From assembly GCA_018262705.1 (NCBI GenBank), contig JADFDQ010000002.1, positions 175,248-239,247 of the forward strand: a DNA stretch of 64,000 bases, read 5' to 3'. This stretch comes from Xanthomonas sp. (GTDB lineage Bacteria; Pseudomonadota; Gammaproteobacteria; Xanthomonadales; Xanthomonadaceae). The position numbers and the translations under genes are program-made. Under the pieces are notes generated by a model. It did not search any database and had not been told where the DNA came from. It worked only from the letters and a program-made list of their open reading frames with translations. Shown one piece after another: positions 1-64,000 of the stretch (position 1 is its first letter; each line of letters begins with the position of its first letter).

Positions 1-977
1 AAGCGCGCAATCCCCTCTTCCACCGGCACGGCCGGCGTGCAGCCGATCAGCGATTCCAGATCGGCGGCGTCGGCCTCGGTGTCGGGCACGTCGCCGGGCT
101 GCAGCGGCAGCAGTTCCATCTGCGCCTTGCGGCCGAGGCACTGTTCGAGAATCTCGATGTAGCGCAGCAATTCCACCGGCTCGGCGTTGCCGATATTGAA
201 AATCCGGTACGGCGCCACCCCGCTGCTGGCCGGATCCGGCGCCGCGCCATTCCAGTTCGGGTCGCGCCTCGGCACATGATCCAGCGCGCGCACCACGCCG
301 TCGGCCACATCGTCGATATAGGTGAAACTGCGGCGGTGGTGGCCGTGGTTGAACACCCGGATCGGTTCGCCGGCCAGGATCGCCTTGGTGAACAGGAACA
401 GCGCCATGTCCGGGCGGCCCCAGGGGCCGTACACGGTGAAGAAGCGCAGCCCCGTGCACGGAATGCCGTACAGATGGGCATAGCTGTGCGCCATCATTTC
501 GTTGGCTTTCTTGGTCGCCGCGTACAGCGTCAGCGGATGCTGGGTGGCGGCGTGTTCGGAAAACGGCATCGCCGTGTTGGCGCCGTACACCGAACTGGTC
601 GAGGCGTAAACCAAATGCTCGACGCCGTGCTGACGACAGCCTTCCAGCACATGCAAGAAGCCGGTGACGTTGCTGGCCACGTACACATGCGGATTCTCCG
701 CGGCGTAGCGCACGCCCGCCTGCGCGGCGAGGTTCACCACGCGCTGCGGACGGTGGCGGGCGAACACATCCTCGACGGCGGCGCGGTCGGCCAGATCGAC
801 GCGCGCCTGCACGAAACGCGGGTTCGCCACCAGCCGCGCCAGCCGCGCTTGCTTCAGCGTGACGTCGTAATAGTCGTTGAGGTTATCGAGTCCGACCACC
901 GACTCGCCGCGTTCCAGCAAGCGCTGGGCGACGTGCGAACCGATGAAGCCGGCGCTGCCGGTGACGAGGATGGTCAT
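1..977 (-). CDS. NAD-dependent sugar-nucleotide epimerase, UDP-glucuronate 4-epimerase-like (3' end outside window)
   Basis: An extended short-chain dehydrogenase acting on a UDP-sugar, probably interconverting UDP-glucuronate and UDP-galacturonate in the cytoplasm. The first residues are MTILVTGSAGFIG, giving the Rossmann glycine motif (G7, G10, G13). The catalytic pair is Y152/K156 in YAATK, after the Ser-rich strand YASTSSVYG. The C-terminal motif RSFTYIDD is also present. The frame stays open to the window edge, so about 325 codons are visible and the stop lies outside; that is why the ORF track lists only shadows here. The ATG at 977 is only 6 bases after the stop of the upstream vapC gene, so the two are probably cotranscribed. 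Exact substrate (GlcA versus GlcNAcA) cannot be fixed from sequence. Confidence 0.85.
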   Translation of the reverse strand, partial: MTILVTGSAGFIGSHVAQRLLERGESVVGLDNLNDYYDVTLKQARLARLVANPRFVQARVDLADRAAVEDVFARHRPQRVVNLAAQAGVRYAAENPHVYVASNVTGFLHVLEGCRQHGVEHLVYASTSSVYGANTAMPFSEHAATQHPLTLYAATKKANEMMAHSYAHLYGIPCTGLRFFTVYGPWGRPDMALFLFTKAILAGEPIRVFNHGHHRRSFTYIDDVADGVVRALDHVPRRDPNWNGAAPDPASSGVAPYRIFNIGNAEPVELLRYIEILEQCLGRKAQMELLPLQPGDVPDTEADAADLESLIGCTPAVPVEEGIAR

Positions 978-983
978 GGGTGG

Positions 984-1370
984 TCAGACATGGCGAATGG
1001 GTCCGGGATAAGCGGCCACGAGCGGGTCGCAGGTCAACAGGGTGATCCCTTCCACCTGCGCTTGGGCCACCAGCAGGCGATCGAAGGGATCCTTGTGCAA
1101 GGGCGGCAGCGTGGCGACCGCCACAGCATGTTCGCCGGCCACGGCCAATTCCAGATAGCCGTTTTCGACCAAACCGCGCCGGAGCACGCCGACATCCACG
1201 CGGAAATCGCTGCGACCCAGCGCCGATTTGATCGCCACTTCCCACAGGCTGGCCACGCTGAACAGCAGCGCGTGCTCGGGCGCTTCCAGCAATGCGCGCG
1301 CCGTGGTCGACAGTCGCTCCGGTTCGCCCGCAGCCCAGAGCAGCACATGCGTATCCAGCAGGAATTTCAC
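984..1370 (-). CDS. vapC: VapC-type PIN-domain ribonuclease toxin
   Basis: PIN-domain toxin of 128 aa, expected to cleave RNA using a metal bound by acidic residues. The visible set is D6 (LLDTHVLLW), E44 (SLWEVAIK), D94/D97 (KDPFDRLL) and D115 (LLTCD), which is the normal order for the 'DThvllW' PIN subfamily. It overlaps the upstream antitoxin by 4 bases (ATGA), typical for translational coupling. Its stop is 6 bases before the epimerase start, so the module feeds directly into a polysaccharide gene. This is the first of nine TA modules in the window. Confidence 0.88.
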   Translation of the reverse strand: MKFLLDTHVLLWAAGEPERLSTTARALLEAPEHALLFSVASLWEVAIKSALGRSDFRVDVGVLRRGLVENGYLELAVAGEHAVAVATLPPLHKDPFDRLLVAQAQVEGITLLTCDPLVAAYPGPIRHV

Positions 1371-1612
1371 GCGGCGTCGCCGAACAGCGCCTCGATCTCC
1401 GCGCTGCCCATGCGGTCGAAATCCGCAGGCACGCGGAGCTCACCTTGCATGAAACCGAGGCGACGCACGCGCGCGGCATCGGGCGCCTCCAGACGTACCA
1501 GTTTGACCAAAGGCTTGCCGGCTTTGCCGATGATCTGCGGCTCACCGGCCAGCGCGCGCTCGATCAGGCGCGACAGGTGGGTTTTGGCTTCATGGACGTT
1601 GACGACGCTCAT
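1367..1612 (-). CDS. Phd/YefM-type antitoxin of the VapC module
   Basis: Antitoxin of 81 aa. The N-terminus MSVVNVHEAKTHLSRLIERA is the Phd/YefM DNA-binding fold, which in this family binds the module's own promoter. The C-terminal part (residues about 45-81, ending SAEIEALFGD) should wrap around the toxin. It is paired with the PIN toxin that follows. The ATG at 1612 is preceded by an AT-rich stretch holding an inverted repeat, a likely operator. Confidence 0.85.
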   Translation of the reverse strand: MSVVNVHEAKTHLSRLIERALAGEPQIIGKAGKPLVKLVRLEAPDAARVRRLGFMQGELRVPADFDRMGSAEIEALFGDAA

Positions 1613-1631
1613 TCGGGTGACCTCTTTTAAC

Positions 1632-1653
1632 TTAGCTCTGTTAGTCTAGCTAA
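1632..1653. promoter_or_regulatory. Candidate TA operator (TTAGCT-N10-AGCTAA)
   Basis: A perfect 6-bp inverted repeat, TTAGCT and AGCTAA separated by 10 bases, just upstream of the antitoxin ATG at 1612. It lies in an AT-rich gap (1613-1707) that contrasts with the GC-rich genes around it. TA antitoxins of this family normally autoregulate through such palindromes; the assignment is inferred from position. Confidence 0.45.
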
Positions 1654-1707
1654 TTTCAACGCGTGAATCAAACAATAATTATTGATTTTGAATCAGTAGC
1701 CTACATA

Positions 1708-2919
1708 TCATTCTGAAACTGTTTCAAACAGATTTTGCCAGCGCAACAATGCGGCTTCGCGCCGGCCATCTGCGTCCAGAAGGACGCGCGCCCGCACGCC
1801 CATCGCCTCCGCTTCGGTGCGATTGCCCGCCAGCCGTTCGATGCCGGCACAGGCCGCATCCACGTCGCCGGGCGCGACCGAGAATCCGCTGTTCGCATCG
1901 CGCAGACGGCGCGCGATCTCGCCGTCCGGATCGCCGATGAACAGCGACGGCCGGCCGGCGGCCAGAATCCCGTACCACTTGCTGGGAAAGATGCAGCCCT
2001 CCAGCGCCGGCTGCAGGGTCAGCCAGTGCAGATCCGGCAGGGTCAGGCTGTGCGCCAGAGCTTCACGCGGCTGGTAGGGCTTGAACAGCACCTTGTCGAG
2101 CCCGCGTGCCTGCGCCGCCTCGGAGAAATCGCGCATCCCGCGCCCGCCGCCGATCAGCACGAAGCGAAGATCGTCGCGTTCGCGCAGCCGGGTTGCCGCT
2201 TCAAGCATCGTTTGCCAATCGTGGGCGCGGCCGAGATTTCCCGAATAGCCGACGACGAACGTTCCTTCCAGTCCCCAATCGCGGCGCAGCGGATTGGCCT
2301 GCGCCGCCATCGGCTGGATGGCCGTATCGTCGGTCCAGTTCTCGATGACCGCGATCCGTTCGCGTGGCACGCCGACGGCGGCGATTCGCGCCGCCATCCC
2401 TTCCGAAATCGTCACCACCCGTGCAGCGCGGCGCAAGCTGCGATCGCGCCGCCAGCGCAGCGGCGCGGCGGGCAGCCGCAACCCGCGACCAAACACGCCC
2501 TCGGCCACTTCCGGAAACAGGTCCTGCAGCCAGTGCACGCAGCGCGCGCCGCGCTGTTCAACCAGCGCTCCCAGCGCCGCGCCCAGCAGCGGCGGGTCGG
2601 TCATCGCCACCACCAGATCGCCGGGCTGCACGCGCTGTTTCAGCACGCGCTTGGCCCCGCGCAGGTAATCCAGATAGTCCAGCGCACGACCGACCAACGC
2701 ATCGCGCCCGAAACGGCTGCCGCCCACGCGCAGCACGTCGAAGCCGTCGATCCGTTCGGATTCGGGTAGCAATGCCTTGGCATCGTCATAGCGTTGCCGC
2801 GATCCAACCAGGGTGACGGCCATTCCCCGCGCCGCAAGATGCCCGGCCAGATCGGTCAGGAGTTGGCTGGTCGCGGACAAGTCCGGCGCAACGAATCGGT
2901 TGAAGAAAAAAATCCGCAC
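1708..2919 (-). CDS. Glycosyltransferase family 4, WbuB-like
   Basis: GT-B fold glycosyltransferase of about 403 aa that adds a sugar from a nucleotide donor to the lipid-linked O-unit. The start VRIFFFNRFVAPDLSATSQL matches the N-terminus usual for the WbuB group; the C-terminal donor domain begins near FVVGYSGNLGRAHDW. The ORF track starts at 3018, but the first 33 residues there overlap fcl and look non-native, so I use GTG 2919, 12 bases after the fcl stop. A CTG at 2934 overlapping that stop is an alternative. Donor and acceptor are unknown; the neighbouring GDP-fucose genes make a fucose-type donor possible. Confidence 0.8.
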   Translation of the reverse strand: MRIFFFNRFVAPDLSATSQLLTDLAGHLAARGMAVTLVGSRQRYDDAKALLPESERIDGFDVLRVGGSRFGRDALVGRALDYLDYLRGAKRVLKQRVQPGDLVVAMTDPPLLGAALGALVEQRGARCVHWLQDLFPEVAEGVFGRGLRLPAAPLRWRRDRSLRRAARVVTISEGMAARIAAVGVPRERIAVIENWTDDTAIQPMAAQANPLRRDWGLEGTFVVGYSGNLGRAHDWQTMLEAATRLRERDDLRFVLIGGGRGMRDFSEAAQARGLDKVLFKPYQPREALAHSLTLPDLHWLTLQPALEGCIFPSKWYGILAAGRPSLFIGDPDGEIARRLRDANSGFSVAPGDVDAACAGIERLAGNRTEAEAMGVRARVLLDADGRREAALLRWQNLFETVSE

Positions 2920-2930
2920 GTCGCTGCGAT

Positions 2931-3863
2931 TCAGCCCCCGCGCCTCGCGTCGGCGTGTTCCAGATACCAGGCGTAGGTGCTGCGCAGCCCCGCTTCCAGC
3001 CCGATCCGCGCGCGCCAACCCAGCGCGTGGATGCGCGACACGTCCAGCAATTTGCGCGGGGTGCCGTCGGGCTTGCTTGGGTCGGTCGCGATTTCCCCCT
3101 CGAACCCGACGGTGCGGGCAACCCGTTGCGCCAATTCAAGAATCGACAAATCCTCGCCCACGCCGACGTTGACGATGCCGCCATCGCTGTAGTTGCCCAT
3201 CAGGAACACGGCCGCTTCGGCCAGATCGTCGACGTGCAAAAACTCGCGGCGCGGGGTGCCGGTGCCCCAGATCGTCACCGCTGCATCGCCGCGCAGCTTG
3301 GCCTCGTGGAACTTGCGGATCAGCGCCGGCAGGACGTGCGAGGAGGTCAGGTCGAAATTGTCGCCGGGGCCGTACAGATTGGTCGGCATCAGCGAGATCG
3401 CATCGAACCCGTACTGCTTGCGGTAGGCCTGGCAGAGTTTGATCCCGGCGATCTTGGCGATGGCATACCACTCGTTGGTCGGCTCCAACGCACCGGTCAG
3501 CAGCGCGTCCTCGCGCATCGGCTGCGGCGCGAACTTCGGATAGATGCACGACGAGCCGAGGAAGCACAGCTTCTTCACCCCCTGCGTCCACGCCGCATGG
3601 ATGACATTGGTTTCGATGACGAGGTTGTCGCGAATGAACTCGGCCGGGCGGGTGTCGTTGGCGTGAATCCCGCCCACCTTGGCGGCCGCCAGATACACCT
3701 GATCGGGTTTTTCAGCCGCTAAAAAATCCTCGACCTGCGCCTGCGAGGCCAGGTCGAGCGTCTCGCGATCCGGCAGCAATAAATCGGTTTCACCTTGCGC
3801 CTGCAGACGCCGCACGATGGCGGAACCGACCAGACCGCGATGGCCGGCGACGTAGATAGTCAT
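2931..3863 (-). CDS. fcl: GDP-L-fucose synthase
   Basis: Converts GDP-4-keto-6-deoxy-D-mannose to GDP-L-fucose by 3,5-epimerisation and NADPH reduction. The 310-residue protein has the GHRGLVGS cofactor motif near residue 7, the GSSCIYP active-site strand near residue 103 and the Y133/K137 pair in EWYAIAK. The track start at 3908 adds 15 residues that do not belong to the family; ATG 3863 gives [10 protein letters not shown], the expected N-terminus. It follows gmd in the pathway, but a HigB/HigA-type TA module and two REP copies now separate the two genes. Confidence 0.95.
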
Positions 3864-3924
3864 TGTGGTATGTCCTGCTATGTTTAGATTCACCAAAGAT
3901 GCCGGCAAGCATCAAGCACGGCCG

Positions 3925-4055
3925 TCGCGCCCCTGCGGTGCGCTCCTACAAACGCCAAGGCCTCGCACAGCGTGCAACCGAAGATCGACCGTTTGAAACA
4001 CCGCGCAGCCGCGCCGCAGCCCAACCGCCTGTAGGAGCGCACCGCAGGGGCGCGA
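3925..4055. repeat. Pair of inward-facing REP palindromes upstream of fcl
   Basis: Two short-form REP copies: one on the minus strand at about 3925-3950 (TCGCGCCCCTGCGGTGCGCT...) and one on the plus strand at about 4030-4055 (TGTAGGAGCGCACCGCAGGG...). They form an inverted pair about 80 bases apart. They lie in the 236-base gap between higA and fcl, which otherwise holds no gene. Confidence 0.85.
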
Positions 4056-4099
4056 CCAATCCAGTCGAATCGCGAAGTGGTTCCGATTTGAACGGATTG

Positions 4100-4396
4100 T
4101 CAGGTCTGGCTCGCGTGAACTGGCGTTGTATGGAGCTCAACGCCGAGCGCACGAACAAGTTTGATGACTGTGTCATATCGGGGCTTTGCTCCGGGTGCCA
4201 GCGCCTTGTACAAGCTCTCGCGTCCAAGCCCGGTGTCTTTGGCCAGCTTGCTCATGCCGCGGGCTTTTGCAACGTCGGCAATCGCTTGGAGGAAGATATT
4301 GGGGTTCTCGTCCTCAAGAGCTGCATTGAGATACTCCGCAATGACAAGATCATTGTCGAGGTAATCAGCAGCGTCAAAAGCGGTAATGTTCTTCAT
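4100..4396 (-). CDS. HigA-like antitoxin (addiction module antidote, HTH)
   Basis: Helix-turn-helix protein of 98 aa of the 'putative addiction module antidote' group. Its centre, MSKLAKDTGLGRESLYKALA, is the HTH, followed by PRYDTVIKLVRALGVEL. In this group the antitoxin is encoded second, after the toxin, as here. It overlaps the toxin by 4 bases. The module lies between gmd and fcl, genes that are otherwise usually adjacent, so it looks like an insertion. Codon use is less GC-rich than in the flanking genes. Confidence 0.88.
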   Translation of the reverse strand: MKNITAFDAADYLDNDLVIAEYLNAALEDENPNIFLQAIADVAKARGMSKLAKDTGLGRESLYKALAPGAKPRYDTVIKLVRALGVELHTTPVHASQT

Positions 4397-4692
4397 GGTG
4401 CCTCCAGACTCTTGAGGAGAGCTTTAGCGCTACGGATATCTTTTTGCTGTGAGGATTTGTCACCCGCGCACAAGAGCAAATAGGTGACTTCGCCCCTGCG
4501 GCAGTAGTACAGGCGGTAGCCGGGGCCAGCGTGAATCCGCATCTCGGAAACGCCGTCGCCGACGGGAGAACAGTCCCCAAGATTTCCGGCTTCAGCCGAG
4601 CGGATACGAGCAATGACGCGAGCCTTTGCGATTGGATCACGCAAGGCTTTAAGCCACGCATCGAACTCCGGGGTGCGGAGAAAAGCGGTCAT
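4393..4692 (-). CDS. RelE/HigB-family toxin
   Basis: A 99-aa RelE-superfamily protein predicted to cleave mRNA. It shows the core pattern of the 'addiction module killer' subgroup: TPEFDAWLKAL, then RIRSAEAGNLGD, then GYRLYYCRRG and LLLCAGDKSSQQKDI near the C-terminus. Toxin-first order and the 4-base overlap with the downstream HTH antitoxin fit a HigBA-like arrangement. A perfect inverted repeat lies just upstream. Confidence 0.88.
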   Translation of the reverse strand: MTAFLRTPEFDAWLKALRDPIAKARVIARIRSAEAGNLGDCSPVGDGVSEMRIHAGPGYRLYYCRRGEVTYLLLCAGDKSSQQKDIRSAKALLKSLEAP

Positions 4693-4700
4693 GCGGAACT

Positions 4701-4716
4701 GTATCCAAAAGGATAC
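4701..4716. promoter_or_regulatory. Candidate operator GTATCC-AAAA-GGATAC
   Basis: A perfect 6-bp inverted repeat with a 4-base spacer, 8 bases upstream of the toxin ATG at 4692. Position and symmetry fit the autoregulatory site of the HTH antitoxin; binding is inferred. Confidence 0.5.
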
Positions 4717-4850
4717 TGTTTGTCAAATGGCGAGATCACTCCATCCAAGAGTTGTCAGCCCACGCCGAGCCCGGCACAGCTCCGGACTCGGCTTAAACGA
4801 AGCAATCACTTGCGTGATTGACTCGTGATCGGCCATCCATGACCGACAGC

Positions 4851-4873
4851 ATGCTCTGAATCGATCAGAGCAT
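4851..4873 (-). terminator. Stem-loop directly after gmd
   Basis: A perfect 9-bp stem (ATGCTCTGA / TCAGAGCAT) with a 5-base loop, 2 bases beyond the gmd stop codon. There is no clear U tract, so it may protect the 3' end or cause partial termination rather than act as a classic terminator. Confidence 0.45.
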
Positions 4874-4875
4874 TC

Positions 4876-5991
4876 CTACTCGTGGTGGTTCGGCGCGCGA
4901 TACCCCGCTTCGGTCACCAGCGCGTCGCGTTGCGCCAGACTCAAATCCTCCGCCATCATCTCCTGCACCAGTTCGGCGAACGATGTCTTGGGCTGCCAGC
5001 CCAACTGGGTCTTGGCCTTGGTCGGATCGCCCAGCAGGGTTTCCACTTCGGCCGGGCGGAAATAGCGGCCATCGACCGCGACGATGCGCTGGCCGGGCTG
5101 CAGCGGCGAACCTTCCGGCGCGCTGGCGACGAAGCCCTGCTCGTCGCTGCCGTTGCCCCGCCATTCGATCGCGATCCCAAGCTCGGCTGCGGCGCGTTCG
5201 ACAAAATCGCGCACCGCATGCTGCTGTCCGGTGGCGATCACGAAGTCTTCCGGCTGCTCCTGTTGCAACATCAGCCACTGCGCTTCCACGAAGTCGCGGG
5301 CATGGCCCCAGTCGCGGCGCGCATCGAGGTTGCCCAGGTACAGGCACTCCTGCAATCCCAGCGAAATCCGCGCCAGCGCGCGGGTGATTTTGCGGGTGAC
5401 GAAGGTTTCCCCGCGCAGCGGCGATTCGTGGTTGAACAAAATGCCGTTGCAGGCGTACAGGCCGTAGGACTCGCGGTAATTCACCACGATCCAGTAGGCG
5501 TACAGCTTGGCCACACCGTAAGGCGAGCGCGGATAAAACGGCGTGGTTTCTTTTTGCGGAATTTCCTGCACCTTGCCGTACAGCTCGGAGGTGGAGGCCT
5601 GATAGAACCGCGTCTTGTCCTGCAGGCCGAGGATGCGGATCGCCTCCAGCAGCCGCAGCGTGCCCAGCGCGTCGGAATTGGCGGTGTATTCCGGGGTCTC
5701 GAACGACACCTGCACGTGACTTTGCGCGCCGAGGTTGTAGACCTCGTCCGGCTGCACCTGCTGCAGGATGCGGATCAGGTTGGTGGCATCGGTCAGGTCG
5801 CCGTAATGCAGGAACAAGCGCCGATCCGGCGCATGCGGATCCTGATACAGATGGTCGATGCGGTCGGTGTTGAACGACGAGGCCCGGCGCTTGATGCCGT
5901 GCACCTCATAGCCCTTAGCCAGCAGCAGTTCGGCCAGATAGGCCCCGTCCTGGCCGGTGATGCCGGTGATGAGTCCGCGTTTTGCGGTCAT
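4876..5991 (-). CDS. gmd: GDP-mannose 4,6-dehydratase
   Basis: Converts GDP-D-mannose to GDP-4-keto-6-deoxy-D-mannose, the first step to GDP-L-fucose. The 371-aa protein starts [20 protein letters not shown] with the GxxGxxG cofactor motif. It has the catalytic STSELYG near residue 134 and Y158/K162 in SPYGVAK, plus the family signature [15 protein letters not shown]. The track start at 6171 is too early; ATG 5991 overlaps the upstream glycosyltransferase stop by 4 bases. Near residues 310-325 a short Ser/Pro/Gly insertion ([12 protein letters not shown]) seems extra compared with the usual sequence. A stem-loop follows the stop codon. Confidence 0.95.
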
Positions 5992-6851
5992 GTGGTCTTG
6001 TTCTCCTCGGAACTGGATGGCCATTCGCGCTTGCATTCCAGCGCGCGAAGCTCGTGAAGATTGAGTTCGATGAACTGCTGGTAGATCGCCAGCATCCGCG
6101 CATAGCGTAGGCCGGCGATCCCATCGAGAAAACCGCCGCGCAGGATACCTGCGTAGAAGAACCGCAGCCACGGGCGCAGCGGCAGGCGTCCGGCGAGGCG
6201 CTTGAGCGCGCGCCGGCGCACGGTCGCATCGCGGCTTGCCAACTGTGCGATGCGCAGCGGTTGATCGCGCTCGGCCAGCAGTTGCCTTGCCTCGCGCTCG
6301 GCATAGCGCAGGTGGCGCGCGAACCAGTCGTTGACGCCTTTGGAAAAATTGTAGTGGTCGAGAGGGTTGCGCAAGGTGCCGACCTGTTCCAGCGGCTGCA
6401 CCTCGCGCTGGCCGTGGCCGTGGTCGACGAAGCGCAGCGCGTCACTGCGACCGAAGCGCACCTGATAGGACGGATACATGCCGGCGTGCTTGAGCCAGCG
6501 GCCCATGAAAATGATTTTCGACGGCACCCGATAGACCGGAAAATGCGTCGTTTCGGTTCCGGCAACCGCCAGCAACTCCTCACGCAATGCCGGCGTCACC
6601 ACCTCGTCGGCATCCAGATGCAGCACCCACGGATGCCGGAAATCTGCATGCTCCATCGCGAAATTGCGCTGTCCGGCGAACGTATCGAACGGCCGTACCA
6701 GCACCCGCGCGCCGTGCGCCGTGGCCACGTCCAAGGTGGCGTCGGTGCTACCCGAATCGAGCACCACCACGTCGTCCGACCACGCCACGCTGGCAAGGCA
6801 ACGCGGCAGGTTGTCGGCTTCGTTCAAGGTCAGGATGACGACGGAAATCAT
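5988..6851 (-). CDS. Glycosyltransferase family 2, WaaE/KdtX-like
   Basis: A GT-A fold transferase of 287 aa. It has the opening strand [21 protein letters not shown], the nucleotide-binding DSGSTDAT near residue 35 and the metal-binding HLDADE near residue 78. The segment [17 protein letters not shown] and the C-terminal basic region resemble the WaaE group, which adds heptose or glucose to the LPS core. The start at 6851 replaces the too-long track start and overlaps the acetyltransferase stop by 4 bases. The real substrate is unknown. Confidence 0.8.
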
Positions 6852-7408
6852 GCCCCGTCCGGCAACTTTAGATCGCGCATTTTCATGAACCGCGCCGGAT
6901 TGCCGGCCACCACGTTCCACGGATGCACGTCGCGCATCGCCACGGCCGCGGCACCGACCACGGCGCCCTCGCCCACCGTGACCCCGGGGCCGATGAAGGC
7001 GTCGCTGCACACCCAGGCATCGTCGTCGATGGTCAAGCCCACGCGCAGCAGCGGCAGCGCGGGATCGGTGTAGTCGTGGCTGCCGCCGCACAGATGGGCG
7101 CGGTGCGACACGGTGGCGCGCGCGCCGATGCGGATCGGGCCCAAGCTATAGACCCAGACATGCGCGCCGACCGCCGCGCCATCACCCAGCGTCAGATTCC
7201 ACGGGATTTCGATCCGCGCCCCCGGATCGACGTGCACGCCAGTTCCGACACGCGCACCGAAGCAGCGCAGCAGCAGATTGCGCCAGCCGAACAGCGGTCG
7301 CGGGCTGAACCGGAACAGCGGCGTCGCCAGCGCCCACAGCGCGCGACCAAGGTACTCGCGGCGCGAATACGGGCGGGCGGCGCGGGCGGCGTTGATGTCG
7401 AGGGTCAT
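6848..7408 (-). CDS. Putative colanic-acid-type acetyltransferase, WcaF-like
   Basis: A 186-aa left-handed beta-helix (hexapeptide repeat) acyltransferase that would O-acetylate a sugar of the repeat unit using acetyl-CoA. The N-terminal part (about 1-50) matches the WcaF type. The helix coils run from VGTGVHVDPGARIEIP to VVGAAAVAMRDVHPWN. The likely catalytic histidine lies in SHRAHLCGGSHDY, and the end VVAGNPARFMKMR is typical. It overlaps the genes on both sides by 4 bases, so it sits in a tight operon. Confidence 0.85.
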   Translation of the reverse strand: MTLDINAARAARPYSRREYLGRALWALATPLFRFSPRPLFGWRNLLLRCFGARVGTGVHVDPGARIEIPWNLTLGDGAAVGAHVWVYSLGPIRIGARATVSHRAHLCGGSHDYTDPALPLLRVGLTIDDDAWVCSDAFIGPGVTVGEGAVVGAAAVAMRDVHPWNVVAGNPARFMKMRDLKLPDGA

Positions 7409-8496
7409 GGGCTCACCGCACGATAGGTGTCAGCCATGCCACGGGCAAACCGCGCCATGCCGAAGGCCTCGGCACGCGCCCTGCCCGCCTGAGTGCGGTC
7501 CGCGTGCAACAGCGGATCACGCAGCAGGGATTCGATCGCACGAACGAAGCCATCGCGATCGTCGGGAGCAAGACAGGGCGCAGCGTCACCAACAACTTCC
7601 GGCAGCGAACCGGCATTGCTGCACACCACCGGCAATCCGAACGTCATCGCCTCCAGCACCGGCCAGCCGAACCCTTCATACAGCGAAGGAAATACAAACA
7701 CGGAAGCACGACCGTAGCACGCCGCGATCTGCGCATCGCTGGCGTCCTCGACCCAGTCCACCGATTCGACGATGCCAAGCTCCTGCGCCAATTCGCGCAA
7801 CTCCCGGGTGGGCGGCGGCCCGACCATCACCAGCCGCCGCGCCCGTGTTTTGTCCAGTGCGGCGAAGATGCGCAGCACCTGTGCGCGATTCTTGTAGAAA
7901 CTGTTGTTGCCGACGTGCAGGACAACCCCCGGCTCACGCGCCACGGCAACATCTTGCGAAGCGGCGGCCAAAAGCGCGGGCCGCACCGGCAGCGGCACGA
8001 CCCGGGAGGCGACGGACGCACCGAAGGCAGCGGCCACATCGCGCTGCGTGGACGCGCTGACGCAAACCACGGCTTGCGCCTTCCGCATCGCCTTGCCATT
8101 GCGTCGCCACAGCCAGCGCGCGGCGGCGCCCATCTTTGGTGCGCCGGGAAACTGCCCACGCTGCTGCAACACCGGAATGATGTCGTGGGCGGTAATGACA
8201 ATCGGCGCCGATCCGCGCAATCCTGTGGCCACATAGGCGCGGCTGCCATCCAGAATGTGCCAGACATCGGGCTTTGAACTGCGCAAGCCGCGTGCGCGCC
8301 ACGGCAGCGTCAGCGTCGCCACGCGCTGCCGCCAGCCGCCGCCGGCCGGATGCGGATCCAGCTCGACCAGCCGCGCGTCGATCTCCGGCGCATGCCGCGC
8401 CAATGCTTCGACCAGCACCTTCGCATAGGCGCGCATGCTGCCGGGACTCCCGACCGCCGCCGTGCTGACCAAAGCCACCCGCAGCCGTTCGTTCAA
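7405..8496 (-). CDS. Glycosyltransferase family 4
   Basis: A GT-B transferase of about 363 aa. The N-terminal domain opens LNERLRVALVSTAAVGSPGSM. The C-terminal donor domain contains VVLHVGNNSFYKNR, and the family's E-x7-E pattern appears in FPSLYEGFGWPVLEAMTFG. The track start at 8832 runs through another gene in a wrong frame. I choose TTG 8496, which overlaps the upstream stop as TTGA. The donor sugar is unknown. Confidence 0.8.
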   Translation of the reverse strand: MNERLRVALVSTAAVGSPGSMRAYAKVLVEALARHAPEIDARLVELDPHPAGGGWRQRVATLTLPWRARGLRSSKPDVWHILDGSRAYVATGLRGSAPIVITAHDIIPVLQQRGQFPGAPKMGAAARWLWRRNGKAMRKAQAVVCVSASTQRDVAAAFGASVASRVVPLPVRPALLAAASQDVAVAREPGVVLHVGNNSFYKNRAQVLRIFAALDKTRARRLVMVGPPPTRELRELAQELGIVESVDWVEDASDAQIAACYGRASVFVFPSLYEGFGWPVLEAMTFGLPVVCSNAGSLPEVVGDAAPCLAPDDRDGFVRAIESLLRDPLLHADRTQAGRARAEAFGMARFARGMADTYRAVSP

Positions 8497-9890
8497 GCGT
8501 AGGCCATCCTTGCCGCCGCCCGCGCCTCGGCGCGCGCGCGCGCCAGCGCTTCCAGCCGCGGCAGCGACAGCACCACTCCAACAAGCAATCCAAGGAAAGA
8601 AGCGATGAAGGGATCGGCAAGAATCTGGCCGGAGACGGTCAAACTGCCGACGTTGGCGAGGAAAAACGCGAACAGTCCTGCCGCCAGCGGCGCGGTTGCG
8701 GCGCGGGCGCGCACCTGGGCCACGGTCGTGCGCCACATCGCCAGTCCGAGGTTGAGCATCACTAGCAGGAAGCCCAAGGCTCCCGGCACGCCCAATTCGA
8801 CCATGATCCGGCTCGGGGCGCTTTCCTGCCACGTGTGCGGACGCGCCGCGTTCAGATTGTGGCCACCGGGCGTGGCAAAGCCCAACCCTTCACCGAAGAA
8901 TCCGGACTGCCGGAAAGTCGTCAAGACCGATTCAAATCCCTGTCCCTGGATGCTTTCCGCCGCATCGAACTTCAGGCCCTGCCCGCTGTAATAGCGCATG
9001 TTCGCCGAATCTTCGGAAATCAGGTCGCCCGTCACATACACGGCCGCCAGCGGAATCAGCAGCAAGCCCAACACCGCCACCGCGCGCGCCGCGCGTCCGG
9101 CCTGCCAGTAGATCCACACCAGCGCCAGCGCGAACACCGGCAGCATGTACACCATCTTGCGGCGTCCGCACAGCAGCAGCACCACCACCGCAAACGCGCT
9201 GAGCGCGACCCATCCGTAGCGGCGCGTGCCCTTGCCTGAGATCGCCAGCACCAGCGACAGGATGCTCACCGCCGCCGCGTGCCAGCCCATCACGTCGGCC
9301 GAGCGGTAAAAGCCGGCGATCATGTCCACGGTGTAGCCGCTGCCCCAGCGCACCCAGTTGTAGCCAAAGACATCGCTGCCGATGATCGTCCAGCTCGAAA
9401 ACCAGTGCTTGAACTCGAAGATGCCGCCCACCAGCATCACGCCGTTGACGAGGCAGTACACCGCCAGCAGGTTGCGCAACATTCGCGCGTCGCGGGCGTA
9501 GTGGAAGCCGACGATGACCGCAAGGAAAATCAGGCCATAGGAAAACACGCCGAACAGCGTGAACATCCAAGAGCCGGGTCCGTAAGTCGCCGACAGGATC
9601 GCCGCCGGCGCACACAGCGGGATCAGCAACACCAGCGCCTTGGCGATTTTTGGATAAGGCCGGGCAAAGCCGCGCCACCAGCCGCTCTGGTGCACCATGC
9701 CGGAAACGATCATCGCCACGAAAATCGGCGCCGTCGCCAGCACCAGCCAGCCCGGCGTGCCCGGCACCAGCTTGCGCAGCGGATCCTGCACCGCCGCCAG
9801 CAGGATCATCAGGACGAAGCCCCAACGCCAACGGGCGAAGGCGAGGCAAGCGAACAGGCAGGACAGACCCAGCAGGATATTCAGCCACAT
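8493..9890 (-). CDS. O-antigen polymerase/ligase-type membrane protein
   Basis: A 465-aa integral membrane protein with about ten to twelve hydrophobic segments. It has a long periplasmic loop (about 300-370) containing SIQGQGFESVLTTFRQ and GEGLGFATPGGHN, as in Wzy polymerases and O-antigen ligases. It is flanked by glycosyltransferases, so polymerising or ligating the glycan is the likely job. Sequence alone does not separate Wzy from WaaL. A second such protein is encoded at 52951-54366. Confidence 0.7.
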   Translation of the reverse strand: MWLNILLGLSCLFACLAFARWRWGFVLMILLAAVQDPLRKLVPGTPGWLVLATAPIFVAMIVSGMVHQSGWWRGFARPYPKIAKALVLLIPLCAPAAILSATYGPGSWMFTLFGVFSYGLIFLAVIVGFHYARDARMLRNLLAVYCLVNGVMLVGGIFEFKHWFSSWTIIGSDVFGYNWVRWGSGYTVDMIAGFYRSADVMGWHAAAVSILSLVLAISGKGTRRYGWVALSAFAVVVLLLCGRRKMVYMLPVFALALVWIYWQAGRAARAVAVLGLLLIPLAAVYVTGDLISEDSANMRYYSGQGLKFDAAESIQGQGFESVLTTFRQSGFFGEGLGFATPGGHNLNAARPHTWQESAPSRIMVELGVPGALGFLLVMLNLGLAMWRTTVAQVRARAATAPLAAGLFAFFLANVGSLTVSGQILADPFIASFLGLLVGVVLSLPRLEALARARAEARAAARMAYA

Positions 9891-11065
9891 CAGCGCGAGT
9901 TCCCGGTCACGAAGTTCAATGCCGCCAGCGCGCCTTCGACGACGCGGCTGAAATTGTAGCCGTCCGCCGTCCTTTCCTGTGCGGCATGCCCCATTCGCGC
10001 CAATCCGTCGCGATCCTCCCCGTGCCGCGCCAGCAGCCGCGCCAGCGCATCCACATCCCCGCAGTCAAACACGTCGCCGGTCGCGCCCGGCGCGATGAGA
10101 TCGACCGCGCTGCCCACCTGGTCGCTGACCAAGGCCGGCAACCCGCAGGCCATCGCCTCGTTCACCACCAGCCCCCAGGTTTCGCCGGAATCGGACGGCA
10201 GCAGCAGGCAGTCCGAGGCCGCGTACGCCGCGGAAATTTCCGATTGATTGAGAAACCCGGAAAAATGCACCGGCAGTCCCTGCGCCGCCGCCTGCAAGTC
10301 CTCGCGCAGCGGGCCGTCGCCCACCATCAGGATCTGGATGCGCCCCCGCGCCGATTCCGGCAGCCGGCGAACCGCCTCGACAATGTCGCCCGGACGCTTT
10401 TTTTCCACGAACTTGCCGGAAAACAGGAAAGTGACACGCTCCACATCCAACCCGAAGCGCACGCGCAGCGCATCGGCACCCGATTCGCGCCGCCAGCGTT
10501 CGGCCGCCTGGGTGAAGTGGGCGTTGTCGATGCAATACGGGGTACTGAAAATGTTCCGCTCCGGCACCCCGGCATCCAGCAGATAGCGTTTGTTGTTGCT
10601 GCCGATCGCCAGACACGCCGCGTACTGCGACAGCAGGCGCGCGTGCAGGAAGCGCTTCCAGCGCGCACGCGGTCGCAACCCGTTGGCCTCGCCGCGAACG
10701 ATGCAGGGAATCCCGTGCAGGCGGCAGGCGATCAGCGCCTGCAGGCTGGTTTTCGTCCCCCAACCGTTGACGATCACCGCATCGAAGCCGCCACGGCGCA
10801 GCTCGGCCCGAATGCCCGGCGTGTCGCAGCCGCGGAATGCCGTCAGCGATGGATGCTTCGCCACGTTCTTCAGCAGCGTGTGCGAATAGCCTTCCAGCAG
10901 CGGAACATCCCATTCGAAAGCGACGCCGAACTCGCGGCCCTGCTCGGCGGCATCCGGCACCATCGCGAAAAAAACCTGCAGATCGATGCCGGGCTGTTGC
11001 CCAAGCAGCCGCAGCCACGGCACTTGATATTGAATCGGATGGGTCGTCACCATCGCCACGCGCAT
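9890..11065 (-). CDS. Glycosyltransferase family 4
   Basis: A 391-aa GT-B glycosyltransferase. It starts MRVAMVTTHPIQYQVPWLRLL, a form common in O-antigen GT4 enzymes. Donor-domain landmarks are VTFLFSGKFVEKKRPGDIVEA, the acceptor-side RGEANG and LLLPSDSGETWGLVVNEAMACG with the E-x7-E motif. ATG 11065 overlaps the acyltransferase stop (TGATG) and replaces the longer, non-native track start. Specificity is unknown. Confidence 0.82.
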   Translation of the reverse strand: MRVAMVTTHPIQYQVPWLRLLGQQPGIDLQVFFAMVPDAAEQGREFGVAFEWDVPLLEGYSHTLLKNVAKHPSLTAFRGCDTPGIRAELRRGGFDAVIVNGWGTKTSLQALIACRLHGIPCIVRGEANGLRPRARWKRFLHARLLSQYAACLAIGSNNKRYLLDAGVPERNIFSTPYCIDNAHFTQAAERWRRESGADALRVRFGLDVERVTFLFSGKFVEKKRPGDIVEAVRRLPESARGRIQILMVGDGPLREDLQAAAQGLPVHFSGFLNQSEISAAYAASDCLLLPSDSGETWGLVVNEAMACGLPALVSDQVGSAVDLIAPGATGDVFDCGDVDALARLLARHGEDRDGLARMGHAAQERTADGYNFSRVVEGALAALNFVTGNSR

Positions 11066-12213
11066 CAGGCGGTTTCCTTTCCGAACGAGAAGGCATCGGT
11101 CAGGCGGTTGCGTCCGGGACGCCAGACCATGAACGGCCGCTCGATCAGCAGGTACGGCACCGCGCAGGCCGCCAGCACCAGCGGCAAGCCGGCGACCACC
11201 ATGAGCGCCATGGCCAGATCGGGATCGGCAGGCCAACCCACCGTTGCGCGCAATCCACGACCGACCGCCGAAACCGCGAAGAAGTGATACAGGTAGATCG
11301 AATAACACATCGCGCCGATGCTGTGCACCGGCCACCAGCCCAGCACGCGCCGCAGTATCGGGCCGCGCAACGAGGCGAACACGAACAACGCAACCAGCGC
11401 CGGTAGTAGAACGTCAAGCCGATGCGCATCGAGCAACACCCACAACACCGCCAGTCCGGCGCCCATGCCGAGCAGATCGTGCCAGCCGGTTCCCGAGGCG
11501 CGCGGCCATCGCGTCTCGCAAGTCGCCACCCAGACGCCGGCAAGGAAATAGCCAAAATAGCGCAGCACTGATAACGCCATGCCGTGCGGCATCCGATCAG
11601 CGAGTGCGAACGCCGCGCCGCCTGCGGCAATTGCCACCCACAGCCCGAGATGGCGCCACCTGACCGGAAATCGAACGACCAGCAACAACAGCAGCGGCGC
11701 CAGCAGGTAGAACTGCCACTCGACTTCCAGCGACCACGCCACGCCATTCACCAGACTGTGCGCGCCGTAGATCGCGCCGTGCAGATACACGAGGCTCGCC
11801 AGCAGGTGCGGGAACAACTCGGCTGCAGCCACCCCCAGCACCACAACCTTCAAAATGAATATCAGCAGCAAATTGATGAAATACGGCGGCTCCAGCCGGG
11901 TCAAACGGCGCAGGAAATAGCGCCGCAAGGTCGGCGGTTTCGGCCCGAGGAACGGCACTGCGATGATGTAGCCGCTGAGCGAAAAGAACAGCGGCACCCC
12001 GAACGCGCCTACGGCCAGCAACCGATGCAGGAAGGTGCCCGGATGCGACTGGCCGATGGCATCGGCCACATAGCCCTGCATGTGGTAGAAGATCACCGCG
12101 CAGATCGCGACGCAGCGCAAGCCGTCGATCTGCGGCACGAAATCCTGTGCCGGTCGCGGCCGCGCAAGATGCCGGAGCGTCCAGTCGCGCATGCGGGCCC
12201 AGGCGCCGATCAT
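11065..12213 (-). CDS. Acyltransferase-3 (OafA/YrhL-type) membrane acyltransferase
   Basis: A 382-aa multi-pass inner-membrane protein that moves acetyl groups onto surface polysaccharide. It has the family opening PQIDGLRCVAICAVIFYH, with the R-x10-H pattern, then FGVPLFFSLSGYII and RRYFLRRLTRLEPPYF, and about ten membrane segments. Unlike the two other AT3 proteins here, it lacks a SGNH domain. ATG 12213 gives a 4-base overlap with the preceding glycosyltransferase. Confidence 0.88.
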   Translation of the reverse strand: MIGAWARMRDWTLRHLARPRPAQDFVPQIDGLRCVAICAVIFYHMQGYVADAIGQSHPGTFLHRLLAVGAFGVPLFFSLSGYIIAVPFLGPKPPTLRRYFLRRLTRLEPPYFINLLLIFILKVVVLGVAAAELFPHLLASLVYLHGAIYGAHSLVNGVAWSLEVEWQFYLLAPLLLLLVVRFPVRWRHLGLWVAIAAGGAAFALADRMPHGMALSVLRYFGYFLAGVWVATCETRWPRASGTGWHDLLGMGAGLAVLWVLLDAHRLDVLLPALVALFVFASLRGPILRRVLGWWPVHSIGAMCYSIYLYHFFAVSAVGRGLRATVGWPADPDLAMALMVVAGLPLVLAACAVPYLLIERPFMVWRPGRNRLTDAFSFGKETA

Positions 12214-13322
12214 TCGCGCGTCCCCTGCTCGGCAAACCGGTCGAGCAGCGCGACCAGCGGCGCCGTGCAGTCCCGCCAATGAAAGCGCTCGGCGTTGCGT
12301 CGCGCCGCCTCTGACCGTTTCAGCCACGCCGCATCATCGTCCAGCAATGTCGCCAGCGCGCTCGCGGCCGCAGACGGATCGTCCTGCGGCACGATCAGGC
12401 CGCCGGGGCCGGCGATTTCCGGCGCGGCGGTGCCTTCGGACACCACAGTCGGGGTTCCGGCCACCTGCGCTTCGACCGCCGGAATCCCGAACGATTCGCA
12501 TCGGCTGAGCAGGCAGAACGCGCGCGCGCGCCGGTAGCTGGCGCGCAGCGTTTCGTCATCGACGTGGCCAAGGACGTCGATCCGCTCGCTTAAACCAAGT
12601 GCCTCGATTCGCGCCTCGACCCGCTGCCGATACGCGCTGTCCGGCCAGCCACCGATCAAGGTCAGGCGCAATCCGGGTCGATCCTCGGCAAGCAGCGCGA
12701 ACGCATCGACCAGCACCTCGATCGCCTTGTGCTCGGCCATGGCCGACACGACGAGAATCTCTGGCGCACGCGCAGACACATCGCCGAAGCCCTGCGCGAA
12801 CAGCGCTTCGTCCACACCCTGCAGGGCAACGATCGAAGGGCGCGGCGACGGCCCAAGCTGCTGCGCATAGAGGTTTTGCATGTATTCGGAGTTGAACGCC
12901 ATCCGCCAGGCTCGCCGCTGCGCGCGCGCGAACTCGCGGCGCTGCAAGCCAAGCCGCAATCCCCGCGCGGACGGCATCAGCGGCAAGGGATTTTGCGCCA
13001 ACACGATCTGCGGCAGGCTGCAGCCGGAGCTGAGCATCCCCGCCGGGGAAAGCACCAGATCCACGCCCTGCGAACGCGCCAAACGGTTGAAATGCAGCCG
13101 GCCCCAGGCGCCGCGCTGCCACCATGCTGCGCCGATGCCCGCCTGCAGGTGGGCAACGCCGTCAGGCAATTCCTGCGCCAATTCCGCATTGCCACGATGG
13201 GTCAGGCAACTGAAGCGCCAGCTGCCCGAACGCGCCGCATGCAGCTCACGCAGGTGGCCCATCAGCACATGCCGGCCCGACAGGTTGTTGACCGAGAGGG
13301 CATCGATCAGCAGATGCTTCAC
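12210..13322 (-). CDS. Glycosyltransferase family 4
   Basis: A 370-aa GT-B transferase beginning MKHLLIDALSVNNLSGRHVL. Donor-domain features are EILVVSAMAEHKAIEVLVDAF, LTLIGGWPDSAYR and CLLSRCESFGIPAVEAQVAG (E-x7-E). It is coupled by 4-base overlaps to the acyltransferases on both sides, which suggests these three proteins act on the same part of the glycan. Donor unknown. Confidence 0.82.
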   Translation of the reverse strand: MKHLLIDALSVNNLSGRHVLMGHLRELHAARSGSWRFSCLTHRGNAELAQELPDGVAHLQAGIGAAWWQRGAWGRLHFNRLARSQGVDLVLSPAGMLSSGCSLPQIVLAQNPLPLMPSARGLRLGLQRREFARAQRRAWRMAFNSEYMQNLYAQQLGPSPRPSIVALQGVDEALFAQGFGDVSARAPEILVVSAMAEHKAIEVLVDAFALLAEDRPGLRLTLIGGWPDSAYRQRVEARIEALGLSERIDVLGHVDDETLRASYRRARAFCLLSRCESFGIPAVEAQVAGTPTVVSEGTAAPEIAGPGGLIVPQDDPSAAASALATLLDDDAAWLKRSEAARRNAERFHWRDCTAPLVALLDRFAEQGTRE

Positions 13323-15337
13323 GGGTTTGCCCCACCGGCATCACTTGCAACCGCCACATTCGACTCCAGCATCGATGAGAACAGCGGAAGCAGGCGCGTG
13401 GCCCCCGCCACGGTCAGGTGGTGCCGATCCGAATAGAGCACGGCACCATCCGAGACGGCGGGGCATTCCTCTTGGCGACACAGAACAGGAATTGGGTCAA
13501 GCAACTGGACACCACTGGTCTTGGCTGCACGCGCGAACATCGCGAACGCCGCTTGACGGTTCAACTCAGCAGTCACTCGCGCTGTTCCGCACAGCACTGC
13601 TTGTTTGCGGGCCAGACACGCGGGGACTTCATGCGGCTGGTCAACACCAGGCGCAATCAAGATCACGCGCAATCCGGCATGGCGCAGCTGGCTGGTAGTG
13701 CGCATAAGCGAGTCGCTGGCGGCCTGCAGGGCCTCCGGCGTGCTGACATAGGCCGGCCAATGCGCTTCCATCACGACCGTGGTGAGCCCGTCGCGGCTCA
13801 GCCTCAGTGCCTCCGCCAGCACATCTGCATTGTAGGCACGACATCCGCCATCCTTGCCGCTGCCACGCGGAAACTGTACGCCTGCCAAGACGGTCGAAAA
13901 GCCCGGAAGCGGCGGACACTCCGGTGTATAGCGCACGCGCATGTGGACACCCTGCTGTCGCGCCGCGGCATCCACCATCACCGCCAGGGCGTCCGCGTGT
14001 GAATCCCCCCAGAGCAAGATGGTCGGCTTGCCGATGGCAGTTGCAAGGTCGCAGCCCTGGTCCGCACGCAAGGTTCCGTTGTAGGGACGGTCCTGGCCAC
14101 AGCTTGTCCGCGACTTGCGCATGTCGGCCAAGGCTGCCTGCAGGGCTGTCTGCGCGCCATCTCCACGCCAACCCACCCGTGCCCACGCGCCCAAGCCAAC
14201 CGCCAACAGCAGGACGCCGACGCTGCCTGCCACGCCCACCGCGAAGGTGCCGCGCCGCGTGGCCATCAAGGCGTATTGCTTGCGCCGAAGCGGGTTCTCG
14301 ACGAAGTGATAGGTCAGCCACGACAGCACGAAGGCCAGCGCGCAGATCGCGGCAATCCCCCACGGGCCAATTTCGCCCAACGTGTCCAGCCGTGCGATCA
14401 CCAGCAGCGGCCAATGCCACAGGTACAGCGAATACGACAGCAGGCCGATGAACACCATCGGCCGCAGCGACAACAGCCGCGAACACCACCCGCGCTCGGC
14501 ATGTTCGCCGCCGACGATGACCAGCGCCGCGCCCAGCGCCGGAATGCCTGCGCGCCAGCCCGGGAACGGCGTTTGCCCTTCCACAAAGGTCGCGCAGGCC
14601 CACAGCACCATCGCCAGCCCGACCCATGCCAGCGGCTGCGCCAGCGGCAGCGGCGCGCTGCGCCTGCGCACGATAAAGAACGCCAGCCCGCCAATCGCAA
14701 ACTCCCACGCCCGCGTCGGCGAACCAAAGAAGGCGAACTCCGGATGGGTCTGGGTGGTGACGATCGACAGCGCCAGCGATGCCAGCCCGACCAGCGCCAG
14801 CACCCACGCCGCCGCCCGCGCCGGATCGAAGCGCCTGCGCACCGCCCAACGCGAGGCCAACAGCAACAGCGTCGGCCAGACCAGATAGAACTGTTCCTCG
14901 ACCGACAGCGACCAGGTGTGCAGCAGCGGCTGCGCCGCCGCCGGCGCATCGAAATAGCCGCCGGTGGCGTGCGCGAACCAGACGTTCGAGCCCAACAACA
15001 AGGTGGCGATGGCCGACTTCGCCAAGCCCTGCTGCTCGCCCCCGATCGGCACCAGATACACCGCGCCCAGCGCCAACGTGACCGCCAGCACCAGCAGCAG
15101 CGCCGGCGCCAACCGCCGCACCCGGCGCTCGTAGAACCCGACCAGCGAAATGTCCCCGCGCGTTTCGAACTCGCGCAGCAGCAGCCCGGTGATCAAAAAC
15201 CCGGACACCACGAAGAACACGTCCACCCCGACGTAGCCGCCCGGCAGCCACGGCAGCCCGGCGTGGAACGCCACCACCGCCAGCACCGCCACCGCGCGCA
15301 GGCCGTCAATGTGGCGACGGTAGGTCAGTTCAGCCAT
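13319..15337 (-). CDS. Acyltransferase-3 with C-terminal SGNH domain (OafA-like)
   Basis: A 672-aa two-part O-acetyltransferase. Residues 1-360 form the membrane AT3 domain (RHIDGLRAVAVLAVVAFHAG, VGVDVFFVVSGFLITG, SLSVEEQFYLVWP). Residues about 400-672 form a periplasmic SGNH domain with the nucleophile motif ILLWGDSHADAL and the catalytic-block motif DRHHLTVAGA. It probably acetylates the polysaccharide in the periplasm. A REP array of about 330 bases lies upstream of its start. A copy of its first 60 bases is found again at 22414-22474. Confidence 0.92.
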   Translation of the reverse strand: MAELTYRRHIDGLRAVAVLAVVAFHAGLPWLPGGYVGVDVFFVVSGFLITGLLLREFETRGDISLVGFYERRVRRLAPALLLVLAVTLALGAVYLVPIGGEQQGLAKSAIATLLLGSNVWFAHATGGYFDAPAAAQPLLHTWSLSVEEQFYLVWPTLLLLASRWAVRRRFDPARAAAWVLALVGLASLALSIVTTQTHPEFAFFGSPTRAWEFAIGGLAFFIVRRRSAPLPLAQPLAWVGLAMVLWACATFVEGQTPFPGWRAGIPALGAALVIVGGEHAERGWCSRLLSLRPMVFIGLLSYSLYLWHWPLLVIARLDTLGEIGPWGIAAICALAFVLSWLTYHFVENPLRRKQYALMATRRGTFAVGVAGSVGVLLLAVGLGAWARVGWRGDGAQTALQAALADMRKSRTSCGQDRPYNGTLRADQGCDLATAIGKPTILLWGDSHADALAVMVDAAARQQGVHMRVRYTPECPPLPGFSTVLAGVQFPRGSGKDGGCRAYNADVLAEALRLSRDGLTTVVMEAHWPAYVSTPEALQAASDSLMRTTSQLRHAGLRVILIAPGVDQPHEVPACLARKQAVLCGTARVTAELNRQAAFAMFARAAKTSGVQLLDPIPVLCRQEECPAVSDGAVLYSDRHHLTVAGATRLLPLFSSMLESNVAVASDAGGANP

Positions 15338-15372
15338 TGAGACACCTTATTCATATCGGAACGCCATCTATC

Positions 15373-15704
15373 TGTAGGAGCGCACCGAGGCCGCAGGCCG
15401 AGGGGCGCGATGAACGCGCGCAATGCCTGCCTTCACGCCCTGCCGGTCGCGCCCCTGCGGTGCGCTCCTACGGATGGAACGCAGCCCAGCCCTCACGCCC
15501 TCGGTCGCGCCCCTGTGGTGCGCTCCTACGGATGGAACGCAACCCAGCCCTCACGCCCTCGGTCGCGCCCCTGTGGTGCGCTCCTACGGATGGAACGCAG
15601 CCTACCTGTAGGAGCGCACCGAGGCCGCAGGCCGCGGGGCGCGATGCGCGCGCCCAATGCCTGCCATCACGCCCTGCCGGTCGCGCCCCTGCGGTGCGCT
15701 CCTA
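15373..15704. repeat. REP array 1 (six copies) beside the RAYT gene
   Basis: Six REP palindromes fill the 426-base gap upstream of the acyltransferase. Two are long-form plus-strand copies (about 15373-15411 and 15607-15645). Four are short-form minus-strand copies (about 15447-15471, 15505-15529, 15563-15587 and 15681-15704). The spacer GGATGGAACGCA-GCCCAGCCCTCACGCCCTC recurs between copies, so units were amplified as blocks. No gene is seen in this gap. Confidence 0.92.
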
Positions 15705-15763
15705 TCTAACGTCAAGGTGTTTTCCGATTGGCGCGAAATTCGACCAATGCCACATTGGACAGC

Positions 15764-16222
15764 ATGTCGCTTTCCGGCCATCGAGCACTGCGCAAAGGGC
15801 GTTTCAGCATCCCCAATCAGGTCTATCACCTGACCACGGCGACGGCCGACCGAAAACCCGTGTTCCTTGACTGCCGAGCCGCCTTTGCGGCGTGTCGTCG
15901 GTTCGAAGACAGCGCTCTGCTGGCAGATGCCACGATGCTTGCTTGGGTTCTGATGCCTGATCACGCGCATTGGTTGCTGCAACTTGGCGAACACAAATCG
16001 CTGGAAAAATCGGTCGAATCGTTGAAATCCTGTTCCGCGCACGCTGCAAACATCGCGAACGGTTCCAGCGGCCCGGTCTGGGCTCGCGGATTTCATGATC
16101 GGGCCATTCGCAGCGACGAAAACCTGAAATCGGTTGCCCGATATATCGTTGCAAACCCAATACGTGCGGGTCTGGTCAAAAGCATCGGTCTGTATCCGTA
16201 TTGGAACACGATCTACCTGTAG
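15764..16222 (+). CDS. REP-associated tyrosine transposase (RAYT)
   Basis: Y1-type single-strand transposase of the family that moves REP palindromes. Counting from ATG 15764 (152 aa), the HUH-like motif is H67/H69 in LMPDHAHWLL. A basic segment VWARGFHDRAI follows, and the likely catalytic tyrosine is Y127 in SVARYIVANPIRAGLV. The track start, TTG 15728, would add 12 residues. It is on the plus strand, against the operon, and lies between two REP arrays. Its stop codon TAG is the TAG of a downstream REP (CTGTAGGAG), so gene and element are physically joined. Confidence 0.92.
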   Translation: MSLSGHRALRKGRFSIPNQVYHLTTATADRKPVFLDCRAAFAACRRFEDSALLADATMLAWVLMPDHAHWLLQLGEHKSLEKSVESLKSCSAHAANIANGSSGPVWARGFHDRAIRSDENLKSVARYIVANPIRAGLVKSIGLYPYWNTIYL

Positions 16223-16256
16223 GAGCGCACCGAGGCCGCAGGCCGCGGGGCGCGAT
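16218..16256 (+). repeat. REP copy overlapping the RAYT stop codon
   Basis: Long-form REP starting TGTAGGAGCGCACCGAGGCC. Its TAG (16220-16222) terminates the RAYT frame. Such linkage of transposase and REP is expected for a RAYT-REP unit. Confidence 0.88.
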
Positions 16257-16290
16257 GCGCTTGGACAGCGCTTCGTTCTTGTCCTATGAT

Positions 16291-16316
16291 GTGTATTCAT
16301 TGACTAAGTCATACAC
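16291..16316 (+). promoter_or_regulatory. Candidate promoter/operator of vapBC (GTGTAT...ATACAC)
   Basis: An inverted repeat GTGTAT-N14-ATACAC ends exactly at the vapB ATG (16317). A -10-like TATGAT lies at 16285-16290. No good ribosome binding site is visible before the ATG, so the antitoxin may be translated from a short or near-leaderless message. Confidence 0.45.
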
Positions 16317-16511
16317 ATGCGAACCAATATCGTGATCGACGACAAGCTCATGCGCGATTCGCTGAAAGCGACCGGCGCGAAGACCAAGCGCGAGGTCGTG
16401 GAACTCGGGTTGCGCACGTTGCTGAAATTGAAGCGTCAACAGCAAATCCAGTCGCTGCGCGGGAAGATCGACTGGCAAGGCGACCTGGAGCGGATGCGAC
16501 TCGACCAATGA
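16317..16511 (+). CDS. vapB: VapB-type antitoxin
   Basis: A 64-aa ribbon-helix-helix antitoxin. MRTNIVIDDKLMRDSLKATG is the DNA-binding strand and first helix, followed by TKREVVELGLRTLLKLKRQ. The C-terminal toxin-binding tail is RGKIDWQGDLERMRLDQ. It overlaps vapC by 4 bases. It is one of the few plus-strand genes in the polysaccharide locus, next to the RAYT and between REP arrays. Confidence 0.92.
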   Translation: MRTNIVIDDKLMRDSLKATGAKTKREVVELGLRTLLKLKRQQQIQSLRGKIDWQGDLERMRLDQ

Positions 16512-16909
16512 TCCTGGTCGATTCGAGCGTCTGGATCGACTACCTGCGTGGAATCGAAACCCGGCAGACGGATCGACTGCATGCGTTGCTGGGCATCGAG
16601 CCGTTGGCGGTGGGCGACCTGATCCTGACCGAGGTGCTGCAGGGGACGGTGACGGAAAAGGCGTTCAATGACGTGTCCCGTCTTCTCGGCAGCCTGGATG
16701 TGGTCGAACTCGGCGGTCATGCGATTGCGATACAGGCCGCGCGCAATTTCCGGACGCTGCGTTCGCACGAGGTGACTGTCAGGAAAACCATCGACTGCAT
16801 CATCGCGACCCGGTGCATCGAGGACGATCTGACCCTGCTGCACAGCGACCGCGACTTCGACCCGTTTGTCGCACACCTTGGGCTGCGCACGGTGTTCGGA
16901 TGTGAGTGA
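16508..16909 (+). CDS. vapC: VapC-type PIN-domain toxin
   Basis: A 133-aa PIN ribonuclease. Acidic metal ligands are visible at D5 in MILVDSSVWIDYL, E in DLILTEVLQG, D in VRKTIDCIIATRC and D in LLHSDRDFDPF. Together with vapB it forms a standard vapBC operon. The region after it (16910-17330) holds only REP copies. Confidence 0.92.
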   Translation: MILVDSSVWIDYLRGIETRQTDRLHALLGIEPLAVGDLILTEVLQGTVTEKAFNDVSRLLGSLDVVELGGHAIAIQAARNFRTLRSHEVTVRKTIDCIIATRCIEDDLTLLHSDRDFDPFVAHLGLRTVFGCE

Positions 16910-16958
16910 GGATTGCCGCAAGCCCTTCATCCGCCATCAGGACACCCGATGCATCGCC

Positions 16959-17330
16959 TGTAGGAGCGCACCGAGACCGCAGGCCGAGGGGCGCGATGCA
17001 CGCGCCCAATGCCTGCCTTCACGCCCTGCCGGTCGCGCCCCTGCGGTGCGCTCCTACGGATGGAACGCCATCCACCTGTAGGAGCGCACCGAGGCCGCAG
17101 GCCGAGGGGCGCGATGCGCGCGCCCAATGCCTGCCATCACACCCTGCCGGTCGCGCCCCGGTGGTGCGCTCCTACGGGGGGAACGCAGCCCACCTGTAGG
17201 AGCGCACCGAGACCGCAGGCCAAGGGGCGCGATGAGCGTGCCCAATGCCTGCCTTCACGCCCTGCCGGTCGCGCCCCTGCGGTGCGCTCCTACGATCCGT
17301 ATCGGTCGCGCCCCTGCGGTGCGCTCCTAC
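16959..17330. repeat. REP array 2 (seven copies)
   Basis: Alternating long plus-strand and short minus-strand REP copies at about 16959-16996, 17033-17057, 17077-17115, 17149-17174, 17195-17233, 17269-17293 and 17306-17330. The alternation makes head-to-head pairs with conserved inner spacers (CCCAATGCCTGCC.TCAC). This 417-base gap contains no gene. The last copy supplies the stop codon of the next glycosyltransferase. Confidence 0.92.
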
Positions 17331-18226
17331 GGGGGGGGCAACAACCTCGGCCCCGCGCGCAACAATCGCCGCGCCCACAGCAGCCCGCGCAGCTCCGCCA
17401 GCAAGGTCGGCGGTATCCGCCACGGATGGCGCAGGTGGAAGCGCGTGCGCACCGCGCGCAGCGGACGCCAAAGCAGCTGCCGCCACCAGCCGTGCGGACG
17501 TGCGCGCAGCAGGAAATAGTAGGCACCGACGCTATGCGTCGGCTGCGCGGTGCGCAGGTGGTGGCCGTGGGCGCGGGTGCCGCCGGTCGGGATCGCCAGG
17601 TGCTGGATGATCGCGCGCGGCTCGAATCGGATGTTGCCGTGCGCACGCACATAGCGGCTGGCGAATTCGGCTTCGAACCGATAGGCCGCGCCGACGAAGT
17701 TTTCGTCGAAGCCGCCCAACGCCAGCGCCGTCTCGCGCCGCAGCGAAAAATTGCCGCCCATGAATTCATTAATCTTCGCGGGCGCATCGCTGGTGAATCG
17801 GAACGACTCATCCTCGCGCAGGGTTTCAGAAACCTGCCCCGGCTGGAACACCCGGCCCGCCACCAGCGCATCACCTTCCGACTGCGCCTGCCGATGCGCG
17901 ACCACCAGCGCCGCATCCGGTACGATGTCATCGTCGAGGAACAACACGATTTCCGACCTTGCTTCCTGCAAGCCGACATTCATCGCACACGGAATACTCG
18001 GCTCCGGCAGGCGCAGCCAGCGGATGCGGCCGGCGTCGTGCAGCGCCTGCAACTGCGCCACCACCTCCGCCGGATGATCCTGAGTCTGATCCACCAGCAG
18101 GATTTCATCCGCAGGCTGCGGCAGTGCCAGCAACGCGTGCAGGGTATCCAGCGCGATTTGGCCGCGTCGGTAAGATGGGATCACCACCGCCAGGACGGGA
18201 GTACCGTTGTTTTCAGTTGCGTTCAA
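17327..18226 (-). CDS. Glycosyltransferase family 2
   Basis: A GT-A transferase of about 299 aa. Landmarks are LAVVIPSYRRGQIALDTL, LLVDQTQDHPAE, the metal-binding FLDDDIVPDAALV, and FMGGNFSLRRETALALGGFDE. The track start at 18394 adds about 56 residues of no recognisable type; TTG 18226 gives a normal N-terminus, though this start is uncertain. The C-terminus ends in a Pro run encoded by an eight-C tract, and the stop TAG (17327-17329) belongs to a REP copy. The original 3' end was therefore probably altered by the repeat. Confidence 0.78.
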   Translation of the reverse strand: MNATENNGTPVLAVVIPSYRRGQIALDTLHALLALPQPADEILLVDQTQDHPAEVVAQLQALHDAGRIRWLRLPEPSIPCAMNVGLQEARSEIVLFLDDDIVPDAALVVAHRQAQSEGDALVAGRVFQPGQVSETLREDESFRFTSDAPAKINEFMGGNFSLRRETALALGGFDENFVGAAYRFEAEFASRYVRAHGNIRFEPRAIIQHLAIPTGGTRAHGHHLRTAQPTHSVGAYYFLLRARPHGWWRQLLWRPLRAVRTRFHLRHPWRIPPTLLAELRGLLWARRLLRAGPRLLPPP

Positions 18227-18394
18227 TGGCTGGCCTGAAAGGCAGGCTTCCAGTCGATACAGGCTCCAACATGCGTCCGGCTGCGAGGGTGGCGGATACC
18301 ATGCAATGGCGTGCCCGGGCGGCACTCGACCCGCGCAACCGTGTCTGCACGACCGCCGGTGTTCGCAAGCGATCCTTTCGCCGGTACGCCCCAC

Positions 18395-19306
18395 TCATTC
18401 CCCTGCGCCCTTGCGCCAGCGCCGGCTGATCCGCCCCAGTCGTTCGCGCGCGGGCCAATAGCCGACCAGATGCCGCAGATTGGGGAGCACGCCCTGCGGC
18501 CGGTAGCGCTTCACCATCGACGCAAGGGTTGCTTCCGACATGTCGAAACCCAATTCCTGCGCCATCTCCATCACCTCCGGCATGTCGTAGATGCGTCGCC
18601 ACTCGCTGCCGACCGGACGCCGCTCGACATGCATCGACGACGATTCATTGCGATCGACGCCGTAGTCCAACGGCTTCTCCGCAAACCCGATCATCGCAGC
18701 AATTTTTTCGGCGGTGCGCGGGTCGGAAAACACGTCCCGACTGAGTACCGCCAGCGTTTCGACATCCGGAAACAGCTTCGGAAAATCGAGCCCGAACCGC
18801 GTGGTTTCCAGCCACCGGTACAACCCCTTCTCGAACGCACTCATGCCGGCCCAGCGCGCGGCGTAGCGCGCGCCATAGATGACCCGATCATGGAACGGTG
18901 AAATCGCCCAGTCGGGGTTCTTGTTCAGCGTGTAATGGCCGCGATTGGCGAATGACGCCGCCACCGACAGCGGATGTCCGGTCAGGATCAGCACCTTGAG
19001 CCGCTCGCGGTAGCGCAGCCGCAGCGCCGGCGCGAGCCAGCCGAGGATCCAGCCGAAGTCCACCACCGGCCCTTCCCGCAGCATGGCATCGCAGCTGTCG
19101 AGGTGGCCGCAGACCTCCGGATCTTCCAGCGGCCGCTGGTCGGCCATGCGGTTGTAGCGCGCCGGCTTGGCCTTGCCCGGGTGCAGCGACTCGTGGAGGA
19201 TGCCGCGCTGGTCCGGATAATTGTGCTGGAACACGTTGCTGAGAAAGGTCGAACCGGATCGCCCCGTGGTGATCGTCACGCAAAGGTTGTATTCGCCTTG
19301 TGCCAT
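18395..19306 (-). CDS. Sulfotransferase-family protein
   Basis: A 303-aa P-loop sulfotransferase-like enzyme. The segment CVTITTGRSGSTFLSNVFQ near residues 9-27 is the 5'-phosphosulfate-binding loop of PAPS-dependent enzymes. ILTGHPLSVAASF near residue 105 fits the 3'-phosphate-binding region. It would transfer sulfate to a sugar of the glycan. It lies between two glycosyltransferases, with a 1-base gap to the following gene. Family assignment rests mainly on the P-loop; the substrate is unknown. Confidence 0.68.
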   Translation of the reverse strand: MAQGEYNLCVTITTGRSGSTFLSNVFQHNYPDQRGILHESLHPGKAKPARYNRMADQRPLEDPEVCGHLDSCDAMLREGPVVDFGWILGWLAPALRLRYRERLKVLILTGHPLSVAASFANRGHYTLNKNPDWAISPFHDRVIYGARYAARWAGMSAFEKGLYRWLETTRFGLDFPKLFPDVETLAVLSRDVFSDPRTAEKIAAMIGFAEKPLDYGVDRNESSSMHVERRPVGSEWRRIYDMPEVMEMAQELGFDMSEATLASMVKRYRPQGVLPNLRHLVGYWPARERLGRISRRWRKGAGE

Positions 19307-20455
19307 TCAAGCCTCTTTCATGTCCTGCAACCGGCAGTAGAAGGCCATCGCCTGCTCCGCACAGGCCTGCCAACTCAATGCGTTTGCGGTTTCGCGCGCC
19401 GCCCCTGAAATTTCCGTCGCCTTTGGCAAATCGTCCATCGCGGTCAGAATCCGATTCGCCATGCCCGCGCTGTCGCCCACGTCCACAAGATAGCCGTTCT
19501 CATTCTGACGCACATGATCCTTGACCGCACCGGTCGCGCTGCTGACGAGGATCAGTCCTCGCGCCATCGCCTCGGTGCATGCCTTGGCCGCGCCTTCGTA
19601 CAGCGAATGGGCCACGCCGATGCCGTGACTGTCGTACAGATCGAGCAATTCTTCTTGCGTTCGCCAGTCAAGAAGATGCACCCGATTTTGCATATCCTCG
19701 GGAAACAGCCTGCGCGCTTCGACATGGTGGCCCGCGCTGCAAACCCAAGTCAGGCTTGCTGCCGGGTTGGCTTGCAGGACGCGGGTAACGGCTTCGGTCA
19801 AAAGATGTGGCCCTTTGAAGAATGCGAACTGCGCCACGCACAGCATGCGCTGCAGGCGCTGCGCATCCATGGGCTGCAGCAGCCTGTCCAGAAACGGCTG
19901 TGGCACGCCGTGGTGGATGACCGCCACGCGCTCCGGCTGCGCCCCGTGATGAGCGATCAGATGCTCCTTGATCTCCTGCGCCGGCACGATCAGGCCGTCT
20001 GCATGGCGCACCACGCGGCCGATCTGGGCATGGATGCGGGTACGCAGCAGCCGCGACAGCAGCGGGAACCGCCCCTGCGGCACGCCGAGGCGCCGATGCC
20101 AGTGGTCGAGCGCGGCATCGGCCATGCACTCCAGCCCGTGGCTGCGGTTGACGAACACCGCCCGGCGACCGCGCCTGCGATTGTCCTTCGCCGCCAGCCA
20201 CGCGTAGGGCTGGCTGAGCTGGATCACGTCGTACTCGCCTTGCGCGCAGCGCTGGGCGACGACCCTGCGGTATTCGCGCGGCAATTCCAGCCAGTAATGC
20301 AGGTTCCAGTGGCGGATGCGGTGCGCGAGGTCGTCGCGCCAGAACGTATCCACCGTATGTCCGAGCGCCTGCAGCGCCAGATTGGTGGCCACCACCGTAC
20401 CGGCCGCGCCCGAATTCGGATCCGGTGGAGCATCGGCGCCAACGAGGATTTTCAT
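19307..20455 (-). CDS. Glycosyltransferase family 4
   Basis: A 382-aa GT-B transferase. The N-terminus MKILVGADAPPDPNSGAAGTV has the glycine-rich loop of the acceptor domain. Later motifs are LIVPAQEIKEHL, RMLCVAQFAFFKGPHLLTEA and AHSLYEGAAKACTEAMARG (a variant of E-x7-E). The start at 20455 lies 7 bases after the stop of the preceding GT2 and replaces a too-long track start. Donor unknown. Confidence 0.8.
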   Translation of the reverse strand: MKILVGADAPPDPNSGAAGTVVATNLALQALGHTVDTFWRDDLAHRIRHWNLHYWLELPREYRRVVAQRCAQGEYDVIQLSQPYAWLAAKDNRRRGRRAVFVNRSHGLECMADAALDHWHRRLGVPQGRFPLLSRLLRTRIHAQIGRVVRHADGLIVPAQEIKEHLIAHHGAQPERVAVIHHGVPQPFLDRLLQPMDAQRLQRMLCVAQFAFFKGPHLLTEAVTRVLQANPAASLTWVCSAGHHVEARRLFPEDMQNRVHLLDWRTQEELLDLYDSHGIGVAHSLYEGAAKACTEAMARGLILVSSATGAVKDHVRQNENGYLVDVGDSAGMANRILTAMDDLPKATEISGAARETANALSWQACAEQAMAFYCRLQDMKEA

Positions 20456-20462
20456 TCCGACC

Positions 20463-21464
20463 TCATTCCTCGGATATCGGCGATTGCGTTCGCCCGGTGA
20501 GCAAGGATTGCCCCAGCCGAACCCACGGTTTGGCCCGCCACGGGCACAGCCGGATCGTCTGGCCAAGGTAGCGGCGCGCGCGGTTGTCGCGATTGCCGAC
20601 CAGCATCGCGCCGATCAGGTAATTGGCGTTCGCCAGCGCCTGCCGTCGCTCGGCGGCGGACTGTGCGACGCCGGCGCGCACGCGCTGCGCCAGCGCCTCC
20701 GCTTCGGCCAGCCAAGACGCTTCGTCCTGACCGGCCTGCCGCGCCTGCCGGCACAGATGGCCCAGTTCGCCGAAGCGCTTCTGCGCCGCCCGCGCCGCGC
20801 CCGAAGTGCTGCGCGCATCCTTGCGATGGGTATAGCGCACTGCGCCGAGATAACCAATGTGTGAGGTTTCTGCCATGCGCAGCCACAGATCGGAATCCTG
20901 CGCATAGTGGAACGGCGCGCGGTAGCCGCCGACTTGCACATACAGCGCGGTGCGGAACAGCACGCTGCCGTGCGCGGGCGGGCCTTCCCGGCGTTCCCGC
21001 AAACCCTGCGTTGCCAGCACCGAATTCGCGCTGCGCGATACCACGCACAGGTGCTCGTCTCCGGGGCCGACGTAGCGAACCGCGCAGGAAACAAACCCGA
21101 TTCCGGGATCGGCATCCAGCAGCGCCACCTGCTCAGCGATTCGCTGCGGATGCGACCAGTCATCCGAATCCTGGCGGGCGATGAACTCCCCGCGTGCCAG
21201 TTCGCAGCCGCGAATCAGCGCACGGGTCAGCCCGGTATTGGCCTGATGGACCACGCGCAGGCGCGCATCGGCTTCGGCCAAGCGATCCAGTTTTGCCGCA
21301 GTGGCATCGGTCGAACCGTCGTCAATGACGATCAGCTCCAGATCGCGGAACGTCTGATCGAGAACGCTGCGCACCGCCGTTTCGATGCGTCCAGCATCGT
21401 TGCAGACACTCATGACCACCGAAACGCGGGGAGTGGCTGTGATCAATGTGGTTGTTTCAGTCAA
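20463..21464 (-). CDS. Glycosyltransferase family 2
   Basis: A 333-aa GT-A transferase. It has VSVVMSVCNDAGRIETAVRS, the donor motif VIDDGSTDAT near residue 47 and the metal-binding RQDSDDWSHP near residue 95. The hydrophilic C-terminal part (about 220-333) has no clear assignment. It is the first gene after a REP pair and may begin a sub-operon. Sugar specificity unknown. Confidence 0.85.
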   Translation of the reverse strand: MTETTTLITATPRVSVVMSVCNDAGRIETAVRSVLDQTFRDLELIVIDDGSTDATAAKLDRLAEADARLRVVHQANTGLTRALIRGCELARGEFIARQDSDDWSHPQRIAEQVALLDADPGIGFVSCAVRYVGPGDEHLCVVSRSANSVLATQGLRERREGPPAHGSVLFRTALYVQVGGYRAPFHYAQDSDLWLRMAETSHIGYLGAVRYTHRKDARSTSGAARAAQKRFGELGHLCRQARQAGQDEASWLAEAEALAQRVRAGVAQSAAERRQALANANYLIGAMLVGNRDNRARRYLGQTIRLCPWRAKPWVRLGQSLLTGRTQSPISEE

Positions 21465-21511
21465 TCAGAAAACTCCCCATCGCCGGCACCGCACGCAACC
21501 GTTGGTCCGGG

Positions 21512-21588
21512 TCGCGCCCCTTCGGTGCGCTCCTACGTGCCAGCACGATCGTAGGAGCGCACCGAGGCCGCAGGCCGAGGGGCGCGAT
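21512..21588. repeat. REP pair between GT2 and sulfotransferase genes
   Basis: A minus-strand copy (about 21512-21536, with a variant CCCCTTCGG core) and a plus-strand long form (about 21550-21588), arranged head to head. They fill most of the 160-base gap. Confidence 0.85.
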
Positions 21589-21624
21589 GCACAACGTTTC
21601 GTCAGATCACGCCGCCCCGTCAGC

Positions 21625-22350
21625 TCACACAACCCGCTGAAGAACTTCACGATCGATCTTTTCCCAGCAGTACAGCTTCAACAACGCCTCGAAGTCCGCG
21701 ATGAAAAACCGCTTCAGATTCTTCACTGCAAGCGGCGACAGCTCGCCGTCCTGCTTCGTCCCCGAATTGATATGCACCTGCTCGTCATTGCGGTAGCCGA
21801 ACACACGCTCGATATCGGCATCGAGCGTCTCCTGCATCAAGACCGCGACGATCTGCTCCGGACGGCACTTGCCCAGCAGTGGATACAGATAAAAGGCGAT
21901 GTCTTCGTGGATGTGGTGGATTTGGCGGATCTCGTCTTGTACCTGCAAGTCGGGCTTTCCGTCCGCGTCGTACAGCGCCTCGGCCATGCGGTTGAGGGTC
22001 CCGTATTTTTCGAGGATCTCGTATTCGCCGGGAAAGGTGTTGGCGCGGCCGTTTCCGGTGACGACCAGCTTGTAGCGCCAGCGGAACGCCGACACCAACC
22101 GCGAAATCGGACCGCGCGCAATGATGATGTACTTCAGATCCGGCCGATAGACCGGCTTGCGCACGTGCACAACGTAGGGGTTGGCGTTTTGCGTGGCATT
22201 CGCCAGCCCGCGCTTCAACGTTCCGCCACCGCATTTTCCAATATGGATCAGTACGGTCGCACCGCGGGGGATTTTCCAGCGTTCATAAAACGGCAGCACG
22301 GATCCATACAGTCCGAACGCCCGCAGGAGATTGCCGATCGATTTCAGCAT
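21625..22350 (-). CDS. Sulfotransferase, family 2-like
   Basis: A 241-aa protein with ATVLIHIGKCGGGTLKRGL near residue 32, a P-loop-like 5'-phosphosulfate site of carbohydrate sulfotransferases. YIIIARGPISRLVSAFRWRY near residue 73 carries the Arg/Ser pair of the 3'-phosphate site. It probably sulfates the polysaccharide from PAPS. Only 10 bases upstream ends a 37-codon remnant of an acyltransferase gene, so translation of this gene may be coupled to that remnant. Confidence 0.72.
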   Translation of the reverse strand: MLKSIGNLLRAFGLYGSVLPFYERWKIPRGATVLIHIGKCGGGTLKRGLANATQNANPYVVHVRKPVYRPDLKYIIIARGPISRLVSAFRWRYKLVVTGNGRANTFPGEYEILEKYGTLNRMAEALYDADGKPDLQVQDEIRQIHHIHEDIAFYLYPLLGKCRPEQIVAVLMQETLDADIERVFGYRNDEQVHINSGTKQDGELSPLAVKNLKRFFIADFEALLKLYCWEKIDREVLQRVV

Positions 22351-22360
22351 GGCGACAGGT

Positions 22361-22474
22361 TCATTGAATTGATTGACTTATCGGGCGCGCAAGCGCAGGC
22401 GCCGCGTTGTGGACGGCCAGCACCGCCACCTCACGCAAGCCGTCGATGTGACGACGGTAGGTCAGTTCAGCCAT
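22361..22474 (-). pseudogene. 5' remnant of an acyltransferase-3 gene
   Basis: From ATG 22474 the frame reads MAELTYRRHIDGLREVAVLAV, almost the same as the first 21 residues of the intact acyltransferase at 13319-15337 (one residue differs). It then departs into unrelated residues and stops at TGA 22361. About 60 bases of DNA are nearly identical to the intact gene's start. It cannot be functional as an enzyme but may act as a short leader ORF for the sulfotransferase that follows. Confidence 0.8.
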
Positions 22475-22548
22475 TGGCTTCCTTCTGAATCTTCGATGAC
22501 TTCAATCGACACGGCCCTCTCCATTCTCGGCAAATGCGCCGACCCCTC

Positions 22549-22812
22549 GGTCGCGCCCCTGCGGTGCGCTCCTACGAACAGAACACCCCCTCGGTCGCGC
22601 CCCTGGGTGCGCTCCTACGAACAGAACACCCCCTCGGTCGCGCCCCTGCGGTGCGCTCCTACGAACAGCCCCCTGTAGGAGCGCACCGAGGCCGCAGGCC
22701 GAGGGGCGCGATGAACGCGCGCAATGCCCGCATCCTCACCCCCGCCGGTCGCGCCCCTGCGGTGCGCTCCTACAAACAGAGCGCACCGAGGCCGCAGGCC
22801 GAGGGGAGCGAC
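22549..22812. repeat. REP array 3 (six copies, one partial)
   Basis: Three minus-strand copies follow each other at about 22549-22575, 22595-22618 (with a one-base-shorter core, CCCTGGGTGCG) and 22638-22662, separated by the same spacer CGAACAGAACACCCCCTCGG. A long plus copy follows (about 22674-22712), then a minus copy (22749-22773) and a partial plus copy (22779-22812). With the remnant above, this explains the 480-base stretch lacking an intact gene. Confidence 0.9.
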
Positions 22813-22830
22813 GATCTCTTCCTGTAGGTT

Positions 22831-23844
22831 TCAGCCCCGCATCCACGACTGCCGCTGCGTGTTCGCACCGGTCTTGCGGCCCAGCGCGGCGCGCACGGCT
22901 TGGCTCCAGCGATCGGCGCGTTCCCAGCCAACGGTCGCCGCCAAGACGCGATAAGCACGCATGTCGAAACCGCCGCCGCTGGCCCGCAATGCCAACCGAT
23001 ACAGCGCACTTGCCGAATGCGCATCCCCCAAACCCCCGCACACCCGCGCGTGGGAAAACACCCAGCGCGCGAAGTGGCGCATTTCCGGCGTCGCCTCTGC
23101 CACGCCCGCCTTGCAGGCATTCGCATGCAGGGCTTCGAAGAACCGCACTCGGTCGGCTGGCACCAGCCATTTCCCGCCGCCGGTCTGGCGCATGCTCTGA
23201 TGGTGGCGGTGCTCGCTCACGTCCACGTCGCAATAGGCCAGCTTCACGCCCAGCGCCCCGGCGCGCATGTCGTATTCCCAATCCTGCGAATAGCGCAGAT
23301 CGCACCAGGAACCAATCGCATCGGCGACTTCACGCCGGTACAGCGGCGTGTGGGTACACCACCAGCGATCGATCAGCAGTCCCGGGAACAGCGCATCGCG
23401 CACTTCGCCGGTCCATTTGAAGGGCGAGGCCAGCACCTGCCCCTCCATGTCGATCAGCCGCGTCCGGCCGTAGGCGATCCCGCACTCCGGCCGCGCCTGA
23501 AGCGCCGCGACCTGCGCCTCGAACTTGCACGGCAGCAGACGGTCGTCGCTGTCGAGGTACTGGATGAACTCCCCGCGCGCCAACCGCCGCCCCGCCTCAC
23601 GTGCCGGCCCCGGCCCACGGTTGGAGTTGCGCACACAACGGACCACATCAGGATGCGCAGCGACCAGCGCCTGCGCCGCCGCCGGCGTGGCATCGGTCGA
23701 ACCGTCATCGGAAATGATGATTTCGATGGGACGGTATGTCTGCGCCAGTACGCTGTCCACCGCCTGCCGCAGCATCGCCGCCCGGTTGTAGACCGGGATG
23801 ACGGTGGTGACGAGTCCCTCCTGCACTCCGATCTCATCTGCCAT
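22831..23844 (-). CDS. Glycosyltransferase family 2
   Basis: A GT-A transferase of about 337 aa. It has VTTVIPVYNRAAMLRQAV, IISDDGSTDAT near residue 42 and the metal-binding QYLDSDDRLLP near residue 92. The motif LRYSQDWEYDMRAGAL is the usual acceptor-side block. ATG 23844 overlaps the upstream acyltransferase stop by 11 bases; a GTG at 23856 is also possible. REP array 3 follows directly after the stop. Confidence 0.83.
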   Translation of the reverse strand: MADEIGVQEGLVTTVIPVYNRAAMLRQAVDSVLAQTYRPIEIIISDDGSTDATPAAAQALVAAHPDVVRCVRNSNRGPGPAREAGRRLARGEFIQYLDSDDRLLPCKFEAQVAALQARPECGIAYGRTRLIDMEGQVLASPFKWTGEVRDALFPGLLIDRWWCTHTPLYRREVADAIGSWCDLRYSQDWEYDMRAGALGVKLAYCDVDVSEHRHHQSMRQTGGGKWLVPADRVRFFEALHANACKAGVAEATPEMRHFARWVFSHARVCGGLGDAHSASALYRLALRASGGGFDMRAYRVLAATVGWERADRWSQAVRAALGRKTGANTQRQSWMRG

Positions 23845-25911
23845 TTTCGAGCCCACCTGACATCTGGCGTTCCCCCAGAACCCGGTCCAGATGCTCCGTC
23901 AACAACGGAAAAACCTGCATGGCCCCGTACGAACTCAAATGATCGTCATTGCGGTACAGGAACCTGCCGTCTTTCACCCACGGACAGATGCCGCCCCTGC
24001 ACAGCGCTGGATCGATATCCAGCACAGTGACGCCCGGGTATTTTCCCTCCATGTCGTCGAGGAGCCGGTTGGTTCCGGACTGGTCGCGGACATGCTTCCG
24101 ATAATCGACGGCAACCCGGTTGATTGGCTCATCCGCTCCTGCCCCGCTGAATCTCAGGACCGCAAGAGGCACGTCGATGTCATTGACCTGCTGCGGATTG
24201 TCCTTGATCAGGACGACGGGCACGCCGATCTCCCGATAGAACGCCAACGCTCTCCGCAGGCTGATGGACAGTATGTTGAGGGCGGTACGGTTCCCGGCAG
24301 CCTGCGGCTCCCCGCCCGGCCCCAGCAAGGCAATCTGGCTGGTTTCATCCGGTCGCGTCCTGGCGGTATTGGCGTACATCGACCAGCGCTGGACGAACAC
24401 GATGGCGCTGGGAAGTTGTTGCCGGCTCAGACCGGCGAAATTCCTCGCGATCGCGTTGCAGGATTTGCCCAGCGCGGTTCTGGTGAGCACCAGAACGTCG
24501 GGCAACATGAGACAGCCATCCCCGCCCGCGTAGACAATCTTCACGTCGTGGATCCGACCGTAACGATCCAGCGCGGGAAGCATGCTGACCGAATGGCTGT
24601 CGCCGGTCGCGATGATCCACTTGCCGGCCTGCCTGTCGCCGAGGGTGCAATACCAAGCATCCGCGATCTCCGGATGGTCATCGTAGATGTAACAGCCTTC
24701 GCCAACGCTGGAAGTCACCAGCGAATTGACATAACTCGTCTTCCCGTTGATCAGCGATCCCGGGCGATGCGATGCCACGCCGGACGCGGCATGTATTGAA
24801 TAGCCCGCCAATCCCAATGCCGCCATGGCGAGGACAAGCCAGGTGGCGACGTTCCCTTTGCGCCGGCGGACGTTGTTTTCGATGAACCGCCAGGTTATCC
24901 ATGCCAGGAAAAAGGAGGCGACGAGCGCACAGACCTTGCGTTCGCGCATCGCCCAAGCATCGGCTTTCCCGAAGATCGTGACCGTCAGCGACAGGAGCAG
25001 CCAATGCCACAGATACAGCGGGTAGCTGATCAGTCCGATCCACACGAGTGGCTTCCGGCTCAAGATCTGCCGATTCAGCCATGTACTGCCGCCTCCATGG
25101 ATCAACAAGGCGGCACCGATAACCGGGAGCAATGCCCAGAAACCGGGGAAACTGCGATCGGGCCGCACAAGGGCCACGCCGGCGCCGATGAGGCCCAACC
25201 CCAACCATGAGGATGCCGCCCTGAAGCGCCCCCCCCACCGTGGTATGCAGCCAGCCAGGCTCCGGCCATCAGCTCCCAGGCGCGCGCATGCGGCAGATAG
25301 AAGGCGGACGTGGCGGCGCCAGCGTACACCCCGAACACGTTCAACCCGAAGGAGATTCCGGCAATGCCGGCAATGGCCCAAGTCAGCGACCAGCGCATCC
25401 GCATCAGCAACCACAAAAAGAAAGGCCAGAAGATGTAGAACTGTTCTTCGACCGCCAAGCTCCAGAAATGGAGCAGGGGCTTGGTGATGGCCCTCGGATC
25501 GAAATAACCGGCTTCCGACCAGAGAACGACGTTCTCGACGAAGCCCGCGCTTCCTGCGACATGCCTGCCGACAGCCAGGTATTCGCCCGGAAACATCAGC
25601 ACCCAACCGACGGCCAGCAGGAACGACAGGACCAATGTCGCTGCCGGAAAAATGCGTCTGACGCGCCGCTGGTAGAAATGCAGCAGTGCGGCGCCGAACG
25701 AGCGCTTTTTGAAAGATTCGACCAGTATGCCGGTGATTAGATAGCCGCTGATGACGAAAAAGACATCGACCCCGATAAACCCGCCGCGGAGCCTCGAATC
25801 GCTGTAGTGATAGGCAATGACCAGCAGTACGGCCAATGCGCGCATGCCATCGATATGCGGCTGGTAGCCGGCATCCGCTCTGGCAAGCTTGAACGGGGGC
25901 GGATGCTGCAT
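23834..25911 (-). pseudogene. Acyltransferase-3/SGNH gene, frameshifted at a G8 tract
   Basis: The 5' part, read from ATG 25911, is a normal AT3 domain (HIDGMRALAVLLVIAYH, VDVFFVISGYLITG, SLAVEEQFYIFWP). After AWLAAYHGGGG the frame is lost. The rest of the protein (GLGLIGAGVALV... then the SGNH motif IATGDSHSVSML and the final RNDDHLSSYGAM) continues in another frame to 23834. The break falls in a run of eight C on the plus strand (25229-25236). Nine (or six) would restore one reading frame of about 693 residues. It may be a phase-variable locus, a true mutation or a sequencing error. As given, no full-length protein is made. Confidence 0.85.
25229..25236 (-). repeat. Homopolymer tract (G8 on coding strand) causing the frameshift
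   Basis: Eight C on the plus strand, equal to G8 in the coding direction. The reading frame on each side differs by one base, so G9 gives an intact gene. Such tracts are typical sites of slipped-strand changes. Confidence 0.85.
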
Positions 25912-26109
25912 TCAACGCTTTCCTGACGCCGAGGCCTTGACCTCGGACCGCTCTTCCAGCCCCAACTCATCCGCCATGTGATGCCTGACCCAGCGCAGGG
26001 TATCGCCCAGCACCGATTGCGCGAAGAAATAGACCGGACGCGCTGTACTCAAGCAGTGCAAGCAGCGGTTCGGAAAAAATCGCACCGGCAACGGTCCGCG
26101 ACAACCGGC
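25912..26109 (-). pseudogene. 3' remnant of an epimerase gene (copy of the tail of the gene at 27945)
   Basis: An open frame of 65 codons without ATG ends ...RPVYFFAQSVLGDTLRWVR and then HHMADELGLEERSE. It matches the tail of the epimerase at 27945-29054 (RPVKSFDEGIEDTRRWVR, WHMADELGL). Only the last 45 or so codons are alike. Its TGA is immediately followed by the acyltransferase ATG (25911), so the original gene was directly upstream of that acyltransferase. The asnB gene now separates the remnant from the intact epimerase. Confidence 0.65.
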
Positions 26110-27945
26110 TCATGCCGGGCACCTGCGCCCCGAGAACAGCCAACGCACCGCCCATTGTTCCAAGACATACAGAAGCCACAGCTTGACCGGATGATTGCCG
26201 CCGCGGGCAGCAGCCAGCCACGTCGTCAGCGCCTTTCGATCCAATGTCCCGTTCTCTACCAAGACACCGCCGACGATGGCTTGCGTCATTTCGGGAACGG
26301 AAACATAACGCATTAGCGGGAACGAGAAGCCCTGCTTTTTCTTGTCCAGAAGTTCAGGAGGCAAATATTTTCGCGCGATCTTGCGCAGCAGCAGCTTGCC
26401 GGATGATCCGGCAGGGTTCAGGTTCGCCGGCAACGAGAGCGCCAATTCTGCCAGCCGGTGATCCAACATCGGAACGCGGATTTCCAGCCCATGCGCCATG
26501 GACGCGCGATCGGCGCGCGCCAGATTGTTGTTCACGAGGTTGTGTTCGAGATCGAACAACAGCCAGTCCCGCGTCGAGCGTCGCTTGTTCGGCAAGTGGC
26601 TGGCGTCTTCAGAGGCACCGTCCAGGAACTCGGACGCCCATTGCGGAAACAGTGCGCGCAGCTCTGAACCAGAAAATCCTGGGCACATCAGGAACCTGAA
26701 GTATTCATCGACATTCGCGCAGCCGTCTGGCCAATCCCGGCCAACCCCGAGCCTGCGCCGAACGCTTTCCACGCACCAGGCCAGGTGACGTCGCAGAGGC
26801 AGCGCGTCGACCACCCCGTAGCGGCGATAACCCGCAAAAAGCTCGTCCCCGCCATCGCCAGACAGGGCGACCTTGACATGACGCCTGATCGCCTTCGACA
26901 AATGCCAGGTCGGCACGATGGCAAGATCACCGATGGGTTCATCGAATGCATCGAACACATCGGCCTCGCTTCTGTCACGACCGCCGAGCCTGAATCCGGA
27001 TATCTGCTCGACATGGTGCGTCGTCGCGAGATGGGCGGCCACTCGCTGCGCATCGTCGCGCTCGGATCCGTCCCAATCAGGGAAATCGGCAAAATAGCTG
27101 CGTATACGCGGGGCATGCCTGGTTGCGTAATTGGCAACCAGCGATGAATCCAGTCCGCCACTCAGAAAGCAGCCCACCGGCACGTCGGCGATCAACTCTT
27201 CCCGCACCGATGCTTCCAGCAGGTGCTCCAGTTCCTCGGTCGCCGCGGCAATGGACCAGTCCGGCCGCACTTCCGGCGGCGACCAATATGTCCTAGTGTC
27301 GACTGCCCCGGTCCCAGCATCGAATACGAGCAGGCTGGCCGGAGGTAAGCGCGAGACGCCGCGCCAGATACTCTGGCTTCCCGAGATGAAGGCATGCTGC
27401 AGGAACTCGGCGACCGCGGCGGGTTCCGGCGCCCTCAGCCGCGGGATCGCGGCCAGCAAAGCGCGGGGTTCGGAAGCGAACGCGAGTTCATTGCCTTGCA
27501 GGGAATAGTAGAGGGGCTTGACGCCGAGGCGATCGCGCGCCAGCAGCAACCGGCCCCTGTTCGCGTCCCAGAGCGCGAACGCGAAGATACCGCGCAGGCG
27601 ATCGACCACGGCATCGCCCCATGCCTGATATCCATGGACGATCGTTTCGGTATCGGTGTGCGACTCAAACCGGTAGCCGAGCGCTTCCAGTTCAGCGCGC
27701 AGCTCGCGGAAGTTGTAGATCTCGCCGTTGAACGTGAGTTGGATCGATCCATCGGCATTGGCCATGGGTTGCCGACCTGCATCGCTCAAGTCGATGATCG
27801 CCAACCGGCAATGCGCCAGGTACACCGGGGCGTCCTCCGAAGCCCATTCGCCGAATCCATCCGGGCCGCGATGTCGCAAGGTCAATGCCGCTTCCCGCAA
27901 TCCAGCGTACTCACGCCTGCCCGCGATGCCGAAGATTCCGCACAT
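26110..27945 (-). CDS. asnB: Asparagine synthase-type (glutamine-hydrolysing) amidotransferase
   Basis: A 611-aa two-domain enzyme. The N-terminal class II glutaminase domain starts with the catalytic C2 (MCGIFGIAG) and has LRHRGPDG and FNGEIYNFRELR. The C-terminal synthetase domain has the PP-loop GCFLSGGLDSSLVANY near residue 260 and LSGDGGDELFAGYRRYG. In polysaccharide loci such AsnB paralogues are thought to amidate uronic acids or to amidate an amino-acid substituent, as well as possibly making asparagine. It overlaps the epimerase stop by 1 base. A second AsnB is at 36711. Confidence 0.9.
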   Translation of the reverse strand: MCGIFGIAGRREYAGLREAALTLRHRGPDGFGEWASEDAPVYLAHCRLAIIDLSDAGRQPMANADGSIQLTFNGEIYNFRELRAELEALGYRFESHTDTETIVHGYQAWGDAVVDRLRGIFAFALWDANRGRLLLARDRLGVKPLYYSLQGNELAFASEPRALLAAIPRLRAPEPAAVAEFLQHAFISGSQSIWRGVSRLPPASLLVFDAGTGAVDTRTYWSPPEVRPDWSIAAATEELEHLLEASVREELIADVPVGCFLSGGLDSSLVANYATRHAPRIRSYFADFPDWDGSERDDAQRVAAHLATTHHVEQISGFRLGGRDRSEADVFDAFDEPIGDLAIVPTWHLSKAIRRHVKVALSGDGGDELFAGYRRYGVVDALPLRRHLAWCVESVRRRLGVGRDWPDGCANVDEYFRFLMCPGFSGSELRALFPQWASEFLDGASEDASHLPNKRRSTRDWLLFDLEHNLVNNNLARADRASMAHGLEIRVPMLDHRLAELALSLPANLNPAGSSGKLLLRKIARKYLPPELLDKKKQGFSFPLMRYVSVPEMTQAIVGGVLVENGTLDRKALTTWLAAARGGNHPVKLWLLYVLEQWAVRWLFSGRRCPA

Positions 27946-29054
27946 CAGGGCATGTCCCCGTCGCGCGCCAGACCCAATTCATCCGCCATGTGCCAACGCA
28001 CCCAGCGCCGCGTGTCCTCGATACCCTCGTCGAATGACTTGACCGGCCGGTAGCCGAGGACTTCGCGGCTCTCGCGGGTGTCCAATCCTCCCGTGCGCGC
28101 GAACTTGCGCATGTCCCACAACCCCGGATAACCGCGACGGGCAAGCAACAGCTCGGCTTCGCGCAGCGCCCGCCGAAGCGCACGCACTGGAAGAGACTTG
28201 CCCGGTCCGGCCAGCGCCATCACCGCACCGGCACAACGCTCGCGCATGCGGCACAGGGGCGGGGTCAGCGTATTACGTGAGGACAACGATCGAACCTGCT
28301 GCTGCGGCAGCAGGGCGAGCACAGGTTCGAAGAACTGACGCCAACTCATCGCCCGTTCGTCCGTGACAAGAAAAGACTTCCCATCCAGGTTTGGACGCAC
28401 CGCGGCAAGAATCAGCGCCTCGACCAAATTGTCCACATAGACCGCGTGGCAACTGCCTTTGCCATCATCGATCCAGACGAAGCGATGCTCTTTCATGGCG
28501 CGCAACGGCCCGGTGGTGAACAAATGGGAACGTGGCCCCCAGACGAAGGTCGGGCGCACAATCACCCGGGTTTCAATCCCCTTTCCGATATCGCTGCGCA
28601 GCAGTTTTTCTGCCGCGATCTTGGATGCCGGATAGGCGCGGCCGCCGTCGTCGTAATTGCGCTCGTTGAGCGGGCCGTCCGGCGGATTGGCGCCGAAGAC
28701 CGCAATCGACGAAACATGAACGAAGCGCGAAACCCCCAACTGCTCGGCGACTTCGAGCAGATTCCGGGTTCCATCGACATTGGTGCGCATCAATTCCGCA
28801 CGCGTGCTGCCGCCGCTGGCACAGTGGATGACGGTATCGCAGCCAGCCATCGCCCGACGCACGGCTTCGGCATCGTTGACGTCGCCAACGAAAAGATCCG
28901 CGCGCGTCCGGCTGACCCAGACCGCCTTGGACAGGTCGCGCACGAGACAATTGACTACCGCACCCTCCTCCAGCAGCAGTTTTTCCGCAACCCGCCCGCC
29001 AACGAATCCGCAGCCGCCGGTCAGGAACACGCGCTTGCCGGCCAGCCTCACCAC
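27945..29054 (-). CDS. NAD-dependent epimerase/dehydratase (SDR)
   Basis: A 369-aa extended SDR, probably modifying a nucleotide sugar or a lipid-linked sugar. It has the cofactor motif VFLTGGCGFVGGRVAEKL, VSSIAVFGANPP as the Ser strand and the catalytic YPASKIAAEK. The track start at 29324 is out of context. GTG 29054 (or 29051) overlaps the oxidoreductase stop. The tail RRWVRWHMADELGL recurs as a remnant at 25912-26109. Reaction unknown. Confidence 0.8.
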   Translation of the reverse strand: MVRLAGKRVFLTGGCGFVGGRVAEKLLLEEGAVVNCLVRDLSKAVWVSRTRADLFVGDVNDAEAVRRAMAGCDTVIHCASGGSTRAELMRTNVDGTRNLLEVAEQLGVSRFVHVSSIAVFGANPPDGPLNERNYDDGGRAYPASKIAAEKLLRSDIGKGIETRVIVRPTFVWGPRSHLFTTGPLRAMKEHRFVWIDDGKGSCHAVYVDNLVEALILAAVRPNLDGKSFLVTDERAMSWRQFFEPVLALLPQQQVRSLSSRNTLTPPLCRMRERCAGAVMALAGPGKSLPVRALRRALREAELLLARRGYPGLWDMRKFARTGGLDTRESREVLGYRPVKSFDEGIEDTRRWVRWHMADELGLARDGDMP

Positions 29055-30052
29055 ACTTCTCCCGGCAGCGGGGCGATGGCGGGCAGCGGGCGCGCTCGCT
29101 TGATCCGATAGCACTCCTCCACGAGCCGCACGGCGCGCGTCGCCTCCTGAAAATCCACTGCCGGCGCGCTGCCCGTCCTGACCGCACGGGCAAAATCCTC
29201 CAGCTGTGAAACCGCAGGCACCAGCACGTCTTCGCTTTCGTCTCCGACCACGATCGACTCTCGCGACTTGCCGCGAACGACGTCGATGCGATGCCGCGAA
29301 TAGGTCGGTAATTCCAGCGTGCACGTGGTGGTTTCGATCTCGATGGCATGTCGGAAGCGGCTGGTCCGGCTCATACGAATGTGTGTTTCAACGCCACCCG
29401 GAAAACCGAGGCGGATGTCAGCATTGCTTTCCAGCCCCCCCAACGCATCGTCGTGGTACTGGATGCGCTGCGCATCCCCGAACCACCACAACAAGCTGTC
29501 AAGCGGATGGATACCGGCATTGATCAAGACCCCGCCCGGAACCAGTTCTTTCAATACGCTGTAGCCGGAAGCGCTTTTCCACGTATAGGGATTGCCTTGT
29601 GCAACGGTTGCGCGCAACGGCTTGCCGAGACTGCCATCGCGCAGACCGTCGAAAACCCAGCGCCGGGACTGCCAGAAACGGTACACATGCGCCCCGGCCG
29701 CGATCAGGGTCGGATGCTGTGCCGACAATTTCTGCAAAGCTTCGCAATCGGCAACCGTATTGGCCAACGGTTTTTCCGACAGAACGTGCAAGCCATGTGC
29801 AAACGCCTCTGCCACGACTTCAACCCGGACGTGCGGCGGCGTCACGATCAATGCAGCATCAGCGGCTTCTGCAATCTCCGCAACGGTGCGCCCCACATGG
29901 TTGACTCCGAATTGCGCAGCTAATGACTGCGCCCGTTCCAGATTCGAATCGACCAACGTCGTCACGTGCAGCCCATTGCAACGCATCGCAGCCGGCAAAT
30001 GGGTCTGCTGCGTCATCAAGCCACAGCCAACGATGGCCAGACGCACGGTCAT
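29048..30052 (-). CDS. Gfo/Idh/MocA-family oxidoreductase
   Basis: A 334-aa NAD(P)-dependent sugar oxidoreductase. The Rossmann motif is VRLAIVGCGLMTQQTHLPA, followed by ALIVTPPHVRVEV and the family signature VLSEKPLANT (the EKP lysine) near residue 93. The catalytic-region motif GGVLINAGIHPLDSLLWWFG has the Asp/His pair near residue 175. Relatives oxidise or reduce UDP-amino-sugars. Its start overlaps the upstream glycosyltransferase stop by 4 bases and its stop overlaps the epimerase start. Confidence 0.88.
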   Translation of the reverse strand: MTVRLAIVGCGLMTQQTHLPAAMRCNGLHVTTLVDSNLERAQSLAAQFGVNHVGRTVAEIAEAADAALIVTPPHVRVEVVAEAFAHGLHVLSEKPLANTVADCEALQKLSAQHPTLIAAGAHVYRFWQSRRWVFDGLRDGSLGKPLRATVAQGNPYTWKSASGYSVLKELVPGGVLINAGIHPLDSLLWWFGDAQRIQYHDDALGGLESNADIRLGFPGGVETHIRMSRTSRFRHAIEIETTTCTLELPTYSRHRIDVVRGKSRESIVVGDESEDVLVPAVSQLEDFARAVRTGSAPAVDFQEATRAVRLVEECYRIKRARPLPAIAPLPGEVW

Positions 30053-31077
30053 CTTGTCCCTCGCCCAGTGCGAAGCTGCTCCACCCGCAACTCACGCGGC
30101 TGAGCCAACAGCGCTGCAATGTGCGCATCGTTGCGTGCTCTCGTCGCAGAAGCGATCTTGCCCACCTGCGGCGGATGCCAAAGATGGAGGAAGGGGATGT
30201 AGCCGTGGAACCACCCTGGCAAAGATTGGCATCGATCATAAAATTCAACGTCTTCGCCAGCCCAGCCCGTGAATCGCGTGTCGTAGCCACCGACACATTC
30301 AAAGGAATCGCGCCGGATCGCCAACGTCCCACCAACCCAGTTCTGATTCACGCGCTCAGGTACGGCATTGCGCAGTGCTCCTGCATCCGTGTCTGCAAGA
30401 AACGATTCGGTGAAACCCTGCGCCAGATAAAAGAGAAACCGTTGCGGAAAAGCGACGTCGATCGACTTCGACCGGAACAGGTCGAGTAGCGCCAGCCCAT
30501 AGCGTTCGGGCACCAGAATATCGCCATCGTGAAAGATCAAAATATTGCCGCGCGCGACCGCGGCACCGGCGTTGAGGGCAAGACACTTGTTCCAGTCCGT
30601 GCTGCCGGTCGGATCGGGCAGATGCAGGTACCGGGTGTTTCCCGGAAGCTGCGACAGTTTTGCCACGTTGTCCTGCTCGACCACGATGCACTCCACCGGC
30701 ACGTCGAGACTGGCGATCGAACGAATTACCGCGTGCAGGTGTCGCTCACGCTCGGTTCCGCGATGCGGGATCACGAATGAAAGCTTCGGCTTCTTCGTAA
30801 AACGCACATCGGATGCCAACTCGAACGGCCAGTCGTGCAGCGCTGCGCGAAGGATGCTGCGCCCGAACCGAGGAAACACATCGACAACGTGCAGGTTGGA
30901 TGTTTGCAGCCCTTCACAGCGAATCGACAATGGCGTCTTCTTGATATCGAAGCTCTGCTTTCGATTGCCGATCCGCACCCACTCTCCCCGCCGCGACAAG
31001 TGCATTGCGACAGATAGCACATCCAATGCCAGCGCGCCAAGCATTCGGCGCAATTGGTTTCGACTGTTTCGGCTCAT
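30049..31077 (-). CDS. Glycosyltransferase, GT2/galactosyltransferase-like
   Basis: A 342-aa GT-A transferase. After about 90 residues of variable N-terminus it shows KLSFVIPHRGTERERHLHAV, CIVVEQDN, the metal motif ILIFHDGDILVPERY and the C-terminal GGTLAIRRDSFECVGGYDTRFTGWAGEDVEF. The last block is typical of beta-galactosyltransferase-like (GT7-C) transferases. Upstream residues in the track do not fit, so I use ATG 31077, 7 bases after the previous stop. Confidence 0.8.
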   Translation of the reverse strand: MSRNSRNQLRRMLGALALDVLSVAMHLSRRGEWVRIGNRKQSFDIKKTPLSIRCEGLQTSNLHVVDVFPRFGRSILRAALHDWPFELASDVRFTKKPKLSFVIPHRGTERERHLHAVIRSIASLDVPVECIVVEQDNVAKLSQLPGNTRYLHLPDPTGSTDWNKCLALNAGAAVARGNILIFHDGDILVPERYGLALLDLFRSKSIDVAFPQRFLFYLAQGFTESFLADTDAGALRNAVPERVNQNWVGGTLAIRRDSFECVGGYDTRFTGWAGEDVEFYDRCQSLPGWFHGYIPFLHLWHPPQVGKIASATRARNDAHIAALLAQPRELRVEQLRTGRGTR

Positions 31078-31084
31078 CCTGAAT

Positions 31085-32008
31085 TCATCGCTTCGGCAAC
31101 ACCGCCAGTACGACCGAGCGCAAGCGCTTGCGCACCGGGTAGTACCACGGAAAGTATGATCCCGCCGGAAATTTGCGCAGCACGCGCGGATTGTGCGCAA
31201 CCGCCCGCCACAGCCGACCCACCCGCTTCAGTTCACCGGGTTTGTCGTAGCGGTTGGCCATCAGCAGCTTGCCGGCGCGGGCGGCGCCGGCCAGGCCCTG
31301 CGCCGCGAACTGCGGCAGCAGCGAGTCGATCATCAAGCCGTAATCGCGGGCAATTTTCGCGCCCTGGGTATCGCGTTGGGCTTCGTGCATCGAGCGCTGC
31401 GCCAGCAGCCTGTCGATTTTTTTCGCTGACTGCTGCAAGGCCATCCGCAGCCACAGGTCGGTATCCGCAGAATAGGGCACCAGCTCGCGCCAGCCGCCCA
31501 GCGACTTGGCCAACTCCATCCGGAAGAAGGTCGACGGTTGCGGAATCCAGGTCTCCATCAGCAGCACCCCTTCCAGCGACCAAGGCGCAAGCGCGGTGCG
31601 CGCCAACTCCCTGCCCTCGGCATCGACCTTTGCCACGTCGCCGAACGCGAACGCAAGCGCCGGCTCGGCCAGCAACGCTTCGACCCCGGCACGGATCGCG
31701 CCCGGCAGGTAGAAATCGTCGGAACTCTGGATGCCGCCGATGCTGCCGCGTGCGCGTGCGAAACCTTTGTTGACGGCTTCGACCACACCCTTGTCCGGCT
31801 CCGACACCCAGTGCAGTTCCGGGTGGCTCGAAAACGCTTGCAGGATCGACACCGTTTCGTCGGTCGATGCGCCGTCGATGACGATGATCTCCAGCGGCCG
31901 ATAGTCCTGCGACAGGATCGATTCCAGCGTGCGCCGGATGAAGCGCCCCTGGTTGAAGCTGGGCACGATGATCGAGACCAGCGGGCTGGCGGCGCTCACG
32001 TCACCCAT
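31085..32008 (-). CDS. Glycosyltransferase family 2
   Basis: A 307-aa GT-A transferase: LVSIIVPSFNQGRFIRRTLES, IVIDGASTDETVSIL near residue 45, IGGIQSSDDFYLPGA near residue 92 and SADTDLWLRMAL. Its ATG at 32008 lies inside the last codons of the upstream yhaV toxin gene (8-base overlap), so the glycosyltransferase is translationally linked to a TA module. Donor unknown. Confidence 0.85.
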   Translation of the reverse strand: MGDVSAASPLVSIIVPSFNQGRFIRRTLESILSQDYRPLEIIVIDGASTDETVSILQAFSSHPELHWVSEPDKGVVEAVNKGFARARGSIGGIQSSDDFYLPGAIRAGVEALLAEPALAFAFGDVAKVDAEGRELARTALAPWSLEGVLLMETWIPQPSTFFRMELAKSLGGWRELVPYSADTDLWLRMALQQSAKKIDRLLAQRSMHEAQRDTQGAKIARDYGLMIDSLLPQFAAQGLAGAARAGKLLMANRYDKPGELKRVGRLWRAVAHNPRVLRKFPAGSYFPWYYPVRKRLRSVVLAVLPKR

Positions 32009-32453
32009 TCCAGTCTTTGCAAGCTGCCGTCATCAGTGCATTCCAGTCGTCGGGCGGATTGCCGCGGGCCAGCATTTTCAAGAACACCGCATAGGGATCG
32101 GACTTGCCGCCCGCGGATCGCAGCGTCCGTTCGTCGTTGACCCAGGCGTACACGATGATTTTTGCCTTTGCGTCATAGCGAAAGAACAGGCGAAATCGCC
32201 GACCGATCTTCGCGCGCCGCCAATGCCGATGCTCCGGCCCAAGGGTATTGCCTTGACGGAATTCATCACGCGACGGATCGGCGGGAACGCTATCCAGAAC
32301 CAAACGGCTCAAGGCGCGAAACAATTTGACGTTCGCGTTCGATCCTGCACCCGAAGGACCGTTGCGCTCGGCGCGCTTCGCCGCATCCTGCAATCTACGC
32401 AATTGATCAACGATGCAGGCATGAAACAACAAGGTCCAGCCGTGTCGCTGCAT
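32001..32453 (-). CDS. yhaV: YhaV-family toxin
   Basis: A 150-aa ribosome-dependent ribonuclease-type toxin. Family landmarks are HGWTLLFHACIVDQLRRL, RQGNTLGPEHRHWRRAKIGRRFRLFFRYD, IVYAWVNDERTLR, KMLARGNPPDDW. It follows the prlF antitoxin (1-base overlap, TGATG) and runs into the start of a GT2 gene. The C-terminal residues CKDWNG are shared with the overlap. Confidence 0.92.
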   Translation of the reverse strand: MQRHGWTLLFHACIVDQLRRLQDAAKRAERNGPSGAGSNANVKLFRALSRLVLDSVPADPSRDEFRQGNTLGPEHRHWRRAKIGRRFRLFFRYDAKAKIIVYAWVNDERTLRSAGGKSDPYAVFLKMLARGNPPDDWNALMTAACKDWNG

Positions 32454-32782
32454 CAGATTGCAACATCGCCGTCAATGTCCTCGGCGCAGGGCGCTTCCCC
32501 GTCAAGTTGCGCAAGCATCCCGGCGACCAGATCTTCCGGCAGGTCGTGCATATTTTTGCCGGCCGCGATGTCGCCGGCCAGCAGATCAAGAAATGCACCG
32601 ATGGCGGGATCTTCGTGTTCGGTATCAGCACGCCTGACGATGACCTGGCCGCTTTTGTGAAGGTCGAACGCCACCTTGCCGCCGACATCGACGTTGAGCG
32701 CCTGCCGGATCGGCTTGGGCAATGTGATTTGGCCCTTGGCGGTGATAGTGGCGATTTCGTGGATTGTGGGCATGGCCGACAT
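32453..32782 (-). CDS. prlF: PrlF (SohA)-type AbrB-fold antitoxin
   Basis: A 109-aa antitoxin with a SpoVT/AbrB DNA-binding fold: HEIATITAKGQITLPKPIRQALNVDVGGKVAF at the N-terminus. The C-terminal toxin-binding region contains LDLLAGDIAAGKNMHDLPEDL. The track start at 32890 runs into a remnant of another gene; ATG 32782 (or 32773) gives a normal length. A GTAAGG-N6-CCTTAC inverted repeat 25 bases upstream is its probable operator. Confidence 0.9.
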   Translation of the reverse strand: MSAMPTIHEIATITAKGQITLPKPIRQALNVDVGGKVAFDLHKSGQVIVRRADTEHEDPAIGAFLDLLAGDIAAGKNMHDLPEDLVAGMLAQLDGEAPCAEDIDGDVAI

Positions 32783-32806
32783 AGGTAGCACCGATGAGAC
32801 ACCAAT

Positions 32807-32824
32807 GTAAGGATTATTCCTTAC
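32807..32824. promoter_or_regulatory. prlF operator candidate GTAAGG-N6-CCTTAC
   Basis: Perfect 6-bp inverted repeat with 6-base spacer just upstream of the prlF start. The same half-site, in the opposite arrangement, lies before the unrelated AbrB/PIN module at 45212-45228, which also has an AbrB-fold antitoxin. Confidence 0.55.
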
Positions 32825-32974
32825 TTTTGCAAACAGCAGAGGCCAACCCCGCCAACCACGCCGCGACCAGCGCCAATTCGTCGCGGTCAAAGAACCCCTG
32901 TTGCACCAGCGCCTCGTAGCAGCGCTGCAGGTTGTCGGCCACCGCGCCTTCGCCGGGAAGCAACGCAGTGTCGG
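32814..32974 (-). pseudogene. 3' remnant of the STELLO-type glycosyltransferase gene
   Basis: Bases 32843-32974 match 33698-33829, the 3' end of the glycosyltransferase at 33675-34685, over 132 bases without gaps; by eye I count about ten differences. The peptide DTALLPGEGAVADNLQRCYE is present in both. Beyond LAGL the reading diverges and stops at 32814. Between remnant and intact gene lies a complete DinJ/YafQ TA module. Confidence 0.88.
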
Positions 32975-33062
32975 AGCTTCTGCGATGTGATTCTCGTCTC
33001 AATCATCATGCCGTGCTCGTTCGCACCCTTCATGCATGTCGGTGGGTCACTTACCAGAATCG

Positions 33063-33335
33063 TCATTCGTCGAACAGATCAGCATGTGTGCCCGTGCGCG
33101 CAAGTTGCAGTTGTTCGCCAGTCACGCGGTAGACCAGAAGCCAATCCGATTCGATATGGGCATCGCGAAAACCAGCCCATGCTCCTTTCAGCGAGTGATC
33201 CCGATACCGCACCGGCAGCGGCTTTTCTTCAATCAGCAACACCAACAATTCGCGGAGCTTGCCCAGATCCTTGCCGCGTTTCTCGGCCTTTCGAACATCG
33301 CGCCTGAACTGCCCGGAACGTACCGGAACGCGCAC
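33063..33335 (-). CDS. yafQ: YafQ-family mRNA interferase toxin
   Basis: A 90-aa RelE-superfamily toxin of the YafQ group: VRSGQFRRDVRKAEKRGKDLGKLREL, the central LPVRYRDHSLKGAWAGFRDAHI (with the family's 'dH.L.G.w...re.Hi' pattern), SDWLLVYRVTGEQLQLARTGTHADLF. GTG 33335 is 1 base after the antitoxin stop and gives the expected N-terminus; the longer track start overlaps dinJ. It cleaves mRNA on the ribosome in characterised relatives. Confidence 0.9.
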   Translation of the reverse strand: MRVPVRSGQFRRDVRKAEKRGKDLGKLRELLVLLIEEKPLPVRYRDHSLKGAWAGFRDAHIESDWLLVYRVTGEQLQLARTGTHADLFDE

Positions 33336-33336
33336 G

Positions 33337-33594
33337 TCAAATGCCCAAATCCTTGAACAAGGCGTCAGCGCTGTCGGACTTCTTTCCCTGACCTGCGTCC
33401 AGTTCAGCCATCGCCTTGCGCGTCGCGGCATTGGGAACAGACAGGTCGAACGGCAGACGGCCGTCCTCGGCGACCCGCATGAAGGTCAGGCGGATCAGGT
33501 CGGAAGTATTCAACCCTATGCGCTCAAGCGCAGTGACGGCGCGGTCTTTCACCTCAGCCGGGATGCGTGCCTTGACGATGGAGTCTGCCCTCAT
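33337..33594 (-). CDS. dinJ: RelB/DinJ-family antitoxin
   Basis: An 85-aa ribbon-helix-helix antitoxin: MRADSIVKARIPAEVKDRAVTALERIG, then NTSDLIRLTFMRVAEDGRLPF, the usual RelB/DinJ block. The tail SADALFKDLGI binds the toxin. I choose ATG 33594; the track start at 33714 runs back into the neighbouring glycosyltransferase tail. Together with yafQ it forms a module flanked by two copies of the 3' end of the STELLO-type gene. Confidence 0.9.
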   Translation of the reverse strand: MRADSIVKARIPAEVKDRAVTALERIGLNTSDLIRLTFMRVAEDGRLPFDLSVPNAATRKAMAELDAGQGKKSDSADALFKDLGI

Positions 33595-33616
33595 GGATGC
33601 ATTTCCTGTGTGCAAC

Positions 33617-33640
33617 TTGTGGTACCGATTGTGGCCACAA
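33617..33640. promoter_or_regulatory. dinJ operator candidate (TTGTGGCCACAA palindrome)
   Basis: A perfect 12-bp palindrome TTGTGGCCACAA at 33629-33640, with an extra TTGTGG half-site at 33617-33622, 23-46 bases upstream of the dinJ ATG. Likely autoregulatory site. Confidence 0.5.
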
Positions 33641-33674
33641 AAGGAACCTTTGTCAATGAACGGCATGCTGAATT

Positions 33675-34685
33675 TCAATCGCCAGGTCGTGCCAGCTCCA
33701 ACCCCGCCAACCACGCCGCGACCAGCGCCAATTCGTTGCGATCAAAGAACCCTTGCCGCACCAGCGCCTCGTAGCAGCGCTGCAGGTTGTCCGCCACCGC
33801 GCCTTCGCCCGGCAGCAGCGCGGTGTCGGTGAGCACCTGCACCAGTTCGCGGTTGCGCTGGTAGCCGGGGATCTCGTCGTTGAAATCACGCATCAAATCG
33901 TGTTCGTTTCGGTCCTGCACCACCTCGGCGGCATGGAACACCACCCCCAGCCCGAGTTCCCACAGGCAGCGCTGGGCGATGAAGCTGCGCCAGATGTCGG
34001 TCATCCGGAACGAGCAGTGGCTGGGCAAGTACAACAACGGGAACGCGACCGGCCACCACCAGGTGCTCTGGCTGTTGAACGGGCACCAACTACCCGGTGC
34101 CAGCAGCACGCTCGGGCCGTCATCGAAATCGAACGGCGCATCCAGCACCAGCCGCCACACCGCGTCCACATCGGGCGAGCCGTTGGCCAGGCCCTGCTGG
34201 ATCGGGGCACGCACGGCTTGCGCGACCGCATCCACCCTCGGCGCCTGCGCAACCGAAGCGACCACCGCATCCAGCGGCAATCCGCGTGGCCAGATACGGC
34301 CCTTGCTGAAGCAGCGGTAGGCGTTGACCCAACCTTGCGCGTCGATCCGGTGCGCGGCGACGATTTCCTCGCGTGGCGCCCACTGTGGCAGCGGTGCGTT
34401 GTCGTCGTCGGTCTCGTACAGACTGGTGGCGCCGCGCCGGATCGCTTCCAGGTAGGCGATGTTCTTGCGGGTGTAATGGCCCACCGGCCCCAGCCGCGCC
34501 AGCTCGAACTTCGAGCCCAGTTGCGTTTCCAGATCGAGGAAGACCGCACCTTCGGCTTCGAAACTCGCCGGCCCCTTCTTGTCGCCGGCAACGATCAGCG
34601 GCACGCCCAGCGGCCGCAACCGCGCCAGCAGCGTGTCCACCGCGGCGGTCGGGGGTTGGATGGTGGTGATGATGGCGTGGGTCAT
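33675..34685 (-). CDS. STELLO-type (DUF288) glycosyltransferase
   Basis: A 336-aa putative glycosyltransferase. It starts MTHAIITTIQPPTAAVDTL, then IVAGDKKGP, then the family signature HYTRKNIAYLEAIRRGATSLYETDDDNAP near residues 67-95 with the acidic metal site, followed by WVNAYRCFSKGRIWPRGLPL. ATG 34685 overlaps the VapC stop by 4 bases (ATGA), so this gene is coupled to a TA operon. Its 3' 130 bases are duplicated at 32843-32974. Sugar specificity is unknown. Confidence 0.75.
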   Translation of the reverse strand: MTHAIITTIQPPTAAVDTLLARLRPLGVPLIVAGDKKGPASFEAEGAVFLDLETQLGSKFELARLGPVGHYTRKNIAYLEAIRRGATSLYETDDDNAPLPQWAPREEIVAAHRIDAQGWVNAYRCFSKGRIWPRGLPLDAVVASVAQAPRVDAVAQAVRAPIQQGLANGSPDVDAVWRLVLDAPFDFDDGPSVLLAPGSWCPFNSQSTWWWPVAFPLLYLPSHCSFRMTDIWRSFIAQRCLWELGLGVVFHAAEVVQDRNEHDLMRDFNDEIPGYQRNRELVQVLTDTALLPGEGAVADNLQRCYEALVRQGFFDRNELALVAAWLAGLELARPGD

Positions 34686-35077
34686 GTGCAAATCGGGTCC
34701 ATTGAGTCGAGTCCAAGCGAGGCGGCCACAGTGGTCATGTTGTCGTCGTGGGTTGCCATCACGATGCCCGAACCCAGCAAGGCGCAGGTCGCAAGGTGGA
34801 TCGCGTCTAGCGATTTGACGTGCGGCTCGATGGCTGCAGCAAACCGCAGGATGCCGTCATCGATGCTCACCAGATTGATCCGATCCAGCAGCGGCCTGGA
34901 CAGAGCAGGGTCCAGGCCCTCGCGCCGCAATACGCGCGTCAACTCCAGATGCAGCAACGTTGACGAGAACACCTGATCCCCTGCCTGGATCGTCGCATCA
35001 AGCCACGCTCGGGCCCGCTCATCGCCGCCGGACAGAATTGCATGCAGGGCAACCGAGGCATCGACGTACCAACGCAT
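34682..35077 (-). CDS. vapC: VapC-type PIN-domain toxin
   Basis: A 131-aa PIN toxin: MRWYVDASVALHAIL (first Asp), FSSTLLHLELTRVLRREG (Glu), VKSLDAIHLATCALL (Asp) and VMATHDDNM (Asp). The track start 35152 is inside the antitoxin; ATG 35077 overlaps its stop (TGATG). The 4-base overlap with the downstream glycosyltransferase makes an antitoxin-toxin-glycosyltransferase operon. Confidence 0.9.
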   Translation of the reverse strand: MRWYVDASVALHAILSGGDERARAWLDATIQAGDQVFSSTLLHLELTRVLRREGLDPALSRPLLDRINLVSIDDGILRFAAAIEPHVKSLDAIHLATCALLGSGIVMATHDDNMTTVAASLGLDSMDPICT

Positions 35078-35349
35078 CAACGATCCCCGCGCGATTCCTT
35101 GAACAAGGCATCCACCCGCGACGGGGTGTAGTCGGCTTTCGCCACCGGCCACGCCGCCGGCTTGCGCTTGGCCGGCGTGATGCGTCCTTCCGCACGCAGC
35201 CGGGCAATCACATCCCCGGAAGCCTGCACGGCCTCGATCCGCCAGCGCGCAACGCCGCGCTCGGTGATGATGACGGGCCGCCCCTCCGTCACCGCGTCAA
35301 GTACCTGTGCCGTCTGCTGATTCAGCTCACGCTTGCTGATGGGTCTCAT
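35077..35349 (-). CDS. Phd/YefM-type antitoxin
   Basis: A 90-aa antitoxin: MRPISKRELNQQTAQVLDAVTEGRPVIITERG, the Phd/YefM dimer and DNA-binding block, then RWRIEAV. The tail KADYTPSRVDALFKESRGDR is the toxin-binding part. A CAGTC-N5-GACTG inverted repeat lies at 35372-35386, about 22 bases upstream. Confidence 0.88.
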   Translation of the reverse strand: MRPISKRELNQQTAQVLDAVTEGRPVIITERGVARWRIEAVQASGDVIARLRAEGRITPAKRKPAAWPVAKADYTPSRVDALFKESRGDR

Positions 35350-35418
35350 GCGATCAGTGTACTACATTTGTCAGTCGCTATGACTGGCCGGTACGGCTGC
35401 TTTTGCAGCGCAACCGCA

Positions 35419-36714
35419 TCAATGCCGTTGCCCCGACTTCGGTACGTTCTTGGCACCTACCAGCACCGCCCGATACAACGCGAGGTAGCGCTCGGCGATG
35501 TGGCTTTCATCAAAATTCGCCACCACGTGCGCTTGGCCGCCCGCCGCAAACCGCCGCCTGAGCGGTGCATCGTCCACCAATTCCTGCAGCGCGGCCGCAA
35601 GCGCTTTGGTATCCCTGCGCGGAACCACCAAGCCGCCAACGCCATGCAACACGACCTCGGGAATTCCGCCGCTGTCAAAACTCACGACCGGCGTGCCGCA
35701 GGCCTGCGACTCTGCCCCGATCCGCCCGAATGTCTCCACTTCCGACGAGACGAGGGTGATGTCGGCGGCTTGGTAGCAGCGCGCCATCGCTTCCGGCTCG
35801 CTCTGGAAAGGCAGCACGATCGAGGGAACGTTCAACTGTCCCGCCACATGCGCAGCGGAGCGTCCGATGACCAGCGCCCGCACGCCGCTGCGATCCTGCA
35901 ATGCATTCAGCGCGGCAACCGCGTGGTGGGTCGCGATGCCGAAGCGGTGCCATTCCACGGTTTGGCCCGCCAGCAACACGACGACTTCACCCGCGTCGAG
36001 GCCGAGTGCCTCGCGTTGTTGCTGCCGCAGCTCCGGTGCAACCGGACGGAACACCGAGAGGTCGATGCCGTTGTAGATGCGCGTGACCGGCTTGTCGGCC
36101 AGGATCGGGCTTTCCGCCACGCGCTGCTTCACCTCGTCGGAGATCGTCACCACATGCAAATTCGAGCGCGCGATGAGCCGGCGCTTGCGCAGCCAATTGG
36201 CATGTGTTCCGTCACGGGGAATCGCTGGCGGAAGGGTCAAATCCGGGCACTGCCCGCAGCCGATCTTCCAGCGCATGCAATCCATGTACACCGCGCAGTG
36301 CCCGGTCAGCATCCAGTAATCGCGCAGGGTCAACACGCCGGGAATCTTGCGGGTGATCGCCGGCAGTGCGGACAGGTCGGCATAGCCGGACGATCCCCAC
36401 AGCGAATGGAAATGGACGATGTCGAAACGCCCATCCAGCAGTTTCGCAAGGTGGCGGAAGCTCGGGTTGTAGATGTCCTGCCAACCGAACTGGCGTTCCA
36501 GCGCACGGGCCAATCGCCGCGAGCCGGGGATGCCGCGCACGTAGGGAATCTTTTCGACGCCCGGTTCGTCGGTCTTTTTTTCACCCACGAACAGGGTCGA
36601 AGCATGCCCGGCCGTGCGCAGTCCCCGGTGCAGGCTGACGACGCTGCGTTCGGCGCCACCGCCAAGATCGGCGGCGTGGATCAGGGCGATCCGCAGCGGC
36701 GCGTCCCCGTTCAA
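35419..36714 (-). CDS. Glycosyltransferase family 4
   Basis: A 431-aa GT-B transferase. The opening LRIALIHAADLGGGAERSVVSLHRGL has the acceptor-domain glycine loop. LRDYWMLTGHCAVYMDCMRWKIGCGQCPDL is a Cys-rich segment found in a WcaI/Bac-type GT4 subgroup. The donor domain has ITLVSSEVETFGRIGAESQACG (E-x7-E). The start TTG 36714 overlaps the upstream asnB stop (TTTGA); the longer track start is in a wrong frame. Confidence 0.82.
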   Translation of the reverse strand: MNGDAPLRIALIHAADLGGGAERSVVSLHRGLRTAGHASTLFVGEKKTDEPGVEKIPYVRGIPGSRRLARALERQFGWQDIYNPSFRHLAKLLDGRFDIVHFHSLWGSSGYADLSALPAITRKIPGVLTLRDYWMLTGHCAVYMDCMRWKIGCGQCPDLTLPPAIPRDGTHANWLRKRRLIARSNLHVVTISDEVKQRVAESPILADKPVTRIYNGIDLSVFRPVAPELRQQQREALGLDAGEVVVLLAGQTVEWHRFGIATHHAVAALNALQDRSGVRALVIGRSAAHVAGQLNVPSIVLPFQSEPEAMARCYQAADITLVSSEVETFGRIGAESQACGTPVVSFDSGGIPEVVLHGVGGLVVPRRDTKALAAALQELVDDAPLRRRFAAGGQAHVVANFDESHIAERYLALYRAVLVGAKNVPKSGQRH

Positions 36715-38567
36715 ACGGCTTCCTGCCTGCGCCATTCCGCCAGCATCAACAGGCTCCACAGCCGCAGCCCGTGGTTGAAGTCGTTGCCGTGGGCAGCGAG
36801 CATTCCGCGCACCACCTCCATGTCGAACCATGCGTCCAGCCCGCTGGAGGCATCCAGCAGCCGTTCGCGCACCCGGCCCTTGTTTGCCCCGCCGAGCCAA
36901 TCGCCGATGGGGATGGAGAAGCCGCGCTTGCGGGTGTTCAACATTTCCCAAGGATAAAACCGGCTGGCGGCTTTCTTCAGCGCGTACTTGCCGCACCAGG
37001 TGCCGCCCGCTTCCCCTTCGAGCCAGCGCAATCGCATCGACGGCGGCATCGTGGCCACCGTTTCCAACAGACGATGGTCGAGCAGCGGCACCCGCACTTC
37101 CAATCCGTGCGCCATGCTGGCGATATCGACCTTGGTCAGGTTGTCGTTGACCAGATAAGTCTCGATATCGACCAACTGGCAGCGGCTCAGCGGATCGCCC
37201 TTGCCCGCGGCAACGAAGCGCTCGCGATTCCAGTCGCGGGTCGCCGCGACATGGTGCTGATAGTCGCCACGCCACAGTTGCATCCGCTGCGCATCGGGAA
37301 TGCACGGCGACCGTCCGTACCAGGCCTCGGCCAGCGTTGGCGCCGCGCGCAGCACCCCGGCGTTGCGCAAGACATTGCCTGCCAACCGACGCAGGTGACG
37401 CACGCGTCCCGTCGGCTCACGGTACATCTGCGCCAGCTTCGGAAAATACGAATAGCCGGCAAACACCTCGTCGCCGCCGTCGCCCGACAGCACCATCGGC
37501 ACCTGCCGGCGCGCTTCCTCGCACACGCGCCAGGTGCACACCGCCGAGCTGTCGGCAAAGGGTTCCCCGTAGTGCTGCGCCAGCGTCGGCAGCAGGCCGA
37601 GCGCGTCCACCCCGACCACGGTTTCTGCGTGCTGCGTGCCGGCGAGTTCAGAGAACTTCCGCGCCGGTTCGCGCTCATCGAGGCCCGGAAAATCAAAGCC
37701 AATCGTGAAGGTACGCAGCGGCGCATCGAGATGGCGCGCCGCGTAGGCCACCACGGTGCTGGAATCCACGCCGCCGGACAGGAACGCCCCAAACGGCACG
37801 TCGGCCACGAGATGCGAACCCACCGCGTCGTGCAGCGCCGCATCCAGCGCCTCGATCCATTCCGCTTCGCTGCGCCGCACTTCGGGCCGCCACTGCAACG
37901 CCCAGTAGCGTTTCGGCCCCTCGATCCGACCATCGGCACCGACCTGCATCCAGTGGCCGGGTTCCAGCTTGCGGATCCCGCGGTAGATGCTTTTCGGCGC
38001 CGGGACGTAGAGCAGGTGCAGGTAGTGGTCGAGCGCGTCCAGGTCCACCCGGCGATCCGCGCCCGGCCAGGCGCGCAGCGCCTGCAATTCCGATGCGAAA
38101 GCGAACCCGTCCTTGCCGATTGCATAGCACAGCGGTTTGATGCCCACCCGATCACGCGCCAACAGCAGCTTTTGCCTGCGCCCATCCCACAGCGCGAAAG
38201 CGAACATGCCGCGCAACCGCTGCAGCACATCGATGCCCCACTCCGCGTAGCCGTGCAGGATGGTTTCGCAATCGCCATTGCTGGAAAAGACGTGCCCACG
38301 CGCGATCAACTCGGCGCGCAGCTCGCGATAGTTGTAGATCTCCCCGTTGGCGACCAGCCACAGGCTGCGATCCGCATTGTGCAAGGGCTGCTGCCCGGTG
38401 GCAGGATCGATGATCGCCAGCCGTCGGTGCGCCAGCGCCAGCGGCCCTTCGACGTGGATATCGCCGCCATCCGGCCCACGGTGCACCTGACGGGCGTTCA
38501 TCGCTTCCGCGAGTTCGCGCTGCGCCGGCTTGCCGTCAAAGTTCAGGAAGCCGGCGATGCCGCACAT
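36711..38567 (-). CDS. asnB: Asparagine synthase-type amidotransferase (second copy)
   Basis: A 618-aa enzyme with catalytic C2 ([12 protein letters not shown]), HRGPDGGD and VANGEIYNYRELR in the glutaminase domain, then FGAFLSGGVDSSTVVAY and LSGDGGDEVFAGYSYF in the ATP-dependent synthetase domain. It is not close to the other AsnB outside these motifs, so the two probably amidate different substrates. Its start overlaps the preceding glycosyltransferase's 3' end by about 25 bases. A role in amidating a uronic acid of the glycan is inferred from context. Confidence 0.88.
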   Translation of the reverse strand: MCGIAGFLNFDGKPAQRELAEAMNARQVHRGPDGGDIHVEGPLALAHRRLAIIDPATGQQPLHNADRSLWLVANGEIYNYRELRAELIARGHVFSSNGDCETILHGYAEWGIDVLQRLRGMFAFALWDGRRQKLLLARDRVGIKPLCYAIGKDGFAFASELQALRAWPGADRRVDLDALDHYLHLLYVPAPKSIYRGIRKLEPGHWMQVGADGRIEGPKRYWALQWRPEVRRSEAEWIEALDAALHDAVGSHLVADVPFGAFLSGGVDSSTVVAYAARHLDAPLRTFTIGFDFPGLDEREPARKFSELAGTQHAETVVGVDALGLLPTLAQHYGEPFADSSAVCTWRVCEEARRQVPMVLSGDGGDEVFAGYSYFPKLAQMYREPTGRVRHLRRLAGNVLRNAGVLRAAPTLAEAWYGRSPCIPDAQRMQLWRGDYQHHVAATRDWNRERFVAAGKGDPLSRCQLVDIETYLVNDNLTKVDIASMAHGLEVRVPLLDHRLLETVATMPPSMRLRWLEGEAGGTWCGKYALKKAASRFYPWEMLNTRKRGFSIPIGDWLGGANKGRVRERLLDASSGLDAWFDMEVVRGMLAAHGNDFNHGLRLWSLLMLAEWRRQEAV

Positions 38568-39835
38568 GGTGTAATCGTTTCCTCGGTTTCATCCGTTGCG
38601 CGCTGTCCGATCCGGACCGGAAGTTCGATTTCCAGAAATTCGGCAAAACTGTTGCGAAAGCACTCCACCGTGAACGTTTCCGACAATGCGCGCGCACCGG
38701 CATCGATCGCAGTCGTGCGCAGCGCCGGATCGACGCACAAACCACGCAATGCCTCGGCCAAGACTTCGGCATCCAGCCGGGTGACGCACGCGCCAAACGG
38801 ATAGCGTTCAAAGAATGCCGGCAGCGAAGCATGCGGCGGCGCGTGCAGCAGGATCGGCGCACCGGCTGCGAGGTAGGTCGTGGTCTTGGACGGAAAGGAG
38901 AACTCAGAAAATGCCCGCCAGTCCTGCTCGAACGGCTGCGGCAGGTAATTGACGTCGCAGCCGGACAGCAGAGCAATGGTGTCGTCCACGGATCGGTAGC
39001 CATGGCATTCGATCCGGCGCGGCACCGACGACCACAGGTCGAAGCGTTGACCCATCAAGACCAACGTGACCGCGCGCCGATCAATGGCCCAGCCCAGATG
39101 GTCGAGGGCTTGCAGCAGGCATTGGAATGCGCTGCGGGCGGTGACGCTGCCGGCGAATCCGATCCGGATCGAAGATTCTTCGCGCCCCTGCGGTGCGCTC
39201 CTACGGGGTGGCGAATCCGCGCCGTGGCGCAGGATGACGCCCTCTTTTCCGTAGCGGCGATGGTATTCTTCGCGCATGGTCTCGCCGATGACTGCTAGGG
39301 ATGTCGACGCCCGTATCGCCGCTTCGAAATTGCGCCGGCACGCCGCTGCGGTGAACCGATCCAGCCCGAAATAGCGGACGTTGTGTTCGATGTCATCCCA
39401 CACCAGGGTGCGCAACGGCAGTCCAAGCACATCGGCAACCTGCGCGGCCACGGCAATGCTGGCCGGCGTGTCCAGCACCGACCAGATTTCCTCGACGTTC
39501 CGGCTGCGCGCATGGTCGGCGCAAGCGCGAACCGCCGCAGCAATGCGCCGGCGATTGGCCATCGTCATTCGCAGCCAGTCGAACGCCTTCCCGATTCGCC
39601 CGAAACGCGACTGCGGCCGTCGTTCGAAGCGGCAGCCCAACACGCGCATGGGGTTGCCGCGTGCGGTTCGCGTGTCGCGCGCCGCGTCCGAGTCATCGGC
39701 AATGTGTACGACCATCAGGGAACCGGGCGGCAGGAAGGATTCCAGATCGTGCAGGATGATCCCGCCAACCCCTTCCGGGCCGGGCGCCGTGCCGGTCAAC
39801 AGCAATCGCTTGCGGTCAGCCAACGTGCCGCTCAT
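38543..39835 (-). CDS. Glycosyltransferase (GT-B) with an in-frame REP insertion
   Basis: A 430-aa protein probably transferring a sugar. It has [41 protein letters not shown], then [22 protein letters not shown] (donor-domain start) and [35 protein letters not shown]. Residues about 210-219, [10 protein letters not shown], are encoded by a REP palindrome at 39179-39204, read in frame in the linker between the two domains. ATG 39835 overlaps the epimerase stop by about 20 bases. Family number cannot be fixed. Confidence 0.72.
39179..39204 (-). repeat. REP copy inside a coding sequence
   Basis: Short-form REP (plus strand TTCGCGCCCCTGCGGTGCGC...CTAC) within the glycosyltransferase at 38543-39835. 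It is read in frame without creating a stop because the TAG is out of phase. Confidence 0.88.
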
Positions 39836-40877
39836 GCAAGGTGCGCACGATGTCCTGCAGGATCTGGTCGAGCGAGATGGTGATATCCCAGCCGGGATAG
39901 TCGGCTTTTGCCTGCCCCAAGTCGGAGATGTAGCAGATGTGATCGCCGATGCGATTGTCGTCGACGTATTCCCACTGCAGCCGTTTCCCAGCCAGCGTTT
40001 CCAGCTTGGCGATGGCTTCCAGCATGGACACGCTGTTGCCGCGCCCGCCGCCGATGTTGTAGACCGCGCCGGGTCGCGGCGCAGCGTGGAAGCGCTCGAT
40101 GAACCGGCAGACGTCGCTGGCGTCGATGTTGTCGCGCACCTGCTTGCCCTTGTAGCCGAACACCTTGTAGGGACGGCTTTCGACGACACAGCGCGCAAGG
40201 TAGGCCAGAAAGCCGTGTAACTCGGCGGCGCTATGCGCGGCGCCGGTCAGGCAACCGCCACGCAGACACACCGTGTTCATTCCGAAGTAGCGCCCATATT
40301 CCTGCACCATCACGTCGGCGGCGACCTTGCTGGCGCCGAACACGCTGTGTTTGCAGAGGTCGATGCGGCAGGATTCCTTGATCCCGTCGAAATCGTCCGG
40401 ATTCGCGTATTCCCAGCGCGTATCCAGTTCGATCAGCGGCACTTCGTTGGGCGCATCGCCATAGACCTTGTTTGTGCTCAAGAACACGAAGGTCGCCTGC
40501 GGGCGATGACGATGCGTGGCTTCCAGCATGTTCATGGTGCCGACGGCATTGACGTCGAAATCGTCGAATGGGCGCTTGGCCGCCAGATCATGTGATGGCT
40601 GCGCGGCGGCATGCACGACCATGTTCGCAGGAATATCCTGTAGCGCCTGCAGGATGGCAGCGCGGTCGCGGATGTCGATTTGATGATGGATGTAACCGGG
40701 GATGTCCTGCTGCAAGCGCGCCAGATTCCAACGGGTATCTCCGTCCGGGCCGAAGAAGTCGGCGCGCATGTTGTTGTCGATGCCATGCACCGTCCAGCCG
40801 AGGGCGGAAAAATGGCGCACGGCCTGGGAACCGATCAGACCGGCCGAGCCGGTGACGAGCAGCGTTTTATCAGTCAT
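39816..40877 (-). CDS. NAD-dependent epimerase, CDP-tyvelose/paratose 2-epimerase-like
   Basis: A 353-aa extended SDR. It has [39 protein letters not shown] (the region characteristic of the CDP-paratose 2-epimerase group), LSTNKVYGD and the catalytic region [23 protein letters not shown]. The Y of YxxxK appears as F here (SVFGASK), which occurs in some members of this group. ATG 40877 replaces the longer track start. The true substrate is unknown; the name reflects similarity only. Confidence 0.72.
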
Positions 40878-41038
40878 GCCCTTCTGTCCTGCGAGTGTTC
40901 TCGAAAATGGCGTTGGCGAAGAGCACCCGCGTACCGTCTTGCTGCGGAACCCGTCAACTTTGCCGCGATTCAATGATCCGGACTCTGGTGTTCAAGAATT
41001 TAAGTGAAGAGCTGATGGCGATGAATCGAAAACGCACA

Positions 41039-42238
41039 CTAATGCTTCGGAACAAAATCAAGTGCGGATCGCAATGTTTCAAGGAAATAAGCCGCAGGAC
41101 GTTCTCTTGTCCACTCGAGCGTTCTGCATGATCGGCACTCCAGTTCGGCGGGTGACATCATCGCGCAAGAATCTACCACCTGTCCGATCTCGTCCAGAGA
41201 GCAGCTCTTTAGCTCGACCCCAAAGCCTACGACTGACAAGCCAGACTCCTTGGATATTATTGGAACAAGACCAGCAGCCATGTTATTAACTACCGAGCCT
41301 GGAACACCTTCTGAGGCGGAGGGGTAAATTATGAAACCACAATGGCTCACCGCATCCCGGTAACTCTGCGAGCAGATGTCGACCCACCCCATTAGATGAA
41401 TGTTCGGAAGCGACAGCTCTGCTTGATATGCCTTCCGAAAGCTATTAGAAACATTTCCAAATACCCACAAGTGAAGATTTGGTCGCTGGGAAAATACTTC
41501 AATCAATAAATCAAGCCCTCTGGAAACGGCGGCGTAGCTGGCCATCCATAGAAAAGCCTTCCTAGCTAGTGAATAGTCCTTCGCCTCAGCAACATTAATC
41601 GACGCATCGTAATCCTTTTCATAGCTCCAATGCGGCTTATTAAGATACGGGGCGTAACTGGACAATGTCACATCGTTGCCGAGAACGAGCAGACTATCGG
41701 CCAATGCAGGTCCAGGGTCTGTTCGATAGCGGGCGAAACACTCTCTGGGCAAGTCAACACCCCTACGCGCCTTCAACGCAGAAAGCCTCCTTTCTTCGGC
41801 GCTCACAAGAACAGGGAGATACTGCGTGGTACCCAAAAAAATCCGCCTAGCAGCGTCATTCCTTCTGCAGGAAATATCAAACGCCGGCCCATGACCAATG
41901 ACTAGGTCATATGCTTTTTTTGGCGGCTGATCGTTCTCCCAATGAGTCACATCAACGACATAGCCGCGCTTATCCAGCTCTTGCGCCAGTTGCACGACCC
42001 GATCCATGTTCCTGTGACTTCTGAACATTTCATCCGTAGCACCATGCGCAAATGGATCGACCACATAACAAATCAACGCTCGTCTACCGTTCTCTCGCCC
42101 AAGCACGTTGTACAACGCTTGCCGGATCTTGAGATTTCGTTGACGCATGGCATTTCGTGAAGCAATTACATTACCAATTATTCGCGTCAGCTTAAACCGA
42201 ATATGAAGGTAAATTCGAAAAGGAATATTTCTAAGCAA
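41039..42238 (-). CDS. Glycosyltransferase family 4, low-GC
   Basis: A 399-aa GT-B-like transferase. N-terminal residues 1-50 are basic; then RRALICYVVDPFAHG, DLVIGHGPAFD, RKAFLWMASYAAVSRGLDLLIEVF, LHLWVFGNVSN and FIIYPSASEGVPGSVVNNMAAGLVPI, a variant of the GT4 donor motif. Codons are clearly richer in A/T than in neighbouring genes, and so is the next gene, which points to recent transfer. The 160 bases upstream (40878-41038) hold no gene I can see. Confidence 0.72.
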   Translation of the reverse strand: MLRNIPFRIYLHIRFKLTRIIGNVIASRNAMRQRNLKIRQALYNVLGRENGRRALICYVVDPFAHGATDEMFRSHRNMDRVVQLAQELDKRGYVVDVTHWENDQPPKKAYDLVIGHGPAFDISCRRNDAARRIFLGTTQYLPVLVSAEERRLSALKARRGVDLPRECFARYRTDPGPALADSLLVLGNDVTLSSYAPYLNKPHWSYEKDYDASINVAEAKDYSLARKAFLWMASYAAVSRGLDLLIEVFSQRPNLHLWVFGNVSNSFRKAYQAELSLPNIHLMGWVDICSQSYRDAVSHCGFIIYPSASEGVPGSVVNNMAAGLVPIISKESGLSVVGFGVELKSCSLDEIGQVVDSCAMMSPAELECRSCRTLEWTRERPAAYFLETLRSALDFVPKH

Positions 42239-42256
42239 GTCAGCAGCCGGCTAGAC

Positions 42257-43192
42257 CTAATCGAATCGCGCCCAGCACAGAACGACGTCACGAACAGGTT
42301 GGCCCTTTCGAGCAGATTTCCGAATTTTTTGCCACGTACGCAGAAAAGCAATTGGGTGCTTCAACGCACCGCTCCACCATCCGTAGTGCATATTTATTTT
42401 CGGGCCCTTGGAGAACTTAAACGATGTCGCATAAAGTGCCAGCCTAAAGGATCGCACTTGCGCAGGAAATATTAGACGACTCTTGAACCCAAGGCTCTGC
42501 GCCAAAGACTGAAGCGATCTTTGATTCCATCGAGTCAGGTGATGTGGAGCATGGTTCCGCGGATCGAGGCCAGAAAACTCAATTGCAGTCGGCGTTATGG
42601 GCACGCTGAAAAAAAAGCTCCCTCCTGGCCTCAACACTTTCCTGACATCCCCAACAAAAGAAACTGGAGATTCTACATGCTCCAAGCAGTGGAATGCACA
42701 AACAAAATCATAGAGTTTGCCACTTAGAGCCACACCTGAAATATCAGTAACAGCAGCATTGATTCCTCTTCGCCGGGCTTCCGCAACGGCCGAATGATTT
42801 GTATCAATTCCCATCATTTCAACCGCGGTTTGCTCTGACAGCAAAGCGATGAAATTACCACTCCCACAACCCACATCAAGCCCATTGAGCGCGTGAACCA
42901 GTTGCTTTCCTAGAATGTCCGCGACAACTCGCCACTCCCACCTTCCATTTGCGTAACCCTCACCTTCGCTCGTCACCCACTTGTAAAAGTTCGGGGAACC
43001 CGCACGCATCGGTTGTGTAAAGTCGAGGTCGCACGCTGAACAGCGAAATTCGCTGATATCCCAGAACTCGACATTATCCGGCGCCTGTAATCCAACATCT
43101 TTTTCATACTGCTCCCGCAACTCAGTTGCAGAGAGATGGCGTTCGAGTAGTGCGCTCCCTCCGCACAGAATGCAGATCCTCGGATCAGTCAT
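42257..43192 (-). CDS. Class I SAM-dependent methyltransferase with N-terminal zinc ribbon
   Basis: A 311-aa methyltransferase. Residues near 5-55 hold a Cys4 ribbon (CILCGG ... CSACDL). The SAM-binding motif LNGLDVGCGSGNFIALLS is near residue 105, with MMGIDTNHS and FHCLEHVESPV following. It lies just after wzt and shares the low-GC character of the next gene. In ABC-exported O-antigens a terminal methyl group can cap the chain and be read by the Wzt C-terminal domain; whether this enzyme does that is inference. ATG 43192 is used; GTG 43201 is possible. Confidence 0.78.
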   Translation of the reverse strand: MTDPRICILCGGSALLERHLSATELREQYEKDVGLQAPDNVEFWDISEFRCSACDLDFTQPMRAGSPNFYKWVTSEGEGYANGRWEWRVVADILGKQLVHALNGLDVGCGSGNFIALLSEQTAVEMMGIDTNHSAVAEARRRGINAAVTDISGVALSGKLYDFVCAFHCLEHVESPVSFVGDVRKVLRPGGSFFFSVPITPTAIEFSGLDPRNHAPHHLTRWNQRSLQSLAQSLGFKSRLIFPAQVRSFRLALYATSFKFSKGPKINMHYGWWSGALKHPIAFLRTWQKIRKSARKGQPVRDVVLCWARFD

Positions 43193-43193
43193 C

Positions 43194-44426
43194 TCAAGCA
43201 CCCTTCCATTCAGCCATTAGAGCAACCTTCGTCTGTGACTTAAGCGGGGGGAAACCCGTTCCATAGATATCGCTTGGATCGATCTGCAGGCGTGCGATTC
43301 GCTGATGTTCGTGAATGATCGCGGCGCCCGGCTTTGTTATTCGCAGCGAAATGTAATATTCGCCAGCAGCGAAGGGGAGTCTATCGATTCGCAGAATGTG
43401 CCTGGCACTCCGCTTCGCCGGAAAGGTTTGACCTAGGAGCAGATGGCTGGGCATTACTGCGAGGGGCACACCGTCGTCGTCTTCTATTATCAGATCGATG
43501 CCGTAATCGTCCAAATGTTCGAATAGGAGATCGACGCCTAGTGAAATATCGTCATTAGTGCGAATTACCTTACCTTTTGCCCCCTCCGTCAAACTCAACG
43601 ACACATCCAGCGGCCCTTTCTGTTGTGGTTGCGTAGATAGAAGTTGTAGTGCATTGTTCTTTCCGCCATCCACGTCCGCTCGCTCACGCTCCTGATATAG
43701 CATGATCGCCTGTGATGCCTGCCCAAAATATTTAACGCTACCCTGCTTGAGAATCACACAGCGACTGCAAAGGCGGGAAACAGCACCGAGGTTATGGCTC
43801 ACAAAGAGGATTGTTCGTCCTTCACGGGCAACCTCGCCCATCTTGCCGAGGCAACGTGCCTGGAAGTCGGCATCGCCCACCGCCAGCACTTCGTCGATGA
43901 TCAGCACGTCCGGTTCGAGGTGGGCAGCCACGGCGAAAGCCAGCCGCACGTACATGCCGGAGGAATATCGCTTGACCGGAGTGTCGATGAACTTCTCGAC
44001 GCCGGAGAAGGACACGATCTCGTCGAACTTGCGCGCCACCTCGGCCTTGCGCATGCCGAGGATCGCGCCGTTGAGGAAGACGTTTTCGCGGCCGGTCAAC
44101 TCCGGGTGGAAGCCGGTGCCGACTTCCAGAAGGCTGGACAGGCGGCCCTTGACGCGGGCGCGGCCGGTGGTCGGCGGGGTGATCCGCGAGAGCACCTTGA
44201 GCAGGGTGGACTTGCCGGCGCCGTTGCCGCCGATGATGCCCAGCGCCTCGCCTTCGGCCACCTCGAAGTCCACGTCGCGCAGCGCCCAGAACTCCTCGCG
44301 CCCGGCGCTCTTGCGCAGCCCCTTGCCGCGCAGCAGGTCGCCGACCCGGCTGGACAGGGTATGTTCGAAATTCTGGCCGAGCAGGAAACGCTTGCTCAGG
44401 CCTTCGACTTTGACGGCGGTGCTCAT
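43194..44426 (-). CDS. wzt: O-antigen ABC exporter ATP-binding subunit with C-terminal carbohydrate-binding domain
   Basis: A 410-aa ATPase. Walker A is GGNGAGKST (66-74), the signature is YSSGMYVRLAFAVA, Walker B is DVLIIDEVLAVGD and the H-loop lies in ILFVSHNLGAV. Residues about 250-410 form the extra Wzt-C beta-sandwich that binds the finished glycan end. The 5' part is GC-rich and the 3' half is AT-richer, which suggests the specificity domain was exchanged with the low-GC genes downstream. With wzm it forms the glycan exporter. Confidence 0.93.
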   Translation of the reverse strand: MSTAVKVEGLSKRFLLGQNFEHTLSSRVGDLLRGKGLRKSAGREEFWALRDVDFEVAEGEALGIIGGNGAGKSTLLKVLSRITPPTTGRARVKGRLSSLLEVGTGFHPELTGRENVFLNGAILGMRKAEVARKFDEIVSFSGVEKFIDTPVKRYSSGMYVRLAFAVAAHLEPDVLIIDEVLAVGDADFQARCLGKMGEVAREGRTILFVSHNLGAVSRLCSRCVILKQGSVKYFGQASQAIMLYQERERADVDGGKNNALQLLSTQPQQKGPLDVSLSLTEGAKGKVIRTNDDISLGVDLLFEHLDDYGIDLIIEDDDGVPLAVMPSHLLLGQTFPAKRSARHILRIDRLPFAAGEYYISLRITKPGAAIIHEHQRIARLQIDPSDIYGTGFPPLKSQTKVALMAEWKGA

Positions 44427-44438
44427 GGACTCCTTGCC

Positions 44439-44936
44439 TCAGGCGGCGCGTTCATGTCGACTTGGGGAACAACACGGTGTCGGGCAAACCCTTGAGGGCG
44501 CGTCGCAGTCAGCAGTTCCGCTTCCATTCAATCTCGCCATTCTACCCAACAACGTCATGCCGAAGCGCTTCACAGCGATCTTGTCGAACGTGTGAACCGC
44601 CGTGCAGCCGGCATCGCTCGCCGTGGCCATAATCAATGCGTCGGAAAAATCTCCGCCGTCCTGCCTGAACTGATGCAGCGCGCGCCAGACCACATCGGCA
44701 CGCTCGACCACGAGACTGCCGATGCGCAGCAAGGTTTCCAGGATTTCGACAATCTTTCCTGCATCGGCGTCATAGCACGACTCCAGCACCCAGACGGTTT
44801 CGACCAGCACGACCTGCGAAATGAAGCCGGGCGATGCCACGGTCATCGACTCGATCAGGCGCGCGGCATGTCTCGATTGCGTCGGATCGTCCTGCACCAG
44901 ATATCTGACCAGGACATTCGTATCCAGTCCGATCAT
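44439..44936 (-). CDS. vapC: VapC-type PIN-domain toxin with extended C-terminus
   Basis: A 165-aa PIN protein: MIGLDTNVLVRYLVQDD (Asp), SQVVLVETVWVLESCY (Glu), DFSDALIMATASDAGC (Asp) and TFDKIAVKRFG (Asp). Usual length is about 130-135. The last 28 residues, including the Cys-rich RVCPTPCCSPSRHER, are unusual and were probably gained by loss of a stop during insertion upstream of wzt. Its stop is 12 bases before the wzt ATG. Follows an AbrB-fold antitoxin. Confidence 0.87.
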   Translation of the reverse strand: MIGLDTNVLVRYLVQDDPTQSRHAARLIESMTVASPGFISQVVLVETVWVLESCYDADAGKIVEILETLLRIGSLVVERADVVWRALHQFRQDGGDFSDALIMATASDAGCTAVHTFDKIAVKRFGMTLLGRMARLNGSGTADCDAPSRVCPTPCCSPSRHERAA

Positions 44937-44940
44937 TGTT

Positions 44941-45192
44941 TCATGGTCGCTTCAAAGCCTTCGCCGCCCGCGTCCGGACTGCCGCGCGCATTGCCTCCAC
45001 CGGAACCGCTTTCGCAGGCTTGCGCACGATGCCTTTGAGCATCTCGACCGACAGCGTCGCCGCCACGATCTCGTAGCGGCCGCATCCCGTTTCGACGAAT
45101 TCCACGCGATCACCCATGTCCACGCCCAGTTTTGCGCGCACGGCAGCTGGGATCGTGATTTGCCCTTTAGATGTCAATGTGGCTGCACTCAT
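44941..45192 (-). CDS. AbrB/MazE-type antitoxin
   Basis: An 83-aa antitoxin with the SpoVT/AbrB fold: SAATLTSKGQITIPAAVRAKLGVDMGDRVEFV. The C-terminal basic tail (VPVEAMRAAVRTRAAKALKRP) probably binds the PIN toxin. A ribosome binding site GGAGGC sits about 6-8 bases before the ATG. The CCTTAC-N5-GTAAGG repeat upstream is the probable operator. Confidence 0.88.
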   Translation of the reverse strand: MSAATLTSKGQITIPAAVRAKLGVDMGDRVEFVETGCGRYEIVAATLSVEMLKGIVRKPAKAVPVEAMRAAVRTRAAKALKRP

Positions 45193-45211
45193 GGCCTAGC
45201 CTCCGTGTGTT

Positions 45212-45228
45212 CCTTACATATAGTAAGG
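45212..45228. promoter_or_regulatory. Operator candidate CCTTAC-N5-GTAAGG
   Basis: Perfect inverted repeat centred on ATATA, 20-36 bases upstream of the AbrB-type antitoxin start. It uses the same half-site as the prlF operator candidate at 32807. Confidence 0.55.
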
Positions 45229-45258
45229 CAACAATGAACCATCAGACAACGGAGTCCT

Positions 45259-45311
45259 TCAAATATTGTCCGCGAACTCGCGTTCGGTGCGGCGGAAGTA
45301 CCAGATGCCGC
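45259..45311 (-). pseudogene. 3' remnant of wzm
   Basis: A 53-base block matching the wzm 3' end (46161-46213), starting at the stop codon; only two differences are seen by eye. It encodes the last residues YFRRTEREFADN. A complete vapBC module lies between remnant and intact wzm. The rest of the gap 45193-45339 holds the operator above and nothing else recognised. Confidence 0.85.
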
Positions 45312-45339
45312 AGCGCGACCCTGCCGCAGGACAGCGACC

Positions 45340-45741
45340 TCAGGCCGCCAGTCTCAGCGGGATGAAACGCGCTGCGTGCACGAAATCGTTGTCGGTCGTC
45401 AACAGCGCAAGATCGTGTCCGATGCAGATCTGCGCAATCAGTGCGTCGATGGTGCCGAGTTGTACGCCCTTGCGTCTGCACGCATTGCGAAGCAATGCCG
45501 CTTGAACATGCATCTCGCGATCAGGATTAAGCAGGGGAAGCGCCTGAAAACGCTCGATGATGCGCGTTTGGTCTTTGGCGCCACGAAACCCCTGCAAGAG
45601 TTCCTGGATCACGATGCCGGTCGTGACGATGGTCTCCCCATCCAGAAGTGCACGGCGCAGGACGGCAACGGCTGGATGCTCGGGCAGCGTGTCGCGACGT
45701 AGCGCAAGCGACCACACGCTGGTGTCGACGAACAGCGTCAT
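45340..45741 (-). CDS. vapC: VapC-type PIN-domain toxin
   Basis: A 133-aa PIN toxin: MTLFVDTSVWSLALRRD (Asp), TTGIVIQELLQGFRG (Glu), LGTIDALIAQICI (Asp) and LLTTDNDFVHAA (Asp). ATG 45741 overlaps vapB by 4 bases; the longer track start reads through vapB out of frame. This module is the cargo between wzm and the copy of the wzm 3' end. Confidence 0.9.
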   Translation of the reverse strand: MTLFVDTSVWSLALRRDTLPEHPAVAVLRRALLDGETIVTTGIVIQELLQGFRGAKDQTRIIERFQALPLLNPDREMHVQAALLRNACRRKGVQLGTIDALIAQICIGHDLALLTTDNDFVHAARFIPLRLAA

Positions 45742-45938
45742 TTGCGCGTGCGTTCGGCCTTGGCGTCGAAACTCTCGTCCCAATCGAGTTGGCCGAGCAG
45801 TTCGGCGATGCGCCGTTGTTCGCGGCGGGCAATGAATTCCTTGAGCGCAAGGGTGACGGCGGCTTTCTTGGTCGGTTCGCCGCTGACGGCGACTGCGCGA
45901 TCGATGAGGCTTGGATCCAGTGCAAGATTTGTGGCCAT
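45738..45938 (-). CDS. vapB: VapB-type antitoxin
   Basis: A 66-aa antitoxin with the 'DUF2191' pattern: MATNLALDPSLIDRAVAVSGEPTKKAAVTLALKEFIARREQRRI. The tail ELLGQLDWDESFDAKAERTR binds the toxin. ATG 45938 follows a GGAGGTG ribosome binding site. The track start at 45953 is less likely. Confidence 0.88.
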   Translation of the reverse strand: MATNLALDPSLIDRAVAVSGEPTKKAAVTLALKEFIARREQRRIAELLGQLDWDESFDAKAERTRK

Positions 45939-46047
45939 GGGGCACCTCCACACATCATGCTACACATGCCGGGCAAGGTCGGCAACGGGCAACAAAGTGG
46001 AGAGTGGAATGCCATTGATGCTGCGTTTTCGGAGTTCCCATGCCCGT

Positions 46048-46100
46048 GCCATCATCCGGCCGTTCGGGCCACCTTCTCCCGAGGGAAGAAGGAAACGCTT
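46048..46100. repeat. Copy of a second palindromic repeat family
   Basis: The sequence CATCCGGCCGTTCGGGCCACCTTCTCCC followed by GAGGGAAGAAGG has the inverted halves of the element also seen at 49590-49672 and inside the dehydrogenase at 52153-52293. It lies in the 222-base gap between vapB and wzm; no gene there. Confidence 0.6.
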
Positions 46101-46160
46101 CGTCGCATGGCAAACGGATTTGTCGACGTGCCAGCTTCAAAAACACGTGGTACTCACCAG

Positions 46161-47018
46161 TCAGATATTGTCCGCGAATTCGCGTTCGGTGCGGCGGAAG
46201 TACCAGATGCCGCTGACCAGCATCAGCACCACCATCGCGCAGGACAGCGCCATCGGGCCGAGCGCCGGCGCCGCCTTTCCCAGCAGCGCCCAGCGGAAGC
46301 CTTCGACCACGCCGGCGATGGGGTTGAGGTTGTACAGCCACAGCCATTTGGCCGGCACGATCTGGCTGGAATAGGCGATCGGCGAGGCGTACATCCAGAT
46401 CTGGGTGAGGAACGGCACCAGCAGGCCGACGTCGCGATATTTGACGTTGAGCGCGGTCAGCCACAGGCCGATGCCGAGCGCGGTGGCCAGCGCCAGCAGG
46501 ACGAACAGCGGCAGCAGCAGCAGGCCGAGGCTGGGCGTGACGCGGTAGGCCACCAGCAGCAGGATGAGCATGCCGAACGCCACCGCGAAATCGACCAGTC
46601 CCGATACGGTCTTGCTGATCGGCAGCACCAAGCGCGGGAAATACACCTTGGTGATCATGCCGGAGGAGGTGACGATACTGGTGCTGGCGCCTCCGAGCGC
46701 GCGGGTGAAGAAGGTCCACGGCACCATCGCGCACATGGTGTAGAGCGCGTAGGGATAGCCTTCCGAAGGCAGCTTGGCGAACTTGCCGAATACCACGGTG
46801 AAAATCAGCGTGGTCAGCAACGGCTGCAGGACCGCCCAACCGATGCCCACCGCGCTCTGCTTGTAGCGGATGCTGACGTCGCGCTGGATCAGCAGCACCA
46901 GCAAGTCGCGGTAGGCCCACAGTTCGCGCAGTTCGGCGCGCAGCGAATTGCCCGTCGCGCTGATTTCGGTCAGGTGGGCGCGGTCGAATTGTTCGTCGCG
47001 GGCGTCGGGTGGGGTCAT
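46161..47018 (-). CDS. wzm: O-antigen ABC exporter permease
   Basis: A 285-aa ABC-2 permease with six membrane segments. The N-terminal cytoplasmic part contains LWAYRDLLVLLIQRDVSIRYKQSAVGIGWAVLQP, the typical Wzm block. Later segments include ALATALGIGLWLTALNVKYRDVGLLVPFLTQIWMYASPI. It moves the undecaprenyl-linked glycan across the inner membrane with Wzt. Two TA modules and a remnant of its own 3' end now separate it from wzt. Confidence 0.93.
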   Translation of the reverse strand: MTPPDARDEQFDRAHLTEISATGNSLRAELRELWAYRDLLVLLIQRDVSIRYKQSAVGIGWAVLQPLLTTLIFTVVFGKFAKLPSEGYPYALYTMCAMVPWTFFTRALGGASTSIVTSSGMITKVYFPRLVLPISKTVSGLVDFAVAFGMLILLLVAYRVTPSLGLLLLPLFVLLALATALGIGLWLTALNVKYRDVGLLVPFLTQIWMYASPIAYSSQIVPAKWLWLYNLNPIAGVVEGFRWALLGKAAPALGPMALSCAMVVLMLVSGIWYFRRTEREFADNI

Positions 47019-47041
47019 GGTGTGTTTGGTGCTGCTGGAAG

Positions 47042-47157
47042 ATCGCGCCCCTCGGCCTGCGGCCTCGGTGCGCTCCTACGGGTGCGGGGGGGTGTAGGAC
47101 CGCACCGCAGCGGCGCGATGGATCAGGGGTTGTAGGAGCGCACCGCAGGGGCGCGAT
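47042..47157. repeat. Three REP copies between wzm and galE
   Basis: A long minus-strand copy (47042-47079), a variant plus copy (47093-47119, with AGGACCGCACC) and a plus copy at 47131-47157. A seven-G run lies between the first two. The third copy is inside galE and encodes its C-terminus. Confidence 0.88.
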
Positions 47158-48127
47158 GGATGCGTTGCTGCCAGCGCCAAGCGGTGCCGATGATGGTGTC
47201 GAGGTCGGCGTAGTTCGGCGACCAACCGAGTTCGCGGCGGATGCGGCTGGCATCGCCGACCAGCACCGCCGGATCGCCAGGGCGGCGGGCGCCTTCGGAG
47301 ACGGCGATGTCGCGCCCGGTGACGCGCCGGGCGCAATCGATCACTTCACGCACCGAAAAGCCTTTGCCATTGCCGAGGTTGTACGCCGTGGTCGCGGCCC
47401 CACCCAGCAGTGCTTGCAAGGCCAACACATGGGCGTCGGCCAGATCGCTGACATGGATGTAATCGCGGATGCAGGTACCGTCCGGAGTGGCGTAGTCGCT
47501 GCCGAACACCGTGATATCCGGTCGCGTCCCGGTCGCAGCCTCGAGCACCAGCGGGATCAAATGCGTTTCCGGATCATGGCGCTCGCCGGCCTCGCCGTCC
47601 GGGTCGGCGCCAGCCGCATTGAAATAGCGCAGGCTCATCGAACGCAGCCCGTGGGCCGCGTCGAAATCCGCCAGCATCCGCTCGACCATCCACTTGCTGG
47701 CGCCATAGGGATTGATCGGTTGCTGCGGGTGGTCTTCGGTCAGTGGCAGTCGTTGCGGCACGCCGTAGGTGGCGCAGGTGCTGGAAAACACCAGCTTGTC
47801 GATGCCATGGTCACGCATTGCCTCCAGCAGGCCGAGGCTGCCGGCAACGTTGTTGTGGTAGTACTTGCCCGGATCGCGCACCGACTCGCCGACGTAGGCG
47901 TAGGCGGCGAAATGCATGACCGCGATCGGGCGATGGCGATCGATGACGTCGTCCAAGCGGGCGCGATCGGCGAGTGCGCCCTGCTCCAGCGGCCCCCAGC
48001 GCACGGCGTCGGCGTGGCCGTGTTCGAGGCTGTCGTAGCTCACCGGCAGGAACCCGGCACGCGCCAGCGCCTTGCAGGCATGGCTGCCGATGTAGCCGGC
48101 GCCGCCGGTGACGAGAATGGTGCTCAT
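47123..48127 (-). CDS. galE: UDP-glucose 4-epimerase
   Basis: A 334-aa epimerase interconverting UDP-glucose and UDP-galactose. Motifs: ILVTGGAGYIGSHACKALA, HFAAYAYVGESV, FSSTCATYG and YGASKWMVE (catalytic Tyr/Lys), FNAAGADPDGE. The final residues [11 protein letters not shown] are encoded by a REP palindrome; the family normally ends around the preceding WRWQQ. So the natural C-terminus was replaced or extended by the repeat. ATG 48127 overlaps the regulator stop by 4 bases. Confidence 0.93.
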   Translation of the reverse strand: MSTILVTGGAGYIGSHACKALARAGFLPVSYDSLEHGHADAVRWGPLEQGALADRARLDDVIDRHRPIAVMHFAAYAYVGESVRDPGKYYHNNVAGSLGLLEAMRDHGIDKLVFSSTCATYGVPQRLPLTEDHPQQPINPYGASKWMVERMLADFDAAHGLRSMSLRYFNAAGADPDGEAGERHDPETHLIPLVLEAATGTRPDITVFGSDYATPDGTCIRDYIHVSDLADAHVLALQALLGGAATTAYNLGNGKGFSVREVIDCARRVTGRDIAVSEGARRPGDPAVLVGDASRIRRELGWSPNYADLDTIIGTAWRWQQRIHRAPAVRSYNP

Positions 48128-48516
48128 GGGTCGCTGGCTCCGAGGGGTGGGGATCCGGTCGATCCATCAGGGGCCGTGCACGGCAGGATCGGCAAATCCA
48201 CGCGCGCCACTTCGCGCCGCAGCTGTTCGATCTCGCATTCCAGCCGCTGGTATTCGCGCTGCCGCTGCTGCAGAAAGCGCGCCGCCGCGGTGAGCTTGGC
48301 CTGGATCCCGCTGGCGGTCAGCACATAGGCATAGGCGCGCTTGTTGCCGCTGCTGCGGAAGTTGTTGACTTTGACCCAGCCGCGTGCGATCAGGGCGCGC
48401 AGGCAGTAGTTGGTCTTGCCCAGCGACAGCCCGAGCGCTTGCGCCAGCTCGCGCTGGCTCAGGTCCGGGCACTCGGCCAGGATGCGCAGCAGTTGCAGAC
48501 GGAGTTCGTCGTTCAT
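48124..48516 (-). CDS. MarR-like EPS-associated transcriptional regulator
   Basis: A 130-aa winged-helix protein: LRLQLLRILAECPDLSQRELAQALGLSLGKTNYCLRALIARGWVKV, then NFRSSGNKRAYAYVLTASGIQAKL. The coiled-coil-like tail (FLQQRQREYQRLECEIEQLRREVARV) supports dimerisation. This type stands at the head of EPS/O-antigen operons, here just before galE and after the ops-containing leader. Its DNA target is unknown. Confidence 0.85.
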   Translation of the reverse strand: MNDELRLQLLRILAECPDLSQRELAQALGLSLGKTNYCLRALIARGWVKVNNFRSSGNKRAYAYVLTASGIQAKLTAAARFLQQRQREYQRLECEIEQLRREVARVDLPILPCTAPDGSTGSPPLGASDP

Positions 48517-48546
48517 GGTTGTTTTGCGCAGCAGCCGAGTCGTGCT

Positions 48547-48825
48547 TCGCGCCCCTGCGGTGCGCTCCTACAGATGCAGCCGCCCGCAGGGGCGCGATAA
48601 CGCCGAAACGGCCAACCGTAGGAGCGCACCGCAGGGGCGCGATGACGCCGATACGGCCGCCTGTAGGAGCGCACCGCAGGGGCGCGATAACGCCGATACA
48701 GCCGCCCGTAGGAGCACACCGCAGGGGCGCGATGCCGCCGATACAGCCGCCCGTAGGAGCACACCGCAGGGGCGCGATAACGCCGAAACGGCCGCATCTG
48801 TAGGAGCGCACCGCAGGGGCGCGAT
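48547..48825. repeat. REP array 4 with 45-bp direct repeats in the operon leader
   Basis: One minus copy (48547-48571), a half copy (48583-48598) and then five plus-strand copies starting at about 48617, 48662, 48707, 48752 and 48799. Four of these are spaced exactly 45 bases apart, with a near-constant spacer (AACGCCGATACAGCCGCC). Unlike the other arrays, copies are all in one direction, indicating tandem duplication of one unit. Together with the copy at 48906, this explains the 458-base gap upstream of the MarR-like gene. Confidence 0.92.
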
Positions 48826-48851
48826 AACGCCGAAGCATCCGCGATCGCAAA

Positions 48852-48863
48852 CACGCTACCGCC
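48852..48863 (-). promoter_or_regulatory. ops element (RfaH recruitment site)
   Basis: GGCGGTAGCGTG on the minus strand, identical to the core of the E. coli ops element, followed by TTTGCG. It lies downstream of the rfaH-like gene and upstream of the regulator-galE-wzm-wzt operon, in the direction of transcription. In enterobacteria RfaH binds this sequence in the non-template strand of paused RNA polymerase. Function here is inferred from the exact match and the position. Confidence 0.75.
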
Positions 48864-48905
48864 CTGCGATATCGGCCATTTCGCTGGGCCTACGCATCTG
48901 GCATC

Positions 48906-48942
48906 TCGCGCCCCTCGGCCTGCGGCCTCGGGGCGCTCCTAC
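48906..48942 (-). repeat. REP copy between rfaH and ops
   Basis: Long-form REP in minus orientation (plus strand TCGCGCCCCTCGGCCTGCGG...CTAC), 33 bases after the rfaH stop. It may act as a 3' hairpin for the rfaH message. Confidence 0.88.
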
Positions 48943-48974
48943 AAACCTGCATTCCACGCCACCCAGGCGGCGCG

Positions 48975-49493
48975 TTAAATCCTGACCGCCACCTGTCGCC
49001 GTGGCAGCACCACTTCGCGCGCCGTGCCCAGCAGTTCCACCAGCATCCGCACGCGGTCGGCACCATCGTTGGACACGAAAATCGCTGCGATGCCTGACAG
49101 CGGCCCTTCGCTGATGCGCACCTTGGTACCGGGCGCCCACGCCGGCGCGTCGAGCCGCACCATGCCGTCGCCTGGATCGAGGCGTGCGCGTATCTGTTCG
49201 ATCACCGTTTCCGGCACCCGCGCCGGCTGGCCGCCAAAGCGCACCAAACCCAACGCGCCGCGGGTCGAGCGCACCGGCGCCAGCGACTGCGTTTCCGGAT
49301 CGGCGTGCAGGAACAGGTAGTTGGGAAACAGGCACTCGACGCGCTCGCGCATGCCGCCGGCGTCGCGCAGGCTGCGGCGCACGCGCGGCCACAGACAGCT
49401 GTAGCCTTGGCGCTGTAGATTGTCGAACGCCAGCCCTTCCGACCGGGGCTTGGTGGTCACAGCAAACCAATGCCGCACGCTGCACATCCCCAT
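48975..49493 (-). CDS. rfaH: RfaH-like NusG-paralog transcription antiterminator
   Basis: A protein of about 172 aa: WFAVTTKPRSEGLAFDNLQRQGYSCLWP is the NusG-like N-terminal domain start, then RVECLFPNYLFLHAD and GALGLVRFGGQPARVPETVIEQI. The C-terminal part is a KOW-type domain (PGTKVRISEGPLSGIAAIFVSND). RfaH couples to RNA polymerase at ops sites and reduces termination in long surface-polysaccharide operons. Start choice is uncertain (49514, 49493 or 49487); a promoter at 49513-49541 argues against the longest. The gene is immediately upstream of a perfect ops site. Confidence 0.88.
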   Translation of the reverse strand: MGMCSVRHWFAVTTKPRSEGLAFDNLQRQGYSCLWPRVRRSLRDAGGMRERVECLFPNYLFLHADPETQSLAPVRSTRGALGLVRFGGQPARVPETVIEQIRARLDPGDGMVRLDAPAWAPGTKVRISEGPLSGIAAIFVSNDGADRVRMLVELLGTAREVVLPRRQVAVRI

Positions 49494-49495
49494 GC

Positions 49496-49510
49496 GTTCA
49501 AGACTTGAAC
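49496..49510. promoter_or_regulatory. Inverted repeat GTTCAAG-A-CTTGAAC at the rfaH start
   Basis: A perfect 7-bp inverted repeat with a one-base spacer. It would cover the transcription start of the predicted rfaH promoter, so it could be an operator. Binding protein unknown. Confidence 0.4.
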
Positions 49511-49512
49511 AC

Positions 49513-49541
49513 ATGCTAGCGGAGCGTGACTGTGTTCACAA
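49513..49541 (-). promoter_or_regulatory. rfaH: Sigma-70-like promoter of rfaH
   Basis: Minus strand TTGTGA, 17 bases, TAGCAT. Initiation near 49506 would give a leader of about 13-19 bases before ATG 49493 or 49487. Confidence 0.5.
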
Positions 49542-49589
49542 GATCACGGATTCTCACCGGAAAGGCAAGAGCGACTCTCGCCCGCCGTT

Positions 49590-49672
49590 CGGCCACCCTC
49601 TCCCGCTGCGCGGGGCGAGGGAGAGCATTGCCCCTCAGCCGGACTGCGGCCACCACGCAGCAGGTGAGGCCT
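49590..49672. repeat. Second palindromic repeat family, intergenic copy
   Basis: Contains GTTCGGCCACCCTCTCCCGC and GCGGGGCGAGGGAGAGC as inverted halves, then TTGCCCCTCAGCCGG. It resembles the segment inserted in the dehydrogenase gene at 52153-52293. It fills much of the gap between yoeB and rfaH. Confidence 0.7.
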
Positions 49673-49692
49673 AGCGAATGTTGGGTGCCGTC

Positions 49693-49947
49693 TCAGTAGT
49701 GGTATCGCAACTGTGCGATATGCAATTCGCCATCCACGATTTGATAGACGATTCGGTGCTCGTCATTGATGCGTCGCGACCAATAGCCAGACAACGCATG
49801 CTTCAGCGGCTCGGGCTTGCCGGTTCCCTCATGCGGCGTGCGCGAAATCTCCTTCACCAGAGCATTGATTCGCTGCACCAACTTCTTGTCGGTTTTCTGC
49901 CAATACGAATAATCTTCCCAAGCCTGCTCGGAGAAGACCAGTTTCAC
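49693..49947 (-). CDS. yoeB: YoeB-family toxin
   Basis: An 84-aa RelE-superfamily ribonuclease: LVFSEQAWEDYSYWQKTDKKLVQRINALVKEI, GTGKPEPLKHALSGYWSRRINDEHRIVYQI and the C-terminal QLRYHY. These are the near-invariant YoeB blocks, including the catalytic Glu/Arg/His region and the terminal Tyr. It overlaps yefM by 4 bases. Confidence 0.95.
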   Translation of the reverse strand: MKLVFSEQAWEDYSYWQKTDKKLVQRINALVKEISRTPHEGTGKPEPLKHALSGYWSRRINDEHRIVYQIVDGELHIAQLRYHY

Positions 49948-50195
49948 TCTGCCAAGCTCCGCACTTCGCCCCTACCCGCTTCAAGTGCCGCAATGCTTTC
50001 CAGTAGCCGCCTTGCATTCTTCGGGCTACGCAGCAGATAAGACGTTTCTTCCAGCGCCTTGAAGTCGTCAAGCGACATCATTACAACGGCCTGCTCCCCG
50101 TTCCGCGTGATGATGATAGGCTCATGGTCGTCACAGACACGATCCATGGTGTCGGCCAACTTGGCTCTCGCTGTGCTGTACGTAATCGCGTCCAT
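49944..50195 (-). CDS. yefM: YefM-family antitoxin
   Basis: An 83-aa antitoxin: MDAITYSTARAKLADTMDRVCDDHEPIIITRNG, then VVMMSLDDFKALEETSYLLRSPKNARRLLESI, the standard YefM sequence. ATG 50195 is preceded by GGAGCCGCC. Two TGTAC-type boxes upstream match the operator known for the family. The track start at 50249 is too early. Confidence 0.93.
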   Translation of the reverse strand: MDAITYSTARAKLADTMDRVCDDHEPIIITRNGEQAVVMMSLDDFKALEETSYLLRSPKNARRLLESIAALEAGRGEVRSLAE

Positions 50196-50210
50196 AGTGG
50201 CGGCTCCTCT

Positions 50211-50228
50211 TGTACGTGTATTTGTACA
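50211..50228. promoter_or_regulatory. YefM operator boxes (TGTACG / TGTACA)
   Basis: TGTACA at 50223-50228 and a near copy TGTACG at 50211-50216, 16-33 bases upstream of yefM. YefM-YoeB complexes are known to bind palindromes with a TGTACA core. Confidence 0.6.
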
Positions 50229-50335
50229 ATATCGCCCCACCACTGTCAACTTGCGGCACCTGACACTTCATCCAAGCCGACGCCGCTTCGCGGCGAGGCT
50301 TGACTTGATCATGAGAGTTTGCGGCCTCGGTGTGC

Positions 50336-51310
<975 letters not shown>

Positions 51311-51312
51311 CC

Positions 51313-52746
51313 TTACAGTCTCCCGTCCACGTATTCGCGCGGCAGCGCGGATTTCACGTCATAGATCACGCACTCGGACTTGCCCAGTGCGCGCACGCCC
51401 TGCCCGCCCAAATCGAGGAACTGCCGGTGCCCCACCGCGAGAACGATGGCATCGTAGCGGCCCGGCTCCGGCTGCGCCAGCACGCGCAGCCCGTATTCGT
51501 GCTGCGCTTCGTCCGCATCGACCCAGGGATCATGGACATCCACTTCGCAACTGAAGCCGCGCAACGTGTCGACGATGTCCACCACGCGGGTGTTGCGCAG
51601 GTCCGGGCAGTTTTCCTTGAACGCCAGCCCGAGGATGAGCACGCGCGCGCCGACCGGGTTGATCGACTTCTTCAGCATCCGCTTGAGGACCTGGTCGGCG
51701 ACGAACGCGCCCATGCCGTCGTTGGTGCGGCGGCCGGCAAGGATCACCTGCGGATGGTGACCGACTTCCTGCGCCTTGTGGGTGAGGTAATACGGATCGA
51801 CGCTGATGCAGTGGCCGCCGACGAGGCCGGGGCGGAACGGCAGGAAGTTCCACTTGGTGCCGGCGGCTTCGAGCACGTCGAGGGTGTCGATGCCGAGCTT
51901 GTGGAACAGGATTGCCAAGTCGTTGACGAGGGCGATGTTGAGGTCGCGCTGGGTGTTTTCGATCACCTTGGCGGCTTCGGCCACCTTGATCGACGGCGCC
52001 TTGTGGGTGCCGGCGGTGATGATGCTGGCGTAGAGCGCATCGACGAAATCGGCGGTGTCCGGGCTGGAGCCGGAGGTCACTTTCTTGATGGTGGTGACGC
52101 GATGCTGCTTGTCGCCGGGGTTGATGCGTTCGGGCGAATAGCCGATGGCGAAGGTGGCGTCGTGAAGAGCGCCCCTCACCCGGCCTTCGGCCACCCTCTC
52201 CCCGCTTTGCGGGGCGAGGGAAACTGCGGATTCCTTCTCCCCGTTCACGGGGAGAAGGTGGCGCGCAGCGCCGGATGAGGGGCAATTGCCCTCATAGCGC
52301 AACCCCGACACGCGCTCCAGGATCGGCACGCACACTTCCTCGGTGCAGCCCGGATAAACGGTGGATTCGAAAATCACGGTGTCGCCGGCCTTGAGCACCT
52401 TGCCGAGGGCTTCGCTGGCCTTGACCAGCGGGATCAGGTCCGGGCGCTTGGCGGTGTCGATCGGCGTCGGGACGGTGACGATATAGACGTTGCAGTCGCG
52501 CAGGTCGTTGAGATCGGCGCTGCAGTTCAGATGGACGGAGGCCGCCAGTTCTTCCGGCGACACTTCCAGCGTGCGGTCATGGCCGCGCCGCAATTCCTCG
52601 ATCCGCGCCGCGTTGAGGTCGTAGCCGAGGGTGTCGTAGCGCTTGCCGAATTCAACGGCCAGCGGCAGGCCGACGTAGCCGAGGCCGACGATGGCGATGT
52701 GGCAGTTGGCGAGTTCGGGCATCAAGGTTTCCGGGATATTGGACAA
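51313..52746 (-). CDS. UDP-HexNAc/UDP-glucose 6-dehydrogenase, TviB/WbpO-like, with repeat-derived insertion
   Basis: A 477-aa nucleotide-sugar dehydrogenase that oxidises C6 of a UDP-sugar to the uronate with two NAD+. N-terminal Rossmann motif [15 protein letters not shown], then [23 protein letters not shown], and the catalytic Cys in [13 protein letters not shown]-terminal [16 protein letters not shown]. Residues about 152-198 are extra: family members pass directly from ...SGLRY to ...[11 protein letters not shown]. The extra 47 residues come from a palindromic repeat. Coupled in context to the UDP-xylose synthase, so UDP-glucuronate is a possible product. Confidence 0.87.
52153..52293. 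repeat. Palindromic repeat inserted in frame in the dehydrogenase gene
   Basis: About 141 bases: CCTCACCCGGCCTTCGGCCA..., CTCTCCCCGC/GCGGGGCGAGG, then CCTTCTCCCCGTTCACGGGG and AGAAGG, ending GCCGGATGAGGGGC. Several nested inverted repeats are visible. It adds 47 codons without a stop. Related copies are at 49590 and 46048. Confidence 0.8.
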
Positions 52747-52763
52747 ATCACTGCGCGCATCCT

Positions 52764-52940
52764 ATCGCGCCCCTGCGGTGCGCTCCTACATGACCTCGCA
52801 TTTTCCGTGGTTGCAATGGGGCAGGCGCGCATCGAGGCCGCGTTTGTAGGAGCGCATCGAGGCCGCAGGCCGAGAGGCGCGATGGGATGCGGTTGTCAAT
52901 CCGCCGCCCACGCATCGCGCCCCTGCGGTGCGCTCCTGCA
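52764..52940. repeat. Three REP copies upstream of the dehydrogenase
   Basis: Minus copy (52764-52789), long plus copy with changes (52845-52883, AGCGCATCGAGG) and minus copy (52914-52940, ending CTCCTGCA instead of CTCCTAC). They fill the 204-base gap; no gene is seen. Confidence 0.85.
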
Positions 52941-52950
52941 TGGCCTTGCA

Positions 52951-54366
52951 TTATCGACGTTTGGATTCGTCGCGGCGGGCCGGCGACGCTTGCGCATCCG
53001 CGCCTGCATCCAGGTCGTCGAGACAGGCAAACAGGAGGCCGCCGAGCAGGGCCACGGTGGCGCCGAGTGCGGTGGTGCCGAGCGGAAAATCAACCCACGA
53101 ATGCACCAGCGCCGCCGCGATGGCCACCCAGCAGCCGGCGGCCAGCACCGCTGCGGAACGCCGCCCGCGCAGACGCAGCACGCGCAGGCCGGCCAGCGCG
53201 AAAACCACCAGCCCGGCGGCGACGACCAGCACCGCCGGCAGGCCGCCGACCAGCCACCATTGCGCGAACTCGTTGTGGGCATGGTTGACATACTGAGGAA
53301 TCCACAGTGTCTTGGGCAGATCCGATTCGAACACCGGCGTGAAGCTGCCGGCACCGCTGCCCCACGGCAGATACGACGGGCCAAGACGGAAGGTCGTGTC
53401 GGCAATCAGAAAACGCGGATCCTGGCCTTTGACAGTGGCCAGCCAATGCAACGCAAGCCAGCAGACTGCGAGCGCCGCGGCCGCGCCGGCAACCATGAAC
53501 GCCCGGCGCTTCAGGATCCAGTCGATGCGCAATGTTCCGGCAAGCAGCACACTGCCCAGCAGCACCGGCGCCAGCAGCAGCATGCCCGCGCGTGAAGCCG
53601 TCAGCGGCACTGCGGATAGGCAAACGACAGCCAACCCAGCATAGGCCAGCGCCTGCAGCTCGCGCCTGCGGGTGCCGGGCATGCGCCGGCGCCAGGCGTC
53701 GATGGCAAGGCAGACCGCCAAGGCCATCGCAATGATCAGCGCCGTAGCGAAATGGTTCTGGTTGATGAAGATTCCGCCGAACATCACCACACCATCGATG
53801 ACCGGATAGACGCGCTGGGCGCTGTTCTGCGGCAGGCCCGCTTGCTGGATCGCAAACCCCAGATTGGCCAAGGCCAGCAGTACGACACACAGCAACACGC
53901 CGCGCCGGAACTTACGCGTCAGAGCCAGACCCGCCAGAAACGCCGCCAGCGGCGGCAGCATTCGCCACAGGGCAGCCTCGGTGCCATACCGGGTGAGGGT
54001 CCAGTGCCGCACGCTCGACGCGACGCCTGCGGCGGCAAGATCCCGGGCCAGCTCGGCGCGCGGCGCAGCCGCCTTCCACAACCCGTCCGGCAGCGGAATC
54101 AGCTGCAGGGCCACGACCGCGAAGGCAGCCAGCATGACCGCCAGCGCCCCGCGGGCCAGTCGCGTTTGCGGCGGATGGCGCGCAAGCACCGCCACCGCGG
54201 CGACCAGTGCCGGCAGCGCCAGCAGTTGCAGCACTTCATCGTGCCAACTGCTGTCGTGGGTGAGGCCGCCGAGTAGCCACGACGCCAGCATCAGGAGGAC
54301 AAGACAGCCCGCGGACAGCCAGGCCGCAAGCCCGATGGTGCCGTCAGCGATGGGCGGGCGATTCAA
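52951..54366 (-). CDS. O-antigen ligase/polymerase family protein
   Basis: A 471-aa membrane protein with about 11-12 hydrophobic segments. The periplasmic loop carries WGSGAGSFTPVFESDLP and YVNHAHNEFAQWWLVGGLPAVL, the Wzy_C-type motif of O-antigen ligases. The histidine pair HAHNE is the usual active-site region. TTG 54366 has a good GGGGAAG ribosome binding site; TTG 54402 is the track start. It may be the WaaL-type ligase joining glycan to lipid A-core, or a polymerase. Confidence 0.78.
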   Translation of the reverse strand: MNRPPIADGTIGLAAWLSAGCLVLLMLASWLLGGLTHDSSWHDEVLQLLALPALVAAVAVLARHPPQTRLARGALAVMLAAFAVVALQLIPLPDGLWKAAAPRAELARDLAAAGVASSVRHWTLTRYGTEAALWRMLPPLAAFLAGLALTRKFRRGVLLCVVLLALANLGFAIQQAGLPQNSAQRVYPVIDGVVMFGGIFINQNHFATALIIAMALAVCLAIDAWRRRMPGTRRRELQALAYAGLAVVCLSAVPLTASRAGMLLLAPVLLGSVLLAGTLRIDWILKRRAFMVAGAAAALAVCWLALHWLATVKGQDPRFLIADTTFRLGPSYLPWGSGAGSFTPVFESDLPKTLWIPQYVNHAHNEFAQWWLVGGLPAVLVVAAGLVVFALAGLRVLRLRGRRSAAVLAAGCWVAIAAALVHSWVDFPLGTTALGATVALLGGLLFACLDDLDAGADAQASPARRDESKRR

Positions 54367-54494
54367 GCGGGCTTCCCCAAGCCGGCAGGGCCGGGTGAGC
54401 AAATGAATCCGGCCTGCGGCACATGGCGCGGGACGCGACCCGACCCGCCTGCGCGAACCACGTCAATTGGGGCTCGAAGCGCCGCAAACGAGAC

Positions 54495-54518
54495 GGGGCA
54501 GATCCTGCGATCTGCCCC
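54495..54518 (-). terminator. Hairpin terminator GGGGCAGATC...GATCTGCCCC
   Basis: A perfect 10-bp stem with a 4-base loop, about 65 bases after the stop of the secreted-protein gene at 54584. It is followed on the minus strand by GTCTCGTTTG, so a weak U-rich tail is present. It probably separates this gene from the O-antigen-ligase-like gene. Confidence 0.65.
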
Positions 54519-54532
54519 GCACTTCACGAAGG

Positions 54533-54571
54533 GTTGGCGCACGCGGTTGGCGCACGCGGTTGGCGCACGAG
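54533..54571. repeat. 13-bp tandem repeat (three units)
   Basis: GTTGGCGCACGCG twice and GTTGGCGCACGAG once, head to tail, just after the stop codon of the secreted protein gene (54584). Copy number may vary between strains. Confidence 0.85.
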
Positions 54572-54583
54572 CGCCGGTTCGGC

Positions 54584-55009
54584 TCAGAGGCCGCCGTTGC
54601 TGACGGCTGTGTTGCTGGACGAACCCAGCTCGGCCCCGAGACCCACTGCAACCACGCCAGCCACGATCCACCTGCTGACACCACTGGAATCAGCCACCCA
54701 CGCTCCGGCAGGCTTGCAGTCGCCCGGCACTTCATAGACACCGGCCGCCTTGAACTCGATCACGCAGTCGTCGCTGGTGTCTTCCGTGCCGCGGTCGTAA
54801 ACCGCCTGCGCGTGAGAGTCGGCGCTTACCGAAAGTTTTTCTCCGGACGCCAGCCCCTGGCCGCTTTGTGCGGTCACGAACTCACCGCCGTTGCTGGTCA
54901 TCACCGAGCCGTTCTTGATCCGCAGGGTGATGTTGTCCTGCGACTGGGCGCCGGCCATGCCCGCAAACGCAAGGGTGGAAGCGGCAAGCAGGATCACAAG
55001 CGTTTTCAT
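54584..55009 (-). CDS. Secreted FecR-like small protein of unknown function
   Basis: A 141-aa protein with a clear signal peptide (MKTLVILLAASTLAFAGMAGAQS; cleavage likely after AGA). The mature part (SQDNITLRIKNGSVMTSNGG, FVTAQSGQGLASGEKLSVSADSHAQAVYD) resembles a FecR-type beta-domain. The two Cys in DDCVIEFKAAGVYEVPGDC may form a disulfide. The tail (VSRWIVAGVVAVGLGAELG) is hydrophobic and glycine-rich, possibly a membrane anchor. ATG 55009 has GGGAG about 9 bases upstream. No function can be named. Confidence 0.7.
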   Translation of the reverse strand: MKTLVILLAASTLAFAGMAGAQSQDNITLRIKNGSVMTSNGGEFVTAQSGQGLASGEKLSVSADSHAQAVYDRGTEDTSDDCVIEFKAAGVYEVPGDCKPAGAWVADSSGVSRWIVAGVVAVGLGAELGSSSNTAVSNGGL

Positions 55010-55058
55010 CGGTCTTTCTCCCACAAAGACGCGGACGCACCTGCCCGCTTTCCGTAGC

Positions 55059-55087
55059 ACTATCACGCAGAGCCGAAACACTGTCAA
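55059..55087 (-). promoter_or_regulatory. Sigma-70-like promoter of the secreted-protein gene
   Basis: Minus strand TTGACA (consensus -35), 17 bases, GATAGT. It would start transcription near 55052, giving a leader of about 43 bases to ATG 55009. One of the best promoter matches in the window. Confidence 0.65.
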
Positions 55088-55141
55088 GCGGCCGATTCGC
55101 AAGGCTTTGCGCTCCTGGCAACGCGCACATGCCAATCGTAT

Positions 55142-56830
55142 TCATTGATCCACCGGCTCGCGATGCACGACCAGCAGCTGGACGGCCGCGCCGCCGCGCC
55201 AGTCGTCGGGCGCCAGCCGATAGGCGATGTGGATGGACGACGCAGGTTCATCACCGTTCCAGCCGTTGAACTGGATGGCGTTGTAGCGGCCTCCGCCCAG
55301 TCCGAGCTCCAGCTTGAGGTGGCGCTGCTTGAGCACGCGCCAGTTCAGAACGTCAAACACGTCATCGAACAGCGGCTCCGGGTAGCCCTGCCCCCAGTGG
55401 CCGCCGTCGCGCAGCGCCAGCGCGGTGTCGAGGCATAGCGCATCGGTCGACAACGCGCCGTCGCTGGCCAGGCTGTCGGTCAACAGGTCCTGGCTGAGCA
55501 TTGATTCTGCAATTGCATTGAAAACGCGGTTAAATTCATCGAATGCGCTGCGATCAAGCGTTAATCCAGCCGCCATCGCATGGCCGCCGAAGCGTGCGAT
55601 CAGGCCCGGATGACGGGCATCGGCCAGTGCCAGCGCATCGCGGATATGAAAGCCGGGGATCGAACGCGCCGAACCGCGCAGGGTAGCGGCGCCCGGCTCG
55701 ACCGGGGCAAAGGCAATCGCCGGTCGGTGCAGACGCTCCTTGAGTTTCGACGCGATTAGGCCGACCACGCCGGGGTGCCAGTCGGGGTCGAACAGGCAGG
55801 CGGCGAAGCGGGTGTCGATGCCGTCGAGTCGGGCCTCGGCCACGTCCAGCATGTCGATCTGCAGGGCGCGCCGCTCTTCGTTGATGGCGTGCAGGGTTGC
55901 AGCCAGTTCGCGCGCTTGCGCGGGATCGTCCGTCAACAGGCAGTCGATGCCGATCGCCATGTCTTCCAGCCGGCCGGCGGCGTTGATGCGCGGACCGATG
56001 GCGAAACCGATGTCGGCGGTGGACAGCGTGGCCGCTGTGCGACCTGCGACTTCAATCAACGCATTCAGACCGGCGCAGCCCTGTCCTGCCCGCAGCCGGC
56101 GCAGTCCGGCGCCGACCAGGGCGCGGTTGTTGGCATCCAGCGCCACCATGTCGGCCACGGTGCCGACCGCGACCAGATCCAGCAGGGACGGCAGATCGGC
56201 TTTCGATCCAAGCCGTGCTCGCAGCGCCAGCAGCACGTAGAAGATCACGCCAACGCCGGCCAGCGCCTTGCTTGCGAAGCCATCAAGGGGCTGGTTGGGA
56301 TTGACGATGGCGTCGGCCGGCGGCAGCGTTGGGCCGGGCAAATGGTGGTCGGTCACCAGCACCTGCCAGCCGCGCGCTTTGGCCGCGGTGATCCCGGCGT
56401 GGCAGGCGATGCCGTGATCGACCGTCACCAGCAGATCGGGCTGCAGCGCGGCCAGTTCTTCGACCAGCCCCGGCGTCAGCCCGTAGCCGTGAACGATGCG
56501 GTTGGGAACCGCGTGCAGGACGTTTCTCGCCCCGAGCATCCGCAGCCCGCGTACGCCCACGGCGGTGGCGGTGGCGCCGTCGCAATCGAAATCGCCGACC
56601 ACGAGAATGCGGGCGTTGCGCTCGATCGCCGCTTGCAGCAAATCGACTGCAGTGTCCATTCCCCGCAAGCCAGTGAACGGCAGCAGCTGCGCCAGCCGCG
56701 GCATCGCCGCATCAAACCCGTGGCTGCCGCGCGCGGCATGCACGCGGCGCAGCACTTCCGGCCAGTGGCGGGGCCAATCGCCCGCGCTGTCCGCCGGCGG
56801 GCGGCGCACGATCCGGCGTGCGGCGCTCAT
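55142..56830 (-). CDS. recJ: Single-stranded-DNA exonuclease RecJ
   Basis: A 562-aa 5'-3' exonuclease of recombination and mismatch repair. DHH motifs: ILVVGDFDCDGATATAV near residue 95, LLVTVDHGIA, VLVTDHHLPGPTLP, ADAIVNPNQP, and later VADMVALDANNRALV. The DHHA1 motif region is IPGFHIRDALALADARHPGLIARFGGHAMAAG. ATG 56830 gives the normal length; the track start 57601 runs into the upstream gene. A 4-base overlap links it to the COG4255-like gene. Confidence 0.95.
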   Translation of the reverse strand: MSAARRIVRRPPADSAGDWPRHWPEVLRRVHAARGSHGFDAAMPRLAQLLPFTGLRGMDTAVDLLQAAIERNARILVVGDFDCDGATATAVGVRGLRMLGARNVLHAVPNRIVHGYGLTPGLVEELAALQPDLLVTVDHGIACHAGITAAKARGWQVLVTDHHLPGPTLPPADAIVNPNQPLDGFASKALAGVGVIFYVLLALRARLGSKADLPSLLDLVAVGTVADMVALDANNRALVGAGLRRLRAGQGCAGLNALIEVAGRTAATLSTADIGFAIGPRINAAGRLEDMAIGIDCLLTDDPAQARELAATLHAINEERRALQIDMLDVAEARLDGIDTRFAACLFDPDWHPGVVGLIASKLKERLHRPAIAFAPVEPGAATLRGSARSIPGFHIRDALALADARHPGLIARFGGHAMAAGLTLDRSAFDEFNRVFNAIAESMLSQDLLTDSLASDGALSTDALCLDTALALRDGGHWGQGYPEPLFDDVFDVLNWRVLKQRHLKLELGLGGGRYNAIQFNGWNGDEPASSIHIAYRLAPDDWRGGAAVQLLVVHREPVDQ

Positions 56831-57762
56831 GGCTGCAGGCGCGCCCGTGGTTTGCGCCAGATGCGCCAGCGCTGACGGCGTTCCAGCGTGAAGACGTGGC
56901 CGTCGACAAAATCCAGAACGACGGAATGCGCAGCCACCGCTGCAGCCGCCGGCGCCAGCCAGCGCTCGACCAGTCCGCGCCAGTCGCGCTGGGCGCGCAG
57001 GTCGACCAGCGCATCGGCATTGAAATCGCGAAATTCCGCCAGCGGCATGCACGTAAGCTTGCCAAGCGCCGCCGCGCCGCGCAGCTCCGGATCGTCGGAA
57101 TACAGCATCGGAACCTTGCTGAAAACCGCATCGGGCAACACCCCGCCGCCCCAGAGCCACAGCGCGTTGATCGGCACCCGGCCGGACGCCAATCGGGTTT
57201 CGTTGTGCGGGTGGTTGTGCAGGGTGATCTGCACCTCGCTGGCCAGCGTGCGCCAGCGCCGCGCTTCGGGTGCGCCCGGCGTATGTTCGAACACGTCGTC
57301 GCCCAACGCCTGCTCGGGCGATGCGAAGTCGGGCAACTTGGTACCGCGCGCAAGCCGCAGATACCAGCGCTCGGGGTGCGGCGCATCCAGCGTCATCCCG
57401 GCATCGCCGAACAGCGGCCGCAGCGCCGGCAACAATGCATCGACGTCGCTCCGGTCGATGCCGACCGTGCGCCCGATGCCGAGCAAGCGGGCGCCGTTGA
57501 TGTCGGCGCGGATATGCGCCGGATCGGCGCGCAGCCAGCCGCCGAGTCGGGCATCCTCCAGCCCGGCATCGGCGAGGCGCGACAGCGCGGCGTGCGGCCA
57601 CGCCCGCGGCAGCAGGTCGAAATTGCGCAGCAGTTGCGCATCGTCACCGGCCTCTTGCTGCGCGCAATCTGCCCGCGCCAGCGCCTTGCCCAACGCATCC
57701 GGCAAAGCGACGCCGGCAAAGCGCGATCGCGCCGGCAGCAGCAAGGTCAGCGATGCGCCCAC
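56827..57762 (-). CDS. Conserved protein, COG4255-like (often labelled phosphoglycerate mutase)
   Basis: A 311-aa cytoplasmic protein commonly found beside recJ in Xanthomonadaceae. Landmarks are ARGTKLPDFASPEQALGDDVFEHTPG, the conserved EVQITLHNHPHNETRL, and INALWLWGGGVLPD. It is sometimes annotated as a phosphoglycerate mutase-related protein, but I see no phosphomutase metal motif, so no reaction is assigned. It overlaps recJ by 4 bases and is 10 bases downstream of greA. Confidence 0.7.
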   Translation of the reverse strand: MGASLTLLLPARSRFAGVALPDALGKALARADCAQQEAGDDAQLLRNFDLLPRAWPHAALSRLADAGLEDARLGGWLRADPAHIRADINGARLLGIGRTVGIDRSDVDALLPALRPLFGDAGMTLDAPHPERWYLRLARGTKLPDFASPEQALGDDVFEHTPGAPEARRWRTLASEVQITLHNHPHNETRLASGRVPINALWLWGGGVLPDAVFSKVPMLYSDDPELRGAAALGKLTCMPLAEFRDFNADALVDLRAQRDWRGLVERWLAPAAAAVAAHSVVLDFVDGHVFTLERRQRWRIWRKPRARLQP

Positions 57763-57772
57763 GCGATGGCGT

Positions 57773-58249
57773 TCAGGCCAGATACGCGACCGAAACGATC
57801 TCGTACTCGTGCGTTCCGCCCGGCGCTTCGATGGTCACCTCGTCGCCGGCGTTCTTGCCGATCAGCGCGCGCGCCACCGGCGAGGAAATCGCGATCAGTC
57901 CGAGTTTGATGTCGGCTTCAAGGTCGCCGACGATCTGGTAGGTGGTTTCATCGCCGCTGTCGGCATCGGCCAGCACCACGGTGGCGCCGAACACGACCCG
58001 GTCGCCCGCCGCGAGTTTGCCGATGTCGATGATTTGCGCATTCGACAGCTCGCCTTCGAGGTGCTTGATGCGGCCTTCGATGAAACCCTGCTGTTCGCGG
58101 GCGGCGTGGTACTCGGCGTTTTCCTTCAAATCGCCATGGGCACGCGCCTCGGCGATCGCGTTGATCACCTCGGGGCGCTTGACCGACTTCAATTCTTCCA
58201 ACTCGGCGCGCAGCCGCTGCGCGCCCTTGGCCGTCATCGGGACCGGCAT
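57773..58249 (-). CDS. greA: Transcription elongation factor GreA
   Basis: A 158-aa factor that rescues backtracked RNA polymerase by stimulating RNA cleavage. The N-terminal coiled coil includes [22 protein letters not shown], with the acidic tip (D/E at the hairpin) intact, and [16 protein letters not shown]. The C-terminal FKBP-like domain has [26 protein letters not shown]. The 780-residue track ORF starts far upstream in carB; ATG 58249 is the true start. It lies 2 bases after the carB stop. Confidence 0.97.
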
Positions 58250-58251
58250 GG

Positions 58252-61496
<3,245 letters not shown>

Positions 61497-61497
<1 letters not shown>

Positions 61498-61921
61498 CAG
61501 TCGTAATCCTCGACCTCTTCTGCGATACGGGACCGGGAACCGGGGACCGGGGACCGGGATTGAAGTTTTTCGATCAGCGCCTGCCGCAGCCGATAAAGCA
61601 TGCGACCGACGCTTTCGCTGGTTGCAAGTACTGCCGAAACCGAAGCGGCATCGGCCAATTCAAGGTCGACCGCAAGTTGCAATTGTGTCTGCAGCTCTGC
61701 CAGCGATCCGCTGGCGATCGCAATGAAGCGCGCATAATCCCGAAGCGAGTGGCGCGCGTTGCCTTCGGCGACGTTGGACGGGATGGATACGGCACAGCGC
61801 TGCATCTGCGCGGCAAGCCCGTAGCGCTCTTCGCGCGGAAAAGTCGCAGTCAGCTGATACGTTGCCTTGACCAAACCCATGGCAACGCGCCAAACCTCCA
61901 ACTCGCGAAAATGGCTGGCGC

Positions 61922-61925
<4 letters not shown>
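61497..61925 (-). CDS. Four-helix-bundle (S23/IVP-type) protein between carA and carB
   Basis: A 142-aa protein: [50 protein letters not shown], then [22 protein letters not shown], the 'four helix bundle protein' family first found in 23S rRNA intervening sequences. Function unknown. TTG 61925 overlaps the carA stop (TTGA) and the stop overlaps the carB ATG. The last 20 residues ([20 protein letters not shown]) come from a GGGACCGG-type repeat, like the tail of carA. It looks like an element that settled between the two subunit genes without breaking the operon. Confidence 0.85.
61535..61558. repeat. GGGACCGG-type tandem repeat in the four-helix ORF
   Basis: GGAACCGGGGACCGGGGACC followed by GGGATTG: seven-to-eight-base units repeated about three times, at the 3' end of the four-helix ORF. 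A related repeat is in the 3' end of carA. Confidence 0.75.
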
Positions 61926-63160
<1,235 letters not shown>

Positions 63161-63216
63161 GAAAGCGCCGGAGCGGCGTGGCCGATCCAGAACCGAGAGT
63201 GTTCAGGCGAGCGAGA

Positions 63217-63222
63217 ATTGTA
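63217..63222 (-). promoter_or_regulatory. carA: Possible -10 box of carA (TACAAT)
   Basis: Minus strand TACAAT, about 57 bases upstream of the carA start, in the 226-base gap between carA and the Trm112-like gene. No strong -35 is visible (CTGGCG 18 bases upstream). The gap shows no other feature. Confidence 0.35.
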
Positions 63223-63386
63223 CCGGCCGGGGCGCGGACGCGCCAGCTTCAGAGTGCGCGATTTTTTTCCAGACCCCGCCGCAACCCGTTCCCGCCCCGC
63301 CGGAGGCTGCCCGGCTGGGTGCTACGCTTGCCGGCACCCGCGCGGCTTGCGGCCGCGTCTTCACCCCATTTCCTACGGCCGATCCC

Positions 63387-63656
63387 ATGGACCGCAAACT
63401 GCTCGATATCCTCGTCTGCCCCGCCACCCGGCAACCGCTGGCGCTGCTGGAAGCGGCCGGCCTCGACGCCCTCAATCGCGCCATCGCCAGCGGCGGCGTC
63501 AAGCGCGGCGACGGCGGTGGGCAAACCGAGGCGCTGCGCGAAGCGCTGGTGACGCGCGACCGCAAAACCGTCTACCGCATCGACGAGGGCATCCCGGTGC
63601 TGCTGGTGGACGATGGATTGGCCACGGCGCAGGTCGAGGGTTTTCCTGCGGCATGA
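63387..63656 (+). CDS. Trm112-family (YcaR-like) small protein
   Basis: An 89-aa protein: MDRKLLDILVCPATRQPLALLEA and the C-terminal YRIDEGIPVLLVDDG, the two conserved halves of Trm112/YcaR proteins, which activate methyltransferases or serve unknown roles. Only one of the usual Cys positions is present (VCP). It is longer than the 60-65-aa enterobacterial form because of a middle segment (RGDGGGQTEALREALVTRD) in which the second Cys pair is missing. It overlaps nadC by 4 bases. Confidence 0.85.
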   Translation: MDRKLLDILVCPATRQPLALLEAAGLDALNRAIASGGVKRGDGGGQTEALREALVTRDRKTVYRIDEGIPVLLVDDGLATAQVEGFPAA

Positions 63657-64000
63657 ACACAATCAGCGCTGCGCTGGCCGACGCCGTCGCGCAAAACGTC
63701 GCCACCGCGCTGGCCGAGGACCTCGGTTCGGGCGATGCCACCGCGACGCTGTTGGACGACGGCCCGGAACGGGCAAGGCTGCTGTGCAAGGAAGACTGCA
63801 TCGTGGCGGGACGGCCGTGGTTCGATGCCTGCCAGCGCGCGCTCGATCCCGATGTGCGCATCGACTGGCGCTGCGCCGAAGGCGACCGGATCGAGGCCGG
63901 AACCGTCATCGCCACCCTTGAGGGCCGCAAGCGCGCGCTGGTCAGCGCCGAACGCGCCTCGCTCAATTTCCTGCAGACGCTGTCCGCCACCGCCACCGCC
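63653..64000 (+). CDS. nadC: Nicotinate-nucleotide pyrophosphorylase (quinolinate phosphoribosyltransferase), 3' end outside window
   Basis: Converts quinolinate and PRPP to nicotinate mononucleotide in NAD synthesis. The first 116 residues are visible: VATALAEDLGSGDATATLLDD is the N-terminal family motif (aLxEDlgxGDxT), then CKEDCIVAGRPWFDACQRAL and LVSAERASLNFLQTLSATAT, the conserved 'eRtaLNflqrlSGiAT' block. The frame is open at the window end. Confidence 0.93.
   Translation, partial: MNTISAALADAVAQNVATALAEDLGSGDATATLLDDGPERARLLCKEDCIVAGRPWFDACQRALDPDVRIDWRCAEGDRIEAGTVIATLEGRKRALVSAERASLNFLQTLSATATA

Follow-up and report, generated by a model that had tools for sequence, protein, structure and literature searches.

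Introduction

The closest described relatives of the repeat discussed here are the GTAG REPs studied by Di Nocera et al. (2013, BMC Genomics 14:522; PMC3733652). ORFs flanking these REPs often take their TAG stop codon from them, and in several species a variable number of GTAG REPs are fully contained in ORFs, with Xanthomonas recB, genes of Stenotrophomonas, and O. terrae among the examples. Such intragenic insertions may be neutral, since they may sit in flexible linkers or loops (PMC3733652). The same paper recalls the in-frame RPEs of Rickettsia as a parallel and places the intragenic RPE-4 and RPE-6 among the CGTC repeats of R. conorii. A further related class is that of the REPINs (Bertels and Rainey 2011, PMC3116915), which are extragenic inverted pairs of REPs.

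The REP considered here lies in a glycosyltransferase gene of the window, that is, the whole stretch of 64,000 nucleotides that was analysed (Table 1). Like the intragenic GTAG REPs of PMC3733652, it is contained in full in an ORF of more than 120 aa, is read in frame, and plausibly falls in a linker or loop; here too, REP ends give flanking ORFs their TAG stops. It differs from those cases in REP family and host gene, and also in that the linker length is nearly unchanged with respect to an orthologue, which suggests replacement over addition. It shares with the Rickettsia palindromic elements (RPE-1, RPE-4, and RPE-6) the condition of a palindromic repeat in frame within a protein-coding gene, but the sequence families are different, and RPE-1 is longer than the present element, which is 25 nt and GTAG-tagged. 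The REPINs are built from the same kind of RAYT-associated REP, whereas the glycosyltransferase copy is a singleton in a gene. Because in-frame intragenic GTAG REPs have already been reported (PMC3733652), this REP is not new in kind and is a further case of an already described phenomenon.

Table 1. Features of the window that bear on the intragenic REP (positions are those of the window).
Feature	Position	Strand	Comment
RAYT (REP-associated tyrosine transposase; Y1_Tnp, PF01797; motif HAHW)	about 15764..16222	+	sole PF01797 match in the genome
asnB-like asparagine synthase	36711..38567	-	neighbour conserved with the glycosyltransferase
Intact 430-aa glycosyltransferase CDS, probably GT-B/GT4-like	38543..39835	-	3' end overlaps the asnB start, as in the nearest orthologue
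Predicted inter-domain linker, residues 206-222, 17 codons	39170..39220	-	flanked by the conserved motifs RHG and IRIGFAG; nearest orthologue, 16 codons
GTAG-tagged REP of 25 nt, a singleton identical to the consensus	39180..39204	-	encodes residues 211-219, RRSAPQGRE

The REP Family and Its Transposase

The commonest repeat in the window is GTAGGAGCGCACCGCAGGGGCGCGA. With up to 2 mismatches allowed, the whole Thermomonas-like genome (2.49 Mb, 24 contigs) has 139 copies, of which 95 are exact, a copy number in keeping with a GTAG-type REP; the reversed control pattern gave 0. In the window alone, 25 matches occur at up to 3 mismatches, against 0 expected from 100 shuffles. The distribution of the family across 25 genomes of the genus is patchy, with 139 copies here, 169 in G015, 34 in G011, 22 in G019, and few or none in the others. 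Structurally, the 25-nt REP is an imperfect palindrome in the 20-40 bp range whose stem-loop has an interrupted 6-bp stem (GCGC / CC ... GG / GCGC) of -6.5 kcal/mol as DNA. This short hairpin is modestly better than shuffles (z -1.7), and in its local context the value is z -0.5. A second form of 37 nt has a longer inner stem and reaches -11 kcal/mol. Most copies in the genome are near another copy; the singletons are 7 of the 95 exact ones, including that in the glycosyltransferase.

The RAYT gene, about 23 kb from the glycosyltransferase REP, is flanked by REPs on both sides (15374-15705 and 16218-16254), and the adjacent long-form REP at 16218-16254 supplies its TAG stop. The family thus bears the marks of a GTAG REP with its RAYT. 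Two side observations concern the surroundings of these repeats. Beside the RAYT, between REP clusters (16318-16909), two small ORFs resemble, to judge from their sequence, an antitoxin and PIN-domain toxin pair. At 48571-48842, REPs form a tandem array with a 45-nt period and a single orientation, as opposed to the usual inverted pairs.

The Copy inside the Glycosyltransferase Gene

The intragenic copy matches the REP consensus exactly (25/25), with the GTAG tetranucleotide at its end (GTAGGAGCGC... from 39204, reading the minus strand). The sequence-only reading had located it correctly and had set its start one base early (39179-39204 instead of 39180-39204). Its further statement that the REP is read in frame and without a stop inside a glycosyltransferase is borne out: CDS nt 632-656 are read (C)GT AGG AGC GCA CCG CAG GGG CGC GA(A), giving the stop-free residues R211-E219 in an intact gene with conserved coding sequence on either side. 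Lying at residues 211-219 of 430, the REP falls entirely within a credible ORF of 120 aa or more and is clear of any doubtful N-terminus, as in the intragenic REPs of PMC3733652. An open frame across it is not remarkable, because 5 of the 6 REP frames have no stop; in a simulation, a net insertion of 27 nt left each of these five open.

Among the candidate explanations that were rejected is a decayed REPIN partner: a REPIN consists of two inverted REPs with a spacer, whereas no second copy was found within 150 bp of the glycosyltransferase REP, and the interval from RHG to IRIGF is too small to house one. An assembly artefact was rejected by reasoning only, the repeat being shorter than a sequencing read.

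The 430-aa protein is probably a glycosyltransferase of the GT-B type, as judged from its sequence relationships. A Pfam search gave no match above threshold and a PDB search no significant match; a sub-threshold match to the WcaI-family glycosyltransferases covers residues 274-383 (E 2.8e-5), and homologues of the protein have weak GT4-type Pfam matches. The nearest orthologue, with 69% aa identity, is found in a Thermomonas sp. PRO1 MAG (G021), a genome from which the REP is absent. Orthology is supported by the conserved asnB neighbour: the order glycosyltransferase, asnB, glycosyltransferase is common to the window, the G021 orthologue of the same genus, and a Thiocapsa homologue (about 42%), and in G021 the end of the glycosyltransferase gene likewise overlaps the asnB start. 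A wider search for orthologues in the family and class gave distant glycosyltransferases only.

The Linker and Its Orthologues

The REP-encoded residues are flanked by the conserved motifs RHG (203-205) and IRIGFAG (223-229), and the stretch between them varies in sequence and length. In a predicted model, which is of low confidence (mean pLDDT 45), residues 196-221 form a coil that joins a helix to the opening strand of the second half. The earlier proposal of a linker between two GT-B domains fits both the variable stretch and the modelled coil; the inter-domain position is supported but not proven.

Alignment with homologues lacking the segment, which the sequence-only reading had proposed as a check, indicates that the RRSAPQGRE residues are lineage-specific: the orthologues have neither these residues nor REP DNA. 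It had also named homologues carrying the same residues without REP DNA similarity as evidence against its interpretation; the homologues found lack both, and so do not refute it on this point. The linkers of the G021 orthologue and the Thiocapsa homologue are unrelated to the REP-bearing one, and in the former the best REP match is 12/25. Between RHG and IRIGFAG there are 17 residues in the window protein, approximately 9 of them encoded by the REP, and 16 in the orthologue (LKPALRMPGMHEPGSA); the distance from RHG to IGF is 19 residues here and 18-22 in six homologues.

These lengths bear on how the REP was acquired. Removing the 25 nt of the REP from the 51 nt of the linker leaves 26 nt, which is out of frame, so that a clean 25-bp insertion would have broken the frame. 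A 27-nt insertion would need an ancestral linker of 8 codons, which is found in no homologue. Since the linker is only one codon longer than that of the nearest orthologue, the REP has apparently taken the place of native linker DNA of similar length in a nearly length-neutral way, and this is a more economical reading than simple addition.

Where REPs Lie with Respect to Genes

A census was made of 172 REP sites (131 short and 41 long, mismatches allowed) from sampled neighbourhoods and the window; for the genome itself it took in all 95 exact copies and 129 of the 139 copies within 2 mismatches. Genes were called with a home-made codon-bias caller and not with a standard annotation; a stop-to-stop ORF caller was discarded, as it overlooked the glycosyltransferase and, at ORF starts, wrongly scored many REPs as intragenic. 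Intergenic sites were 145 of 172, and 2 overlap a predicted start. In 18 others the GTAG of the REP is the TAG stop of the upstream gene, for example at 16218-16254 and 17306-17330 of the window and at many other loci (L022-L067). The remaining 7 lie inside genes, namely 1 in this glycosyltransferase, 5 in one MmeI-type gene, and 1 in an epimerase gene of the window, where the C-terminus is encoded. In the last case, most of the final residues of what is predicted to be an NAD-dependent epimerase/dehydratase (47126-48127, minus strand) come from an exact REP at 47132-47156, which replaces or extends the C-terminus. Because coding sequence makes up about 85-88% of the sampled DNA (85% for the 172 sites), REPs strongly avoid genes; the family is mostly extragenic, and the glycosyltransferase copy is an exception to this. 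A census of 100 sites in G015 gave 81 intergenic sites, 15 TAG stops, 3 overlaps with a predicted gene end, and 1 "internal" site at codons 2-10, which probably reflects a misplaced gene start.

The sequence-only reading had regarded REPs as strictly intergenic, a view contradicted both by published in-frame intragenic GTAG REPs (PMC3733652) and by the five copies in the MmeI-type gene of the same genome. Its description of an internal, frame-keeping copy as unusual is right as to rarity (7 of 172 sites) but not as to the open frame. The tolerance of such a copy by a linker, which it also proposed, had been put forward earlier (PMC3733652).

Origin and Persistence of the Intragenic REP

The glycosyltransferase REP is very probably a neutral or nearly neutral member of the RAYT family of repeats, in an enzyme that is functional and has a linker able to tolerate it. 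A single copy of this abundant GTAG-type family, spread most likely by the RAYT or alternatively derived from recombination between REP copies, would have come into the linker between the two domains, where it now codes for about 9 of 17 residues. In exchange, some 22-25 nt of native linker would have been lost, by conversion with another REP copy or by insertion and deletion. Selection may then have let the REP stay, as the linker tolerated a change of sequence and the frame was kept, while other REPs landing in genes were presumably mostly purged. No special function for the REP is necessary in this account, and the existence of a second inter-domain REP acceptor in the genome, the MmeI-type gene described below, counts in its favour.

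That ordinary linker codons merely happen to look like a REP can practically be dismissed. A variable linker and a GC-rich genome speak for it, but the 25/25 identity already refutes it; shuffles gave 0 matches even at 3 mismatches, and homologous linkers have no REP similarity. It is unlikely that the REP marks, or has caused, the inactivation of a glycosyltransferase now drifting. The exact match does suggest a probably recent arrival, and a pairwise dN/dS mostly predates such an arrival and is thus compatible with a very recent loss of function. Against this, the ORF is full-length, its C-terminal overlap with asnB is conserved, the motifs on both sides of the REP are intact, and the dN/dS against the G021 orthologue is 0.26 over 429 codons (0.26 and 0.21 for the two halves). 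For the linker the value is about 0.89, from a small sample of 21 codons, which is in line with the tolerant linker of the preferred reading.

An adaptive role is more improbable still. According to this proposal, an mRNA hairpin or a site for RAYT or gyrase would tune the expression of the glycosyltransferase-asnB operon, or a basic linker would alter specificity. In other species, REPs by gene ends are thought to affect mRNA or supercoiling (PMC3733652), and the copy is exactly consensus; this exactness, though, is accounted for by a young family in which 95 of 139 copies are exact. The copy is moreover a singleton conserved in no orthologue, and its hairpin is weak on the values given above and less distinct in context. 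The neutral or nearly neutral reading is therefore preferred. The glycosyltransferase adds to the short list of protein-coding REPs a clean case, in which an orthologue lacking the REP has a linker of near-equal length.

An MmeI-Type Protein with Five REPs

The MmeI-type gene (L058:3-3176, plus strand; G000:C22) encodes a restriction-modification protein with the Pfam domains MmeI_N, hel, Mtase, TRD, and C. It has five exact in-frame REPs at the junction of TRD and C (L058:2561-2840), four of which form an array with a 69-nt (23-codon) period. Taken together, this array and the glycosyltransferase REP suggest that RAYT-associated repeats can survive inside genes in the linkers between domains, a testable route for selfish DNA to add protein sequence. 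A literature search turned up no direct report of in-frame repeats in proteins of the MmeI type.

At the junction of methyltransferase and TRD, the same protein has a different in-frame repeat (SREGGNP...DPRLRGDDE). The MmeI orthologues of G002, G009, G017, G018, and G019 have different repeat-like segments, also in frame, at one junction or at both, and those of G005, G006, G007, G010, G014, and G021 have short junction linkers. The acceptance of repeats at the two junctions looks independent and recurrent, and it supports the tolerance of linkers better than the glycosyltransferase does. A bolder and rather doubtful idea is that REPs, along with other short palindromic repeats, serve Thermomonas as in-frame linker cassettes that can be swapped, by length-neutral replacement in the glycosyltransferase and by repeated acceptance at the same inter-domain junctions across lineages in the MmeI-type proteins. 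If true, a replacement-type, conversion-like route would exist besides plain insertion. In the G019 orthologue (L071), the junction of TRD and C seems to hold, in addition to repeats, an in-frame stretch that resembles a small endonuclease-like domain (ARSLRQHGTDAEQGLWQLLRDRRLGGFKFRRQHP...).
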